In this document: positions 1 through 64,000 of the stretch, in pieces | How the letters are laid out: the number at the start of each line of letters is the position of its first letter | Position numbering within the stretch: the stretch's first letter is position 1 | Assembly: GCF_000203815.1 (NCBI RefSeq) | Contig: NW_004457736.1 | Coordinates: forward strand, 496,001-560,000 | Source of the DNA: Cavenderia fasciculata | Lineage: Eukaryota; Evosea; Eumycetozoa; Acytosteliales; Cavenderiaceae | Direction: 5' to 3' | Length of the DNA: 64,000 nt | The notes under the pieces: model-generated | What the model saw: the letters and a program-made list of their open reading frames with translations, nothing else | Told to the model about the DNA's origin: nothing | Database searches by the model: none | Program-made: the position numbers and the translations under genes

Positions 1-66
1 ATTCAAACTCCTTTATTTAATAATGGTATTGGTCATTTAAAATTACCAAATATTCTTGATCAATAA
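1..66 (+). CDS. 3' end of an unidentified gene (partial)
   Basis: An open frame enters the window at base 1 and runs 21 codons to a TAA at 64-66. The visible C-terminus ends in GHLKLPNILDQ. An A+T-rich, AATAA-like stretch follows at once, as expected for a dictyostelid 3' end. The tail is too short for me to assign a family. Nothing else in the window continues this frame, so the gene lies to the left and points rightwards, converging on the minus-strand gene ending at 534. Confidence 0.55.
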   Translation: MQTPLFNNGIGHLKLPNILDQ

Positions 67-533
67 TATAATAATAACAAATAATCTCTCTCTGGGTGTA
101 TAAAAATAATTTATGTAATACTAAATATCTCTCAACTTGTACAATAAAATGGCTGGATTTTGGACTTGTGATTTCCATTAATCCATAGTACTATTTTAAA
201 ACTATATCTAAATAATTTGAAAAAAAAAAGAAGGATATGTCGGGATCACCTCGGTTTATTATAAAATAAACAGATTAATAATTTTGGGTAGGGGTAGATG
301 GAGTCGGGATGTATGATGGAGGGAATAAATAATAAGAGATAACATATATGTTGAATATTTAATTAATTAAATTAAATCAAGTATGTTTTTTGTTTGTTGA
401 CGATTACAATTACAAATGGTCGAGATTGATTGATGGGTTATTTCTCAAACATTATTTGTTTGTCGAGAAGCCCATGATGATTGGAAAATGATTGGTTGGG
501 TTGAGTTGAGTTGGGTACGATATTAAATTAATA
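67..533. other. Convergent intergenic region
   Basis: About 470 bases lie between the tail of the left-edge gene (+) and the stop of the CMF-like gene (-). The stretch is A+T-rich with scattered AATAAA-like words suited to 3'-end formation of both transcripts. I see no further gene, tRNA or strong repeat. Confidence 0.5.
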
Positions 534-2706
534 TTACCAAACTGATTCGGAAGACATTAACTTGTTGTTGTCAGAGTTTTGGCATTGTGGTGGTGACTTC
601 ATGTCGACGGTATGGCACCATCCCTTGATGTGATTGACATAGGTGGCACCTGGGAGTTCAGAGTGCTCGGCATCAGTGACACCATCATTTGGCCATTTCA
701 AAACAGAGTTGGCAGCCAAGTTACAGTAGTTGACGAGACCACCAGTCTTGTATTGGGTGGTGGTGTAGTAGACCAACGAACGCTTGTCGGTTGGCACAGA
801 GTTGAGCCACAAGGCAGCGCCATCGTGGGTCAAATCATTGTTGGCAGAGCAACCAATGCCAAGAGAGTCACCAATCGAGGCGAGGGTGCCGGCAAGACCG
901 GTACCTTGGTATGGGGAGCCGACCGATTGGATGACACGGCCTGGGAGGGCTTGGGAGAGATCGAGACCGCTGTGGTAAAAGGTGGCGAGGTGGAGGGCGA
1001 CAAGACCACCTTGCGAGTGACCGACAATCGAGAAACCATCGGTGTATTGGGCACCAAAGTCACCAACCATTTGGGCAAACTCATCGTTGGGACGGTTTTG
1101 GTCGGGGTCTTCAAAGGCAACGGCATTTTCAAAGTCGCCAATGGTGAATGGGTTTCCTTGGGCGCAGTAGCCGTGGACAAGGAGGAGCTTACCGTTTCCA
1201 GTGGCTGAGCTCTTGAGCTTGCCATAACGTTCGGCCAAATCGGCTGGCATCTTTCCGTCACGCATTTGCTTGGTGATGACGTGGAGGGGTGGGTCGTAGT
1301 GGTCGAGACGGACGTCATGGTACTTGGTCGACATCTTGGCGACGTAGGACTCGGTGGTGTTGAACACTGGGACAAAGGTGTTGACGTCCGAGACAATGAT
1401 GTTCTTGAGGGTGAATGGAGCGGTGGCGTTGGCGGCAGCGATCCAACGGTTGTCGAGGACGGCACTCAAGACATTGAGGTTTTGGTACTTTTGGAGACTG
1501 GTGATACCTCCGACCCAGGCAACAGCAACGTCAGCACCGGTGCTGTCAACACCCCAGACCTCAGAGTAGACACGAACATTGGGGATGTCGGCCGAAGCGG
1601 CTTCAACCTCGACAAAGAAGCTGAGACTGTCATTTTGCTGAGTGGCAATGGCCTTGCCGGTGAGTGTCAAAAACTCAGATGTGATTGGGATGATGTGTTG
1701 GGATGTACGATAGAGGGCTTCTCCGTTTGGAGCGTTACCTTGGAATTGTACGGTGGTTTGGTAGTTTCCAACTTGGTCGGCTTCGACAAAGGCACCATAG
1801 ATACCGTCGTTGGCGACACCGTCGGCATGGAGACCATCGTCAACCATGACAACCGATGAGGACTGTCCGTTTGGCGAGGTGACAACCATGGTGGCTACGG
1901 CGGCGACGGCACCAGTTGACTTGATTGGAGTTGGGAGGTAGCCGGCTGGACGAGCGTGCTTGGGTAGGACTTCTTGGGCAGAAGTCAACATGGCGAGGAC
2001 TGGAACCTTGTCGCCGACAAACAAACCATTGTAGCTCGACAAGTAGGTGTAGATGATGTACTCGCTTGGGTTGCTGGCCAACAAGAATGCTTGTGGTTGA
2101 CCGGCATCAAAACGGCTCTTGAAAGCAGCATCGTTCAACAACGAGGCTGGGGCCGACATTTGGATGGTCCAAAGGCCAACGGCAGCCTTGGGGTAGGTAA
2201 AAGAGACGGATGGGATGGTGTTTCCGTCAATGCCAAATGTTCCATTTGAAAGAATGGCTCTGTTGTGATGAGAGACGACGCCAAAGTGTGTCTCTTTGCT
2301 TGGTGGGATGGCTTGTACTTGAATCGACGATGCCACCTGACTGATTACATTGACTGAAAAGTCGCTTTCAGTATCGACTGGGATAGTGGTTGACCATACC
2401 AATGATCCTGCAGTAGTTTTACTTGCTGAAAATGTTACTGCCAAAAGTGCACTATTTGAACCTAAATAGATTAAATAAATGAATGTGTTATATAAAACAT
2501 TTGATCATTGTTAACACTAACTCGACTCGACTCGACTCGACTCGTTTGATCATACTTTGAGCAACCAATTTTGGATCTGGTAAAACAAATGAAGAGAATT
2601 CAGATGGTGGACCAGATAAATTCTTTGGTACGAGAGCAGCATTGATACATGCTGACAATGTACAAGCAAGCACAAGTAGTGATGCAAATAACTTGTAATT
2701 AAACAT
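534..2706 (-). CDS. Secreted conditioned-medium-factor-like protein with alpha/beta-hydrolase fold
   Basis: Two exons, 2706-2556 and 2461-534, are joined by a 94-nt intron (GTATGA...TTTAG) and give 692 residues. The start at 2706 (MFNYKLFASLLVLACTLSAC) is a clean signal peptide. The middle holds a repeat-rich extracellular domain with a VDDGLHADGVANDGIYGAF segment, typical of choice-of-anchor/CMF-type ectodomains. The C-terminal third is a lipase-like fold: an LLLVHGYCAQGNP oxyanion region, then a GHSQGG nucleophile elbow. This order matches proteins annotated as conditioned medium factor, the glycoprotein that signals starving-cell density in Dictyostelium. Catalytic activity is not shown by the sequence. 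G/C-ending codons are frequent, suggesting good expression. It could be an ortholog or a paralog of cmfA; I cannot separate these. Confidence 0.7.
2521..2544. repeat. CTCGA pentanucleotide repeat inside intron
   Basis: About five tandem CTCGA units lie in the single intron of the CMF-like gene, near its donor end. The array is G+C-rich compared with other introns here, and likely varies in length between strains. Confidence 0.7.
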
Positions 2707-3347
2707 TGTGTGGGTGTTACAATGCAATGAATCGACAATCAACTACTATTATTCTTTTAAAATATATAATAACTTGATGTTCTTCTTCTTCTTCTTTTTT
2801 CGAAATGAAAAGATATAAATAGAGAAATAAACTTTAAAACAACAGTTGATTACAAAACTGATCAATTTAAAGGTTTCACCAATCGTTGTGCTGCGATCAT
2901 TTGATTTTATAAGGTGAGGCTTGTGTTGTTGCCCCCAATCACAAATTTTACAAAAAAAACTTTTCACTGTAAAATTCATTCATTTCGGGAAGTGGGATAC
3001 TGACGGAGTTTGGGGAACTCCAATGGCTTTTCAGAGATATCGTTGAATCATCATGATGAACATTGAAATTGTAATAGGTGTTGGAATTATCTGTTCTTTT
3101 TGTATCTGTTTTTGAAAATTGTTTCTTGATTGAAATTTCAAAATACTAATAAAAAAGATTTATATTCCTATTATAAAAATAAACTTACTTAAAACGACTA
3201 ATAACATTAACATTATATTTAGTCAATGTAGCTACATCATGAGTCACAAATTTTTAGTTTTAATTATTATTACTATTATTTTTATTATTATTATTCACTG
3301 ACTGTATTTATTTATTATTCAATCTTTTGTCTATCATTTTTTGAATA
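2707..3347. other. Upstream region of the CMF-like gene
   Basis: This stretch of 641 bases lies between the CMF-like start (2706) and the stop of the ADP-glucokinase gene (3348); both genes read leftwards. It holds a run of CTT repeats near 2780 and A+T-rich sequence. It should contain the CMF promoter and the glucokinase terminator. I see no open frame that looks coding and no clear structured element. Confidence 0.4.
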
Positions 3348-5242
3348 TTATAGTGTGATAGTATTATACAACAAACCAATAGTTGAGATTGAATCACCTA
3401 ATCCTACTGTTTTGGTTGGGTGTTTACAAACAAGTACAGGTGCAATATTAATTATAATTCCATCATCTTTCCATGTTGATACTGGATATGTTTCATCAAT
3501 CTAAAAAATAAATAAAAAATAAAATATTAATATTAAATATAAAATAATTGTTTTGTGTTTTGTTTTTACCTTGATTTTAATTTTAGCACCTGGAGTAAAT
3601 CTATAATCAACTTCAAAAGTTAGAGGTAATTTTCTTTCAATGTCTTGGAAACCACAAGCTTGATTGGAAGCTTCGAGGGAGGATGCTGAAACAGCCATTT
3701 TAGAACGTTCAGAAGACCATGCGCTCGATTGTCTAACGGCAACAATATGATAGGTGAGGTAGTGGAAATGGATTCTAGTGAGTTGACGTGTCTTTCCCAC
3801 CATCATTTCGCCTGCTTCCATCATGGGAAGACCGCCGCCAGCAGCGTCGGTTGAGGCACCACCAGCCTTTTTAGCATTGACCTTGGACGCAAGGTTAAAG
3901 ATGTGGAGGATGGCTTCTACGGCAACTTGTGGTGTCGGGTCTTTAAACTCTTCCAATCTAAACTTTTTACCACCCGTCGACACGTAGATGAACCCGAGTT
4001 CTTGCTCGTTTAATCCAATACTGTCAATAAAAGGGACGACATTGGTTGCAAGAAGCTTGGTGGCTATAGCACTCGACATGGACGCCAACTCCAAATGGAT
4101 TGGAATATTTTTGTTGGAAATCAAGTCACGTGGCAACGGTGAATAGGGTATCTTGGCCATATAGGACATCATGGCGTCCAAACGTTGACCAATGTTCTCT
4201 TCTGATAGTAGGTGTAGGCCAGAGAGGACAATGAGCTCGGGTGTCTTTTCTCCCTTGCCGAGGTGTTGGTGGAACGATTCGAGTGTCATCATGTTTCCAT
4301 TTGTATTGTCGTTGGAGATGATAAATCGGTTGGCACGCGGGGTAACAATCGGACCAAAACTAGAGTTTCGGGCATACTCCATGATCAAATGAACCTCGTC
4401 ATACTCCATGTCGTCACGTGCGTATTCAATCACCTCTACGGTGCTATTCAACAACGACTTTAACGTTTTGCCTACAATACCACCCAAAACAACGTGGCAT
4501 CCCTCCAACGCCAATCGATTGGCCATAATACCTGCGTTACCGCCCGTGTGGAATATCTTCTTGTCCAATGCCAAAGCACTGTCTAATATCTTTTTAAATA
4601 ATACTTTATCTTGTACAAATCTTTCGGCTGCACTTCCATGTTCTACAAAATAAAAACATATATAAACATAAACAACATAAACATAAATGAATTAATACTT
4701 TTTCATCTTGTCTCTTTCTCTCTCCCTCTCTTTTCTTTCTCTTTCTTTTTACACATACGAAAATAATAAATAAAAGTATTTAATAAATCATCCTCTGTTA
4801 TGATTATATCAGAGGCTGAAGCTGAAGAGGCGGCAGATGCAGCGATAGCTGATTGTTCGAATCCAAGTTGTTCGAGGACGTCAATAGCGTTGACGATGAG
4901 GTCGAGATTGGTGTTGTAGCCGACGGCAATGACCCGGCCGCTACATGTTTGTTGGTTCTTTGTCCAATGTGATATCTGCTTCATGCCATTCAAGATGGAC
5001 ACTGTCTCGAGTGGACTATTCTGTATATGCTTCTTTAAAAATACTGGGTACGACCATAATATACCCAAGGCAATCACTATAAACATCAAGTATTTGAATA
5101 TCTCTAATGCATTGAATGGTGAATCTGTTCTATTCTCTTGTGGTGGTGGTGGTGGTTTGGTAATAGGATCATCTACTATAGACTCTGATTGAGATGATGG
5201 AGATGATGCTGTTGTTCCTGATCTCCTCTTATGTATATCCAT
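3348..5242 (-). CDS. ADPGK: ADP-dependent glucokinase (ADPGK family), membrane-anchored
   Basis: Three exons, 5242-4759, 4642-3570 and 3500-3348, give 569 residues. The protein should phosphorylate glucose using ADP. Diagnostic features are GRVIAVGYNTNLDLI near residue 105, FHTGGNAGIMANRLALEG, FIDSIGLNEQEL and, in the last exon, TVGLGDSIS with catalytic Asp at about residue 555. All joins keep the frame and restore the HGSAAERF region across the first one. A hydrophobic helix (YLMFIVIALGILWSYPVFL, about residues 50-70) lies upstream of the kinase fold, so the enzyme is probably anchored in the ER or another endomembrane, as animal ADPGK is. The N-terminal 45 residues are Ser/Pro-rich. Family assignment is secure; location is inferred. 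Confidence 0.9.
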
Positions 5243-6130
5243 TTTTTCAACGTATTATATATATCAAAAAGTATATATATTGTTTGTTATTTGTTGTTTG
5301 TTTGTTTGTTGGTGTATGTCGATATACACACTACTCTCTCTTCTCTCCTTTCTCTTTGACTCTTCTGTACGTTATGTCGTCTGTCTGTCTGTCTGTCTGT
5401 TAGTTTGTTGTTGTTGTTGTTGTATGTTCACTTTTTCTCAATAAGTTTAAACTTTAAGAAGAATGATTGAATTGAGGATGGATGGACTGATGATGATGAT
5501 GATGACGAAATAGAGTGGTGATTAGTTGTGGGTGTGATATAAATAAATCAATTGATGGTGGACGGGAAGGATGGTGGATGGTTTGTAGAAATTAAATGAT
5601 TCGTGTTGTTAAATTAAATCTTTAAAAATAATTATTTGTTCAAACTCTCTCTCTCTTGTCGACAAGTTAACTATGTTATTGATTAAATGGTAATGATAGT
5701 TGTGATGATGATGGTAATGATGATGATGATTCATAGATGATAATAATAATAAACTTATTACTATTATGAAAGTGCAGTGCTAACACCTCTCTTTGATCAA
5801 AATAATGATGATGTTCAACACTCTCTCACCCAAGCATTTAATTTATTTAAAAAAAATCAGAGGAGGATTGAAGAATCAAATTTGTCCTATTGGGGCTTGG
5901 ACATGACCTGAACCATTCAGGTCATGTCAATCTCCCCTTCGGCCAACATTTGAATATGTCCTTTTGCTAACAAAAAATACAAAAAGAAAAAGTATATATA
6001 TCGGTCTGTATTGAGCCTCGAGGTTGTATTTTATTTATTATTTACATTTTTGTTTTGAATTGATAATTTAAATTTGTTGTTTTGATAGGATTAATCTACC
6101 TATCTATCTATCTATTCTATCTATTATCAA
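5243..6130. other. Upstream region of ADPGK
   Basis: This 888-base stretch separates the glucokinase start from the stop of the secreted hydrolase. It holds GTCT and TTG simple repeats around 5376-5430, GAT repeats around 5700-5740 and one strong hairpin at 5892-5937, listed separately. No coding frame is convincing. Confidence 0.4.
5892..5937. other. Strong two-tier intergenic hairpin
   Basis: A perfect 13-bp inverted repeat (GACATGACCTGAA at 5900-5912 and TTCAGGTCATGTC at 5916-5928) is closed by a 3-nt CCA loop. Beyond short internal loops it is flanked by GGGG (5893-5896) and CCCC (5934-5937). It lies about 190 bases past the stop of the minus-strand hydrolase gene. It could be a 3'-end RNA hairpin, a small-RNA precursor or a transposon trace. 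No DUSE-like promoter word is nearby. Confidence 0.55.
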
Positions 6131-7192
6131 TTATTGATTTCTCCATTGGATACCAGGATTAGTAGCAATTTTAGAGGCAAGAAGTGAGAGAGAGGAAATA
6201 ATGGAACTGGGATTTGTGAATGGGAAAAAGTGTGATGAGGGTGTTGCGATGGCAATCGAGTTGGTTGATAGAGAGGCCATGAATATTTGACGACTTGTCC
6301 AATCAGCTCCACCATTGTCTTGGTAAATATTGACATAGGGAAGATCTTTGAGTGGTTTGGCTGGTTTGATGGCATAGGTAAAATTGAGTAGTGCACTCGA
6401 TACAACCATGATATTAAACTCTTGAATCGCTGTTCTTAGGTATTTATTGGTCAACCATATCTTTTGAGATGCTTCAATCGTACATTGAGTGTATCCAGAA
6501 TTGATCGATATATTTGGGAAGAATCCATAGGATATGTCGATACCTCCTGCATTAGCAATTGGTCCTAGGGTACCCTCTGATAGTTCATCTTGAAAGTTAC
6601 TGTAGGTATTTGTGTATCCAATGATTGCTTGTTGATTGGCTGGAATGAGTCCCCATCTTGAATCAGTGCCGTCTATTGTCATTATACCAACCACATCTTT
6701 GGGAAATGTGAGTGAGTAGACTTGACAGAAAATAGAGCCCCAAGACCATCCAACCAAGATGTATTTTCCGACAAGGTTGGCTGCTTGGAGAGACCCGCGA
6801 AGACGAATGACATAGTCTTGGGTAAGGATAGGGAATATGGAGGGGTCGGAGAACCCGTACCCATAACGATCCATAAAGCAAGCTCTACTAATATTCCAAG
6901 AGACCATGTTTTGTAAAACACCTGGAATAATAGACACCCATGCAGTTGAAAAGAATGGTAGACCAGCGTCAAACAAGACAATGGGACCAGCAGCATTGGC
7001 TGGTGTAACATTGGCATAGCATCGGATATGCATCTTTAAACCCAAGTATGATGGATAATGAGAGATTCCAGTATCACCCACTCCAAGATAAGAGTTGGCA
7101 ACATTTGGATAATTTGGTTGACCATTGGAATAACCAACTGTCAATAATAATAATAATAATAATAGAATAAAAGATAAAATAGTATTATACAT
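6131..7192 (-). CDS. Secreted alpha/beta hydrolase
   Basis: A single exon of 353 codons. The start is the ATG at 7192, which begins a signal peptide ([20 protein letters not shown]); the frame opens further upstream but without ATG. The fold is alpha/beta hydrolase: IVLFDAGLPF oxyanion region, CFMDRYGYGFSDP, and a VGWSWGS nucleophile elbow with Ser in a G-W-S-W-G setting. A late His lies in SSHFFPF near the C-terminus, where the catalytic His is expected. The substrate cannot be read from the sequence. Several NxS/NxT sites fit a secreted glycoprotein. A close relative would be a proline-iminopeptidase-like or esterase hydrolase. Confidence 0.75.
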   Translation of the reverse strand: MYNTILSFILLLLLLLLTVGYSNGQPNYPNVANSYLGVGDTGISHYPSYLGLKMHIRCYANVTPANAAGPIVLFDAGLPFFSTAWVSIIPGVLQNMVSWNISRACFMDRYGYGFSDPSIFPILTQDYVIRLRGSLQAANLVGKYILVGWSWGSIFCQVYSLTFPKDVVGIMTIDGTDSRWGLIPANQQAIIGYTNTYSNFQDELSEGTLGPIANAGGIDISYGFFPNISINSGYTQCTIEASQKIWLTNKYLRTAIQEFNIMVVSSALLNFTYAIKPAKPLKDLPYVNIYQDNGGADWTSRQIFMASLSTNSIAIATPSSHFFPFTNPSSIISSLSLLASKIATNPGIQWRNQ

Positions 7193-8318
7193 TTTCCCAA
7201 ACAAGGAGGAGGGATGGGATCAAAGAATAGAATATTATTTGTAATAATGATTTGAAAATAGTTTAGAATGAATTGTTTTTTAAATCGATCCTAATATTTA
7301 TATTGGACTATCAAAGAATGAATCGTGATCGCCAACAAATCGCACCAAACTTTACTTGTTGGATATGAATATGGATAGGATATGGATATCGCACCAATTT
7401 AAGTTCCCTCCTTCCTATCCCCAAAAAAAGGGTTCAACTTCTGCAAACAAGTTCGCACACAATGAATAATGGTGCTGTTGTTGTTGTCGGATACTACTAA
7501 GTAGGATATAATATATGGTCAAATCTTATGGTCTCCACCCTATTAAACAAGCATGTTTTAAAGAATATGATTAAATATTTTGTTGCTTGCCAAGTTTGGG
7601 GTTGAGGATGATGATGATGAGGGGTTGTGGTTTGGAGGGATGGCAGTACAAGCCAAGCATTTTTCTGATCGCGGTGATGTATATATTCATCTAACTACTC
7701 TATATAGTGAGGAAGTAGGTAGGAAGAGGAACAACCCATCTCAACAAATGAGAATTCTCAGTGTACACGTTTCCAATCTTTAAAAAATTCAGCCACACCC
7801 AAAGTGAAATAATTGCATGGTGATGGATGGATGTGGTTGATGGGTGGTTCAGAAAGAGTGGTGGTGATGGTATAAAGCATATAGGATAGGATGCATTCTT
7901 CACTTTAAGAGGTGTGGAAGATGTGTTTGACAACAGAAACATCAATTGCACAATGCGTTGTTTTCCACCATATTGATTTGCCACAACAACAAAAAACACC
8001 AAAAAAAGATAGCTACCAACAATGGTGGTTGGGGGGGTTGGGGTTGGGTTTATGATACATGGTTGTATGATCGAGCAATCACAGAGTGTTATCTATACTA
8101 TAATCTATTGTTTGTTGATATATCAATTGTTGTTGTTGTTGTTGTTGTTTGCTGATTGATGATTGTTGGAATCTAATCTATTGCGTCATTCAAAAAAATT
8201 GAAATAGAGGGTATATACCATACCATATTACTATACTATATGTTGTTTTGGTTCATGTTCATTTCTGGGATGGATGATCCACGGATCTTCCACTCTCTGC
8301 TCTCACTATTTTATACTT
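7193..8318. other. Intergenic region between hydrolase and Nudix genes
   Basis: This 1.1-kb stretch lies upstream of the secreted hydrolase and downstream of the Nudix gene. It has GATG and TTG repeats (7605-7625, 8128-8150) and A+T-rich sequence. Short open frames exist on both strands, but none has family resemblance or splice-supported extension. Confidence 0.4.
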
Positions 8319-9382
8319 TTACAATTTATTTTCACTCTTTAACTTTTCATACAAGTATAAGGCTGAAAGAGTTTTTCCATCTGGACTGGTCTTCCATAGA
8401 TCTTCCAATGGTACGACGTTGAGAGTGATCGATTCATTCTCCGAGAGACATCCAGTGAGCTTGTTCTTTAACTCATCGATCTTGGCTTGTTCAAGTGTCT
8501 CTCTAAACAAGAATAATCTGATAAACTCATCACATCCACCTGGACTGGGGTACATTCCTTCAACTTCATTGCCATATGCCAATTGTGTCAAATCAATCAA
8601 CTTTTCTTCACTTACTTCAAGTCCTGTCTCTTCCCTATTTTTAGTTGGTTAAAACAGAGATAGTGTGTTAGTTTTATGTGTGTGTCTTGTGAGAGAGAGA
8701 GAGAGAGAAAGGGGGTTATATATATATATATATTTTAAACCATACTTCATTTCCTTGGCAGCAACACCAACAAAGTGACCGGAACCATCCAACATACCGG
8801 CAGGAATTTCACTATAGCTAAACTTTCCAACAGGAACACGAGTTTGGACAGTTAATAAACTGTACTCTTTGTTGCTTTCTTTTGACTTGAGGATGACAAG
8901 AATAGCAACTGATCCACCACGACAAAAGACAATGCCTGGGACTGGTCTGTTTTCTGGTAGAGCTACAACCTCTGCTTTGAACTTGAGGAAACCTACATTC
9001 TTGCCAAACATATCTACAGATTGAAACAATACATTCTTTACCAATAATTGTTCTTCTGCTTCAACTCTTTTTACCCATTTTACAAAGTTTGGTGCATCTC
9101 TTGCCTACATTAGATTAGATAGATTGATCGATTAGCAAATATAATACTATTTGAGAGTAGATTAGATCTATATCAATATCAACATACAGTTTCAACAGGT
9201 ACTTCAAATGATGGTACAACTGATACAGTAACTGGTTTACCTCTGATGGTGATAGTAGTGGTAGTCGTGTTTGGGGTGCTTGACTCTGTTGTTGTTGACA
9301 TTTTAAATGATGAATATGATCTCTTGAGTGTTGATGATGATGATAATGATGATGAAATAATAGATATTGATCTTTTAAACAT
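8319..9382 (-). CDS. Nudix hydrolase, plant-type ADP-sugar diphosphatase (NUDT14-like)
   Basis: Exons 9382-9188, 9104-8746 and 8634-8319 give 289 residues. The Nudix box spans residues 168-190 and reads GMLDGSGHFVGVAAKE then MKEETGL; the exon 2/3 junction falls inside it and restores the EE pair exactly. The following PSPGGCDEFIRLFLF and the LPAGMLD-type lead-in match the Arabidopsis NUDT14 class, which splits ADP-glucose and ADP-ribose. The glutamate usually seventh in the box is Gly and the usual Arg is Lys. Residues 1-30 are Ser/Arg-rich without acids (MFKRSISIISSSL...KRSYSS), so a mitochondrial presequence is plausible. A hairpin lies 40-75 bases upstream of the ATG. Confidence 0.8.
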
Positions 9383-9421
9383 CTACAATACAATGATTAA
9401 CGAATGAAATATATATCATGA

Positions 9422-9456
9422 ACCCATCCACCTCAAGAGCTGTGAGCTGGGTGGGT
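9422..9456 (-). promoter_or_regulatory. Hairpin just upstream of the Nudix start
   Basis: Arms ACCCATCCACCTCA (9422-9435) and TGAGCTGGGTGGGT (9443-9456) pair at 13 of 14 positions if one G-U wobble is allowed, around a 7-nt loop. It is 40-75 bases 5' of the Nudix ATG, hence probably in its promoter or 5' UTR. G+C content is far above the surroundings. A role in translation or binding is inference. Confidence 0.45.
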
Positions 9457-9752
9457 AATTTAATAAAAATCAAGGAAATTAAGGTTCGAGGAATCAAGGT
9501 TTTTTTGAAGTATGTCACAAATATTTATTTATTTGTTTGTTAATTTGTTAACTAATAATGGTTTATACTTTTCTCTTCTCCTGTTTCCAGTTTATTTATA
9601 TAATATTATTTATTTATTTACTTATTTTTCTTTCTCCTGATTTATTTCTACTAAACACCATCATCTCATCATGTTGTTAACTTTTTTTAAAAGGAAGGTA
9701 ATTGGAAATCGATCGAACGAAACCCCACCACGAGCCCTTAATATCTTTTAAA

Positions 9753-9780
9753 GTTATCTTGCTGACGTCTGCAAGATAAC
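9753..9780. promoter_or_regulatory. Perfect 10-bp inverted repeat with GATA halves and TGACGTC core
   Basis: GTTATCTTGC (9753-9762) and GCAAGATAAC (9771-9780) are perfect reverse complements around TGACGTCT. Each arm carries a GATAA word and the centre resembles a CRE/bZIP half-palindrome. It sits in the divergent promoter between the Nudix gene and kinase-GNAT A. A dimeric transcription-factor site is the simplest reading. Confidence 0.5.
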
Positions 9781-10382
9781 AAAACAAAACAATTTTCTTA
9801 ATCTTTTTGTTTTTTTTTTTAGTTTTTTGAAAGGACAGTCCCCTATTGCAATTGATGAATCAAACATTCATCTTCATCTTCATCTTCCTCTCCCTCTCTT
9901 ATTCATCTTTATAATTTATCTTTTATAAAAATATTATTATTTAGCACGATCTTGGTCGAGATGTTTAATCGCAAAAGGCAATCATCCAATTAACCCTCCT
10001 ATCAAAAAACGAACTGTATGTGTGATCTATTGACCGATTGATTGATTGCCCGTAACTTTTTTTACCATCGTTTCACCCCTCTCCCAAGACACACACCTAT
10101 CCAATCTCACCAATACCAACCATGACAGTCAAACATCTCTTATCACACTGACACTGACACAGCAGTATTGCTAAACACATGTCATGTACATCGTTGGGTT
10201 GATCACGATGATGGTGAATGTCCATTAATAGTGCGTGCCTTTATTTAACTATTGATTGATGATTGCAAAAAAACAAACCAATTTATTAATTATATTTATT
10301 ACCTTACCCATCTACATCATCATCATTACCTCTCTATAATCATTCAATAATTATAATTAGAAGGAATAGAAATAAATAGAAA

Positions 10383-12587
10383 ATGGATACAGTAGTTCAT
10401 TCAAATGACCTTTTGTCAGGTTATAAATTGGTGGCACATTTGAGAAGTGGAGGAGAGGGAAGAGCAATATTAATGGAAAAGGATGGTCAAAAATATGTTT
10501 GTAAACAAAGAATATTTGAAAATATTTTTGAAGCCAATGCTGGTTTAAAAGAGGTAAGATATATATAGATATTAATTAGATTTATGATTCAAAATAATAT
10601 GATCAAAGAGGTAAAAGTTAATTAATCATTAATTAATTCATTCATTTTATTTTTTAGGCATACTCTTTGGCAAGTATTAAACATGAAAATATTATTGGTT
10701 TTGAAGAAGTATTCCTTAGAACTGTTCCAGGTGATGACCAGATTTATCTGTGTATCATCACAGAGTTTTGTTCAAAGGGTGATTTGTTGGATTACTTATT
10801 TGACTTTATAAAATCAAATGGAAATCTTGGTGACTCCTCGTCGTCGTCGTCGTTGTCTTCTACTTCCACATCCACCACCACCTCATCGTCAATGTACTCT
10901 TTGAGTGAAGGTATCGAACACTCTATTTCTACTGGTAGTATGGGTAGCTATACTGGCAAAGACAGTGGAGACGATGTACCTATTCAATCCACATCTACAT
11001 CGACAACATCAACCTCTAAAATCGAAATATCATCCACTCTTGAATTCAGCAACAGCTTTAAATTAAAAGAAACTAGATCAATGAATCAATCAATGTCATC
11101 ATTATCAATTCAATCAAATAATAATAATAGTAATAATAGTACAAATAGTGTGAGTTCACCAAAATCATCATGGATGGCAGCATCACCATTCCCTCCACTT
11201 GCAGATCCAGGTTACATTCCAAAAGCCATTGCAATTGAATGGTTAACACAACTATGTTTAGCAATGCAATCATTACATCGTGAACATTTAATTCATCGGG
11301 ATATCAAGAGTGAGAATGTATTTATAGGTGCAAATGATACCCTCAAAATTGGTGATTTTGGTTTGGCAACAAAGTCTGGTGCAACCACCAAAAATCATGG
11401 AAAGGTTGGAACATACAATTATTCAGCACCAGAAGTATTGAATGGTAAATCATACGATAGATCTGCCGATATATTCTCACTTGGTTGTGTATTTTATGAA
11501 GTGTTGACACTCAAACTATTGGTTCAAAATAGACTTTACTTTGGTGAAGAAATATTACAAGATAAATTTGATAAAATGAAATTCCTTTCTGATTTTCCTT
11601 CTGTATGTCAAACTCAAATGAAACAACAAACTATTTTAATTAATACATTTCTTTTTATTTATATTTTTGTAGCAATATCAATATTTAGGACCGTTGGTAT
11701 TAAAAATGTTGGATGGAAATAGTGCATTGAGACCATCGATTGAATCAATTTTGAATAAATTAAATGGAACTCAAAACATGTCAAACAAGAGTCTTGTATT
11801 CACACCCAAACGAAAACTGACAGGCATAAGAAAACAATTGGGTAAAGGTGACATTAAAGAAGCATCTGAAGTTTTGGGAAGAGCTCTTGCATATGATTTA
11901 AGATTTTCAACTTTGTTTGCTCCCGATGACCCAGAATCTACAAATATCAGAACCGAGTTTATGAAATTTACTTTAAAAATATTTATTAAAAGAAGAGGCC
12001 AAATTTGGGTATGATATCAATCAATTAATCAATCAATATTCATATTTCTTTTTATTTATTTAATTATTTAATTAATTTTTAATTTTTAATTATTTTAGGG
12101 ATATTATGGTAAAGATAATAAATTACAAAGTGTTAGTATATGGCATACACCAGATGTTAAAAAGAATATTAGAACTGCAGATTTATGGATTGGTAAATTA
12201 AAGTTTGTCACCAAGGTTGGGTTGGCTCGTTGTAGGATGGCAGGTCAAACTTTAAAGGCTATCAATGAAATTATGACCAATGAAAATGGTGACAAGAATT
12301 GGTTCCTTCCATACATTGGAACAGACGAACAGTATAGAGGAAATGGTGTTGGTACCTATGTAGTGGAATCAGTTCTTGAATGGGCCGATCATAGTGGCTA
12401 TCTTGCAAAGACACTTTGTCTATCAAAAGACAGTTTCCCATTTTTCCAACGACTCGGTTTCGAAGTTGACAAGGAAATACGTGGTGGTATATTACCATCT
12501 CACGTAGAAGTAGTTTATATTTTAAAGAGACCTCCAAGATTATCATTATCGACATCTGATCTTAGTGAATTAATTAATATTAATTAA
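10383..12587 (+). CDS. Protein kinase-GNAT acetyltransferase fusion, copy A
   Basis: Exons 10383-10553, 10658-11602, 11673-12008 and 12099-12587, all phase 0, give 646 residues. The N-terminal two-thirds is a Ser/Thr kinase: Gly loop RSGGEGRA (21-28), ATP Lys in VCKQ (K41), HRDIKSEN (270-277), DFG (290-292) and SAPEVL. All catalytic residues are present, so it should be active. A Ser/Thr/Asn-rich insert of about 110 residues sits between the N-lobe/alphaD part and the WLTQLCLAMQSLH helix. The C-terminal 200 residues are a GCN5-related N-acetyltransferase: ASEVLGRALAYD start, then YRGNGVGT acetyl-CoA loop (563-570) and FFQRLGFEV. A tandem paralog lies at 14080-16296. Substrates of both domains are unknown; I do not know this fusion as a named family. 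Confidence 0.85.
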
Positions 12588-14079
12588 CTTAATTAATTAA
12601 TCAAAATATTTTGGAAAACTTAAAATGGTCAATCAATTATTTGTTGTTGTTGTTGTTGTTATTGTTGTTGTTGTTGTTGTTTATATATAATAATAGATTA
12701 TATTCAATTCCACCCTCCAAATAAAGTAGACATCCCCTTATTTATTTATTTATTTATTTTTAAAGTAAAACAAATATCACTTTTTTTTTTTTTGTATATT
12801 TATATAATAATATTTTTAAGATATTTTGACACGAATACGAAACACTCTGTTTCACCACTGTTGTTCAACAAAACACTTTTTGGTAACCACCTCATTCACA
12901 CAGCATTCAAAAAAAACGAACTTTTTATGGTAGAACTATGACGCATATTTCCTTGAACGCTACATCATCATAACACTTCAAATTGATACTATTAAATATA
13001 TTAATAACAATTTAATTTAAAGGGTCAACAAGTAGTAGAACTAAAAGTTGACAAGTTGTGTATCAATAAGAGAGAGAGAGAGAAACAAATAACCTAGTGA
13101 AGTGTAGTATTAATAACAAAAAGAGAGATTGGTTGCTCTTTGTACAAACTGTAGAAACTCCGTGAAGAACAACAACAATAAGTGTAATATTATTATTTAT
13201 ATTTATATATATATATATATATTGATTGATTATTATCATTGTTCTGCATTTAAGAACAACATAACACAACACACAACAATAACTACAACAACGCAACAAC
13301 ATGATGTTTCTTTTCAAAGTAGTATTTAAAACTCAATGATAACATAATGATTCCACCACACTACGACAATAGCTAGCTAGCTTGCTTGCTACACTCTTAT
13401 TGCCACTCACTACTACTACTATTACTACTACTACTACCTACATACTCTACGATGACAAATTCTATTCTATTCTTGGGCCAGCATATAGTTGTTGTCTTTA
13501 GCTAACCGACACACACACACACACAGTATATACAAACTAGTTTGATGTTTATTTTTATCTTAACAAGAATGTCATTGTATTATTTATTATTATTATATCG
13601 ACAGAACAGTGCAACGGTAACAGTAACACAACAAATAGAAGCGATATATAATCAAGAAATACGCATATCGTAAACACATATCAAACCCCCTTTTTCACCT
13701 ACTCACCTACTCACCCATTCATTCATTGTTAGCTGTGTATATACACACCCGTCAATCGATAATATTATCCCCACTCAGCATCTCTCCTCATCCCACCATA
13801 GATGGTCAATCTATTTATATAGTATAATATCGATCCCATCCAAGATTGTTATCATGAATTTAGTGACATTATTCATTATCGCCATCATATTGTTGTCATT
13901 TATTATTGGGATGATTTTAACATTTATTGGATGATTTTTAATCATCATCTTGATTCGGTTGGATCAATTGCACTTTTGGATATATTTGGCCACCATCACC
14001 AAGTCCATTTAAATACAAATACTAATCAATCATTATGATTTAAATATATAGAAATAGAAATAGAAATAGATAGTGAATC
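12588..14079. other. Spacer between the tandem kinase-GNAT genes
   Basis: This 1.5-kb stretch holds TTG repeats (12640-12680), GA and TA repeats (13070-13085, 13200-13222), CTA/CTAC repeats (13400-13440) and an ACAC run near 13510. It should include the copy A terminator and copy B promoter. Short open frames overlap simple repeats and I do not accept any as genes. Confidence 0.4.
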
Positions 14080-16296
14080 ATGGATACCTTACCAGTTGAC
14101 CCTTTATCAAATTATAAGCTAATCAAAGAATTGAGAGCTGGAGGTGAAGGAAAGGCCATATTAATGGAAAAGGATGGTCAAAAATATGTTTGTAAACAAA
14201 GAATATTTGAAAATATATATGAAGCCAATGCTGGTTTAAAAGAGGTAAGAACACACTCCCAACAATATATATATTAATGATTGGGTCCAAGTTAATTAAT
14301 TTATTCTCATTAATTTTTTAGGCATACTCTTTGGCAAGTATTAAAAATGAAAATATTATTGCATTTGAAGAAGTATTCCTTAGAACTGTACCTGGTGATG
14401 ACCATATTTATCTGTGTATCATCACAGAGTTTTGTTCAAAGGGTGATTTGTTGGACTTTTTATTTGAATTTACTGCCGTTCATGGAGGCCTGGATAAAAC
14501 ATTGGAAACATCATTACATCTCGACTCGAATTCATCTACCACATCCACTTCATCTGCCACCTCATTCACAGCCGACACTATTGACAATACACTTACCTCT
14601 GGTAGTATTAGTAGTGTTGGAAGTGCAACTGAAGATATTAAACCACCACAACCACCAGTTGTCATTATCAACAACAATAATAATAGTAGTCAATCAACAA
14701 CCCCACCACCACCAGCCAAACTTGAAGCACAGCTCTCATTTCAAATGAGTCTCCTTTCACAACGTATCTCTGAAGATCAACGATTCATAGTATCTCATGC
14801 CAAAGAGTTGATTCAAAAGGTCAAAGAAAAGAAACCATGTTCTCCATCACCACTACCCAAAGAATCCAGTAAACCAACTCTGACCGTTCCAAATAATAAT
14901 AATAATAGTAGCGAGGAAACCACATCATCAAGATCATCATCTCTATCTAGTATATCACTCGCACCCATTTCAGATACTGTCTATATTGATAAATCGATAT
15001 TGATCGATTGGTTAACACAACTTTGTTTGGCTGTACAATCATTACATCGTGAACATTTAATTCATCGGGATATCAAGAGTGAGAATGTATTTATCGGTGC
15101 AAATGATACCCTCAAAATTGGTGATTTTGGTTTGGCAACCAAAGCAAGCAGTACCACCAAAAATGAAGGAAGAGTTGGAACATACATCTATTCAGCACCA
15201 GAAGTATTGAATGGTAAATCATACGATAGATCAGCCGATATATTTTCACTTGGTTGTGTATTCTATGAACTCATTACACTCAAACTATTGGTTCAAAATA
15301 GAAGATACTTTGGTGAAGAAATATTACAAGATAAATTTGATAAAATGAAATTCCTTTCTGATTTTCCACCTGTATGCAAGTCAAAAGAAATCATAATCAT
15401 AATTCAACCCCAAAATCATTTATTAATATGTCTGTTCTTTTTTATAGCAACATCAACATTTAGGACCATTAGTATTAAAAATGTTGGATGGAAATAGTAC
15501 ACTTAGACCATCGATTGAATCAATCATTGATAAATTAAATGGAACTCAGAAATTGTCAAGCAAGAAACTTACAACCAATTTCAATGGAATTAGAAAACAA
15601 TTGGGTAAGGGAGATGTCAAGGAAGCATCTGAAGTTTTGGGAAGAGCTCTTTCAAATGATCCAAGATTTATTAAATTATTCCCACCCGAAGATCCAGATT
15701 CAAAGGATATTATCTCTGAATTTATGAAATTTACATTAAAGGTTTTCTTAAAGAGAAGAGGTCAAATTTGGGTATGTACATACATTAAAACAACTCTTTA
15801 TAGATAAACTTATTTATTCTTATCTTTGTTTTATTTTTAGGGATACTATGGTAAAGATCATAAATTACAAAGTGTTTGTATATGGCATACACCAGACCAG
15901 AAAAAGGAAATCAAAAAGGCTGATATATTGGTTGGTAAATTAAAGTTTGTCACCAAAGTTGGCATTTCTAAATGTAGGATGGCAGGTCAGACAATGGGAG
16001 CAATCAACGATTTGATTTCAAAGGAGAATGGTGACAAGAATTGGTTCCTTCCATACATTGGAACCGATGACCAATACAGAGGAAATGGTGTTGGTACCTA
16101 TCTCGCCGAACCAGTTCTCGAGTGGGCCGATCACAGTGGCTATCTCTGCAAGACACTTTGTTTCTCAAAAGACAGTTTCCCATTTTTCCAACGACTCGGT
16201 TTCGAAGTAGACAAGGAAATTAAAGGTGGATCATTACCATCTCATATCGAAGCTATATATATTTTAAAGAGATCTCCAAGAGTTATTTCAGATTAA
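14080..16296 (+). CDS. Protein kinase-GNAT acetyltransferase fusion, copy B
   Basis: Exons 14080-14244, 14322-15371, 15448-15771 and 15841-16296 give 664 residues, with introns at the same four-exon positions and phases as copy A. The kinase has RAGGEGKA, VCKQ, HRDIKSEN, DFG and SAPEVL, all intact. The GNAT domain has YRGNGVGT and FFQRLGFEV. Conserved parts are nearly identical to copy A at the DNA level, while the insert inside the kinase is longer and unrelated in sequence (Ser/Thr-rich, poly-Asn and poly-Pro patches). Both copies therefore come from a tandem duplication, with the insert evolving freely and the catalytic parts under constraint. Copy A has long Asn/Ser tails after the GNAT fold; copy B ends soon after it. 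Confidence 0.85.
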
Positions 16297-16418
16297 AAAA
16301 AAAATAACAAACACGAAAAAATAACAAATAACAACAAAAACGAAAAATAATACTAATAATAATAATCAAACAATAATAATAATATTTACTTTTTTCTTAA
16401 ATATTAATACGCGTAATA

Positions 16419-16434
16419 CCCCCCCCCCCCCCCC
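16419..16434. repeat. C16 homopolymer
   Basis: Sixteen consecutive C residues lie about 120 bases past the kinase-GNAT B stop. Such a run is rare in a genome this A+T-rich and could form an i-motif or G-quadruplex. A G-run of the same length is at 38540-38555. Confidence 0.8.
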
Positions 16435-16648
16435 AAATCAATCATCATTACATTATTCACATCAACTACAATTTTAAATAAACCCCTATTTGTATTTATA
16501 AATATAATATTAATAATATTTGAAAAAGAATAAATAATAAATATTAATATTTATTTGATCTTCAAAACAAACAAACAATTCAATAGAATTTAAATATAGA
16601 AATTTAAAGCTAAGATCGAATATTGAATGAAAGTTAAAATCGAATTTA

Positions 16649-16848
16649 AGGTCCAGTATATTTCGGGCTCAGTAGGTCAATTGACTAGACCGAGGGACCT
16701 GCCAAACGATAGTTCAATATACTTATCCCAAAAAGGAAAGAGCTTTCCAAAAAACCAAATTTTTATCAAGCAGGAGGTGTCGACTAAGAAGACAAATATT
16801 AGAGTCGGTTGAAGATCCTTGGTGAGGTGGCCCCAAAACCAATTCCTC
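16649..16848 (+). ncRNA. Candidate structured non-coding RNA
   Basis: This stretch is much richer in G+C than its flanks and folds locally. AGGTCC (16649-16654) pairs with GGACCT (16695-16700). Inside it CTC (16668-16670) and GGTC (16675-16678) pair with GACC (16688-16691) and GAG (16692-16694). GGAAAG (16735-16740) pairs with CTTTCC (16743-16748), and CGACT (16781-16785) with AGTCG (16803-16807). A 61-codon open frame (16627-16812) overlaps it but lacks any family resemblance. I do not recognise U snRNA, SRP, RNase P or snoRNA motifs, and no DUSE-like element is close. Strand is a guess. Confidence 0.35.
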
Positions 16849-17892
16849 GTCCTTTACATTATTATTATTATTATTCATTTCGATATCTTTATTCATTCAT
16901 TCATTCACGTTATTACTTTTAACTTGTAGTAAAATCATTATCAGTACTTTTATATTATTACCTATCATTCAAACAAACAAACTACTATCAAACAAACAAA
17001 CAATTAATTATAATACGACTTCTTGTTTAATTTAAATAGTATATATACATAAAACCAACCAGAAACAAAAACAACAAGTAACATTACAACAACAACAACA
17101 TATTTAATTCAAAAAAGGGTAAGAATGATGAAGCTCACAGATCGCACTCGAATGAAAGGAATGCGAACTACTACTACTACTGCTACTATACATCATACAC
17201 TTAATACGAGTACATCATACAAAACAAAACAAAAATCAAGTTTCTATAAATATATATATAAAGAAGCTTATAACCACCTACCTCTACCACCATTGGTTGG
17301 ATTGATTTCATTGTAGATATACACATAAAAGAATGAGGAGGTCTACTAGTAGGTGGAAACCGAGTCAAATTTCACCACCACACTAGTTTTAGTTTAGACA
17401 CACCAACCAAACAAACAAAATAATTATCCTACTCGCGAATTTAACCCTAACACCAACACACAACCGACACGACAATAATAATAATCACAACAAAACAATA
17501 ACACAACACCACTACAACAACAACAATAACAACGCAATAATACAATCAATAATTGCAATTGATTCAAGATATAAGATTATTTTTGTTGTTTGAATCATTT
17601 AATCATTTAATCGTTCATTCATTCATTCACTCAAAGTGATACGACCGAACAATAACAACAAAAAAGAAAAAGAATAGTTTTATGATATTTAATCTATCAA
17701 AGGTGGTGATAGATAATTAATAAAATAACAACAACAACAACATTCTCAGAGATAATAATAATAATAATAATCTCCTAAAATAACAAAACAAAACCAACAA
17801 GGATAATAATTTTTTTGGTAAAATCAACTTTTACCAAACTATATAACCTTTACAAAATAATAATAATATTTAAAATAATAATAATGGTGTGA

Positions 17893-17968
<76 letters not shown>
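17893..17968. repeat. AAT trinucleotide array (non-coding)
   Basis: An almost pure AAT/TAA array of about 25 units lies some 200 bases upstream of the ceramidase start, grading into TAG-containing units. It is intergenic here, unlike the poly-Asn arrays of coding exons elsewhere in the window. Confidence 0.75.
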
Positions 17969-18175
17969 GTAGTAATAGTAGTAGTTTACCAAAATATATA
18001 TGTTAATCGTGTGTGTGGTTTTATAATGTATAAATTATACTAATCATCATTTTTTTGTTACCTTTCAAAATATAGATTTAAATATATTTTTTTTTTAGAC
18101 ATCAAAAAAAAAACAAAACAAACCTATACCTATACCTATACCTAGATATATATATAATCAAAAATCAAAAATATT

Positions 18176-18316
18176 ATGACATTAGATATGGATCAAAGTA
18201 TACATGAAAAATATAAACATTATTATTGGGGTATGAATTCTTTACCACAATCCAGCCGGCGGATGCATGCCGATCGACGATAGATTAGACCTACCTTTAC
18301 TAATAATATTATTATC

Positions 18317-18347
<31 letters not shown>

Positions 18348-19254
18348 CTTAGGAATTCCGGATTCTCCAATAGACTGGTGCGAGAATAATTACCAGATAT
18401 CACCATATATTTGTGAGTTTTACAATACCTTTTCATCGTTTGCCATATCGTTTTTCGCATTGTATGGTGTCTTTCTTTTAACCTATCCCTTTGGTGGCAA
18501 ATTACAACAACATGTCAAAATACTTAAATCACTAGAGATTCGTGGACGTACTTTATTGGCGTACGCCGCATTGTCGACGGTCGGTGTCGGATCGGCCTTT
18601 TACCACGCAACTCTTCTCTACAAACACCAACTGTTTGATGAGTTCCCAATGGTCATCTCTGTCTCTTTGTTTGTCTACTGTATATTGACGATTCGTCCCA
18701 TCAGCAAACAAGATTCTCCCAAATACCGTCTCTTCCGTCACCTCCTCCCCTGGGTACTATCATTGTACGTGTGTGTTGTCGCCGGCACCATCTTTGTCAT
18801 TCGTGACGTACCAACTATCCTCCAAGTATCATTTGGAGCCCTTGTTTTCATTCTCATCACCATCTCTCAACAAACCATCAAGACGGTGGAAGAACCACTC
18901 TTCAAATCCAATCCAAAACGTTTACTCCTCTACTCTACCATTTCCATGGTCACCGCATATTTCAGTTGGTTGATTGAACGTAAACTATGCTCGGACGGCG
19001 GCTACGTCATCCCAGGTCTTCAGTTGCATGCCATCTGGCATGTACTCACCGGTCTCTCTGGCTTTTACTGGATGCAATTCTATCTTTGTCTATATCTCGA
19101 AAAATTAAACTACAAGACTCAAATCATTTGGAGTTGGTTTGGCGTTGGTTCAATCATTGCCAATATTAAATCAAGTTCCCCAAATTTAAATAATCAAAAT
19201 AACCAGAATAATAATAATAATAATAATAATCTAAATAATATTAATACTAATTAA
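18176..19254 (+). CDS. Alkaline ceramidase / dihydroceramidase, seven-helix membrane enzyme
   Basis: Exons 18176-18230 and 18353-19254 give 318 residues. Joining them restores HYYWGIPDSPIDWCENNYQIS, the hallmark start of alkaline ceramidases (WG..T..IDWCE.NY..S). Further marks are AFYHATLLY with the metal-binding His, DEFPM, and LQLHAIWHVLTG with the late His pair. Multiple hydrophobic helices fit the seven-helix ER/Golgi fold. The enzyme should cleave ceramide or dihydroceramide to a sphingoid base and fatty acid. The C-terminus is an Asn-rich tail. The short intron contains a TCTA repeat (18311-18348). Confidence 0.9.
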
Positions 19255-19418
19255 TTAAAAAAGTAATAAAACGTATAATAATATATATAATATAATAATA
19301 ATTACAAAAAAAAAAAAATTCAAAGCACTACTTTTTGAACTTGGGGGATGTGATTTTCACCAAGTCATTAAATTTCATTTCATTTTGTTAATAGTATGTG
19401 CATGTGTGTATGTTTGTA

Positions 19419-19435
19419 AGATAAGATAAGATAAG
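19419..19435 (+). promoter_or_regulatory. Three tandem AGATAAG-type sites
   Basis: Three overlapping GATAAG words in direct repeat lie 15-31 bases upstream of the PhyH-like start. This is the consensus for GATA zinc-finger proteins, one of which is encoded at 23233-24853. At this distance the sites are probably in the 5' UTR, and they may be only a pentanucleotide repeat. Confidence 0.4.
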
Positions 19436-19449
19436 GTTGATTAACAGCA

Positions 19450-20909
19450 ATGCTTGTAGGAGTAAAAAGATTAAGCAATGTAAAGAATTTATTTAAATTG
19501 TACAACAACAACAACAATCAACAACAACAAAGTATTAGTAATAATAGTAATAGAAAGTACTTCTATTGTTCTACTAGTTCTACTAGTTCAACTGCTGGTA
19601 ATAATAGTAATACATCAATTGATGATAGTGAATTGGTACATAGAACATTGACAATAGAAGAGATTGAACAATTCAAATCACAAGGTTATTTGGTTAAAAA
19701 GGGATTGTTTGGCGATCAAGACAATGATAGGTTGTTGACACAACACCAAGTAGAATTGAGAGACTATTTGGTAAAGAATGCAGAGATTGATCTGTCCAAT
19801 TGTAGTATTGGGTCACGTACTGAAGCCATTCAACTAGACAACCAACATGAAAAGATTGCACATGTGTCTAATGGTTTTGGAGGTATGATCAATTTCTATC
19901 ATGGTACTGCAATGTATCGTCTACGAGAGTCTCCACTGCTCTATGACTCCTTTTCACAGTTGTATCAACACACCTATGCCATTGGTGATGGCAGAATACC
20001 AAATGACAATCTCAACGTCGAACCACAAGACTCTGACCCTTGGCCATGTAAATACGGTTCCTTTAATCCATACCACATGTACATGTTTGTCAATAGATGT
20101 TCATTCCGTATTCCAACCATCGGTCATGAAACCATTCAAAAACCATTAGATCAATTAATTCAAAGAGGTACTGGTACTCATATGGATTGTGTATGTAACA
20201 ACTCTATATTATTTCATTCATCCAACCAATCTGTTTGTATTAATATATATTAATGTATCATTGTAGAATCCATACCATTTATTTAGTGGAGAAATTAGAA
20301 ATGGTGAAACTGGACAAATGCAACCATCACCATTAAGATTTTGGCAACCTATTCAAGCTTTTATATCATTGACCGATACAATCAACCCTGATGAAGGTGG
20401 ATTTTGGTGTCTTCCATCATTTCACACAAAATGTGTCTCCCATTTCAACTCAACAAAATTACAACAACCATCTTGGATAGATAAACCTTTATTAAAAGTA
20501 TGTCAATATAAGGATTGGAAACAACAATAATATTTATATTTATATTTATTTTTTTAATTAGAGAGGAAATGCATTTGATATGGATGAATCAGAATATGGA
20601 TCAATGATTGGACAAATGAAATTTATTCCAATTAAAAGAGGTGATATTTTATTCTTTGATTGGCGTACACCTCACCATAACGATGCCAGACATGTTGGCA
20701 ATAGTATTCGAGAGGTTGTTTATTCTGCACATCTTCCAAAAGTGTCAGTCAACGAAACATATGCAGCCAAACAATTAAATTGGTATCTCAGTGGTGCTCA
20801 TCCATCCTATGTCTCTAAAGCATTCTCAAAGCTAGAGATGGATAATTATTCTCCTCCTCCTCTCACCCCATTAGGTGAAAAGTTAATCTCTCTTCAACCT
20901 TGGTCCTAG
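19450..20909 (+). CDS. Phytanoyl-CoA dioxygenase-like 2-oxoglutarate/Fe(II) enzyme
   Basis: Exons 19450-20190, 20267-20497 and 20562-20909 give 439 residues. The metal triad is visible: H-x-D in THMDCNPYH (H244, D246, with the pair split from NPYH by intron 1) and a distal His in TPHHND, followed by the R of IREVVY that should bind 2-oxoglutarate. Between them, FISLTDTINPDEGGFWCLPSFH is the usual PhyH core. The first 55 residues are Lys/Arg/Asn/Ser/Gln-rich without acids, so mitochondrial import is possible. The substrate is unknown; the family hydroxylates lipids and many small molecules. Confidence 0.8.
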
Positions 20910-21629
20910 CTCCATTAACCTAACATATATATGTGCGTCCTTACATCATACAATCGTATTATCCTTCTATGGAAGTTATGAAAGGTCACACCAAGACAAA
21001 AATAAAAGCTCTCCCAACAGTTCTTTGAATTGTAATTGCAAGTCTCCAAAAAAGGCAGTCAAAAATCATGATTATTACGTTTAAAACATTTCAAAAAATA
21101 TCGCGGAGCCAGGGTGTCACGACCTTTCGTTGGAAAAAAAAACACAACGGGTGGCGATGCATTGTGCAAAGAGGCGATGTGCTAACGCCATGTCGACCCC
21201 CTCTATTTTGGTGTTAATTGCCGTTATTGTCAATGCAAGAGATAGACTTTACACAAAATTGTAATCATTAACATTAAACTATTTTAATAATATAAATAAT
21301 ATATAATAATATAAATACAACAACAAACAATAATAGATTCATTTTTTTGTAAAAAAAGAAAACTAAATTAATTAAAAATATTATTAAGCAGCAAATTTCG
21401 TTTGTTTGACGTTCAACGGTTCACAAAAAACGTATTTTTTTTTTCGAACCAGCCCTGGCCTTTACTGACCACTATAGTTAGTTTCAACAATCGTAGCAGA
21501 TAGTAGAGAGGAGCCACACGCTTTTAGAGTCATCGTCATCGTGTAATATAGATATATATATCAACATATTTGTAATATTAATAATAGTACAACTACCACC
21601 AAGTCAGTTAGTAAGAAGAATAGAAAGAG
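20910..21629. other. Upstream region of the OSBP gene
   Basis: This 720-base stretch lies between two plus-strand genes. A G+C-richer patch near 21115-21215 carries a direct repeat of GGCGATG (about 21155 and 21173). Poly-A, poly-T and TAA repeats fill the rest. It should hold the OSBP promoter. No coding frame is evident. Confidence 0.4.
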
Positions 21630-23045
21630 ATGGCATCAATTGAAGTATCTGATGAATCAATAAGTAGAAATGAAGAAGTCAACGAAGAGTATGAAAACGA
21701 TGATGGAGTCATCGAAGAGAATAATAATAATAACAATAAAGATGAAACACCAAAAGACAAGAAATTAAAAGGTGCTATTCAATCAATCATGAAGAATATG
21801 GTATCTTCAAAAGTAGGTAGATTAACATCGAAGAGACACACACAACACACAATTGCAATCTCTTATAAATCTTATTATTAACACCAAAATTTTTTTTTAC
21901 TTTAAGCAACCATTTAGTTTACCAATTTGTTTTAGTGAACCAAGATCATTTTTAGAGAAATTAACTGATATGGGAGACTACCTTGATATCTTTTTAGGGT
22001 ATGAAACAAAGAAAGAAAAGAAGAGAAAAAGAGTTATTATATTTAATTAATTGTTTATTATTATTATTTTAATTTAGATCATCAAATATGGAATCAAGTG
22101 AAAATAGATTTTTAGAGATTTTAAAGTTTTATTTATCAAGTTGGATGGAAAATCAAGATGTACGTTCACCATTCAATCCAGTGATTGGTGAAACATTTTC
22201 ATGTAAATGGAATCATAGTGATGGTTCATCAACTGAATATATAGCCGAACAATTGTCTCATCATCCACCCGAGACTGGATTCATTATGAACAACAAGACC
22301 AAGTCTATCATTATGCATGCATATCTCCAGCCAACAAGCAAGTTTTGGGGCAATTCATTGGAGAGCACAATCGAAGGAAATGTAATCTATTTACTACCAA
22401 AATACGACGAAGAGTACACTGCCAATCTTCCAAAGATTGCTGTCAAGGGTATCGTCGTTGGATCTTTGGCCACCGAGTTGAATGGTTCCACCGTTCTTTC
22501 TTGCAAAAAATCGGGATACTATGCCGAGATGGAATTCAAGGGTAGAGGTCTCATTGCTAAAAGCAAAAATATGATGATTTGTAAAGTTAGACATCCATCA
22601 AGTAAAAGATCTTTATATACATTGGAAGCTAAATGGGATGGTACAATTACTATTTTATCTTCAAAAACAAATGTAATTATAAAAAAAAGAAAAATTGAAA
22701 AAGAAAAAAGAAAATATAATAATAATAATTCTGATATTTTATTTTTTATTTTAGAAAACAACATCATTTTTTGATCCAAGTTCAATTAAAAAGAATGAAA
22801 AGATCGTTGAAGAACTTTCCAAACAACCAGAAAATTCATCTCAAAGAGTATGGGAACATGTTATCAAAAATATCATTGTCGACAATGAAGATGAAGCACA
22901 ATCACAAAAACATATCGTCGAAGAAAATCAAAGAAGCATTGCAAAGACTCGAGAAGGACAAGTCTGGAATCCAGTTCATTTTACAAAGACTGATGTATCC
23001 TATATTCATAATCAATTAAATAGTTTGAAAAAGGAAATGTCATAA
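21630..23045 (+). CDS. Oxysterol-binding protein-related lipid transfer protein (ORD only)
   Basis: Exons 21630-21812, 21907-21998, 22078-22672 and 22755-23045 give 386 residues. The family fingerprint EQLSHHPP is at 149-156, preceded by NPVIGETFSCKW and by the QPFSLPICFSEPRSFLEKL lipid-pocket start. There is no PH domain, ankyrin part or FFAT motif, so it is a short ORD-only member. The first 50 residues are acidic with a poly-Asn patch. Such proteins move sterols or phosphatidylserine against PI4P at membrane contacts. A PI 4-kinase is encoded 12 kb away, but no link can be claimed. Confidence 0.9.
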
Positions 23046-23232
23046 ACAAAACAACAGATAGAGAAATATAGAAAAGAAACCAATAAAATATTTATTTAAC
23101 CATTTTTTTGTGATACCATATTAAAAATAGATAGATGTATCTGGGTTAGGATGTGAATTGAAAATAATTAAAATAATTATATTATCTATATAAATTTTTA
23201 TTAAAATATCAATATTGTTGTTTTGATTGTTT
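23046..23232. terminator. Short convergent 3' region
   Basis: The OSBP gene (+) and GATA gene (-) converge here. The 187 bases are A+T-rich with AATAAA at about 23081 for OSBP and TTTATT-type words for the opposite transcript. Confidence 0.45.
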
Positions 23233-24525
23233 TTATATTTGATGTGCAGGTGGCACCAAATGAGAAACAAAAAGAGAAGGAGGGGATTGTGGTTGTTGGA
23301 TTGATACTAGATCCATTAGGGATCCATCATTGAAATGTTGGAATGGTGAACATAGCAAAGAGTCTGATGGTGATCTTGTCAGAGGAGAATTTTTAATCAT
23401 TGATAGCTGGTCTTTGAGGTTAATGGATCCAGTACTAGATTGACGAGATAAACGGTATCTAATACCACAAGCATTACATAAAGTTTTGGCTCCCATTGGA
23501 CCTCTTCTCCATTCTGGAGTGTCTGTAGTCTTGCAGTTCAAACATGATCTGTTGGTGGTAGCAGTTTTCTTTGGTTTCTTGGTTTGTTCCTTTATCATAT
23601 TCTCTGTTAGATTAATATAGGTTGGTCCATTTGATTTACTTTGTTTTGGTGTATTTTGAGTTGATTTTCTCATTGGTCCACTTAGATTTTGTTGTTTAAT
23701 TGGATAGTGTTGTTGGAGTTGTTGGTAGACTGGATTTGGAGACATGTAGTGATTTTCATTGATATGAGAAGATGGAGTACCAGATGTACTTGATTGATGT
23801 TGATAGGGTGGTGACGAATAACGAGACTCACAACAACTATCAAATGGTTGTTCGATTGAACATAGTTGAGATGGATCAACAACATTGTTGAAATTTGCTA
23901 CATTTTGTTTACTCTTCATGACCGACGATCTTAAACTATTCAATTCCAAATGAATATAATTTCCAACAGTTATTAAATTTTCTATATCATCAAATGCCAT
24001 CATTGGATTTTGGTGTCCCTTTTTAGACATTTGATATAATTGATCACTATATTGAATCAACTATATAAAATAAATAAAAAGTTTAGTTTAAAATGAATAC
24101 TTGATTGATGAATTGTTTCTATCTTGTGTCCATACTTACTTTATAAAAATTAACACCAATTTGATATTTATCATTTTCAAGTTGTTGTTGTTGAATTGCT
24201 TGTTGTTGTTGTTGTTCATTTACAATTTGATTATAGTAATCTTGGAATGGTGGGAGTTTAGTTTGGTTTTCTGGTTGTTGTTGATGATGAGGTTTGGAAA
24301 TGGATTGAAAATGTCCCGGTGGGAAAATAATTGGAGGTGTACAACTTGCTGAAATAGTTTGAATTGGTGACAGAACAGGTACCGAGTGAAAGTTTGGTAT
24401 TGGTAGTTGTGGTACTGAATGATTCTCATTCTTTATAAACAACTTTTGTTTATATTGTGGCGAATTGTTGTTGTTACATTTTGGATGAATGGTACTAGTA
24501 TTGTTGGTAGTGGTAGAGGTTGGTA

Positions 24526-24577
<52 letters not shown>

Positions 24578-24853
24578 GGATAATGATGGATAATTATCAA
24601 TTGATAATTTGAGATCTTCCGCAGGGTCAGAATCCAATATTTTCTCCATGTGTTGAGCAAAATAAGAATCTGTGTCACAATAAACATTTTTTCCAGGAGT
24701 TGAACAACCATTTAATCCCAAATTTGATAGATTAGTTCCATAATCGATACCACCAGAACAATTACCAGTAGAGGATGGTCCATTGTTGGCAAGAGTAAAT
24801 GGTGGAATGGTAAAATTTGAATATTCATTATTTTGATACATTAGATTGTTCAT
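23233..24853 (-). CDS. GATA-type zinc-finger transcription factor
   Basis: Exons 24853-24140 and 24060-23233 give 513 residues. One GATA finger lies at about residues 411-436: CLNC, then 18 residues including [10 protein letters not shown], then CNAC, followed by GIRYRLSRQ. The C-x2-C-x18-C-x2-C spacing is the plant/fungal type common in dictyostelids. [12 protein letters not shown] basic stretch just before it is a likely nuclear signal. Elsewhere the protein is Asn/Gln/Pro-rich, with a pure poly-Asn run encoded near 24526-24577. Which Dictyostelium gta gene it matches cannot be told here. Confidence 0.9.
24526..24577. repeat. ATT array encoding poly-Asn
   Basis: About 17 ATT triplets (AAT on the coding strand) encode the poly-Asn tract of the GATA factor. 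The array is nearly pure, so length variation is likely. Confidence 0.75.
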
Positions 24854-25880
24854 TAAAATATTTTAATAAAAAATAAATAGAATAGAAAAGAAATTTCAAA
24901 TATATAATTATATAAAAAAGGGAAATTTAAAATAGTAGAATTGAAATAAATAGGATAGGGTTTCAGTCAGAAGTTAATTTAAAGTTTGAAATGAGATTTA
25001 ACAATAGAGGAATGAATAATTAATGAAATTCAAATAACTTGGAGAAATTGGGAACCCTTTTCTTTTGTTGTTCATTTATTTGTTCCTTATAAAACACACA
25101 AGTCCGTTTTTTATTTATTTTTCTAATTCCCACCACACCTTTTAAAAAAAAAACGCTGTGTTGAAAAAGAAATAATTTGAATTACAGTACGAAAATCAAA
25201 ATATTCGAACTTCAATAATCTACTCGTTAGTTGTAAGTAATAGTAATCTGTAAGGAGTAGCCCCTACTTTTATTATTTTCCAATTGTTGACCTTTGAGAG
25301 AAAATATTTTTAATATGTTTTTTCAAGAGTAGTACTGTTTTACAAGATTGTGGAAATCATTGGTTGGTTGGTTGGAATGTGAAAGAGTAGTCCCTTCATT
25401 GAATTGTTACTTTTTTGGTATAAAAATGGAAAAACTATATTTAAAATTTTTGAATCTACAACATCAACTACCTTTAAAATCGAATTGCAATGAATTGTTT
25501 TATAGATTTTAATTTTTTGATGAAATTTATCTAATATCCAAGGGTTTAGAAACAATAAATTTAATCAATTTAAATCAAAATAAATCAAAATAAATATTTG
25601 TTTCATTGAGATTAAGATTTCAAAAAAGAATTATATTAAAAATATTTTCAAGTATTAAACAATCTTGTATGAGAGAAATAAATCAACGATTAAACACTTT
25701 ATTGAACCTATTAATACTCTAAAGTAGAACACCAATTGTCTTTACAAATCTAAATCAATATATATATATATAAATATCTTACGATTATAATAATAATAAT
25801 AATTCAACAACTACACATTTATATATAAATAATAATAATAATAATAATACAATTTTTTTCATCATCTTTCTTTTAAAAAA
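24854..25880. promoter_or_regulatory. Divergent promoter region, GATA factor (-) / GH9 cellulase (+)
   Basis: A one-kilobase A+T-rich divergent spacer. Repeats of AAATCAAAATAAATC occur near 25570-25590 and TA/TAA repeats near 25760-25850. No coding frame or strong inverted repeat stands out. Confidence 0.4.
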
Positions 25881-28162
25881 ATGATAAAATTTATAACAAC
25901 AATTGCCATTATTTTTGGTATTTTAATTTTACCTTGGGCTGACCAAGCACAATGTTCAGTGGCAGTATCATGTGACCTATTGAAACAAGGTTTAATGTTT
26001 TACAAAGCAAATAGAGGAGGTCGTCTTCCAGACACCGACGTTCCATGGAGAAATAATTCAGTCTTGAGCGACGCCTATCCAGCCGGTGCCAAGGATGCCA
26101 ATGGAGATGGAAATCTATCTGGTGGATACTTTGATGCTGGTGACGGTATCAAGGTAACTCTACCAATGTCCTACTCTATGACCATGCTCGCTTGGGGTTT
26201 CCTCGAATCTGAAGCCAAAATTGAAGCCTGTGGTCTTACCAATCTCTACCTTGAAACTATCAAATGGGGAACTGACTGGTTAATGGCTGCTCATGTTTCT
26301 GATAATGAATTGGTTTGTCTTGTTGGTGATCCAAATGCTGTATGTATACAAAATAATAATAATATAATTATAAATATTAATATTAATTCTTCTTTTACTT
26401 TTTTGTTTTTTTTTAAGGATCATTCATGGTGGGGACCACCAGAACTTATGACAATGGAAAGACCAGTCTATGTATTGAGTGCATCCAAACCAGGTACTGA
26501 AGTTGCTATGGAAGTAGCAGCAGCTCTTGCCGCCACCGCTGTCATTTACAAGGATCGTGATGCTGCCTATGCCGAGTCATGTCTCAGTCATGCCAAGTCT
26601 GTCTTTACTTTTGGTGAAAACAACTTGGGTGTCTACTCTGAATCCTATCCAATCATCAATGCATTCTACAAGTCGTGGTCTGGATACAAAGACGAAATGG
26701 TTTGGGCCGCCGCCTGGATGTACAAGGCCACCGGTGACGAATCCTATTTAACCAAGGCAAAGGAATGGTACACTACCAATGGAATCGCAACTATGGGTGC
26801 TGGAACCACCATGTCATGGGATAACAAGGCTCCAGGTACCATGGTACTCATGTCCAAGATCACCAATGACACTTCCTATGCCAAGGACGCTGCCACTTTC
26901 CTCGACGGCTGGATGCCTGGAGGTTCTGTTCCATACACTCCCGGAGGTCTTGCTTGGTTGATGGAATGGGGTCCAAACCGTTATGCGATCAACACTGCCT
27001 TTATTGCCCAAGCCTTGGGTGACGCAAAGTATATCACCGGCTACACTGACAAGCAATTAGCCTATGTCTTGGGTGACAATCCCAACCAACAATCGTTTGT
27101 CGTTGGTGTTGGCAACAAGCATCCAATCAATCCACATCATCGTGCCGCCCACGGCTCTACCACCAACAATATCAAAGATCCAGTTAACAATATCCATATG
27201 TTATACGGTGCTTTGGTTGGTGGTCCCGGAAAGGATGACGCCTATACCGACGATCGTGAAAACTATATTACCAATGAAGTTGCCACCGATTATAATGCCT
27301 GTTTCGTTGCCGTATTGGCTTATTATGCTGCAGGTAACTAAAACTCTAAATATATATAATATAATAATAATCCATAGTATAATATAATATATCCTTTGTA
27401 TAAAAGTCCATCCTTTTTTTCCCCCATCCTTTTAATAAAATCCATAAATTAAATTATAAATCCATCCTTTTGAATTTCCATCCATCTTTCCTTCTATCTT
27501 TCATCCATCCGATTTATTCTATACTATCCATCCCTTGATTTTCTATCTCCTATCTCTCCGTCCGTCCATCCATCCCGTCCATCCTTTAGATTGATCGATC
27601 GATAGTTTTGGTTACTAGTACACTCTCTCTGAATGAAATCGGTAAAGGTTACTAACCATGATTCTCTTTTTCTTTTCTTTTTACAACAGGTAATGAAACT
27701 ACTACACCTACATCTAGTGAAACTGTGTGTAGTAGTGAAGAAGCTGCAACCGTACCACCAGTGACTCCAGCTTCCATCAACAAGATTATTGCAGGTACCT
27801 TTGATCCAACTGGTTCATCTTCAGAGGTACCCATTACCAATTCTTCATCTTCCTCTTCTTCATTTGAAGGATCTTCTTCTTCAATTGACAATTCCTCATC
27901 TTTAAATGGATCATCATCATCAATAGATTCGTCATCATCTTTGAATGGAAGTAGCAGTGATATCTTGCCACCTAGTTTGTCATCATCATCCTCGTTGGAA
28001 CCATCAGCCAACAATTCATCATCTTATTCATCCAATGACGATAATCCTCAACCATCGGTTGTAGGTGACGATAGTTCTGATGCACTCTCCTTCACCATAT
28101 TGGTGTCTTGGGCCATCATTGCTGCTTTTATGGCTGTCTCTATTTTTGTACTTTTATCTTAA
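25881..28162 (+). CDS. Glycoside hydrolase family 9 endoglucanase with Ser-rich tail and C-terminal anchor
   Basis: Exons 25881-26339, 26418-27333 and 27690-28162 give 615 residues. A signal peptide (MIKFITTIAIIFGILILPWA) precedes the GH9 domain: GGYFDAGDGIK (D85 and D88), DHSWWGPPE, NPHHRAAHGS, and DDRENYITNEVATDYNACF with the acid Glu. After splicing, a long Ser-rich stalk follows the catalytic domain and ends in a hydrophobic helix (TILVSWAIIAAFMAVSIFVL), read as a membrane anchor or GPI signal. Intron 2 is 356 nt, unusually long. If it is retained, translation stops two codons after the donor (AAGN*), yielding a secreted enzyme without anchor. It should cut beta-1,4-glucan, as in spore or stalk cellulose. 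Confidence 0.88.
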
Positions 28163-28386
28163 ATATACATATACATATAATATAGATCATATTATAATCT
28201 ATTAAATAAATCTATTTTGTGTCAATCATACAAACAACAAATAATAACATACAACTATGATAGTTGACCTTTTATTAAATTTAATTAATTCGATTATTTC
28301 AAAGTTTTGAAGATGGGTACTCGTCTTTTGATCGGGGAGCGTCATTTAATTTAAACAATCTCAGAGATTACTAAACTAAAAGAAGA

Positions 28387-28823
28387 ATGAGTAAATTTGA
28401 AGAGATATTCGCAATAACAGAAGAGTTGGCAGAGGAAATAGAATATCATAATGAAAAAGTATGAATCAAACCAACAGACAATCTTTCATTGCTTTGACTA
28501 ATTAATTCATTGTTGCTATATAGATAACAGATTTAAATCAAAGAAATAAATTAAATAAAGAGGCAATTACAAGATTAGAAAAGATAGAGAAAGATGGTAG
28601 TAACAAGAAGAAACAAAGTTTTATCTATACAGGTGATATTTTCATTCAAATGAAAGATAACATTTGCAAGAATACATTGGTACAAGAAAATGAACATATA
28701 AACGAAGAAATCAAACATCATCAAGTACACCTCAAAGAACGACAAGAACAATACCGAACTTATCAAAGCAAGATGCAAAAGGAAAGAAATACTTATTTTG
28801 AAGCTCAACAGAAACAACAATAG
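28387..28823 (+). CDS. Small prefoldin-like coiled-coil protein (PDRG1-like)
   Basis: Two short exons, 28387-28458 and 28524-28823, joined by a GTATGA...TATAG intron, give 123 residues. It begins MSKFEEIFAITEELAEEIEY and continues ITDLNQRNKLNKEAITRLEK, a helix; then FIYTGDIFIQM, the beta-hairpin zone; then a second charged helix rich in E/K/Q. Helix-hairpin-helix with an F-I-x-M turn matches beta-prefoldin proteins and especially PDRG1, a subunit of the R2TP-prefoldin-like chaperone complex. Size fits (about 130 residues). A non-specific coiled coil is the alternative. It is easily missed because no single exon is long. Confidence 0.6.
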
Positions 28824-29100
28824 GACAATATCTACATCATGATGAATGGTTTAGATGCACGCATGGATGCACGCATATACAACTATGGAAAATAACAAAC
28901 TTTGTACATAAACACACAATTATAATTTAATTATAACTACAACAATAGAGGAAAAGATACAAGTTGAGAATCTAATATTCTCAACGATCGTCATCTATTC
29001 TTGTTTTCAACTTTTATATATGGAATATGTATAAGGACAAGAAAGAGAGCCATAGGTATATTTTAGAATTACAATATTATGTTTAATCTTTTTTAATTGT
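28824..29100. terminator. Convergent 3' region
   Basis: The PDRG1-like gene (+) and the large ankyrin gene (-) converge over 277 A+T-rich bases. A tandem ATGCACGCATGGATGCACGCAT-like direct duplication lies at about 28855-28873. No gene seen. Confidence 0.4.
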
Positions 29101-31752
29101 TTAAAAAAAAGAATAGCCGGAAAAGGGAGAAGCACTGATGGAAGCAGTGGTAGTTGGAACAAATCTTAAATGAGAGTATTGTGACAAGAGTTTGGAGTAA
29201 AAGTCACCTTTGCCATAGAGGTCTGCCAAGTATTGCGAGTATCCTTCTGTTCTGTTTTTCAATAAAAAGAGTGTAGTGTGAGGTTGTTGAGACTCTAATT
29301 GCTTATCTAGTGCCAATCGAGAACATCCTTCAGATCTAAAAAAAAATAATAATAATAATGTTAATCATAAAGTGACAATAATAATAATAATAATGAATAA
29401 TAATTACCTATTAAAATGAAAGAATCTAATATAATCTATATTGGTAGTTCTATCAAATGGCCATTTCCCCATGATTAAATTATTATTATTACTAGTTGAT
29501 TTGTTTTGTTGTTCCATGTATTCATACAAATGAATAAAAGAGTCAAATGATTTCCAACAACAATTACCTTCAATAAACTTTGATAGATCGAATTTTAAAC
29601 CCAATCCGAGTGAGTGTTGGACTACACCTTTTGACAATAGATAATCAAACGTTGCTTGAATTTGTCGGTTATTGACAATAGCCATATTTGAAATAGGCAT
29701 TTCATCCATGGCAAAAGAGTCTTTGTGATTGTTGAAATAGTTTTCTACCAGATATTTGATTGGTTTGAGAGGAGCAAATACAAGGAGTGATGAAAAGTCT
29801 TGTTTCATTGTGGATTGTAGGTACCAATCGGGTAGTTTTTGGTCTGGAAAACATGAAGTGATATAATCGAGTGATTGCATGTTACCAGAAGAGACTGCAC
29901 GTTGTATATGAGCCGTGTATAATTTAGGTCCAACCTTTTCCCTTATATATTTTAACAAGTCTAGTGGCCCGTTTGATATGGCCGACATTAATACTTTACT
30001 GTTAAAATCAGGGTCGATTGATTCAAAATGCAGTGCCAATACATCATACATTTCAATAGACACCTTTGATTGGAAATAACGGTCTTGTGAATAAACTCTA
30101 AAGATTTTACCGTCAACCATTGGTATTTTACCTGATACAATATTAAATTGTTGGCCTGGTGGTGTGATACTGGCATTATCCAATATCCATTGAACTGTAG
30201 ATGTAGCATCATTTTTGATACACTCCATTAATTCTTGTGACAATTCAATAGCTGCATCAGGGGTACGCTCTGACGCAATCGTTGCCAAATATTGAAACAC
30301 TCCCAAGCAATTGGGAAAGACTGCCTGTTTAAGTAGATCCTTTTTATCAAACAACCTAGTTTTAACCAATTCATGTCCACTTGTCGGAGTATGATTGTTG
30401 TAAATGGCTTGAACCATTTCCAAGTGGCCCAATGACGCAGCAATATTGAGAAAATTAACGTTATAACGTTGTACTGGTTGTGCCTTTAAAACAATTCTAA
30501 ACATGTTGATGGATCGTGACGAGTTGGCGTTTAGGTATAGGTTGGTTGTCAAATGACGATGAGTATCTAACCACTGAACCACCTCTACAAGATTATTTGA
30601 AATGGCTCGTTCAACGGTATATGGTCTAACAGAGAATTGTCGGACTGTTGGACAAATCTCTGTGACACGTTCCAATGCCTCTAAATCCCATTCATAGATG
30701 TTGCCTCCAAACACCATGTCCTCTGAAAATGTGGTTTTGAGGTATTGTATTTTATCAATGTTCACGGGAGACGCCAACAATAAGTCTCTCATGATGGCAG
30801 GCAACTGTCTTTGCATCTCTTCCAATGCCAATACATTTTGTTCAACCACATACTTTAATACATCCAATGACCCAACTCTTCCAAGATGCACAAATACATC
30901 TCTGATTAGATTGGGTGGTACTCTGTTGAATAGGTATTTGGCAACTTCAAAACTACCATTTTTAACGCCATAGGCAACCAATTCTTCACGTAGTAGTTGT
31001 TGTTGGTCTACGAATTGAACAATGTCAAGAGTTTGGTATCCGTCAGCACGAGTTATTTCACTAGGTATGATATTCTCTTGATTTCCATTCTGGTAGACGT
31101 AGAGTAACACGGCAGTGTGAAATGATTTGCATACCACCACTCTATTGCTACGATGAGCCAACGTATCGACCACTTTGACCATTCTTTGCATTGGAGTTGT
31201 TTGTTGATAGATGTATTGAAAGATATCCAATGCCTGATAATTCAAAGCATACTTTGCAATGTAATAGGCAATCTCATCAATATGACCTCCATAACGTTCA
31301 TTTATAAATCTAACCAAATCCAACTGTTTTGTTTTACATGCACTCTCTACTATTCCATCTAATCCTGGTATATAATAATATTTTCTAGTACTAGTAGATG
31401 ATGAATCATCTTGATCATCTTTAAACTTTCTTTTGTTTCTTCCTCCTGATCCTTTTGTTTCTACTTCTTGAGGACAACCATCATCAACCTTTTCGTCGAA
31501 CCATTTAAAAGAAGAATATTTAATTTCTTGTTCTATTATTATTTGTTTTAGACGATCTATGTGTCCGTAGAGACACAGCAGTCTAGTATTATTAACAATG
31601 TCGTTCCAAGAGTAGAAACAAACGATTCTACCTCTTTCAAGCACATCCTCTGTTGCATTGAGATCTACATCTGCCTCTATCCTATGAATCTCTCGAATAT
31701 AACCGAATATCTTTCTTCTTAATAATATATTATTAATTATCTTGTGCATCAT
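29101..31752 (-). CDS. Dictyostelid ankyrin-family protein (large)
   Basis: Exons 31752-29408 and 29335-29101 give 859 residues. The N-terminus (MHKIINNILLRRKIFGYIREIH) and the following GHIDRLKQIIIEQ resemble the start of a large dictyostelid family of degenerate ankyrin proteins. Repeat units recur throughout, for example NGSFEVAKYLFN, VGSLDVLKYVVEQ, LGHLEMVQAIYN, NGPLDLLKYIREK and SGNMQSLDYIT. A basic patch GGRNKRKFKDDQDD near residue 110 may be a nuclear signal. Exon 2 opens with RSEGCSRLALDKQL, the same NRTEGC-type unit used in the gene at 39663-42025. Role unknown. Confidence 0.75.
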
Positions 31753-32192
31753 GATGCGTATATTTATACTATCTGAATAGTATTATTGACAAATTTCAGG
31801 AAGGAGATGGTTGCAAAGGGTAGTTAGATATTTTTTTTGTGACCTACAAAATTCATTTCATGACAAGTAGCATCATGACATCATTTGCTTTGACCTAAAA
31901 TGATGACTACGATAGATGTATTTTTGTGATTAATCACAAGATGGATCGACACTTTGAAAAATTCGACAATGAAGATGATCGATATTGTATTTTTACCAAG
32001 AAATCAGATGATTTCTAGGAAATGAGAATTACATGTACTCTATCTCTCCGTATATATGTATCACATGTGTCATAGAGTTAATCATTTCGTCTAAAAACTA
32101 AAGTTAATTAGATAAACAAATAAATAAATAAATAAAAATAAATAAATAAATATTTTTAGAGTAGCCCCATTCCTAAATAATTCGCATTTGCA
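31753..32192. promoter_or_regulatory. Divergent promoter, ankyrin protein (-) / PIP-box dioxygenase (+)
   Basis: The 440 bases between divergent starts hold a perfect 16-bp palindrome (listed separately), a TAAA repeat near 32115-32150 and dense ATGACATCA-like words near 31870-31910. No coding frame is seen. Confidence 0.5.
31924..31939. promoter_or_regulatory. Perfect 16-bp palindrome TTGTGATTAATCACAA
   Basis: The two halves TTGTGATT and AATCACAA are exact reverse complements with no spacer. The centre TGATTAATCA is the classic palindrome bound by paired homeodomains. It sits in the middle of a divergent promoter. Factor identity is inference. Confidence 0.5.
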
Positions 32193-33542
32193 ATGTCTGC
32201 TACCAAAAGAAAACAAAGAGAAAATGAAGATACTTCACAAACAAAGATTAATTCTTACTTTGTTAGCAAAGGTGACAAAGTAGACGAGACTATTAATAAA
32301 ACAACTGTAAAAGATAAAAGTAGTAAAAGTAAAAGTACAACAACAAAAAGTACAACAAATAACAAACAAGTAAAAGAAGTTAAAAAGAAAAAGAAAGTAG
32401 AAGAAGAAGAAGTAATTAAAAAGAAAAGAAAGAAAATGTCGACAGAATCTATAATTGAAGAAGAGTGTAATAAGTTTAAAGAAGATTGGCCAGAATGGCG
32501 TAAACATTTATATGAACATGGATGGGCAGTAGTACCAAAGGTAGTAGCTGTCGAACAATGTGAACAATATAGATCAAAGTTTTGGGATTGGCTTGAAGGT
32601 TTCAAGACAGGTATCAAGAGAAATAGTTCTAGTTCTTGGACTAATGCAAATTGGCCATCACAGATACATGGTATCTTTCAACACTATGCTCTCGGACAAG
32701 AACAATTTGTTTGGGATATTAGATCAGAACAAGCAATCATTGATGTATTTACTCAAGTATACAATACCGATCAATTACTTGTAAGCTTTGATGGTGGTAA
32801 TCTTTCAAGACCTGGTCATTCCTCTAAACCTTGGGCTCATTTTGATCAAGGTTCAAGTAAAATGGGTTTTAGATGTATTCAAGTAAGTGAGACATAGTAT
32901 TAATAATTAATAATATTATTACTATTTATTAATGTATTTATATGTTTCTTTAGGGATTCTTAAATTTAATGGATTGTCAAGATACAGATGGAGGTTTAGT
33001 TGTTTATGATAAATCACATTTAGTACATGATAAATTCTTTACAGAGTCTGGGATTGATTCTCATGGTGATTGGTATAAATTTGATGAACAACCAGAGACA
33101 TTGCCAATATTTAAGAATTGTAAAATGGTAAAGGTCAATTGTAATGTAGGTGATGTTGTTTTATGGGATTCCAGAACAATTCACTATGCAGTACATCCAA
33201 CTTCAAGATCATGTAGAATGGTCGTCTATGTATCATATCAACCAGCTTCACTCATCTCCGAGGCTGATCTTAGAAAGAAACAACAATGTTTTTATGAAAA
33301 GAGAATGACAAGTCATTGGGCTTCAGGTATGAGAGAAAAATAATATTAAATGATTATTTGATTGATTATTAATATTTATTTATTATTTAATTTTAGAAAA
33401 TATTAAAATGTTTCCAAAGAATCCAAGAACCTATGGTGATAAAGAATTATTAGATAGATTTAAATATGATGAAGAAACACTTCCAGTTTTAACTCCAAGA
33501 GCAAGATTACTTGCTGGATTGGATGCTTATCCTGAAGTTTAA
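32193..33542 (+). CDS. PhyH-like 2-oxoglutarate dioxygenase with PCNA-binding motif, probably nuclear
   Basis: Exons 32193-32882, 32954-33326 and 33397-33542 give 402 residues. Residues 16-23 read QTKINSYF, a full PIP box (Q-x-x-I-x-x-aromatic-aromatic) that binds the PCNA clamp. It is followed by dense lysine clusters (KKKKKVEEEEVIKKKRKK, about 63-82), a strong nuclear signal. The catalytic domain has WAHFDQGSS (H216, D218), then DTDGGLVVYDKSH, and the distal His in IHYAVHPTSR with the 2-oxoglutarate Arg just after. Intron 1 lies between the HxD part and GFLNLMDCQD. Fusion of a replication-clamp motif to this fold suggests a chromatin or DNA/nucleotide substrate; that is inference. Confidence 0.85.
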
Positions 33543-33661
33543 GTCATTTGTTTAATTTAAATAAAATTAAAAAACAATCATTTAATGATTAAAAAAAAGG
33601 TCTTTTATTTTTTATGTAATACAATTACCTGAGTTGTTGTAATGATTGTTATTGTGTAATT

Positions 33662-33874
33662 TTAATGTTTGATGCACTTGTGGTTGTATTTGGGATGATG
33701 TTGTTGAGGTGCAGACAAAGGAAATCCAGGTGGAATATTCCAAAGTGGTGGGAGGGGTGTTTGAGACCATGTATATAATGGTGAAGGAATTGAGATTGGA
33801 GAAGAGGGCATTTCATTTGTTGACAAAGAAGACGAAAAGTTGGTTATCAATTCTTGTTTGGAATTATTATCCAA
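33662..33874 (-). other. Open frame continuing past the unrecognised gene's stop, in another frame
   Basis: From about 33874 to 33662 a different minus-strand frame reads as Ser/Pro-rich protein (NNSKQELITNFSSSLS, then TPLPPLWNIPPGFPLSA) and ends in KCIKH. It overlaps the last codons of the gene at 33847-34629. It looks more protein-like than that gene's own final residues. Either a short unrecognised intron or a frameshift (real or in the assembly) may link the two. No A+T-rich intron of usual form fits. Confidence 0.35.
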
Positions 33875-34629
33875 AGAGGAATATGAATTCCCTCCTCCAC
33901 ATCTGGAGCCACTATTGTGTGGGTAGTGGTGGCTGTTGTTTGAATACAGTCATCAGATTGTGGTGTAGTTGGTTGCTCAACTTTAACTGCTACTATTTCG
34001 ATTTGTCTCGGATCTACAATATTGTTTACCATTTGGCTCAGTGATGGAAAAGTTGTTGTTGGCACCTCCATATGCTCCAAGAGAGCTTGATGGGATTCCT
34101 CTTGTTGTTGCGGTAGTGATTGTTGTTGTATCTTTCGTTTTCGTTGTGGTTGTGGTTGCCCGTGGAAGTAAAGTCTCAAACCACCTACAAGTGTAAAGTA
34201 GATCTGTTTGGCTTGAGTCAACAATTTAAGATTAGATTGTAATATTTTTGCAGACTCTCCCAAAGTAATGTTACTACGATAATCTTTGATCAATACACAA
34301 ACTTTAGCCAATAATTGATTCATTTGGATACCTTTTTGATGGTTTTTGACCTGTTTGATGAGCTCTCGACCAAGTTCTTGATCAAATTCTTCTTTGGACA
34401 ACCTTGAACGTTGTAAACTTAATAATGAATTTTGGTAAAAAGACCTAGGAATGTCATTACACTTGTCTGGATGACTAGAAACCCAAGTACTGAATGAGGT
34501 AGAATTTTGATTAGCTAGATCTTCTTCAAAAAAGATATCTTAAAAGAAAGATTAAAAATCAGGTAAGTTTAGGGTTTGAATGATTATATGTGAATCTACA
34601 TCTTGTATCGATAAAATAAACCTACTCAT
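33847..34629 (-). CDS. Unrecognised protein, Gln-rich with basic patch
   Basis: I do not recognise the family. The best model has a four-base first exon (34629-34626, ATGA) spliced at GTAGGT to 34538-33847, giving 231 residues that start MNIFFEEDLANQN. The middle is helical and conserved-looking: SFYQNSLLSLQRSRLSKEE, then GRELIKQVKNHQKGIQMNQL and LTQAKQIYFTLVGGLRLYF. A basic QRKRKIQQ patch could be a nuclear signal and is followed by Gln/Thr-rich sequence. The first exon is inferred and could be wrong. The C-terminus is also doubtful because a neighbouring frame continues. Confidence 0.5.
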
Positions 34630-34984
34630 TTTTAGACGTGTGATGATGTTGGTGTGGGTTGCAACGTTGAGGCGGCAAAGTAGGACTAGGACTGAGCAGA
34701 GAGTTATGTCAAGGCTTGGTTGAAGGCAGGCTCGAGAGGACTAGATACTAACTGTTTGTTGCTGATAGGAAATGATTCTCGAGCCTTGAAAGGCCCTCCT
34801 TTATAGCCTCTACATGACTAGGTTGACTGACCGATTTGAAGTTGCTATGTTATGAAATATCTGGTCAGTCGAAGAGGATCATAAAGAAAGCACAAAAATT
34901 CAAAAAAATCCAAAGGGATTGAGTATAATATAATTTAAATAAATAAATTTTATTCTTTCTTATTATTATTATTCTTTTAATGTT
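34630..34984. promoter_or_regulatory. Intergenic region with two inverted repeats
   Basis: The 355 bases upstream of the unrecognised gene and downstream of PI4K are G+C-richer than usual. GGCTCGAGA (34729-34737) and TCTCGAGCC (34777-34785) are perfect reverse complements 39 bases apart. GACTGACC (34825-34832) and GGTCAGTC (34863-34870) form a second pair 30 bases apart. They may be hairpins of a non-coding RNA, paired factor sites, or relics of a small transposon. Confidence 0.45.
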
Positions 34985-37900
34985 TTAAATGATACCATTT
35001 GTATAATATTGGTAAGTATCATAAGATGAGGTAGTCCAATTACCCATACTTTGAGATACCAACTGATCAATAAAGACACTACATTCCTGGTCGGTCTTTA
35101 GGTCGAGTCTGAAACGATCTTTAAACGCTTGCAATGTTCCCTCTTTACAAATACATTTAAGTGATGTATGGGGATACATGAGTTCGATCATCATCATAAA
35201 CTCTTGATGGTGTTTTCTGACCTGGAGGAAGCCGGCGAGCAGCAACGTCTTGAAATAGAGGAACCGCTCGCTATTCTTGCCGTCCATGAGCTCGAGGTAC
35301 TCGTCGACCAATTTAAAGGGTGCCGACTCAAAATTGATAGAGCCCGGTGAAGTGGTGAGCAAAAAGCCATAGTCAATGTGGATGACGTGGCCCATGCGGT
35401 CAAGGAGAATGTTGCCATTGTGGCGATCCTTGATTTGCAAAAAGTAACATATCAGCGAGTATCCCGCCAACGACTCGATAAAGTTGGTTTGGGCGCGTGT
35501 ATAGCGCTTGGCCTTTTTGTCACCATACGCACGTACAAAGTAGTCGGTGAGTGTCGTGAAATTGGAGCATTTCTTTTTGAGTGTGTCGATGGATGACGAG
35601 TCGGGTATAGTCTCGATGAGACCGGAATCCTGTCCCGTGGCAATCACAAGGTACGGACGCAACCAGATAGGTAGGTTGGTCTTGCGAAACACACGGTGAA
35701 ACTGGTTGATGAGTTGCATGGCAAGTTGTTCCTGACGTAGGTCGTCCCCGCTCTTGACGATAAACGAGATGAGACGCCATCCAGCCACCTCTCTAAACGG
35801 GGTGGTCTTGTAGACACGATTCTCCTTTTCCTTCCACTTTTCGCCAAACACTTGGTTGATGGGATGACTCTTTTCCGACAGACTAGTGTCGTCGTCTAGC
35901 ATTGTCCAGCTGTCTCCCATCTCTTCATTGTCACCAATCACGTGTAATCTTTCAGATGACTCGTCGGGATCAACGTCGCAATTGAGCGAGTACATTGTAT
36001 TGTCTTGGTCAATCACACGTACCTCGAGATACAACATGAATGGAACACGCTCTCTAGAGTTTAGACAAATCGCTTCGTCATGAACAATCGACAATACGTG
36101 AAACGATGGATAGACGGGGAGGATAATGTTGGATCGCGTAAAGAGCTGGTCGTTGAGCTGTTTGAGCATCATCCTGAGCGTCACATTTCGTTGCTGCTTT
36201 TGCAAGTCTCTTCCATTGGTTGGTGGAATCGAAAGCAAAAAGGTACCAATCTTGGAGAGGATATTTATAAAGTGAATCTCTGAATAAAAAGTGTTGTATG
36301 TGAATATCTTTTGGTCGTTGTTTTTTACCTCTAGCATGTCGTAGCAATAGAGATATGGATTATTCGATGTAGATGCCAATCTCAATCCATTTGACCATCG
36401 TCCATTATCAATATTACTATTTGATTTTCTTAATTTTCCAATACTATTGAATGAACTTGGATCAGAAGTTGTCGTAGAAGATGAAGAGGATGCTGCTGAC
36501 AATAAAGAGGCAGATGGTGGCCCCATGGTTGTCGTTGAATAGGAAAGTTTTGTATCTAATGTTTTACCATTCATAGTTGGAGAGTTGTCCAATGGGAAAA
36601 ATGTAGTATTATTGTTGATTTGTCTTGGTTGTTTTGTTGTTGTTGTTGATGTTGATGTTGATGTTGATGTTGATGTTGATGTTGATGTTGATGTTGATGT
36701 TGATGTTGATGTTGATGTTGTTGATTGTTGTTGATTCTGTTGGTTTTCATTATCATTTGATAATGTTAAATTGGTGATGGGTGGTGTATTAATATTTACA
36801 TTTGATAATAATGATAATTTTTCGACTTGTTCCTCAACTATTATAGTAGCCCCTAGGAATTTATTATCATTACTACCATTATATTGATTCATGGTAAAAT
36901 GATTATTATTATTATTATTATTTAGTTGTTGTTGTTGTTGTTGTAATTGTTGTTGATAATGATGATTTTCAATGATTTGATTTTGTTGTTCTAGAGATTG
37001 TTCTTGTAATACTTTATCCATATATTGTTCATCAATCATAATTGATTTGTCAGATATTGAAAACTCTAACTTTTTTTGATTAGTTTTATACAACTTTGCA
37101 ATATCTATTAATCCAATTGATGCTAATTCACATCCTACAATTAAATTAATTAAATAATGAAATAAATTAGTAATCTAATAATTATTATTAATTATTTTAA
37201 ATATATTTACTTTTCCATAATGACTTTGCTTGTTGGAATGTATTTGGATTCTTATCACTTGCAGTAGATTCAAGTAAAAAGAAAGTTTGAACTGCTACTA
37301 CGAGTGAATCTTTACATTTTTGTAGTAACATTGAAATAATTGGTTCTGGTGAATATACTATACAAACATGACTACAAATATATTTAAATATAAATCAAAA
37401 TAATATTAGAATCTGTAATATAAATATGTATGTTTGTTTGTTTTGCTTACACTATTTGAGGTAAAAACAATTGAAAATCTGTATGAGGTAATTGAACTAT
37501 TCTTTCACAGACATGTTCTTGAATGGCAGTTCTTTCAATACTCTTGAGTAACCACATCATACCAATATCAATAGAGAATGATTCGTTTGGTGGACGTTGA
37601 TCCATCATATTTTCACGTTTCTTTTTTCGAAGCTTCTCTCCAATCTTTTTAGTCAATTCATTGTTGGTAATGTGGTTGAGATTGTTGGCCAAGTGTTGTT
37701 GAATCTGTTGAACGTTTTCTCCAACGGCCGAGACAATCGAATCCAATGCAGAATCTTTCTTTTTCTCTTTTTCTCTTTCATTGTCGCTCGTATCACTATT
37801 GCATCCACTGCTAGTATTACTGCTGTTGCAACTATCGATTGACAACTCGTCTCCACTTTGGTTACCTTCATCTCTTTCTATTTTTATAATACTCTTTGAT

Positions 37901-38436
37901 GACGACGTTAAATTGATTGATTCACCATGATGCGATGATGGTGATGATTCATCACTATTGTTTATAGTACCATTCTTGTGAAATCTAACCAATGCTTTTG
38001 GATTACTCTTTGTTGGTGTTGTTGTTGTTTTGTTCTTTTTATCCTTTTCTTTATCCTTTTCCTTGTCTTTGGTCTTATCTTTAACCTTTACTTTTTCTGG
38101 CGTTTTCTTTGTTTTGTTGTTGTTGTTGGTCTTTGTCTTGCTTCCAGCAGAGTCTTGTTGGTGGATGATAACAGTGTCGTCATTGAGAGATGCATCAGAC
38201 ATTATCTTGTTGGCAGTATGAACAAACTGCTTTTCCCGCGATGCTTTTGATATGTAAGAAGATCCATCATGATGATGGTGATGATGATGATTGTCAGGTG
38301 GTGTAATAGACATTTGTTTTGAATATGAAGACGATGATGTTGACGATGATGACGTCGATGGCGGTATCGAAATTATTTTACTATTATTATTATCCATTGT
38401 TATCCTGTTGTTATTATTATTATTAATGCTAATCAT
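34985..38436 (-). CDS. PI4KB: Phosphatidylinositol 4-kinase, type III beta class
   Basis: Exons 38436-37451, 37371-37211 and 37134-34985 give 1,098 residues. The kinase domain is complete: GWRLISFIVKSGDDLRQEQ (P-loop-like Lys), YLVIATGQDSGLIE, the catalytic IKDRHNGNILLD and IDYGFLL activation start. The C-terminus is LSQSMGNW-like (LVSQSMGNWTTSSYDTYQYY), as in PI4K beta. The helical part (SIDIGMMWLLKSIERTAIQE, LPQIVHVCIVYS) spans introns 1 and 2. Long N-terminal and central Ser/Thr/Asn/Gln-rich stretches are dictyostelid additions. It should make PI4P at the Golgi. Confidence 0.92.
36644..36722. repeat. Hexanucleotide array encoding poly(Thr-Ser)
   Basis: About 13 copies of GATGTT (AACATC on the coding strand, read as Thr-Ser) lie in PI4K exon 3. 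Six-base units keep frame, so copy number can vary without harm. Confidence 0.8.
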
Positions 38437-39662
38437 GAGGTTGTGTATATATATCTATCTTCCCTTTCTTTTTGGTTTATATCCAGAGTAGAGTTGAGTT
38501 GGGTTTAAGTGGGTTGGATGGGGGTGTTGAGAGAGTGGTGGGGGGGGGGGGGGGGTGGTGTATGTATAACTAACTTTCCCTTTCAACTTTTCTATTTGTC
38601 TTTTTTTCCTGGTTACTAGTAAACTACACTACTCTACAAACTCAAATAAATTCTTCTTCTTCTTCTTCTTCTTCGTTCTTCTTTCTAATACTTGATAATA
38701 TTAACTTATAACATGAGAGAGAGAGAGATTAAATTAAATTTATAATTAAATAACTATTGTTGTTGAGAGACAGAGTAATTTGTAAGTGTTAGATAAACTA
38801 TAGTTTGATGTTTGAATGTTGTGCATAAGGTGTGTAATGTGTGTTGACGATGATGGATGATGTCTCTATCTAAATGTTTCCCTCTTTCTTTCTTTCTTTC
38901 TTTCTTTTTCTCTGTATGTCAAGTAATTAACTACTTTTTGCTCTCTCTCTCTGTCTATCGTAGAACGTTGTCATCCAAATTACTTTCTAACTTTTTCTAC
39001 CCAAAAATCGAATATTCTTTATTCTACGCTCTCCAGCGTTTTATTTTTGTTTCTGTTTCTGTTTTGTTGTTGAGTAGTAAATGAGATGGATGAGATGGGA
39101 TGGGGACGATACTCACTATAATATTACTCTAGAATTTTGATCTGTATCAGATTTTCTTTAAAATTATTCTTTCTTTTTTTTAATCTATTGTTATCTTCTC
39201 TTTTTTGACTGTCACACAACCACAAAGTTAGAAGAATGTGGAATGTGGGTGTTGTTGGTGGGTATGAGGGGAGAGGGGAAAAGGAGTGAGGAGGGGATTT
39301 GTTGCACGATATATGTTACAAAACAAAAATAAAGTTGAAGGTATGCAACTCTCTAGAGTTGTTTTGTGGGAGGTCTCTGTCTCATGATCCTCTGGTTTAT
39401 TAAAAAATTAAACAGGGCTGAGATCGTTGCCCCAAAAAAGTCGACTACCATTTCCCAGGCGCAAAGATGATTTGATGTTGCTCAGGAAACCAGGACAAGA
39501 GTGCTTTAAAAAAAATATTTTTAAAGACGGAGTGATCCAATGCTAAAGAAACGATGACGATCACATCAATTACATGTTTATTACGATGGTTGATCGTCAC
39601 CATCATGTGTACAAGGTTGTGTGTTGGGTTACATACATACATAGTAATCCAATCAAATCAAT
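38437..39662. other. Upstream region of PI4K
   Basis: This 1.2-kb stretch holds a 16-G run (38540-38555), CTT and TTTC repeats (38651-38675, 38883-38910), GA repeats near 38715 and scattered A+T. It should contain the PI4K promoter and the ankyrin gene's 3' end. No gene is seen. Confidence 0.45.
38540..38555. repeat. G16 homopolymer
   Basis: Sixteen G residues lie about 105 bases upstream of the PI4K ATG, flanked by GGTGG words, so a G-quadruplex is likely on the plus strand. Position suits the promoter or 5' UTR. Confidence 0.8.
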
Positions 39663-41980
39663 TTAATTAGAGGTAAATGGGAGGATAGACCACAATGATT
39701 TATATTTCTTGATGATATGACGAACTTCATAGTGCTTCAAGTCTCCGGGTCCTTGTAGTTTGGATACAATCTTGTTTTTCAAAAGGTACTCAAGTACTTG
39801 GCAAAATTGGTACATTTGGGAAGAGGAATCAGGGTAAAGTAAAGCTCCATTACATTTCTCCTTTCGATGTTTATGGAGAAACTCTACTATATCTAATCTG
39901 CCCATTTGTGCTGCCTTTCCCATAGCCATGATTGTACATCCTTCTGTCCTATTAAAATGTAAAAACTAATATATATATGTATTATTAATATATACTTTTT
40001 GAAAGGTCATTTGTTTTCAATTGCACTATTCTTTCTTTTCTACTCACCTTGACAATTTCCAGGTGTTTACGACTAGCCAAATCCAGTGCATCTGTTGTAC
40101 ATCCTTCTGTTCTATTTTCATGTAAGAACTGTTAAAATAATAAAAAATAATTATGGTTAATAAATATTAAATATTAAAATATGGATGATTATACCTTTAC
40201 GATTTCAAAATGGCCATTCATACAGGCTGTATTCAAGGCTGTTGTTGTACATCCTTCTGTTCTATTTTCATGTAAGAACTGTTAAAATAATAATAAATAA
40301 TGAATAATATAATTAATGTCAATAAATTAAAGAATATTAATTAAATATGTAGTATTATTATATATATATACCTTTACGATATCTATATGACCATTGTACG
40401 CGGCATGATCCATGGCCTCGGGGTGCCATATTTTGTCGAATGAATGATGTTGATAGAGATATTGAATAATATCAAGTCGACCATGTTTAGCAGCATAATC
40501 AACCGAGTGGCGTGTACATCCAGCCCTCATACGATCACGTAGATATGATATCATTTTTAATGGACCATTTTTAATGATTACAGTATCCATTGCAATGATT
40601 GAACATCCTTCTGTTCTATTTTCGTGTAGAAATTTGACAATATCACTGTATCCACCAGCCGCAGCAAAATCAACAGCATGTGTTGAGCAACCTTCACTTC
40701 TATGAAAATGTAGGAATTCTACAATGTCAAAATACCCATTTTCAGAGGCTTTGTTCATAGCATGCATATTACATCCCTCAGTTCTATTGAAATGTAAATA
40801 TTTAACCACCTCGAAATGTCCAAACTCTGCAGCAACATTCATAGTATTGATAGTACATGGCTCTGTACGATTTTCATGTAGAAACTAAAAAAAGTAGTAA
40901 TTAAATAATTAATTAATTAGTTTGTTGTTGTTGTTGTTGTTGTTTGGAATGGTATGGTATGGGTACATACTTTGACAATTTCGAAATGACCCATCCGTGC
41001 TGCACAGTGAAGAGCATTTGGTGATTTCTCTGTTCGATTTTCATGTAGAAACTAGAAAAGTAATTAAATTCATTAATTAATATATATATATATATATTAA
41101 ATCTTCTATACATATGTTGTGTAATTATGTAAGTACCTTGATAATTTCAAAGTGACCACTTTGAGCAGCATTTTTATAACAGTCTTGTGAACAACCTTCA
41201 GTTCTATTTTGATGGAGAAACTAAATAGAATAGAATAGAATAGTAATACAATGTTTGTTAGATGTTGGTTTGGGGGAGTGTAATATAGTTATATATATAT
41301 ACCTTTATGACATCTAAATGACCAAACATAGATGCACCATCCATTGCAAGAGTGGTACATTGTTCACCTTTGTTGTGTAGATAGATGACAATATTTAAAT
41401 GACCATTTTCGGCGGCTCGATCCATTGCATGGCAGTAGTTTCCATTACAAGAATCCAACATCTTTAAAATGTCCAAGTGTCCACTGGCAGCTGCCGATGC
41501 CTTTGCATTGAGTATCTCAATGTTTGGGTATCTTTTGATTAGGTATTCTAGGATATCTTTATTTCCAGATGATGCAATCGATGGTACCAAGTTAGCATAG
41601 TATATATGATTTTGTTTGTTTTGTTGAGGATCGTACCCTGGAGACCATTCCAATAGATGCAATAGTGTATCCAATGTCGCATTTCGATGTGAGCAGTATT
41701 GTGTAATCACATGCATTCTTCTTTCAAATACTGCCGCCTTTTCTCCTCCCGTTCCTCCTCCTCCTCCTTTTGATGGATATATATAGTGTTTGACAAATGA
41801 CCATGGCATAGCAAACTGTGAGATCATTGCAAGAAATGGTAAATTAACAATATCCTTTCCTTTTAGCCATTTCTTTTTAACAACCAGTGATTGTTGTTGT
41901 GTAATATCTTCAATGTATTTGAATATCAACTGTCTTAGATATGATACACGATAAACATTTATAAATGATATTATTGGTTG

Positions 41981-42018
<38 letters not shown>

Positions 42019-42025
42019 CGGTCAT
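39663..42025 (-). CDS. Dictyostelid ankyrin-repeat protein with one-repeat exons
   Basis: Seven exons (42025-41303, 41220-41137, 41051-40971, 40884-40372, 40278-40195, 40128-40048, 39965-39663), all phase 0, give 622 residues. The N-terminus is poly-Asn then VYRVSYLRQLIFKYIEDI, a family lead-in shared with the gene at 29101-31752. At least eleven ankyrin units follow, typified by FLHENRTEGC...A...AA..GHF(E/D)IVK. Each intron falls exactly after the IVK and before FLH, so short exons 2, 3, 5 and 6 each encode one unit of 27-28 residues. Exons 5 and 6 start with the same bases as do their flanking introns, pointing to recent duplication. Function unknown; ankyrin arrays bind proteins. Confidence 0.85.
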
Positions 42026-42207
42026 CCTATCTTATCAACTGACCCAATGATTCTATTCGATTATGATTCTAAATGATTTGTTATTCTATTTATATATACT
42101 TGTATAACTATAGATAAAAGGATGTATGTGTACGAATGAATGAAATGGTTAGAAATTCTAGAAAAGAGATCCAAGAAAATTTTAAATAATATGTGAGGGG
42201 ATGTTAC

Positions 42208-42223
42208 ACAACCCATGGGTTGT
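42208..42223. promoter_or_regulatory. Perfect 16-bp palindrome ACAACCCATGGGTTGT
   Basis: ACAACCCA and TGGGTTGT are exact reverse complements without a spacer, about 185 bases upstream of the ankyrin ATG. GTTAC words flank it on both sides in direct orientation. A dimeric factor site is plausible. Confidence 0.5.
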
Positions 42224-42269
42224 TACATTTCGATCTTTGTGTCGATCGTGATTTCCAATTTATACATGC

Positions 42270-42449
42270 GAGAATGGGGTAGTGTACTATACTAAACAGG
42301 TTAGGTTTTAGTTGTCATCACTGTTTATAGGGTAGGACACTACCCCATACGCCGTGGCACCTGTCTTATGGTCGCTTCATGGAGAGACGTCTTTTACTAC
42401 TGCAAGTTTGATTTATTTACATCGCTGATAAGAGTGTCTACTCTTATCA
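42270..42449 (-). ncRNA. Candidate hairpin non-coding RNA
   Basis: ATGGGGTAGTGT (42274-42285 region) and ACACTACCCCAT (42337-42348 region) pair perfectly over 12 bp. Pairing continues inward through CTA and AACAG words to a loop of about 20 bases, and outward through CGC/GCG. A second hairpin, TGATAAGAGT and ACTCTTATCA (42426-42449, 4-nt loop), is perfect. On the minus strand a DUSE-like element lies upstream (42478-42491), as seen at Dictyostelium snRNA, snoRNA and class I RNA genes. The loop contains GTGATGA, a possible C box, but no paired D box is clear. Ends and class unknown. Confidence 0.4.
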
Positions 42450-42477
42450 AAGTCAATACTGGTAGGACTGTCTTTGT

Positions 42478-42491
42478 AACTTATGGGTATT
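42478..42491 (-). promoter_or_regulatory. DUSE-like element (AATACCCATAAGTT on minus strand)
   Basis: The minus-strand word matches the core CCCATAANTT of the Dictyostelium upstream sequence element, found about 60 bases upstream of many non-coding RNA genes. Here it would drive transcription leftward into the hairpin cluster at 42270-42449. A ten-base match in A+T-rich DNA may occur by chance. Confidence 0.4.
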
Positions 42492-42690
42492 AATATTAGC
42501 AATATCGTTATATATTGGATCTTTCTTGGATTGATCTCATTCACATGAGGATATAAAATGAATGAGTGTAAGAAAAAAAAAGAGTTCACTTGATTATATA
42601 ATCATTAAATTTTATTTGTTTAATTTAATTGACTACTATTCCTACTATTTCTACTATTATATATGTATAATAAGTAATTAAATAATTAAA

Positions 42691-43909
42691 TTATGCAGAG
42701 TAAACAGTTGCATGTGAAGAAGGAATACTAATACGACTACTAGTTGAGTATTGTGGTTGAGCTTTGACTTGCTTCTTTCTAAGTGGTACTGGACAGTCGT
42801 CATACATGTACTGTATCTTGTCTAGATCGATGGTGGTGATCAAGTGACCTTCCTCGGTTCCCATTCGATCGATGATTTCACCGGCTGGACCACAACACAA
42901 CGAATTGCCACCTACTTCATAGGTTGGGTTCCAACATAATCCTCCTCTTGCTGAATTGACACCTACTGTATAAATCTGTCAATCATATTGGAAATAGAAT
43001 TAGAATTAGAATTGGACGGATCAACTATATAGTTGGAGTAGAGTAGAGTTCAACTTACATAACTATCAAATGCTCTTGATCTAAACAACAGATCAAGCAT
43101 GGTTTCAACATTATCACTATTGAAACAAATTGGATATAATACAAGTGAGCATTCTAAACAAGTTGATAGTAAGTAATTTAATTTTAATGTTAACATGTAT
43201 AATGAAAATAATTCAAATACTTGATTGTTTGGAATTACTTACTATTTGAAGAATAATAGTCAGATAGTTCTGAATGACGAATATCATGACATATACCAAC
43301 ACCAATCTTTATACCTTTACCAAGATCGACGATACATGGTCTATCACCAGCGGTGAAATAGGAAGATTCTTGAAACCATAGCTTGGAATCGTAGAGGTAC
43401 ATCTTTCTAAACTTGTCAACGAGTCTACCATCTGGACCAAATATAAAGCTAGTGTTGTAGTATTTTGGTGGGGATACTGTGGAATCCCTCTCCATAATAC
43501 TTCCACTTACAATATGGACAGAGTATTGTCTTGCCAATCCAGACAACATTTGTAAAGTTGGACCTTTACAATCATCCTCTTCAGCAGTTTGTTTATCATT
43601 CATATCACCTATCCAATTAAAGAATTCCTAAAAAAAATGTAAAGTGTATTAGTATTAATTGTATTTTGATTGGTATGGTATGTTTACACATACAGGAAGA
43701 CCAATAACAAGTGGTTTCTTTGATTCATCATTACCAATTTGATGATACATATCATCAATCAATGATTTTGCCTTGTTAATATTTGTTTGTTTGCATCCAA
43801 CAACCTTCATTTGGATCATTGCCACTTTATAAGATCTAATCTCTGATTCAAGAACAAAAGTTTCATCAACAGATGTATCTTTAATTTGTTTCATTTTAAT
43901 ATGATCCAT
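42691..43909 (-). CDS. Nitrilase-superfamily amidase (NIT2/omega-amidase-like)
   Basis: Exons 43909-43694, 43627-43243, 43153-43059 and 42975-42691 give 326 residues. The catalytic triad is present: Glu in LPEFFNW (E73, right at the exon 1/2 join), Lys in KFRKMYLYD (K147) and Cys in GVGICHDIRHSE (C185). SFIFGPDGRLVDKFRK and YTVGVNSARGGLCWNPTYEVGGNS are also family marks. It probably hydrolyses alpha-ketoglutaramate or a related amide in the cytosol, as NIT2 does; substrate is inferred. The C-terminal 30 residues after LRKKQ are a species-specific tail. Confidence 0.85.
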
Positions 43910-44708
43910 TTCTTTTTTTTAAAATTATTGTTAATAATTAGTTAATTTATGGAAATTGTATGTATAGAAATAGTAGTAGTAGAGGGAGAAATCTAAAAAT
44001 TAAATAATTATTTATTATTTTTGATTGAATATATTGATTGAAAGTATAGTACTATACTTTAAATAGTAAATGTAGGTTCATATTAACAAGTCGGAACGAA
44101 TCAGTTGGTCAGTTTATTCCTTTCCAATAAATATATCTAATTTGGGAAATTTTAAATGATGACACCATATCAATTAATTGTATCATACCGTTGTCTATGC
44201 AAACAAATAAAACTAGTTCATCATGAATATCCACTACAACTTAACAAAAATGGAAATCTTAATTTTAAACAATATAAATTAATTGTAAGTTGAAGTCACT
44301 CGGAATCTACCTTGTTCAATATTACCATGATGAATGAGGGGGTAAAATCATATAGATATACGAAAGGAAATGAGTAAAATGAGGGGAGGGGGGTAAGAAA
44401 GTAGTTGGAGTGAATTGGGGTAAAAAATTAAATATAATATAATATTTGTGTTGTGTTAAAAAAAAAAAATGGATGGAATGGGATAATAAAGGAAATAAAT
44501 TAAATAAAACATGTACAACATTTATTGGTATCTTTTTTTTTAACGCAAAAAATATATATATATATATATATTACATTTACTTATATTCTATTTCTATTAT
44601 TATTTTGTAGTAATTCATTTAGAGATAATAAAAAAAGACAATGTAAATTTGAATCGGTCCATGGATGAAAAATAATGTACCAATAAATAAATAAATAAAA
44701 TTGGTGAT
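43910..44708. other. Upstream region of the nitrilase gene
   Basis: About 800 A+T-rich bases with long A and T runs and a TA array at 44552-44572. It should contain the nitrilase promoter and the 3' region of the 7TM gene. I see no gene or inverted repeat of note. Confidence 0.4.
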
Positions 44709-47700
44709 TTATTCGGAAGGTGGACTACGCGATGCGGTATGTGATGCTTCAGACAACTCTGAGGACAGAGTTAAATTATTAGTACTACTATCCAAACGTT
44801 GTTTGGATCTCATCTTTTTTAATTTTCCACCTCCGGCTTGTCCACTTCCAACTCCACCTCCGGTATCAACCGATGTGACTTGTTCTTTTGGTTTTTGAAT
44901 TTGGTTGTAGGCATAGAGAATGGAGAGTGCGGGTACGACTTCGGTGACGATGAGTCCAACAAAACTAAATATCATGTTTTGAACCTCGGCAATGACCAGA
45001 ATTAAAAAGAAGCCACAGTGCAAGACGAATCCGATACTACTGCACAACGTTACAATGTAGATACGCTTGTGTGTGGCGGATGAACCCGAGGTGGATCGCT
45101 TGACCATGAGGTAGATGTTGCCACCGAGGTAGATAAAGGCACCACCAATGATGAGTGAGATGAATGCCTGGATGACGGCATAGACAATCGAGACGATACG
45201 TTGGGGTGTGGTCTTGGACAGTGCCACCACCATACGACCACCACACTCGTTGCTAGGTGGGTCGGCAGCCGAGTACTGGAAGATGAGTACGATGGCAATG
45301 AACAAGAGGTAGAGGATGGCGTTGATGACGGCGATGATAGTACCAATACGACGCATAATATTGTCGTGACGCACCTTGGCAGAGATGACAATATACCAGA
45401 GCACTGTAATGATAGTGAATGCTGAAAAGTAGATAAAGGTGGGTAAAACAACCAAGATATAGTCGGCGACTGAACTAGACTCGAGACGACCCGATGGCAA
45501 GATGAAAAAGTATATGCAACGAATCACAATAAACAAAGTGATGGTAAAGGTGAGCATGTGCACCAGACGTAGTGGGTAGTGACGTACACCAAAGTAATGA
45601 CTGTAGAGTACATATCCGAGTTGGAACATACCCCACAACCCGCAGAGCAAAAAGATGACTGCTAACGTGTAGATGAGTCCAGTGGTTGATTTGCTAAAGG
45701 GTGCGTATGCGGCTGTCTCCCAGTCACTTTGACGTGCCATGGCAAAGTAGGTAGAGGTGGATGACGCGGTGATGTTTTCCGCCACTTGTGCACACACCCA
45801 CATTGCTCCAGTTTTGGGGTCGCGCTCAATCACTGCTTGCAAGCCCATGGGGACGAGGTAGCCGACTGTATCATTTTCCGAGGTCGAGACAACCTTGCTA
45901 AAGTCATAGATGGGGTAGTCGTCATTTTCCTTGACATCGCCACCCAGGCACAGACGGAATGAAGTGACACCGTTGGTGACGACTTTGATACCGTCCGACA
46001 TGACAATACCAACGACTTGGTTGTTACGGTTACGCACGGCGAAGCCATCAGGCTTGGCATACGATACAAAGTTGGACGACAGTGTCTCAACTGCCGACGA
46101 CTTGTAAATCTGACGAGACACTGATGAAATAATGACTGATGCACAGTAATATGGCACGGATGTCTTGTCAAAATGCAGTGCACCATAGGCAAATTCAAAC
46201 ACTGAATCTTCCTCTGAACAAGGTTTGGTTTCACCCAATACAACACTACTTGTTGTAAAGCATTCGCTGCCACCCGGACCCTCATCATTACACGCACATG
46301 TGATTGATTTAAGGTTCTCTTCAATACGTTCCATACGACACAATGAAGACGACCGCAAAAGATCCGATATACGTCCGAGATACGAGTAGTAGACGAGTGT
46401 ACCGACCGTACGCAAATCCATCACCTTGGAGTAGTTACCAGTCTGCACAAACTTTGATTGTTGCCATGAGAGTTGTGTAGAGACACCAGGCGACCAATGA
46501 CCAGGTGTCCATGTAAACTTGTTTGTCCATACGTTGTTGTTGGGTCCCGCCGCGCAGTCTGTGCACTCGCTCTCTGTCATTTGGTTGAATCGGTATCCAA
46601 TCGCATCCTTGTACACTTGTACTGTACGGCATCCCATTTGCATCTCACAAAACTTTCTACTTGTTGCTGGCGCCCACCATGACCGTACCAGACCCGGATA
46701 GTTTAAGCAAGCAGCGCGCGAAAATATAGAGGGTACGTGTGGATAACATCCCATTGGCGAGTCATTCTGGGGGTTGATACTATCATAACATGACGGCACC
46801 AGAGACAAGTCGGTCGAGTTGGTTGCCTTGTGACCTGTGGGGTCTACACACTTGCCCAAACCAGGCAGATATAATTTGTTGTTGGTCGACTCTTGTGAAA
46901 AGTAGTAGCTGTCTGAACAACTACCTCCATTACTCTCGCACGATTCCTTGGTAGTGCAAGGGATTTCTCGAATTGAACATAGGTTGTTGATGGATGGACT
47001 GGTGCCAAATTGGATATAACAAGAGTCTGCTGAAAAGTTGGTGCAATCAACCCAATATAACGGGGCGAAACATGCTATCTTGGCAGCAACCACCTTGCAA
47101 ACGCCTACTCGACTATCCCATGTTCCCAAAAACGAAGTGCATTGAGATTGGCCCCAACTCGGTTGAATACAATAGGCTTCAGAGTAACATTCATAGCCAC
47201 AGTTGTGTGAGCAATTGCCTTGTTTGGCACAGTCAGAGTCTGACAAACCCAACACATAGGTTCCATTGGGGAGCAGACATGCCTGTTCATTGGTCGTGTT
47301 GCACAGAGTCTCTGATGTGATTTCTGTCACCTTGTGACACTCTCCATGCGAGTCACATGCACCACAAAACCCACTGGCGCTGTTACACGTCTGTGCGCAT
47401 GTGGCATTATTGCATTCAGTTTTTGGGTCTGAATTACAGAACCCCATGCTATTACATTGTGCTTGTGTATTTGAGTAGGGTGTAAATGTATAGTCTGGGA
47501 AATAACCATCAAGACATACATCATGTTGTGGATTACACAATGTGTCTTGGCATTTTTGCTGTGGATAACATTTTGCAACTTCAACAGAAGCAGGCTTGTT
47601 TTCATATTTGTAGTAGGCACGATGGGCCAGTCCTCTGTAGTTGCAGTCGTTGGACGATGTCTTGGCGAGTAAGACGTCCACAAAATCGGGTGATTGGGGG

Positions 47701-50327
47701 TTGTCGGGCAATGAAAGCGTATTCTTGAGGTAGAATGTAGCCATGGTTGGTAGTTGCGCGACAATACACGTGGCGTAGAGACGGTCGAGTTGTGGAACGG
47801 GTGATTGGCATCGACGTGTGTACATGTTGCAAGAGGCACCTGGTAAAGTGCATGTAATCGTGTCATCCCTGTCACAATACTTTTCTATGTAGACGTGCTT
47901 GCAAAAATCGAGTGCATCCGATATATTCTTGCGGTACGACAAGAGATGGTCATTGTCGATTGTACAGTCACCTTCTTTAATATCGGTCAATGCCGAGTAA
48001 TAATCTTTCAAGAGTGATTCGGTGCAGTCTGGAGACCCACACGTCTCTTTTACCTTGGCCTTGTCGGCATCTTTAAAAGTGGCAACTGTATAGCTGACGG
48101 GCTTGGGCACACAACATTGGAAGAATGCCTTTGTCTTGTTGCAGCACGGGTCTGTTGACCAGTCGGCCGTGCCAAACTCGTACTGACACTCTGTCGATGT
48201 ACGCGAGATGTTTGTCGTCTCGATCAACGCCAACTGTCGTGCATCGTTGGAACATCCAACCCACACGTCTGACATGGTCTTGAGATCGATAGCAAACTGC
48301 AACGATGCAACCACTTGGAAGGACTGTGAGTCGTACAATTGACTCTGTATCATATTGATCGTGTTGATTAAATCGGTCAACGCTTCATAATCACAATTGG
48401 GTTGAACGACTGTGAACCGTGACAATCCTTCGAGTGGCGTACCACTACTATCCACCAACACATTATTAAACTCGATATATGACGATGAATACAATGTATC
48501 CCATGTATTATAGTTCTTTTCGTATTTGCCCTTGTATCCCAAAAGAAACGATGCTTGATAGGTCGCGTTTTTGGGACTGCTAGTGTCTATGTAATTGATC
48601 TCTTGGAAGAAATCATCTACCGACTCGGTCGAGAATATGTAGGGTAGTGGCCACAGCGGATTATTAACATCTCTAGGGAAGGTAGGACTGTATCCATTCT
48701 GTCCACTCCAATGACTAGACGGCGTATAACTGTTGGTAACAGGGTGATACAATCTCGATGTCCCATACAACGCAATACTTCCTCCCAGCACTGGAAAGTC
48801 TCTCGTCACTGACATTAATAATTTCTTTGGATACGATGTAACCATGATTGGATTACTACCAGATAGAGATTCCGTCGTATCCACAATCAAATAAATAAGT
48901 TTTTGAGAACCATTAAATTGACTCATTGTAAATGTTATAGATTCTGCATCTAAACAAAAAGTATTAATATTAATCTTTTTCTTTTTTCTTTTCCTTTTTT
49001 TCTTTTCTTACAAATGTTATTTAATATCCATTTAGCAGATGATCTTTGATTTCTTGAAGAAGTGGCTGAGTAATCTTCATATGCGTATATGGTCACAAAG
49101 GTGTTGTTGTAAAGTGGTGCAATGATGGTGTAGGAGCGTTGTGGAAGTGCTATAAACACAAAGTTATACGTAGAGCTCTGTGGAATGGTAACGACCAGAC
49201 CGTCGGGGATACATGAAAATATACCGCTGCCACACGACATGTTGTAACTGCTAACCTTGCCGATTGGGTCACCGGTATGTGCGATAAATGTGAAATTGGC
49301 CATCGAAGTGACTGCTCTGATCGTGATGAAATAGGTGTTGGGTGTGTATCCTGGACCGTTTGGGCAGATAGTAAACGATGACTGACCATGTGGATCCTCT
49401 TTATATGTGCGTAGTGTAGTGTCCATTAAATCGGTGCTACTCTCTATCCAGTAGAACCCATCAATCTGCGATGTCATCACAGTTATACCGTGACATGTGC
49501 CAGGTGCCATTGTCTGCGCGTCACTCTTTAGACGCAACTGAAGCGGTACGGCAATAGACACTGCAAACGTGTATTGCGTGTTGAGTGAGACCGGTGTCCA
49601 AGTTGCACCCTGGCAATACGACCGAGTTGCGCCTGTCGCCGAGTCTGTGTATGTGGTTGGACAAGAGAATGATGGACACGAGCCGTTATTAACGACAGGC
49701 GAGCCACACTGCGCAACCGACGCATAGTCGCACGAGCAGTCGAGTGTATTCAAGGCCGGACATGTTGACTGATTAGTGCATGCACCTATAGGTTTGTACA
49801 AGTACAACTCCTTATCCAATGTCACATCCATCAAAGCATATGACACGTCGACACCAATTACATTGGCATCCTTTTTTGTGATTTGTGATGATTGAATTTG
49901 AAATGCCTCTACTAATACATGGTTATTGTTACTATAGTTGTTGTTAGGGTTACCGATGTTACCCAGTTCTCCAAATAACAAGAAGAAAAATACAAATATT
50001 ACTACTAATCGTGGTAGTAGTATAGATGTTGTTGATTGGTTATAACCGACTGCTGATGCTGATGCTTTTGCTTTTGTTCCACCTGTATAACAAGTATATA
50101 TCTAATATAATAGATTGATAGATTGATAGATAGAGGTAGGAGATAACAAGGTTGTTTGACAAGTTAACATATATATTAGTAAAAGATATAAATGAATGGA
50201 TCAACCAATCATATGTCATTCTATTATGTTACATAATAGAGATAAGATATATTAATTGACCTGAAATGGGAGGTCAGAGGTGCGAGGATTATGAATCGTC
50301 ACAGAACAAACATACATTTTTATTCAT
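44709..50327 (-). CDS. Very large Cys-rich secreted-ectodomain, seven-helix membrane protein
   Basis: Exons 50327-50316, 50101-49012 and 48949-44709 give about 1,780 residues; the 12-base first exon (ATGAATAAAAAT, donor GTATGT) is inferred but keeps frame. A hydrophobic stretch (ILLPRLVVIFVFFLLFG) acts as signal or anchor. About 1,400 residues of ectodomain are Cys-rich, with EGF-like spacing around CNSASGFCGACDSHGEC and many NxS/T sites. The last 330 residues hold seven hydrophobic helices (from TGLIYTLAVIFLLCGLWGM to ALSILYAYNQI). The arrangement resembles the seven-helix TOM1/THH1 class or an adhesion-type receptor; I cannot decide. The tail is short, Ser-rich and cytosolic. Codons are G/C-ending. 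It could be a surface receptor or adhesion protein. Confidence 0.75.
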
Positions 50328-50767
50328 TATAATGAACGTGTGGGGGGTGGGGGTGTCAGTAAGTAGGTCGGCACAGATATCTGTGTGTGTGTGAAGTAAG
50401 ATATTCTATATTCTGATGTTGATTGTTTTGCTTGATATTTGATATAAATTGAGTTATAATTCTTATAAGTTCATCTATTATTTATACTATTTATGTTCAA
50501 CACTGGATCTGTTGTTGTTATAATACTGTGCGTTTTAAAAAGTGTAAAAAGAGGATAGAGAGAAGAGAAGATACAGAGAATCAAACACGCGGTGACACTT
50601 AAGATGGTTGGTTTGTGACCACAGTAAGGAGATAAATGTTTGAAAATCGTGATTGTCAACCAAAAAATAGAAATATCTGTATAAATTAAGAGCAGCTGAT
50701 TAATCAAACGTTTGGTTGGGTTGGTTGGTACAACGTGGATCGGTTTCTTCTGTTCGTAGTGGGGTGC

Positions 50768-50777
50768 CCCATAAATT
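50768..50777 (+). promoter_or_regulatory. DUSE-like word CCCATAAATT
   Basis: This matches CCCATAANTT, and a TATAA word follows at about 50793. Downstream at 50834-50885 two small stem-loops can be drawn (CATGA with TCATG; TTCGAACG with CGTTTTCG). A non-coding RNA gene is possible but no class motif is visible. Confidence 0.25.
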
Positions 50778-50969
50778 GGTTCATGCGCCGAATATAACAG
50801 AAAACTCGAGGTGCCTCTTGTTTTTTATTTTTGGCATGAGGTGGTTTTCATGAACTTCGAACGTTTCGTTTTCGAGTTGTGTGTTTGGTTCTCATCTGTA
50901 ATCGATCTGATCCAAAAGCGTATGATGTGGGTACAAGTAGTTGTAGTTCTTTCTCTCTTTAAAACTAGG

Positions 50970-50983
50970 AGCTGTGCACAGCT
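50970..50983. promoter_or_regulatory. 14-bp palindrome AGCTGTGCACAGCT
   Basis: A perfect palindrome followed at once by AGCTAGCTAGCT. It lies 1.1 kb upstream of ALAS and 650 bases upstream of the 7TM gene. Confidence 0.35.
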
Positions 50984-52107
50984 AGCTAGCTAATATTATT
51001 ATCATCACATGTCATTCATGCTAATACACCTAAAATTGATCCAATAGAATCACACTAGCCAAAGTAGGAGGTGTCTGTCTTGAGAAGAGTGTGGTGTCGT
51101 GAGTGGGTGTGTCATTATTAAAAGATTTTTCTTGTCTCTTATCTCTATCTCTTACTCTCACAAACACACAATTGAAAACACACACACACACGACCGGTCG
51201 ACTAAACTAGACCATACTATATTACTACTACCACCTCTTAAATTTAGTTTGAAATATCTCAAAGACAGGTATGGGTTGTCAGTATTATTAATATTCTTAT
51301 TATTATTTCTTGTCTTGTTTTTGTATTGTAATATTTTTTTTTATCATCCATCATCTAACCAAACCTATCATCTTCTTAAGAGATCCATCTGGCAATTGCC
51401 ATACACATACGGACACAATTTCCTTTTCTTTATGGACGGCTTCTTATTCTTATTCTAGTTCCTGCTTTATTCATATTTAGCATACCAATATTAGCAGTAC
51501 TACTTCTACCATCGATCCTATCCTATCCAACTGCTAAACACACACTCTCTATAAATATTAACTATTCTCTTTTCTATTTTTTATAATCATTTGATCATCA
51601 TCATCAATTTATCAACATCCAAAATCTTTACTTTAATTAAATATTTATAAATTCCTATGTATTTATAAATATATATACTCTTATATACGTATAAATATAT
51701 CTCTTTATCTCTCTCTTTACCTCGCAAGAAGATCTTCATTAACATCTTGGAATTAACACTATAGTTTTTTTTCGTTGGCGTTTTCCTTTTTTTTCTTTTT
51801 TTTTTTTAATTTTTACGCTGATTTGCAGCTGAAATCCCAAAACACACAAACAGACAACTTTTCGTTTTTTGTTTTACTTTTACCCTTCCTTCATTCTACA
51901 CTACTTCTTTTTTTCTACTCTATTTGGTTAACTCTTGATATATCATTTTTATATATCATATCGACCGATCAGTTTGTTTGTTTGTTTGTTGTTTGTAACA
52001 CTAACAAATAATATCATTTTTATTTTATATATCACTACATTAGTTAACTAATATATTTATATATATATATTAATATATAGCAAAACAACACAAAATAGTA
52101 GTAGAGA

Positions 52108-54045
52108 ATGATGTCATCAGTATTAAATCAATGTTTGATGTCTACAGCAGCATCATCTATGTTATTACAACAAGTTGGAAAGACTGCTGTTGCTGCTGCA
52201 TCTGCATCATCGATTAGCAGATGTCCCTTTTTACACAACAAAGTAGAATCATCATCATCATCATCGTCACAATCATCATACTTTAGCACTCATAGTGCTA
52301 CTGCTCAACAAACCGTTGAAAAGAATTCTGTCCCAGAGACACATCCAACTACACTGACTCCACAAAACGCAAAGGATTTCTTTGACAAGTGTCCATTTGC
52401 CGGTGTTGTAGAGGAAGGAATCAAGCAAAACGTATGTATTACACTCTTGTGCCATTAAACTCTCTACTCTGTTCAATACTTTTGACTACAGTACATTAAC
52501 GTAAATGTCATCGTTCTCTTCTCTATACAGACTGAGATGGGATTGGAAGTATTGTCTACTTTAATGGCCTCTCCACAACAACAACAACAAGAGAGCAGAG
52601 ACGACCTTTTGGTAAAGGAGATGATAGAGTCGACCGAGCTAAAGAGAAAGGAAATGCTTTTACAACAACAACACGACGACCAATACACCACTCCAACACC
52701 ATACGACAACAAGTTCCAATCGGTTATTGACGGACTCAAAACCGAAGGAAGATACAGAGTGTTTACGACCATCCAACGTCAAGTGGGTCAATTCCCATAC
52801 GCTAAAAAGTTTAACAATGTCGATTACGATCATTATCAACATGAACAACAAGAGGATCAAAAAGTCAACAATGAATACTCTAGACTTGGTGGAATCAATC
52901 TGCTAAAGACTGAGGAGTTGGATGTCGAGTTGCAAGAAGAGAGTGCTACTCAAGGTGACGTGGCGGTATGGTGCAGCAACGATTACTTGGGTATGGGACA
53001 ACACCGCGTTGTTATTGACGCCATGACAGCATCCATTAGAAAGATGGGTGCTGGATCAGGTGGCACCCGTAACATTAGTGGAACAACCTCTGAACACGTG
53101 CGTCTTGAGCACGAGCTCGCCGATCTACACAAAAAGGACCGTGCACTCGTCTTTGGCAGCTGCTATGTCGCCAACGTCAACACCATCACCTCGTTGGCGT
53201 CGGCATTGCCTGACATGGTCATTTTCAGTGATGCCAAGAATCACGCATCGCTCATTGAGGGTATTCGTAACTCGCGTGTCGAGAAGCACGTGTTCCGTCA
53301 CAACGATGTTGCACATCTCGAGCAGCTGTTGCAGTCAGTCGACGCTAACCGTCCCAAGCTCATCATTTTTGAGTCGGTCTACAGTATGGACGGCACGGTC
53401 GCTCCCATCGACGACATTTGCACGGTTGCCAAGCGTCACAATGCACTCACCTTTATCGACGAAGTGCATGCTGTCGGTCTCTATGGTGACCACGGTGCCG
53501 GTGTGTGCGAGCGTGATGGGTTAATGGACCGCGTCGACATTGTCTCTGGTACCCTCGGTAAAGCATTTGGTGTCTATGGTGGCTACATTGCCTCGTCGGC
53601 CCGTCTCATTGATCTTGTGCGTTGTCTTTCGCCCGGGTTCATCTTTACCACCTCTCTTCCACCCGCTATTGTCGCAGGTGCCTGTGCATCAGTATCCTAC
53701 CTCAAAAAGAGTAAGCGCGAAAGAGACATGCACAAATCACAAACCAACAGCCTCAAACAAGCTCTTCGTAATGCCAATCTCCCTCTCCTCGAGACTGCCT
53801 CGCACATTGTCCCCCTCATTGTCGGTGACAGTGCCCGATGCAAGCAAATGAGTGACTATCTCATGGCCAAGCATCGCATCTACGTCCAGCCAATCAACTA
53901 CCCAACCGTGCCAAAGGGTACCGAGAGATTCCGTCTCACTCCCTCACCCGTTCACAACGAAACGGCCATCAAGCACTTGGTCTCTAGCATGGTTGACTGT
54001 TGGAAGAAATTTGGACTAACCTTTACCGCCACCACCAACAACTAA
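52108..54045 (+). CDS. ALAS: 5-aminolevulinate synthase, mitochondrial, with heme regulatory motifs
   Basis: Exons 52108-52431 and 52531-54045 give 612 residues. The enzyme joins glycine and succinyl-CoA with PLP as the first step of heme synthesis. Marks include WCSNDYLGMGQH, GAGSGGTRNISGT, FIDEVHAVGLYG and SGTLGKAFG with the PLP Lys (about K452). The N-terminal presequence is Ser/Ala-rich and carries two heme regulatory CP motifs, SRCPFLHNK (C39-P40) and DKCPFAG (C95-P96), as in animal ALAS, so import may be blocked by heme. A Gln-rich, acidic stretch (about 110-220) precedes the core. Strong G/C-ending codon use suggests high expression. Confidence 0.93.
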
Positions 54046-54225
54046 GGGCATCTCGGAAATAACCAGTTATTTTTTGGTTGCAATCAATATCAGCAACCCA
54101 AAACAACAACATCATTTATTAATAATAACAAGAAAAAGAAATAATTTTAAATCTAAAAGAAAAAAGAAAAAGAAAAAGAAAGAGGCCCAAACTATCATAA
54201 TAATCAAATAAAATTAAATTAAATC

Positions 54226-54517
54226 TATTCCAATACTATACCATTGCCTTTTAATATTTAATATTATCGTTGGACTATAAAGTTGTAAAGAGGAATATAT
54301 TACTATTAAACATTAATTAAATGTTTACATACCTAGATGAGTTGTGGATTGTAACTTTAACTGAGGAGGGTTAATACTATTCAACACGTTGAGCTTTATC
54401 AAGGTATTCTAACAATTTATACATTAATAAAGTCCAACATATTAAATAATATTAACCTCCTAGTCTTGATTGGTTTATTCACTTGCATGCTTCGATAGAT
54501 ACCATTTCTGAAATTAT
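54226..54517. repeat. Direct repeat R1 (with internal hairpin)
   Basis: About 290 bases, starting about 180 bases past the ALAS stop, recur in diverged form at 55738-56030 in the same orientation. Inside, at about 54364-54461, arms of roughly 30 bases (AGGAGGGTTAATACTATTCA... and ...AATAATATTAACCTCCT) are imperfect reverse complements, as in a small MITE. Confidence 0.6.
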
Positions 54518-55737
54518 TTAAATAAAGATAAAAATATAGTTATTATGTATTTTTTTCAACATATTGTAGAATGGCTAACAAGTTGTCTAGAACTTTGGAG
54601 CCTGGTACAGCCTTTTTCAGGGACTGGAGGAATGGCCTGGCAGTATTTTCAATATTGGCCAGCTTCTTCCATTGCTCAGTTGCTGACATACAAAGAGTTT
54701 CGGGACAGTCAGAATTCCGCTGCCAAACACAAGATCTTCTCGGCTTGCAGCTGGATTATCCAAAGACCAAAATGAGGTTGGATATATACTTTTTTCATTG
54801 CAATTGGATACCCATACCGATCGGAACAAAAGATAGATCTATGGTGCCACTACTCTAAAAGAATCAATCACCATATTCAAGTATGATTGAGACCAAGGTT
54901 TTTTCCACAAGAACTAGATGACGTTCAAGTTGGACTCGTCATTCTCGTGGCAACGTCAGATAGTCTTTGTTACGTCCTACATCATTTTGTCTGAATACAA
55001 AAATCTACCATCAACAATTTGATTGTCAAATGATCATTTTAGTAGACTTGTCTCTCGAGACTTGCGGACTTTGCAGACATTGTCAGAACCTGACCTCCAA
55101 ATTTAATAGAGAAAGCATCATTTGAAATAATATGGCTTTTAGTTACTTCTCTTACTCATTCCACTCTCCTTGATTCGTCCTTTCCGTTGTCAAGTATCTT
55201 GTACTTGTCAGAGACAGTTTAAAGTTAGAGTTCGTCTCCCCAGGGTTACAACCTTGCTGCTGGGAGCCTCTTTCTTTGATGGTAGGAGGAGCATCTGGTA
55301 GTACAGAATTGGTGTCTTCTTCCTATTGCTCCTCTATCTCTTCATCAGCATCCTCCTTTTTCTTGTACCTTTGTTGGTCTATCAGTGATAGGTGTATCAG
55401 GAATGATGTGTAAGAGTAAGACCTGTATGGCCCTCTAATGGCTGTGAATATATAAACTGGTTTATCAGAGTATGAATATCTAGATATATATATATATATC
55501 ATCTCTTTAGTATAATATCATGAACAATGAAGATACCTTCAGTATCCTATGTACTACTCTTTGCAAACATAACAAAAGCCAACTGATCATGAGTAGTTCC
55601 TCATCCATGGAAAACCATCTACCAGCGTGATACCTTGGTATGCTTTATCTCCTAACAATAAACGGGAGTAGTGGATCGCATGTATATATATATATATATA
55701 TATATATCTTCAAATAAATAAATACTTGACAATTTTG
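54518..55737 (-). mobile_element. Probable decayed mobile-element or gene relic between direct repeats
   Basis: Between the two repeats are interrupted, protein-like stretches, mostly on minus. One near 55620-55680 (YSRLLLGDKAYQGITLVD) faintly recalls a DDE-type transposase. Another near 54545-54740 reads Cys-rich (SCKPRRSCVWQRNSDCPETL) then helical and ends in LQYVEKNT. G+C content is higher than in host spacers. It is clearly broken in several places. Class is unsettled: a DNA transposon is my first guess, and a repeat-bounded retroelement fossil cannot be excluded. Confidence 0.35.
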
Positions 55738-56030
55738 AATCTATCCAATACTATACTAAAATATTTCTTTACTATGACTAGAGAGTCTCTGTACAGAGGC
55801 AGATATTAATATTAAACTTTAATTTAAATGTTTACTTACCAACGTTGAGTTGTTGAGTTGTGGATTGGGGAGGGTTAATATTATTCAACACGTTGAGCTT
55901 TGTTAAAGTACCCTAACAATTTATACATTAATCAAATCCAACGTATTAAATAATATTAACCTCCTAGTCTTGTCTGGTTTATTTACTTCCTCGGTATCAT
56001 TGGCTCCATTGCTGAATTTATGTTTGTTGC
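55738..56030. repeat. Direct repeat R2 (with internal hairpin)
   Basis: This is the second copy of R1, about 80% alike by eye, with its own hairpin at about 55871-55967. Its right end overlaps the last codons of the broken reading frame at 55983-56587, so the repeat unit may be the 3' end plus 3' flank of a duplicated gene. Confidence 0.6.
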
Positions 56031-56587
56031 TGTTGCTGTTGCTGATGCTGCTGCTGCTGCTGCTGTTGTTGTTGTACTGGTTGGTTGAGTTGAATCATTA
56101 GTATTATTATTATTAATATTATTATTAATATTACTATCTATTTCATCTTCTTCTATGTGTGTTTGGGGTGTATAACTGTAATTATTAATTGGTTGTGAGT
56201 TATTATGATCTGTGTCGTATCCATCGATATGTTGTTGTTGTTGTTGTTGTTGGAATGGCAGAGGTATATGGGAAAATCATTCCAAAGATCTTGGATATAA
56301 TCAATTCAAAATTCCATATCGTAAAAGTAGTTTAATTTGAAGGAGGGATAAAAGTAGTATATTCCAATGGTCGTCTGTATCTTCGTAAACGTCCACGTGG
56401 AGTAAATTACCGTGAATATCCAAATGTTTAGTTGATTTTGTGTGTGATTTCATTGCATCTTGGTCAAGTATGCATCCACATTGGATACAACAACCGTAGT
56501 GCACAATACCATATGATACAAGAGTTCGTTGCAACTGTTGATTTGATAATCACAACCTTCGAACTTGCTGCATCGAACCAATGACAT
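55983..56587 (-). pseudogene. Interrupted gene with zinc-finger-like N-terminus and low-complexity tail
   Basis: A minus-strand start at 56587 (MSLVRCSKFEGCDYQ) is followed by a frame reading CIQCGCILDQDAMKSHTKST with C-x2-C and H-x5-H spacing, like a U1-type finger. A later frame (to the TAA at 55983-55985) reads HIDGYDTDHNNSQPINNYSY, then Asn, Thr and Ala runs, and ends MEPMIPRK. Each part looks protein-like but they lie in different frames with no ordinary introns to join them, so the gene appears broken or is misassembled. It may belong with the neighbouring element. Confidence 0.4.
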
Positions 56588-57444
56588 TGCAATGTAATTA
56601 GAGAAAGAGTGTGTAATATTAAATAGGGAGAATAATGTAAGAGAGAGGGAAAGAGTGTGTAAAATTAATTAGAATAATGAATGTTTAAATCGATTCTTTA
56701 TAGCTTTGTTTTGAAATGATAACACTGAAACCAAAGGTGAACAAGTAGTGGTGAGGGTCGAATAGTGGTGATCACTTTTCAATGTTCACCATACAATGGT
56801 GGTTACACAAATAAATAATAATTAGAGGGTTGATGGGTGGTCATGGTTCAATCTCTGTGAAATATTATCCTATTTTGGATTCCCACTCTTTATCATACCA
56901 ATGATGATGGTCGACTTAGAGTGTTTGATGATTTATTTCCAAGGAAATAAATATATTTAGTTTTTATTTTAAATATATATCGTTTGTAATTAAAATACAT
57001 ACTTGATTTTGTTCGAATTAAAATCAATCAATATATTATCTATATAAAATGATTTTTTATGAATCTACCTACAAAAGCATAGTTATGTGTGATAGAATAA
57101 GATTATGTTCAGTTTAGATTATCGGTAGAAAGATGTAGATAAAATAAGCGTTGCCTTTATTGATAATAATATTGGTTATTTATAGTTGATTGTTTAGATG
57201 GCATCTTGGATGAGCATTTGGTTAAAGTTGTAGTAAACGTCAGAATAAAAGATGAAACGACAATGTGTAAAGGTTAAATAGCTAAATAGGTAATAGGGTT
57301 TTACTGACGTGTGGTGTGTTGTGTGTTGAGTGGCTAGAGGCTAAAGCCAGAAGAGGTGATAGTTAATATGATGTATTAGGACATAGACATTGTCGAATAT
57401 ATATTAAAACGAGTTGATGGCTATGTGCATAATTTTATATTTGT
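56588..57444. other. Intergenic region
   Basis: About 860 A+T-rich bases between the broken gene's start and the IGHMBP2 stop. I see no convincing gene or strong repeat; GTAATA/GAGA patches near 56600-56660 are simple. Confidence 0.4.
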
Positions 57445-60400
57445 TTATTTCTTTTTAGAACCTGGAGCAGGTTTCTTTTTTCTTGCATTTTCATTTTCTT
57501 GTATCTTTGTTTGTAATTTGGCATGTGTTTTTGTTTCTTTTTGTACACCATTTGCATAGGCATCGAACCAGTCTTGTCTGGCCTTTACCTTGGCTCTATC
57601 ACCGCATCCATGGATTTCATAGAGTGCGTGCATGTTGCAATACTTTCTTTTACAAAATTCACAGATACGACCCAATAAAACTACATTATTTTTACAAGAT
57701 TTAATTCCACATACTGTTATATCGATTGGTGCTACATCCAAACTATTAAATTGTTCAAGTAATTCATCTCCAATATCTTTTTTTGGTTGGGTTGTTGTTG
57801 CTTTCTTTGGTTTCTTTGTTGTTGCTGGTTTTTTAGGGGATTGTTTTTTTGGTGCAGCAAGAGGTTGATTTGGTTTAGTTGTAGTCTTGGTTTTAGTTTC
57901 CAACTTTTCTTCTTCTTCTTCTTCATTTTCATCATCTTTTTCATCATCACCAACAACCATTTCTTCTTCCTCTTCTTCTTCTTCTTTTTTAACTTGTTCA
58001 GGTTCTTTTTGTTTTACCTTTTCAATATTAATGGTTGATGTTGATTTTTTATCCTTTGATTTTTTGGTTAAAGTTATTTGTCTTTGTTCACCTTCACCAA
58101 TACTTTCATGACCAAGTTTATATTTATCTGCCAATTCATGAACCAACATTCTTTGATAAGAGGTAAGGGTAGGTGGAAGTGAATAGACAGTGTTGGACGA
58201 TTTGATAAATTGTTGAATCATTGCATCGAGTGACGCAATTTCCTTTTTCTTTTTCTCTTCATTTTCCACCTCTAGTTCTTGTTTTGATTTGTTTTGGTCT
58301 TTCTTTTTTGCCATCTTTTTTTCCTTTTTCAACTCTGCAATTGATTTCTTTTGTTTGGCTTGTAGTGCAAGCTTTTGACTTGTATTGTTTCGGTCACTTT
58401 TCTTTTCATTGTCCCATTCCTCTTCGTCGGATGAAACCAAAACAAACTCTTGTCCGGTATTACTCATATCGTCCAAATCACCAGCACTATACTCTAAAGC
58501 AGATCGAACCAATCCAGTTTCCCTACAGTAATCTACCATTCTCTTGAGGAATGGGTACGATGAGATGGTAAGACAATCGGCGACAATGACAACCTGTCTT
58601 CTTGCTCTTGTTATGGCTACATTGGTTCTACGATCCTCTTTGAGGAAACCAACATTGTGTGGTGGAGGATTGGAACGAACCATGGAAATGATAATCACCT
58701 CCTTTTCACGACCTTGGAAACCGTCGACTGTTCCAATCTCTATTTGTTTTGATTCAATGACTGCTTTGAGACATTTTACCTGTCCATTGTACGGTGAGAT
58801 AATACCAATGTTGCTCTCGAGCACTCCATGCTGCAACAGTTTTTTGACGTACGTCGCAACAACTCTAGCCTCTCCAATATTACTTTTACTCTGGTCTACA
58901 CCTATTTCATCCTCCATTGACTCTTCCATATCACATCCAGACGTGTCAATGAGAACGATGGGACATGTCGTAGTGGGTGTTGTTTTGATCTTTTCCGGAT
59001 TCAATCCTTGTAGCAAGTGACTGGCAACTGATTCGTCGGCATGCATTTCACTGTTGTAAAACTCTTTTGACGACCAGTTCATGATCGACTGATTCATACG
59101 GTACTGGATAGACAAGAGTCTCGATATCTTGTCGCCATAGATTCTAATGAGACGTTCAAACAACGTCACTGAAAGACCGTCTTTGGCAGCATCGTCGGAA
59201 TGGATGGTAGGAGGGAGTTGCTGATGATCACCGGCCAATACAAGACGACGACCCTTTCGAATAGCAATCCAACACGATGCTTCCAATGCTTGACCAGCCT
59301 CATCAATCACCACAATATCAAAATCGTGATGACGAAGTGAATAGTCTGCAGCACCTGTGCAAGTTGACAATACAACCTTTGAGTTTTTAATGACCTGTTC
59401 TACAAGCACCACTTCTCTTGAACGAAGATCCTTTCGCAAATCTTTGATGGTCGATCCAATAACACGACGACGGTCACGATCCGTTCCCTTTGACTTTGTT
59501 TCTTTCAAGAGGTCAGCAATCTCCTTTCTCAGTCCTCTGACAACCTCTGCCTCTTCAGAGTTTTTAGTCTTGTGGTCCAAAGTGTACTTGCTCAATCCTT
59601 CCATAATACGTGCTGGATGACCAACACGAGTAGGATTGATACCATTAACAGCAATCAGCTTCTCCAACATATTGTCAACTGCCAAATTTGATGGTGCACA
59701 TGCCAAAACGCGTTGTCCTCTACGAACACACTGTACAATAAATTCAACGACAGTCGTTGTCTTTCCAGTTCCTGGTGGACCGTGAATAAGTGCAATATCA
59801 CTACTTCCCAATGCAAATTCAACTGCTTTAATTTGTGTTTGATTTAATTTTGATGTAATTGGTTTCAATGTTGTATTATTATTATTGTTATTGTTTTCTG
59901 AACTACTAGTATAAGTAGCACTTTGATGAGGTTCAGCACCATTAAATACAACATCTAATATTCTAGAACTAACTTGATTTGTAATGGTTGTACCACCACC
60001 ACTGCCAGATGCAATACGGTCACTTCTTAGCGACTCTAATGCTTCACGCATCTTTCTATATGTTACATCATTTGATAGTTTATCGATTGCAAATACAAAA
60101 CTCTCCCAATCGGCCATCAACTCTTCATCATATTCATCAAATGATATTGTAATACGAAATCTATCAACTCTATATACAACACCAGATGATAATGATTGTC
60201 CTGGTTTTGATTTGGTTGTTCTAATACCAACAATGTCACCTAAAGATATTCAAGTTAATAAATCAAGTCTGATCAGTTATCAGTCATTATTCAAAGTTTT
60301 AAACATACCAGGAGTAAATCTATGAGGAGGTAAATATTCATCTTGTACGGCAGATACCAATTTAACAAGACATCTTCCACCTAGACCAGTACTGATTGAA

Positions 60401-60621
60401 TTGAGTTTCAACTTTCTTATACATATTCCTTTGAGTTCAAGTTCACGATTTGAAAGTGTCGATTGAAGATGTACCGATTCATTTACTTCACTCTCTTTTT
60501 CAATATCCAACAATGACAATGTCTTTGTAATAAAACTATCTTTTGGTATTATACTAAATATTGATGATGATGTTGTAGTTGTTGTAGTTGTTGTAGTTGT
60601 AGTTGATGAAGTTGATGTCAT
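57445..60621 (-). CDS. IGHMBP2: IGHMBP2/SMUBP-2 type SF1 helicase with R3H and AN1 domains
   Basis: Exons 60621-60309 and 60239-57445 give 1,035 residues. Motifs in order: Walker A GPPGTGKT (258-265), VVIDEAGQALE, LAGDHQQLPPT, VATYVKKLL, GTVDGFQGREKEVIIISMVR and VAITRARRQVVIV. After a Lys-rich stretch comes an R3H domain (LTSYQRMLVHELADKYKLGH). An acidic/Lys-rich linker follows, then a C-terminal AN1 zinc finger (CGIKSCKNNVVLLGRICEFC...KYCNMHALYEIHGC). This whole order is that of IGHMBP2, a 5'-3' RNA/DNA helicase linked to ribosomes and tRNA. The N-terminus has a poly-Thr run. Start chosen at the first ATG, 60621. Confidence 0.92.
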
Positions 60622-61296
60622 GACTGAATGAATGGAAGAGGGGGAAAAGAGATAATACCTTTTGTATCTCTCTACCAAATGTGAATGATGAATAGTCGTC
60701 TGGTCAAAGAGAGAGGTATTAAATCTTTGAAATTCATTAACCCAATAAACTTTCAAGAAAAAAGTCGTAATGCTTTGTTTGGTGTATTTAATTTTAAATA
60801 AAATATCTATCTATCTCAACAACTAACTATTATCACATCTCACTTGTTACTTCTTAATTAAACTAACTTACAACTTTTGAAAAAAAAGAATAAAACCAAA
60901 CTACTCTTTAGTAATAATAATAATAATTCACTAATCTTTGATTACTCCTCTCACCAAAGTAAGATTAAAAACAAAAAAATCATTTTATTTGCTTGCAAAC
61001 ATAGAGAGATGACATTGCAGCTGCGTACTCTATCAGTCTCACAATTTTAATACTTTATTCAAAAGAGAGAAGATAGATAGATAGAATTAATCATTCATCA
61101 TTACGATCAACGTCATATTATTATTAGAAAGAGAGAGAGAGAGATTATTAATCACTTGTTGATTTTTTGTTTAGAAAGAAGAAGAAGAAGTAAAGTAGTC
61201 AACATTAGTCTTTAGTTATCAATCGAATCAAATCACGTGTCTCATACAATAGACAATATATATATATATCTATCGAATTGATTAATCGCAATTAAT
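60622..61296. promoter_or_regulatory. Divergent promoter region, IGHMBP2 (-) / UBX protein (+)
   Basis: About 675 bases between the two genes, with GA, GATA and GAA repeats (61065-61085, 61128-61145, 61177-61192). Only one plus-strand ATG (about 61009) lies here and it does not clearly connect to the UBX frame. Confidence 0.4.
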
Positions 61297-62961
61297 TTGA
61301 TTCAAAGTATCAATCAATCAATCGTGGCTTCTACATCATTTGCAAGCTCTACACTTTCTAGTACATTTCAATTACAACCAACACCTGCAGGACTGATACC
61401 ATCGGCATTGTCTCTGTTGGTACCATCAGCATTTGCAAAGCCACTATCATCGTTTCTTGCAACCACCAAGACCAAGTCTGTTTCTAGTGTACTATTAGTA
61501 AGCTTGGGTGCTGGATTTGGTATTGGACTATTACTATTTGTAGCAAAGAAACATCAAAGACGTCTACAACAAGAAGAAATCAACAACAGCAACAACCCAC
61601 TATTGAAAATTAAACCAGTCATCGTACCTGCAATGAACGGAGGAACTAGTGGATCATCATCTTCATCGTCGACAACTACTACCACCTATAACGATGGTGG
61701 TATTTACAATTATCTTGGTATGTCTCAAAACACACAAATCAACAATCATTACAACTAAACCATTACAACTAATCATCTCATCCATCATCTGTTGCTTTAG
61801 TTAAATTCTTTTATAAAAATGCAATACATCAAGATCCAGTAGAAGAAACTAGAAAATTCTATCATGACTTTTTTGGAAAATATGGAAACAATCATCCAAA
61901 CTTTAGAGATTCTTCATACAATGAAGCTGTACAATTTGCAAAGAGCCGTTTTAAAATATTATTAATCTATGTACATTCTGAAAAACATCCTGATGCTCAA
62001 TCATTTTGTCAGTATGTATAAAATAGAAATAGAAAGATAGATAGATAGATAGATAGAAAGATAGATAGTTGAAATTATCATATGACTAAATTAATTTGTT
62101 TCTTTTATTTTATCTTTTTAGGGAAGTATTATTTACAGATTCATTTACAAGTTATATTAATGAAAATTTTGTTATTTGGGCATGTGATGTAAATCAATGC
62201 AATGGATTAAAGATTGCCAATTCATTAGAGGCAACGACCTATCCCTACATTGCAATGTTGTGTTGCAACAATGTGGAAGGTATTTCAAATGGATCGAGTG
62301 TGATGAGATTAGAGGCACTCCAAGGAGCAACCATCACTGCCGACAATATTGTATCACTATTGACAAATGCAGCATCTGCCTATGAACCATCATTGGTAAC
62401 ATGCAGAATCGATCATGAAGAACGTGAAGCCGACAGATTGATTAGAATGACACAAGACGAGGAATACAACGAATCATTGGCACGTGACCAAGAAAAAGCA
62501 AGATTGGCTCAAGAAGCTGAAATGAGGAGACAAGAGGAAGAAGAGAGAGAAGCAAAGGAGCAAGAAGAGAGACTCGAGGCAGAGGCAGCCCTACAGAATA
62601 AAAAGGACTTGCTCAGAGAAAGATTCCTTGTCGAACCAAAGACTGGCGCCATCACACGTCTGGCAATTAGATTGGTCGATGGTTCTAGGGTACAAAGAAA
62701 CTTTTTAGAAACTGATACCATTCAAACTGTTTTGGATTTTGTTGATTCTAGAATTGAAGAACCAATTGAAACTTATGTTTTAAATACAAATTATCCAAAG
62801 TAAATATATATATATATATAATAACAAAACAAAATATATATATATTCTAAATTAATTAATTTTCCCTTTCTTTTTGTAGGAGTAAATTAACAAATCCCCA
62901 AAACACTTTACAAGAATTGAAATTGGTTCCAGATGGTTCTTTATTTATTAGTGAAAAATAG
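61297..62961 (+). CDS. UBX-domain protein of the UBXD8/FAF2 type (start not resolved)
   Basis: Exons (open from about 61282)-61717, 61801-62011, 62122-62799 and 62880-62961 give about 460 residues. Order: a hydrophobic segment (VLLVSLGAGFGIGLLLFVA) that should sit in ER or lipid-droplet membrane; a thioredoxin-like UAS domain (FKILLIYVHSEKHPDAQSFC, FVIWACDVN); an E/R-rich coiled coil; and a UBX domain (TRLAIRLVDGSRVQRNFLET ... LKLVPDGSLFI). The UBX domain recruits p97/Cdc48 in ER-associated degradation. No in-frame ATG precedes the conserved part, so the true start is in an unseen upstream exon or is lost in the sequence. Confidence 0.8.
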
Positions 62962-64000
62962 AATAGGATAAATATAATATAATATAATATTATAATATAA
63001 TATTATAATATAATATATTATAAACAAATTATAATTATAATTGTTGTTGTTTTAATAGATCAAAAAAAAAAGAAATTCATGAAAATAAAAAGGTAATAAT
63101 AAATTAAAATTAAAATAATAATATTATTATTATTTCATAATTCGTAGTAGCTAGCTGCAAGATCTCACCAATCTTTGCTTCTGTTGGTTTTGAAAAAAAC
63201 ACGAAAAAAAATAAAATAAAAAAGAAAATTCTTCTTGTCCCATTTCCCTCCTCCCAAAACAGCTGATCGGAATTGTTGTTGCCCTCATTAAACACTCTTC
63301 GTCTCAACACAACACATAATTATTAGTTAATTTTAATAGAGAGTTAATTTTAATAAGAACACATCAAAGTAATAAATAAATAAATAATAAATAATAAATA
63401 TAAGTGAGTATCAAGATAATGTGACACTATAGATAAATCGATCAGGTCACGGCATGTGACATATCTATCTATCTATCTATCCCCTACAATATATATACAT
63501 ACAATTTCAAAAGCGATACACCATACATCATGTATACTCTATTTGGATTGTGTAGTTCCTCAAGTCAAACTTTCATACATACAATCAATCGATTAGCATT
63601 TGCAGTTAATTTTAATTATACAAACAAAACAAGAAGCAAAGAAAACAGTGGTGGAATGTTCACCCCTATTTTTTGCGATTGCTAGTGCACTGTCTGTTAG
63701 ACCATAATACACACAAAATACACACCACACACGCACAACTGGCTACAAAATCAATCAGAGGAGAGGTAGAAAGAAGAATCTTTCTTGCTGTCACTACTAC
63801 ACTATAAATCGTTATTATCTTTCCAACAACTACCATTATTATTATTATTATTTTAATAGAAAATCACAACCTTTCCAACAACTCTTTATATAAATATATT
63901 TCTATTTCTATTTCTATTTCTATTTATTTTGTTTGTTTAATAGTTCCAATTATTATTCTTTAAATCCAAATATCTAGATAGATTAGATAGATAGAGAGAT
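62962..64000. other. Right-edge intergenic region
   Basis: About 1 kb of A+T-rich sequence with TATAA repeats (62970-63020), ATCT/GATA repeats (63460-63480) and TTTCTA repeats (63898-63925). It may contain the promoter of a gene beyond the window. No gene is visible. Confidence 0.4.

Follow-up and report, generated by a model that had tools for sequence, protein, structure and literature searches.

Two tandem genes and their protein products

Two tandem genes in the window, the whole 64,000-nucleotide stretch of Cavenderia fasciculata DNA analysed here, each appear to encode a single polypeptide in which a NEK-like Ser/Thr kinase, interrupted by a long low-complexity insert, is followed by a short linker and a PAC-like GNAT. 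We tentatively propose, at a probability of about 0.4, that the GNAT would be mainly cis-regulatory and acetyl-CoA-responsive, or else a slow acetyltransferase, and would in this way adjust the output of the kinase. The two genes, called copies A and B, have the following parts.

10383-12587, + strand: copy A gene, 646 aa (splicing, phases, Pfam)
10383-10553, 10658-11602, 11673-12008, 12099-12587, + strand: copy A exons 1-4 (splice consensus)
10443-10804, containing intron 10554-10657, + strand: copy A kinase, part before the insert, residues about 21-106 (profile, motifs)
Starting at 10443, + strand: copy A RSGGEGRA, Gly loop
10494-10511, + strand: copy A YVCKQR with the catalytic Lys
10805-11215, + strand: copy A Ser/Thr/Asn-rich kinase insert, residues about 107-243 (splicing, A/B alignment)
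11216-11756, containing intron 11603-11672, + strand: copy A kinase C-lobe, residues 244-400 (profile, motifs)
11294, within 11351-11368 and within 11423-11440, + strand: copy A C-lobe motifs HRDIKSEN, DFG and APE, respectively
11673-12008, + strand: copy A exon 3, with the kinase end (residues 373-400) and the first 62 GNAT residues (423-484) in a single open frame (splicing, profiles)
11823-12542, containing intron 12009-12098, + strand: copy A PAC-like GNAT, residues 423 to about 632 (Pfam, profile, motifs)
12333 and 12441, + strand: copy A YRGNGVGT (acetyl-CoA loop) and FFQRLGF, with F600 at the place of the PAC Tyr
14080-16296, + strand: copy B gene, 664 aa (splicing, phases, Pfam)
14080-14244, 14322-15371, 15448-15771, 15841-16296, + strand: copy B exons 1-4 (splice consensus)
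14985-15531, containing intron 15372-15447, + strand: copy B kinase C-lobe, residues 277-433 (motifs)
15063, within 15120-15137 and within 15192-15209, + strand: copy B C-lobe motifs HRDIKSEN, DFG and APE, respectively
15586-16293, containing intron 15772-15840, + strand: copy B PAC-like GNAT, from residue 452 (Pfam, profile, motifs)
16075 and 16183, + strand: copy B YRGNGVGT and FFQRLGF, with F629 at the place of the PAC Tyr

The exon borders of both genes are predicted from splice consensus. All six introns are GT...AG, in phase 0, 69-104 bases long and at corresponding positions; each of the eight exons has a length divisible by three, and spliced A and B are open reading frames throughout. 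Splicing upholds the four exons with matching phase-0 introns that the first-pass annotation had drawn for both genes, and its coordinates and its length of 646 residues are correct. It had also spoken of kinase exons and GNAT exons as separate, which they are not: the GNAT starts in exon 3, and domain and exon borders differ. The match of the kinase to NEK1 reaches position 265 of 268 and takes in the first part of this exon, and the match of the GNAT to the solved structure 2qec starts at GNAT profile position 12, which is the second part. Because exon 3 on its own has no Pfam match, its description as two part-domains rests on these whole-protein profile matches.

A search of the organism's own genome with protein B revealed a third gene, copy C, on contig C5 and with the same domain order. 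Spliced, it has 955 residues in two exons, and its sole intron lies at the place of intron 2 in A and B. Exon 2 of copy C, 412 codons long, holds the kinase end and the whole GNAT uninterrupted, with a low-complexity insert within the GNAT. Identity to copy A is 50% in the kinase and 34% in the GNAT. An adjacent kinase gene and GNAT gene mistakenly read as one would give the same apparent fusion. We consider such a gene-model error very improbable because exon 3 passes in frame from kinase to GNAT, with the domain border inside it in both A and B, and because the border in the distant paralogue C lies inside one uninterrupted exon; on these two grounds we rejected a split-gene artefact. The in-frame exon 3 and the shared order in copy C likewise bear out the prediction of one kinase-GNAT protein per gene. 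The fusion looks real and appears to be retained in both tandem genes and in C, and the kinase-GNAT architecture is, on sequence grounds, older than the A/B tandem duplication.

Catalytic features of the kinase and GNAT domains

Pkinase scores 138.1 bits in A and 135.8 bits in B (Pfam, cut-off 31.7), and the catalytic Lys, HRD, DFG and APE are conserved in all three copies. With Pkinase and these catalytic motifs, the kinases of A, B and C belong to the eukaryotic protein kinase class. The kinase had been called intact, which is true of Lys, HRD, DFG and APE but not of the Gly loop. This loop is off consensus in every copy, its first Gly being Arg in A (RSGGEG) and B (RAGGEG) and its third being Ala in C. 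We infer that the kinase of A and B is active, and hold this conditionally because of the loop. When a kinase profile with the inserts omitted was compared with the sequences of solved structures in the PDB, the top match was NEK1 (155.3 bits, positions 2-265 of 268), and NEK2 matched with up to 131.7 bits, both among the best 60 of 321 matches under 1e-20. The nearest description by this profile search is a NEK-like Ser/Thr kinase, unlike NEK1 and NEK2 in its long low-complexity insert, which lies outside the profile, and in its C-terminal GNAT.

Acetyltransf_1 scores 28.5, 24.9 and 23.3 bits in A, B and C (Pfam, cut-off 20.7). The GNAT loop consensus is R/Q-x-x-G-x-G/A, and an acetyl-CoA loop of the form R-G-x-G-x-G, either RGNGVG or RGKGIG, is conserved in all three. 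Together, the scores above cut-off and the loop place A, B and C as predicted members of the GNAT superfamily. Against solved structures, the GNAT profile matched 2qec (E 2.9e-7, 33.5 bits) and PAC (7k09; E 3e-6, 30.2 bits), both weakly. A chance GNAT match was ruled out, as three paralogues exceed the Pfam cut-off and the profile matches solved GNATs. An AlphaFold model of exon 4 of A, paired solely with exon 4 of B, was too poor to be of use (pLDDT 41, pTM 0.34).

The Tyr in PAC's FYERLGF aligns with Phe in all three copies, namely F600 in A, F629 in B and F922 in C. This was read from the profile alignment, in which the numbering of the PAC chain is the paper's number plus 2, taken to reflect a tag. 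The general-acid Tyr of the PAC type (Y171 of PAC) is thus absent from A, B and C. Gcn5 has a motif with a catalytic Glu, and at the place that corresponds to it by eye, A and B have Asn and C has Gly. At least 34 Acetyltransf_1 matches occur in the genome, three of them A, B and C and the other 31 in 30 loci (L020-L049). Among 15 other GNAT frames, those longer than 190 aa from 21 of these loci (L020-L040), nine have Tyr at the corresponding place by eye, so Phe is no general habit of this genome. The available part of the PAC study describes Y171 as very likely the general acid and reports greatly reduced activity without it, water probably compensating for the missing acid; a value of 3.6%, which we take to be relative activity, stands beside Y171F (PMC7933286). 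The three GNATs therefore share with PAC their profile match, which extends to 2qec, and the acetyl-CoA loop, and are unlike it in having Phe for the general-acid Tyr and in carrying a fused kinase. Intact, the earlier word for the GNAT as well, suits the retained acetyl-CoA loop but is too strong for a domain with Phe at this place in three of three copies. Neither the change from Tyr to Phe nor the residues at the Gcn5 place would prove or exclude catalysis.

Divergence between copies A and B

Amino acid identity between A and B is 86% in the kinase and 77.5% in the GNAT, so the first-pass view of the catalytic parts as nearly identical fits the former, but the latter less well. The kinase insert (A residues 107-243) is low-complexity, and its 32% identity comes from an untrustworthy alignment. 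By the Nei-Gojobori method, without a significance test, dN is 0.087, dS 0.31 and dN/dS 0.28 for the kinase lobes, and dN is 0.137, dS 0.72 and dN/dS 0.19 for the GNAT. For A versus C and B versus C, silent sites are saturated. Comparison of the two halves, as had been advised, thus yields ratios well under 1 in both. Near-identity had further been read as selection on both domains. The ratios agree with this, but for the kinase the argument is weak, since its silent sites also look less diverged. Synonymous differences fall at 41 of 162 sites in the kinase and 62 of 133 in the GNAT (rounded; Fisher p 1.5e-4). Codons for the same residue differ in 23 of 212 cases and 41 of 159, respectively (p 2.6e-4), which is a second view of the same data. 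Fourfold sites alone, of which 10 of 70 and 15 of 58 differ, are below significance (p 0.12), and the longest identical run between A and B, 62 nt, was reached in 296 of 5000 permutations and is not unusual enough. Because the kinase seems to have diverged less at silent sites than the GNAT, we suggest that the likeness of the A and B kinases is partly due to homogenisation or gene conversion of the kinase exons, and we doubt that selection alone caused it. Codon constraint may also account for the uneven silent divergence.

Possible roles of the GNAT domain

In the regulatory reading that we prefer, the GNAT would bind acetyl-CoA. Having neither the usual catalytic Tyr nor, by eye, a Gcn5-type Glu, it would act chiefly in cis as an acetyl-CoA-responsive domain, or it might slowly acetylate a bound partner or its own protein. 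The supply of acetyl-CoA would thereby tune kinase output. Because the change from Tyr to Phe is common to all copies, the choice between a regulatory acetyl-CoA-binding GNAT and a second enzyme tilts to the regulatory domain; an acetyl-CoA-binding GNAT that is regulatory or weakly active would be as plausible as a second writer. Against it, a GNAT that lacks the Tyr can probably still work, by analogy with the water compensation described for PAC in the available part of that study (PMC7933286).

If the GNAT were a second writer, phosphorylation by the kinase and acetylation by the GNAT would fall on the same targets or on linked ones. The Phe that replaces the PAC general acid in three of three paralogues counts against this, as does the lack, judged by eye, of Glu where Gcn5 has its catalytic one, and we hold it to be somewhat unlikely, if still a serious contender. 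In its favour are the conserved acetyl-CoA loop, the GNAT dN/dS of 0.19, and TAF1 and CIITA, for which kinase and acetyltransferase activities in one polypeptide are reported in the portion of the source at hand (PMC9138534). Autophosphorylation is said there to raise acetyltransferase activity. TAF1 is presented in the same portion as having a central HAT domain in addition to two kinase domains, and CIITA as having a NACHT domain said to act as a kinase; for neither does that portion describe a PAC-like GNAT placed after a kinase (PMC9138534).

The GNAT could instead acetylate a small molecule, an amine as for PAC, with the kinase merely localising or switching it. One of the two nearest solved GNATs, PAC, does acetylate a small molecule, but both matches are too weak (33.5 and 30.2 bits) for any substrate to be deduced from them. 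The objection from the Phe applies here too, and we give this possibility little weight.

Returning to the regulatory reading, we note that it and the dual-writer alternative are separable by simple assays because all copies share the Phe; CRISPR editing has been reported for several dictyostelid species (PMC13046832). The joining of a protein kinase to a GNAT has come through two duplications, one old and one more recent, with both parts constrained, and would offer a compact natural system in which to ask if kinase output can be set by acetyl-CoA, or if a single protein writes two marks. A wider idea, that protein kinases in a social-amoeba-like organism read acetyl-CoA through a retired or slowed GNAT and pass nutrient state on to phosphorylation, seems to us quite unlikely; if true, nutrient state would be coupled directly to phosphorylation.

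Relatives and comparable proteins

No description of a protein kinase-GNAT fusion was found in the literature as far as it was accessible, and the dictyostelid kinome of 2023 (Kin et al.) may list these genes. The available main text of the D. discoideum kinome paper contains neither 'acetyl' nor 'GNAT' (PMC1420674), nor does PMC2939887. As far as we have seen, kinase and GNAT are known families newly combined here, and we make no claim of first description. NAGS-NAGK is likewise one protein named for acetyltransferase and kinase activities, but its kinase is N-acetylglutamate kinase, a metabolite kinase and not a protein kinase, according to the part of the source available (PMC1865377). N-acetylglutamate synthase is the subject of that paper and of PMC7878489, to judge from the accessible portions of both. 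Prokaryotic proteins in which GNAT is fused to EVE and PIN domains are described in the available part of PMC7641849.

No relative turned up in viral contigs, where the GNAT alignment had 49 pattern matches. Among 117 pattern matches in genome contigs, protein B found one relative, a bacterial kinase stretch covering residues 283-373 only, and the GNAT profile found nothing in the genome of that bacterium. Across its phylum, 12 of 199 genomes matched the GNAT profile; the frames concerned measure 163-363 aa and are too short to be the same fusion. Within the C. fasciculata genome, no kinase was found beside the other GNATs in 29 of the 30 loci, as searched with a profile from A, B and C at E up to 1e-3, which distant kinases may escape. 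The kinase at the remaining locus (L035) is on the opposite strand near the locus end, so by this profile none of the 30 shows a same-strand kinase. Of 404 candidates in a genome-wide search for the Pkinase family, 123 were scored; A, B and C were not listed, so the search is no census.

Just after copy B, the region at 16600-16860 of the window is less AT-rich and RNA-like by eye. It has no Rfam match, folds with ordinary energy (z 0.32) and finds only itself in the genome, and we rejected it as an RNA element.

About 126 kb away on the same contig as A and B, one 372-codon frame has a U-box followed by a GNAT-like region (L018:1521-2636; G000:C2, about 379.0-380.1 kb). The U-box scores 50.2 bits and Acetyltransf_1 17.5 bits, under the cut-off of 20.7. 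By the A/B/C GNAT profile the frame scores 25.2 bits (E 1.1e-6 over the set of frames searched), and its match to protein B is no better than E 0.014. In the reverse search, the GNAT part of the frame recovered nothing but itself and missed A, B and C, and to the eye the frame has a degenerate-looking acetyl-CoA loop. Kinship of this region to the A/B/C GNAT is possible and serves as a lead only.

A further protein kinase domain match, at G000:C2:495258-495758, ends 243 bases before the window start and shares 33% identity with copy B over the matched part.
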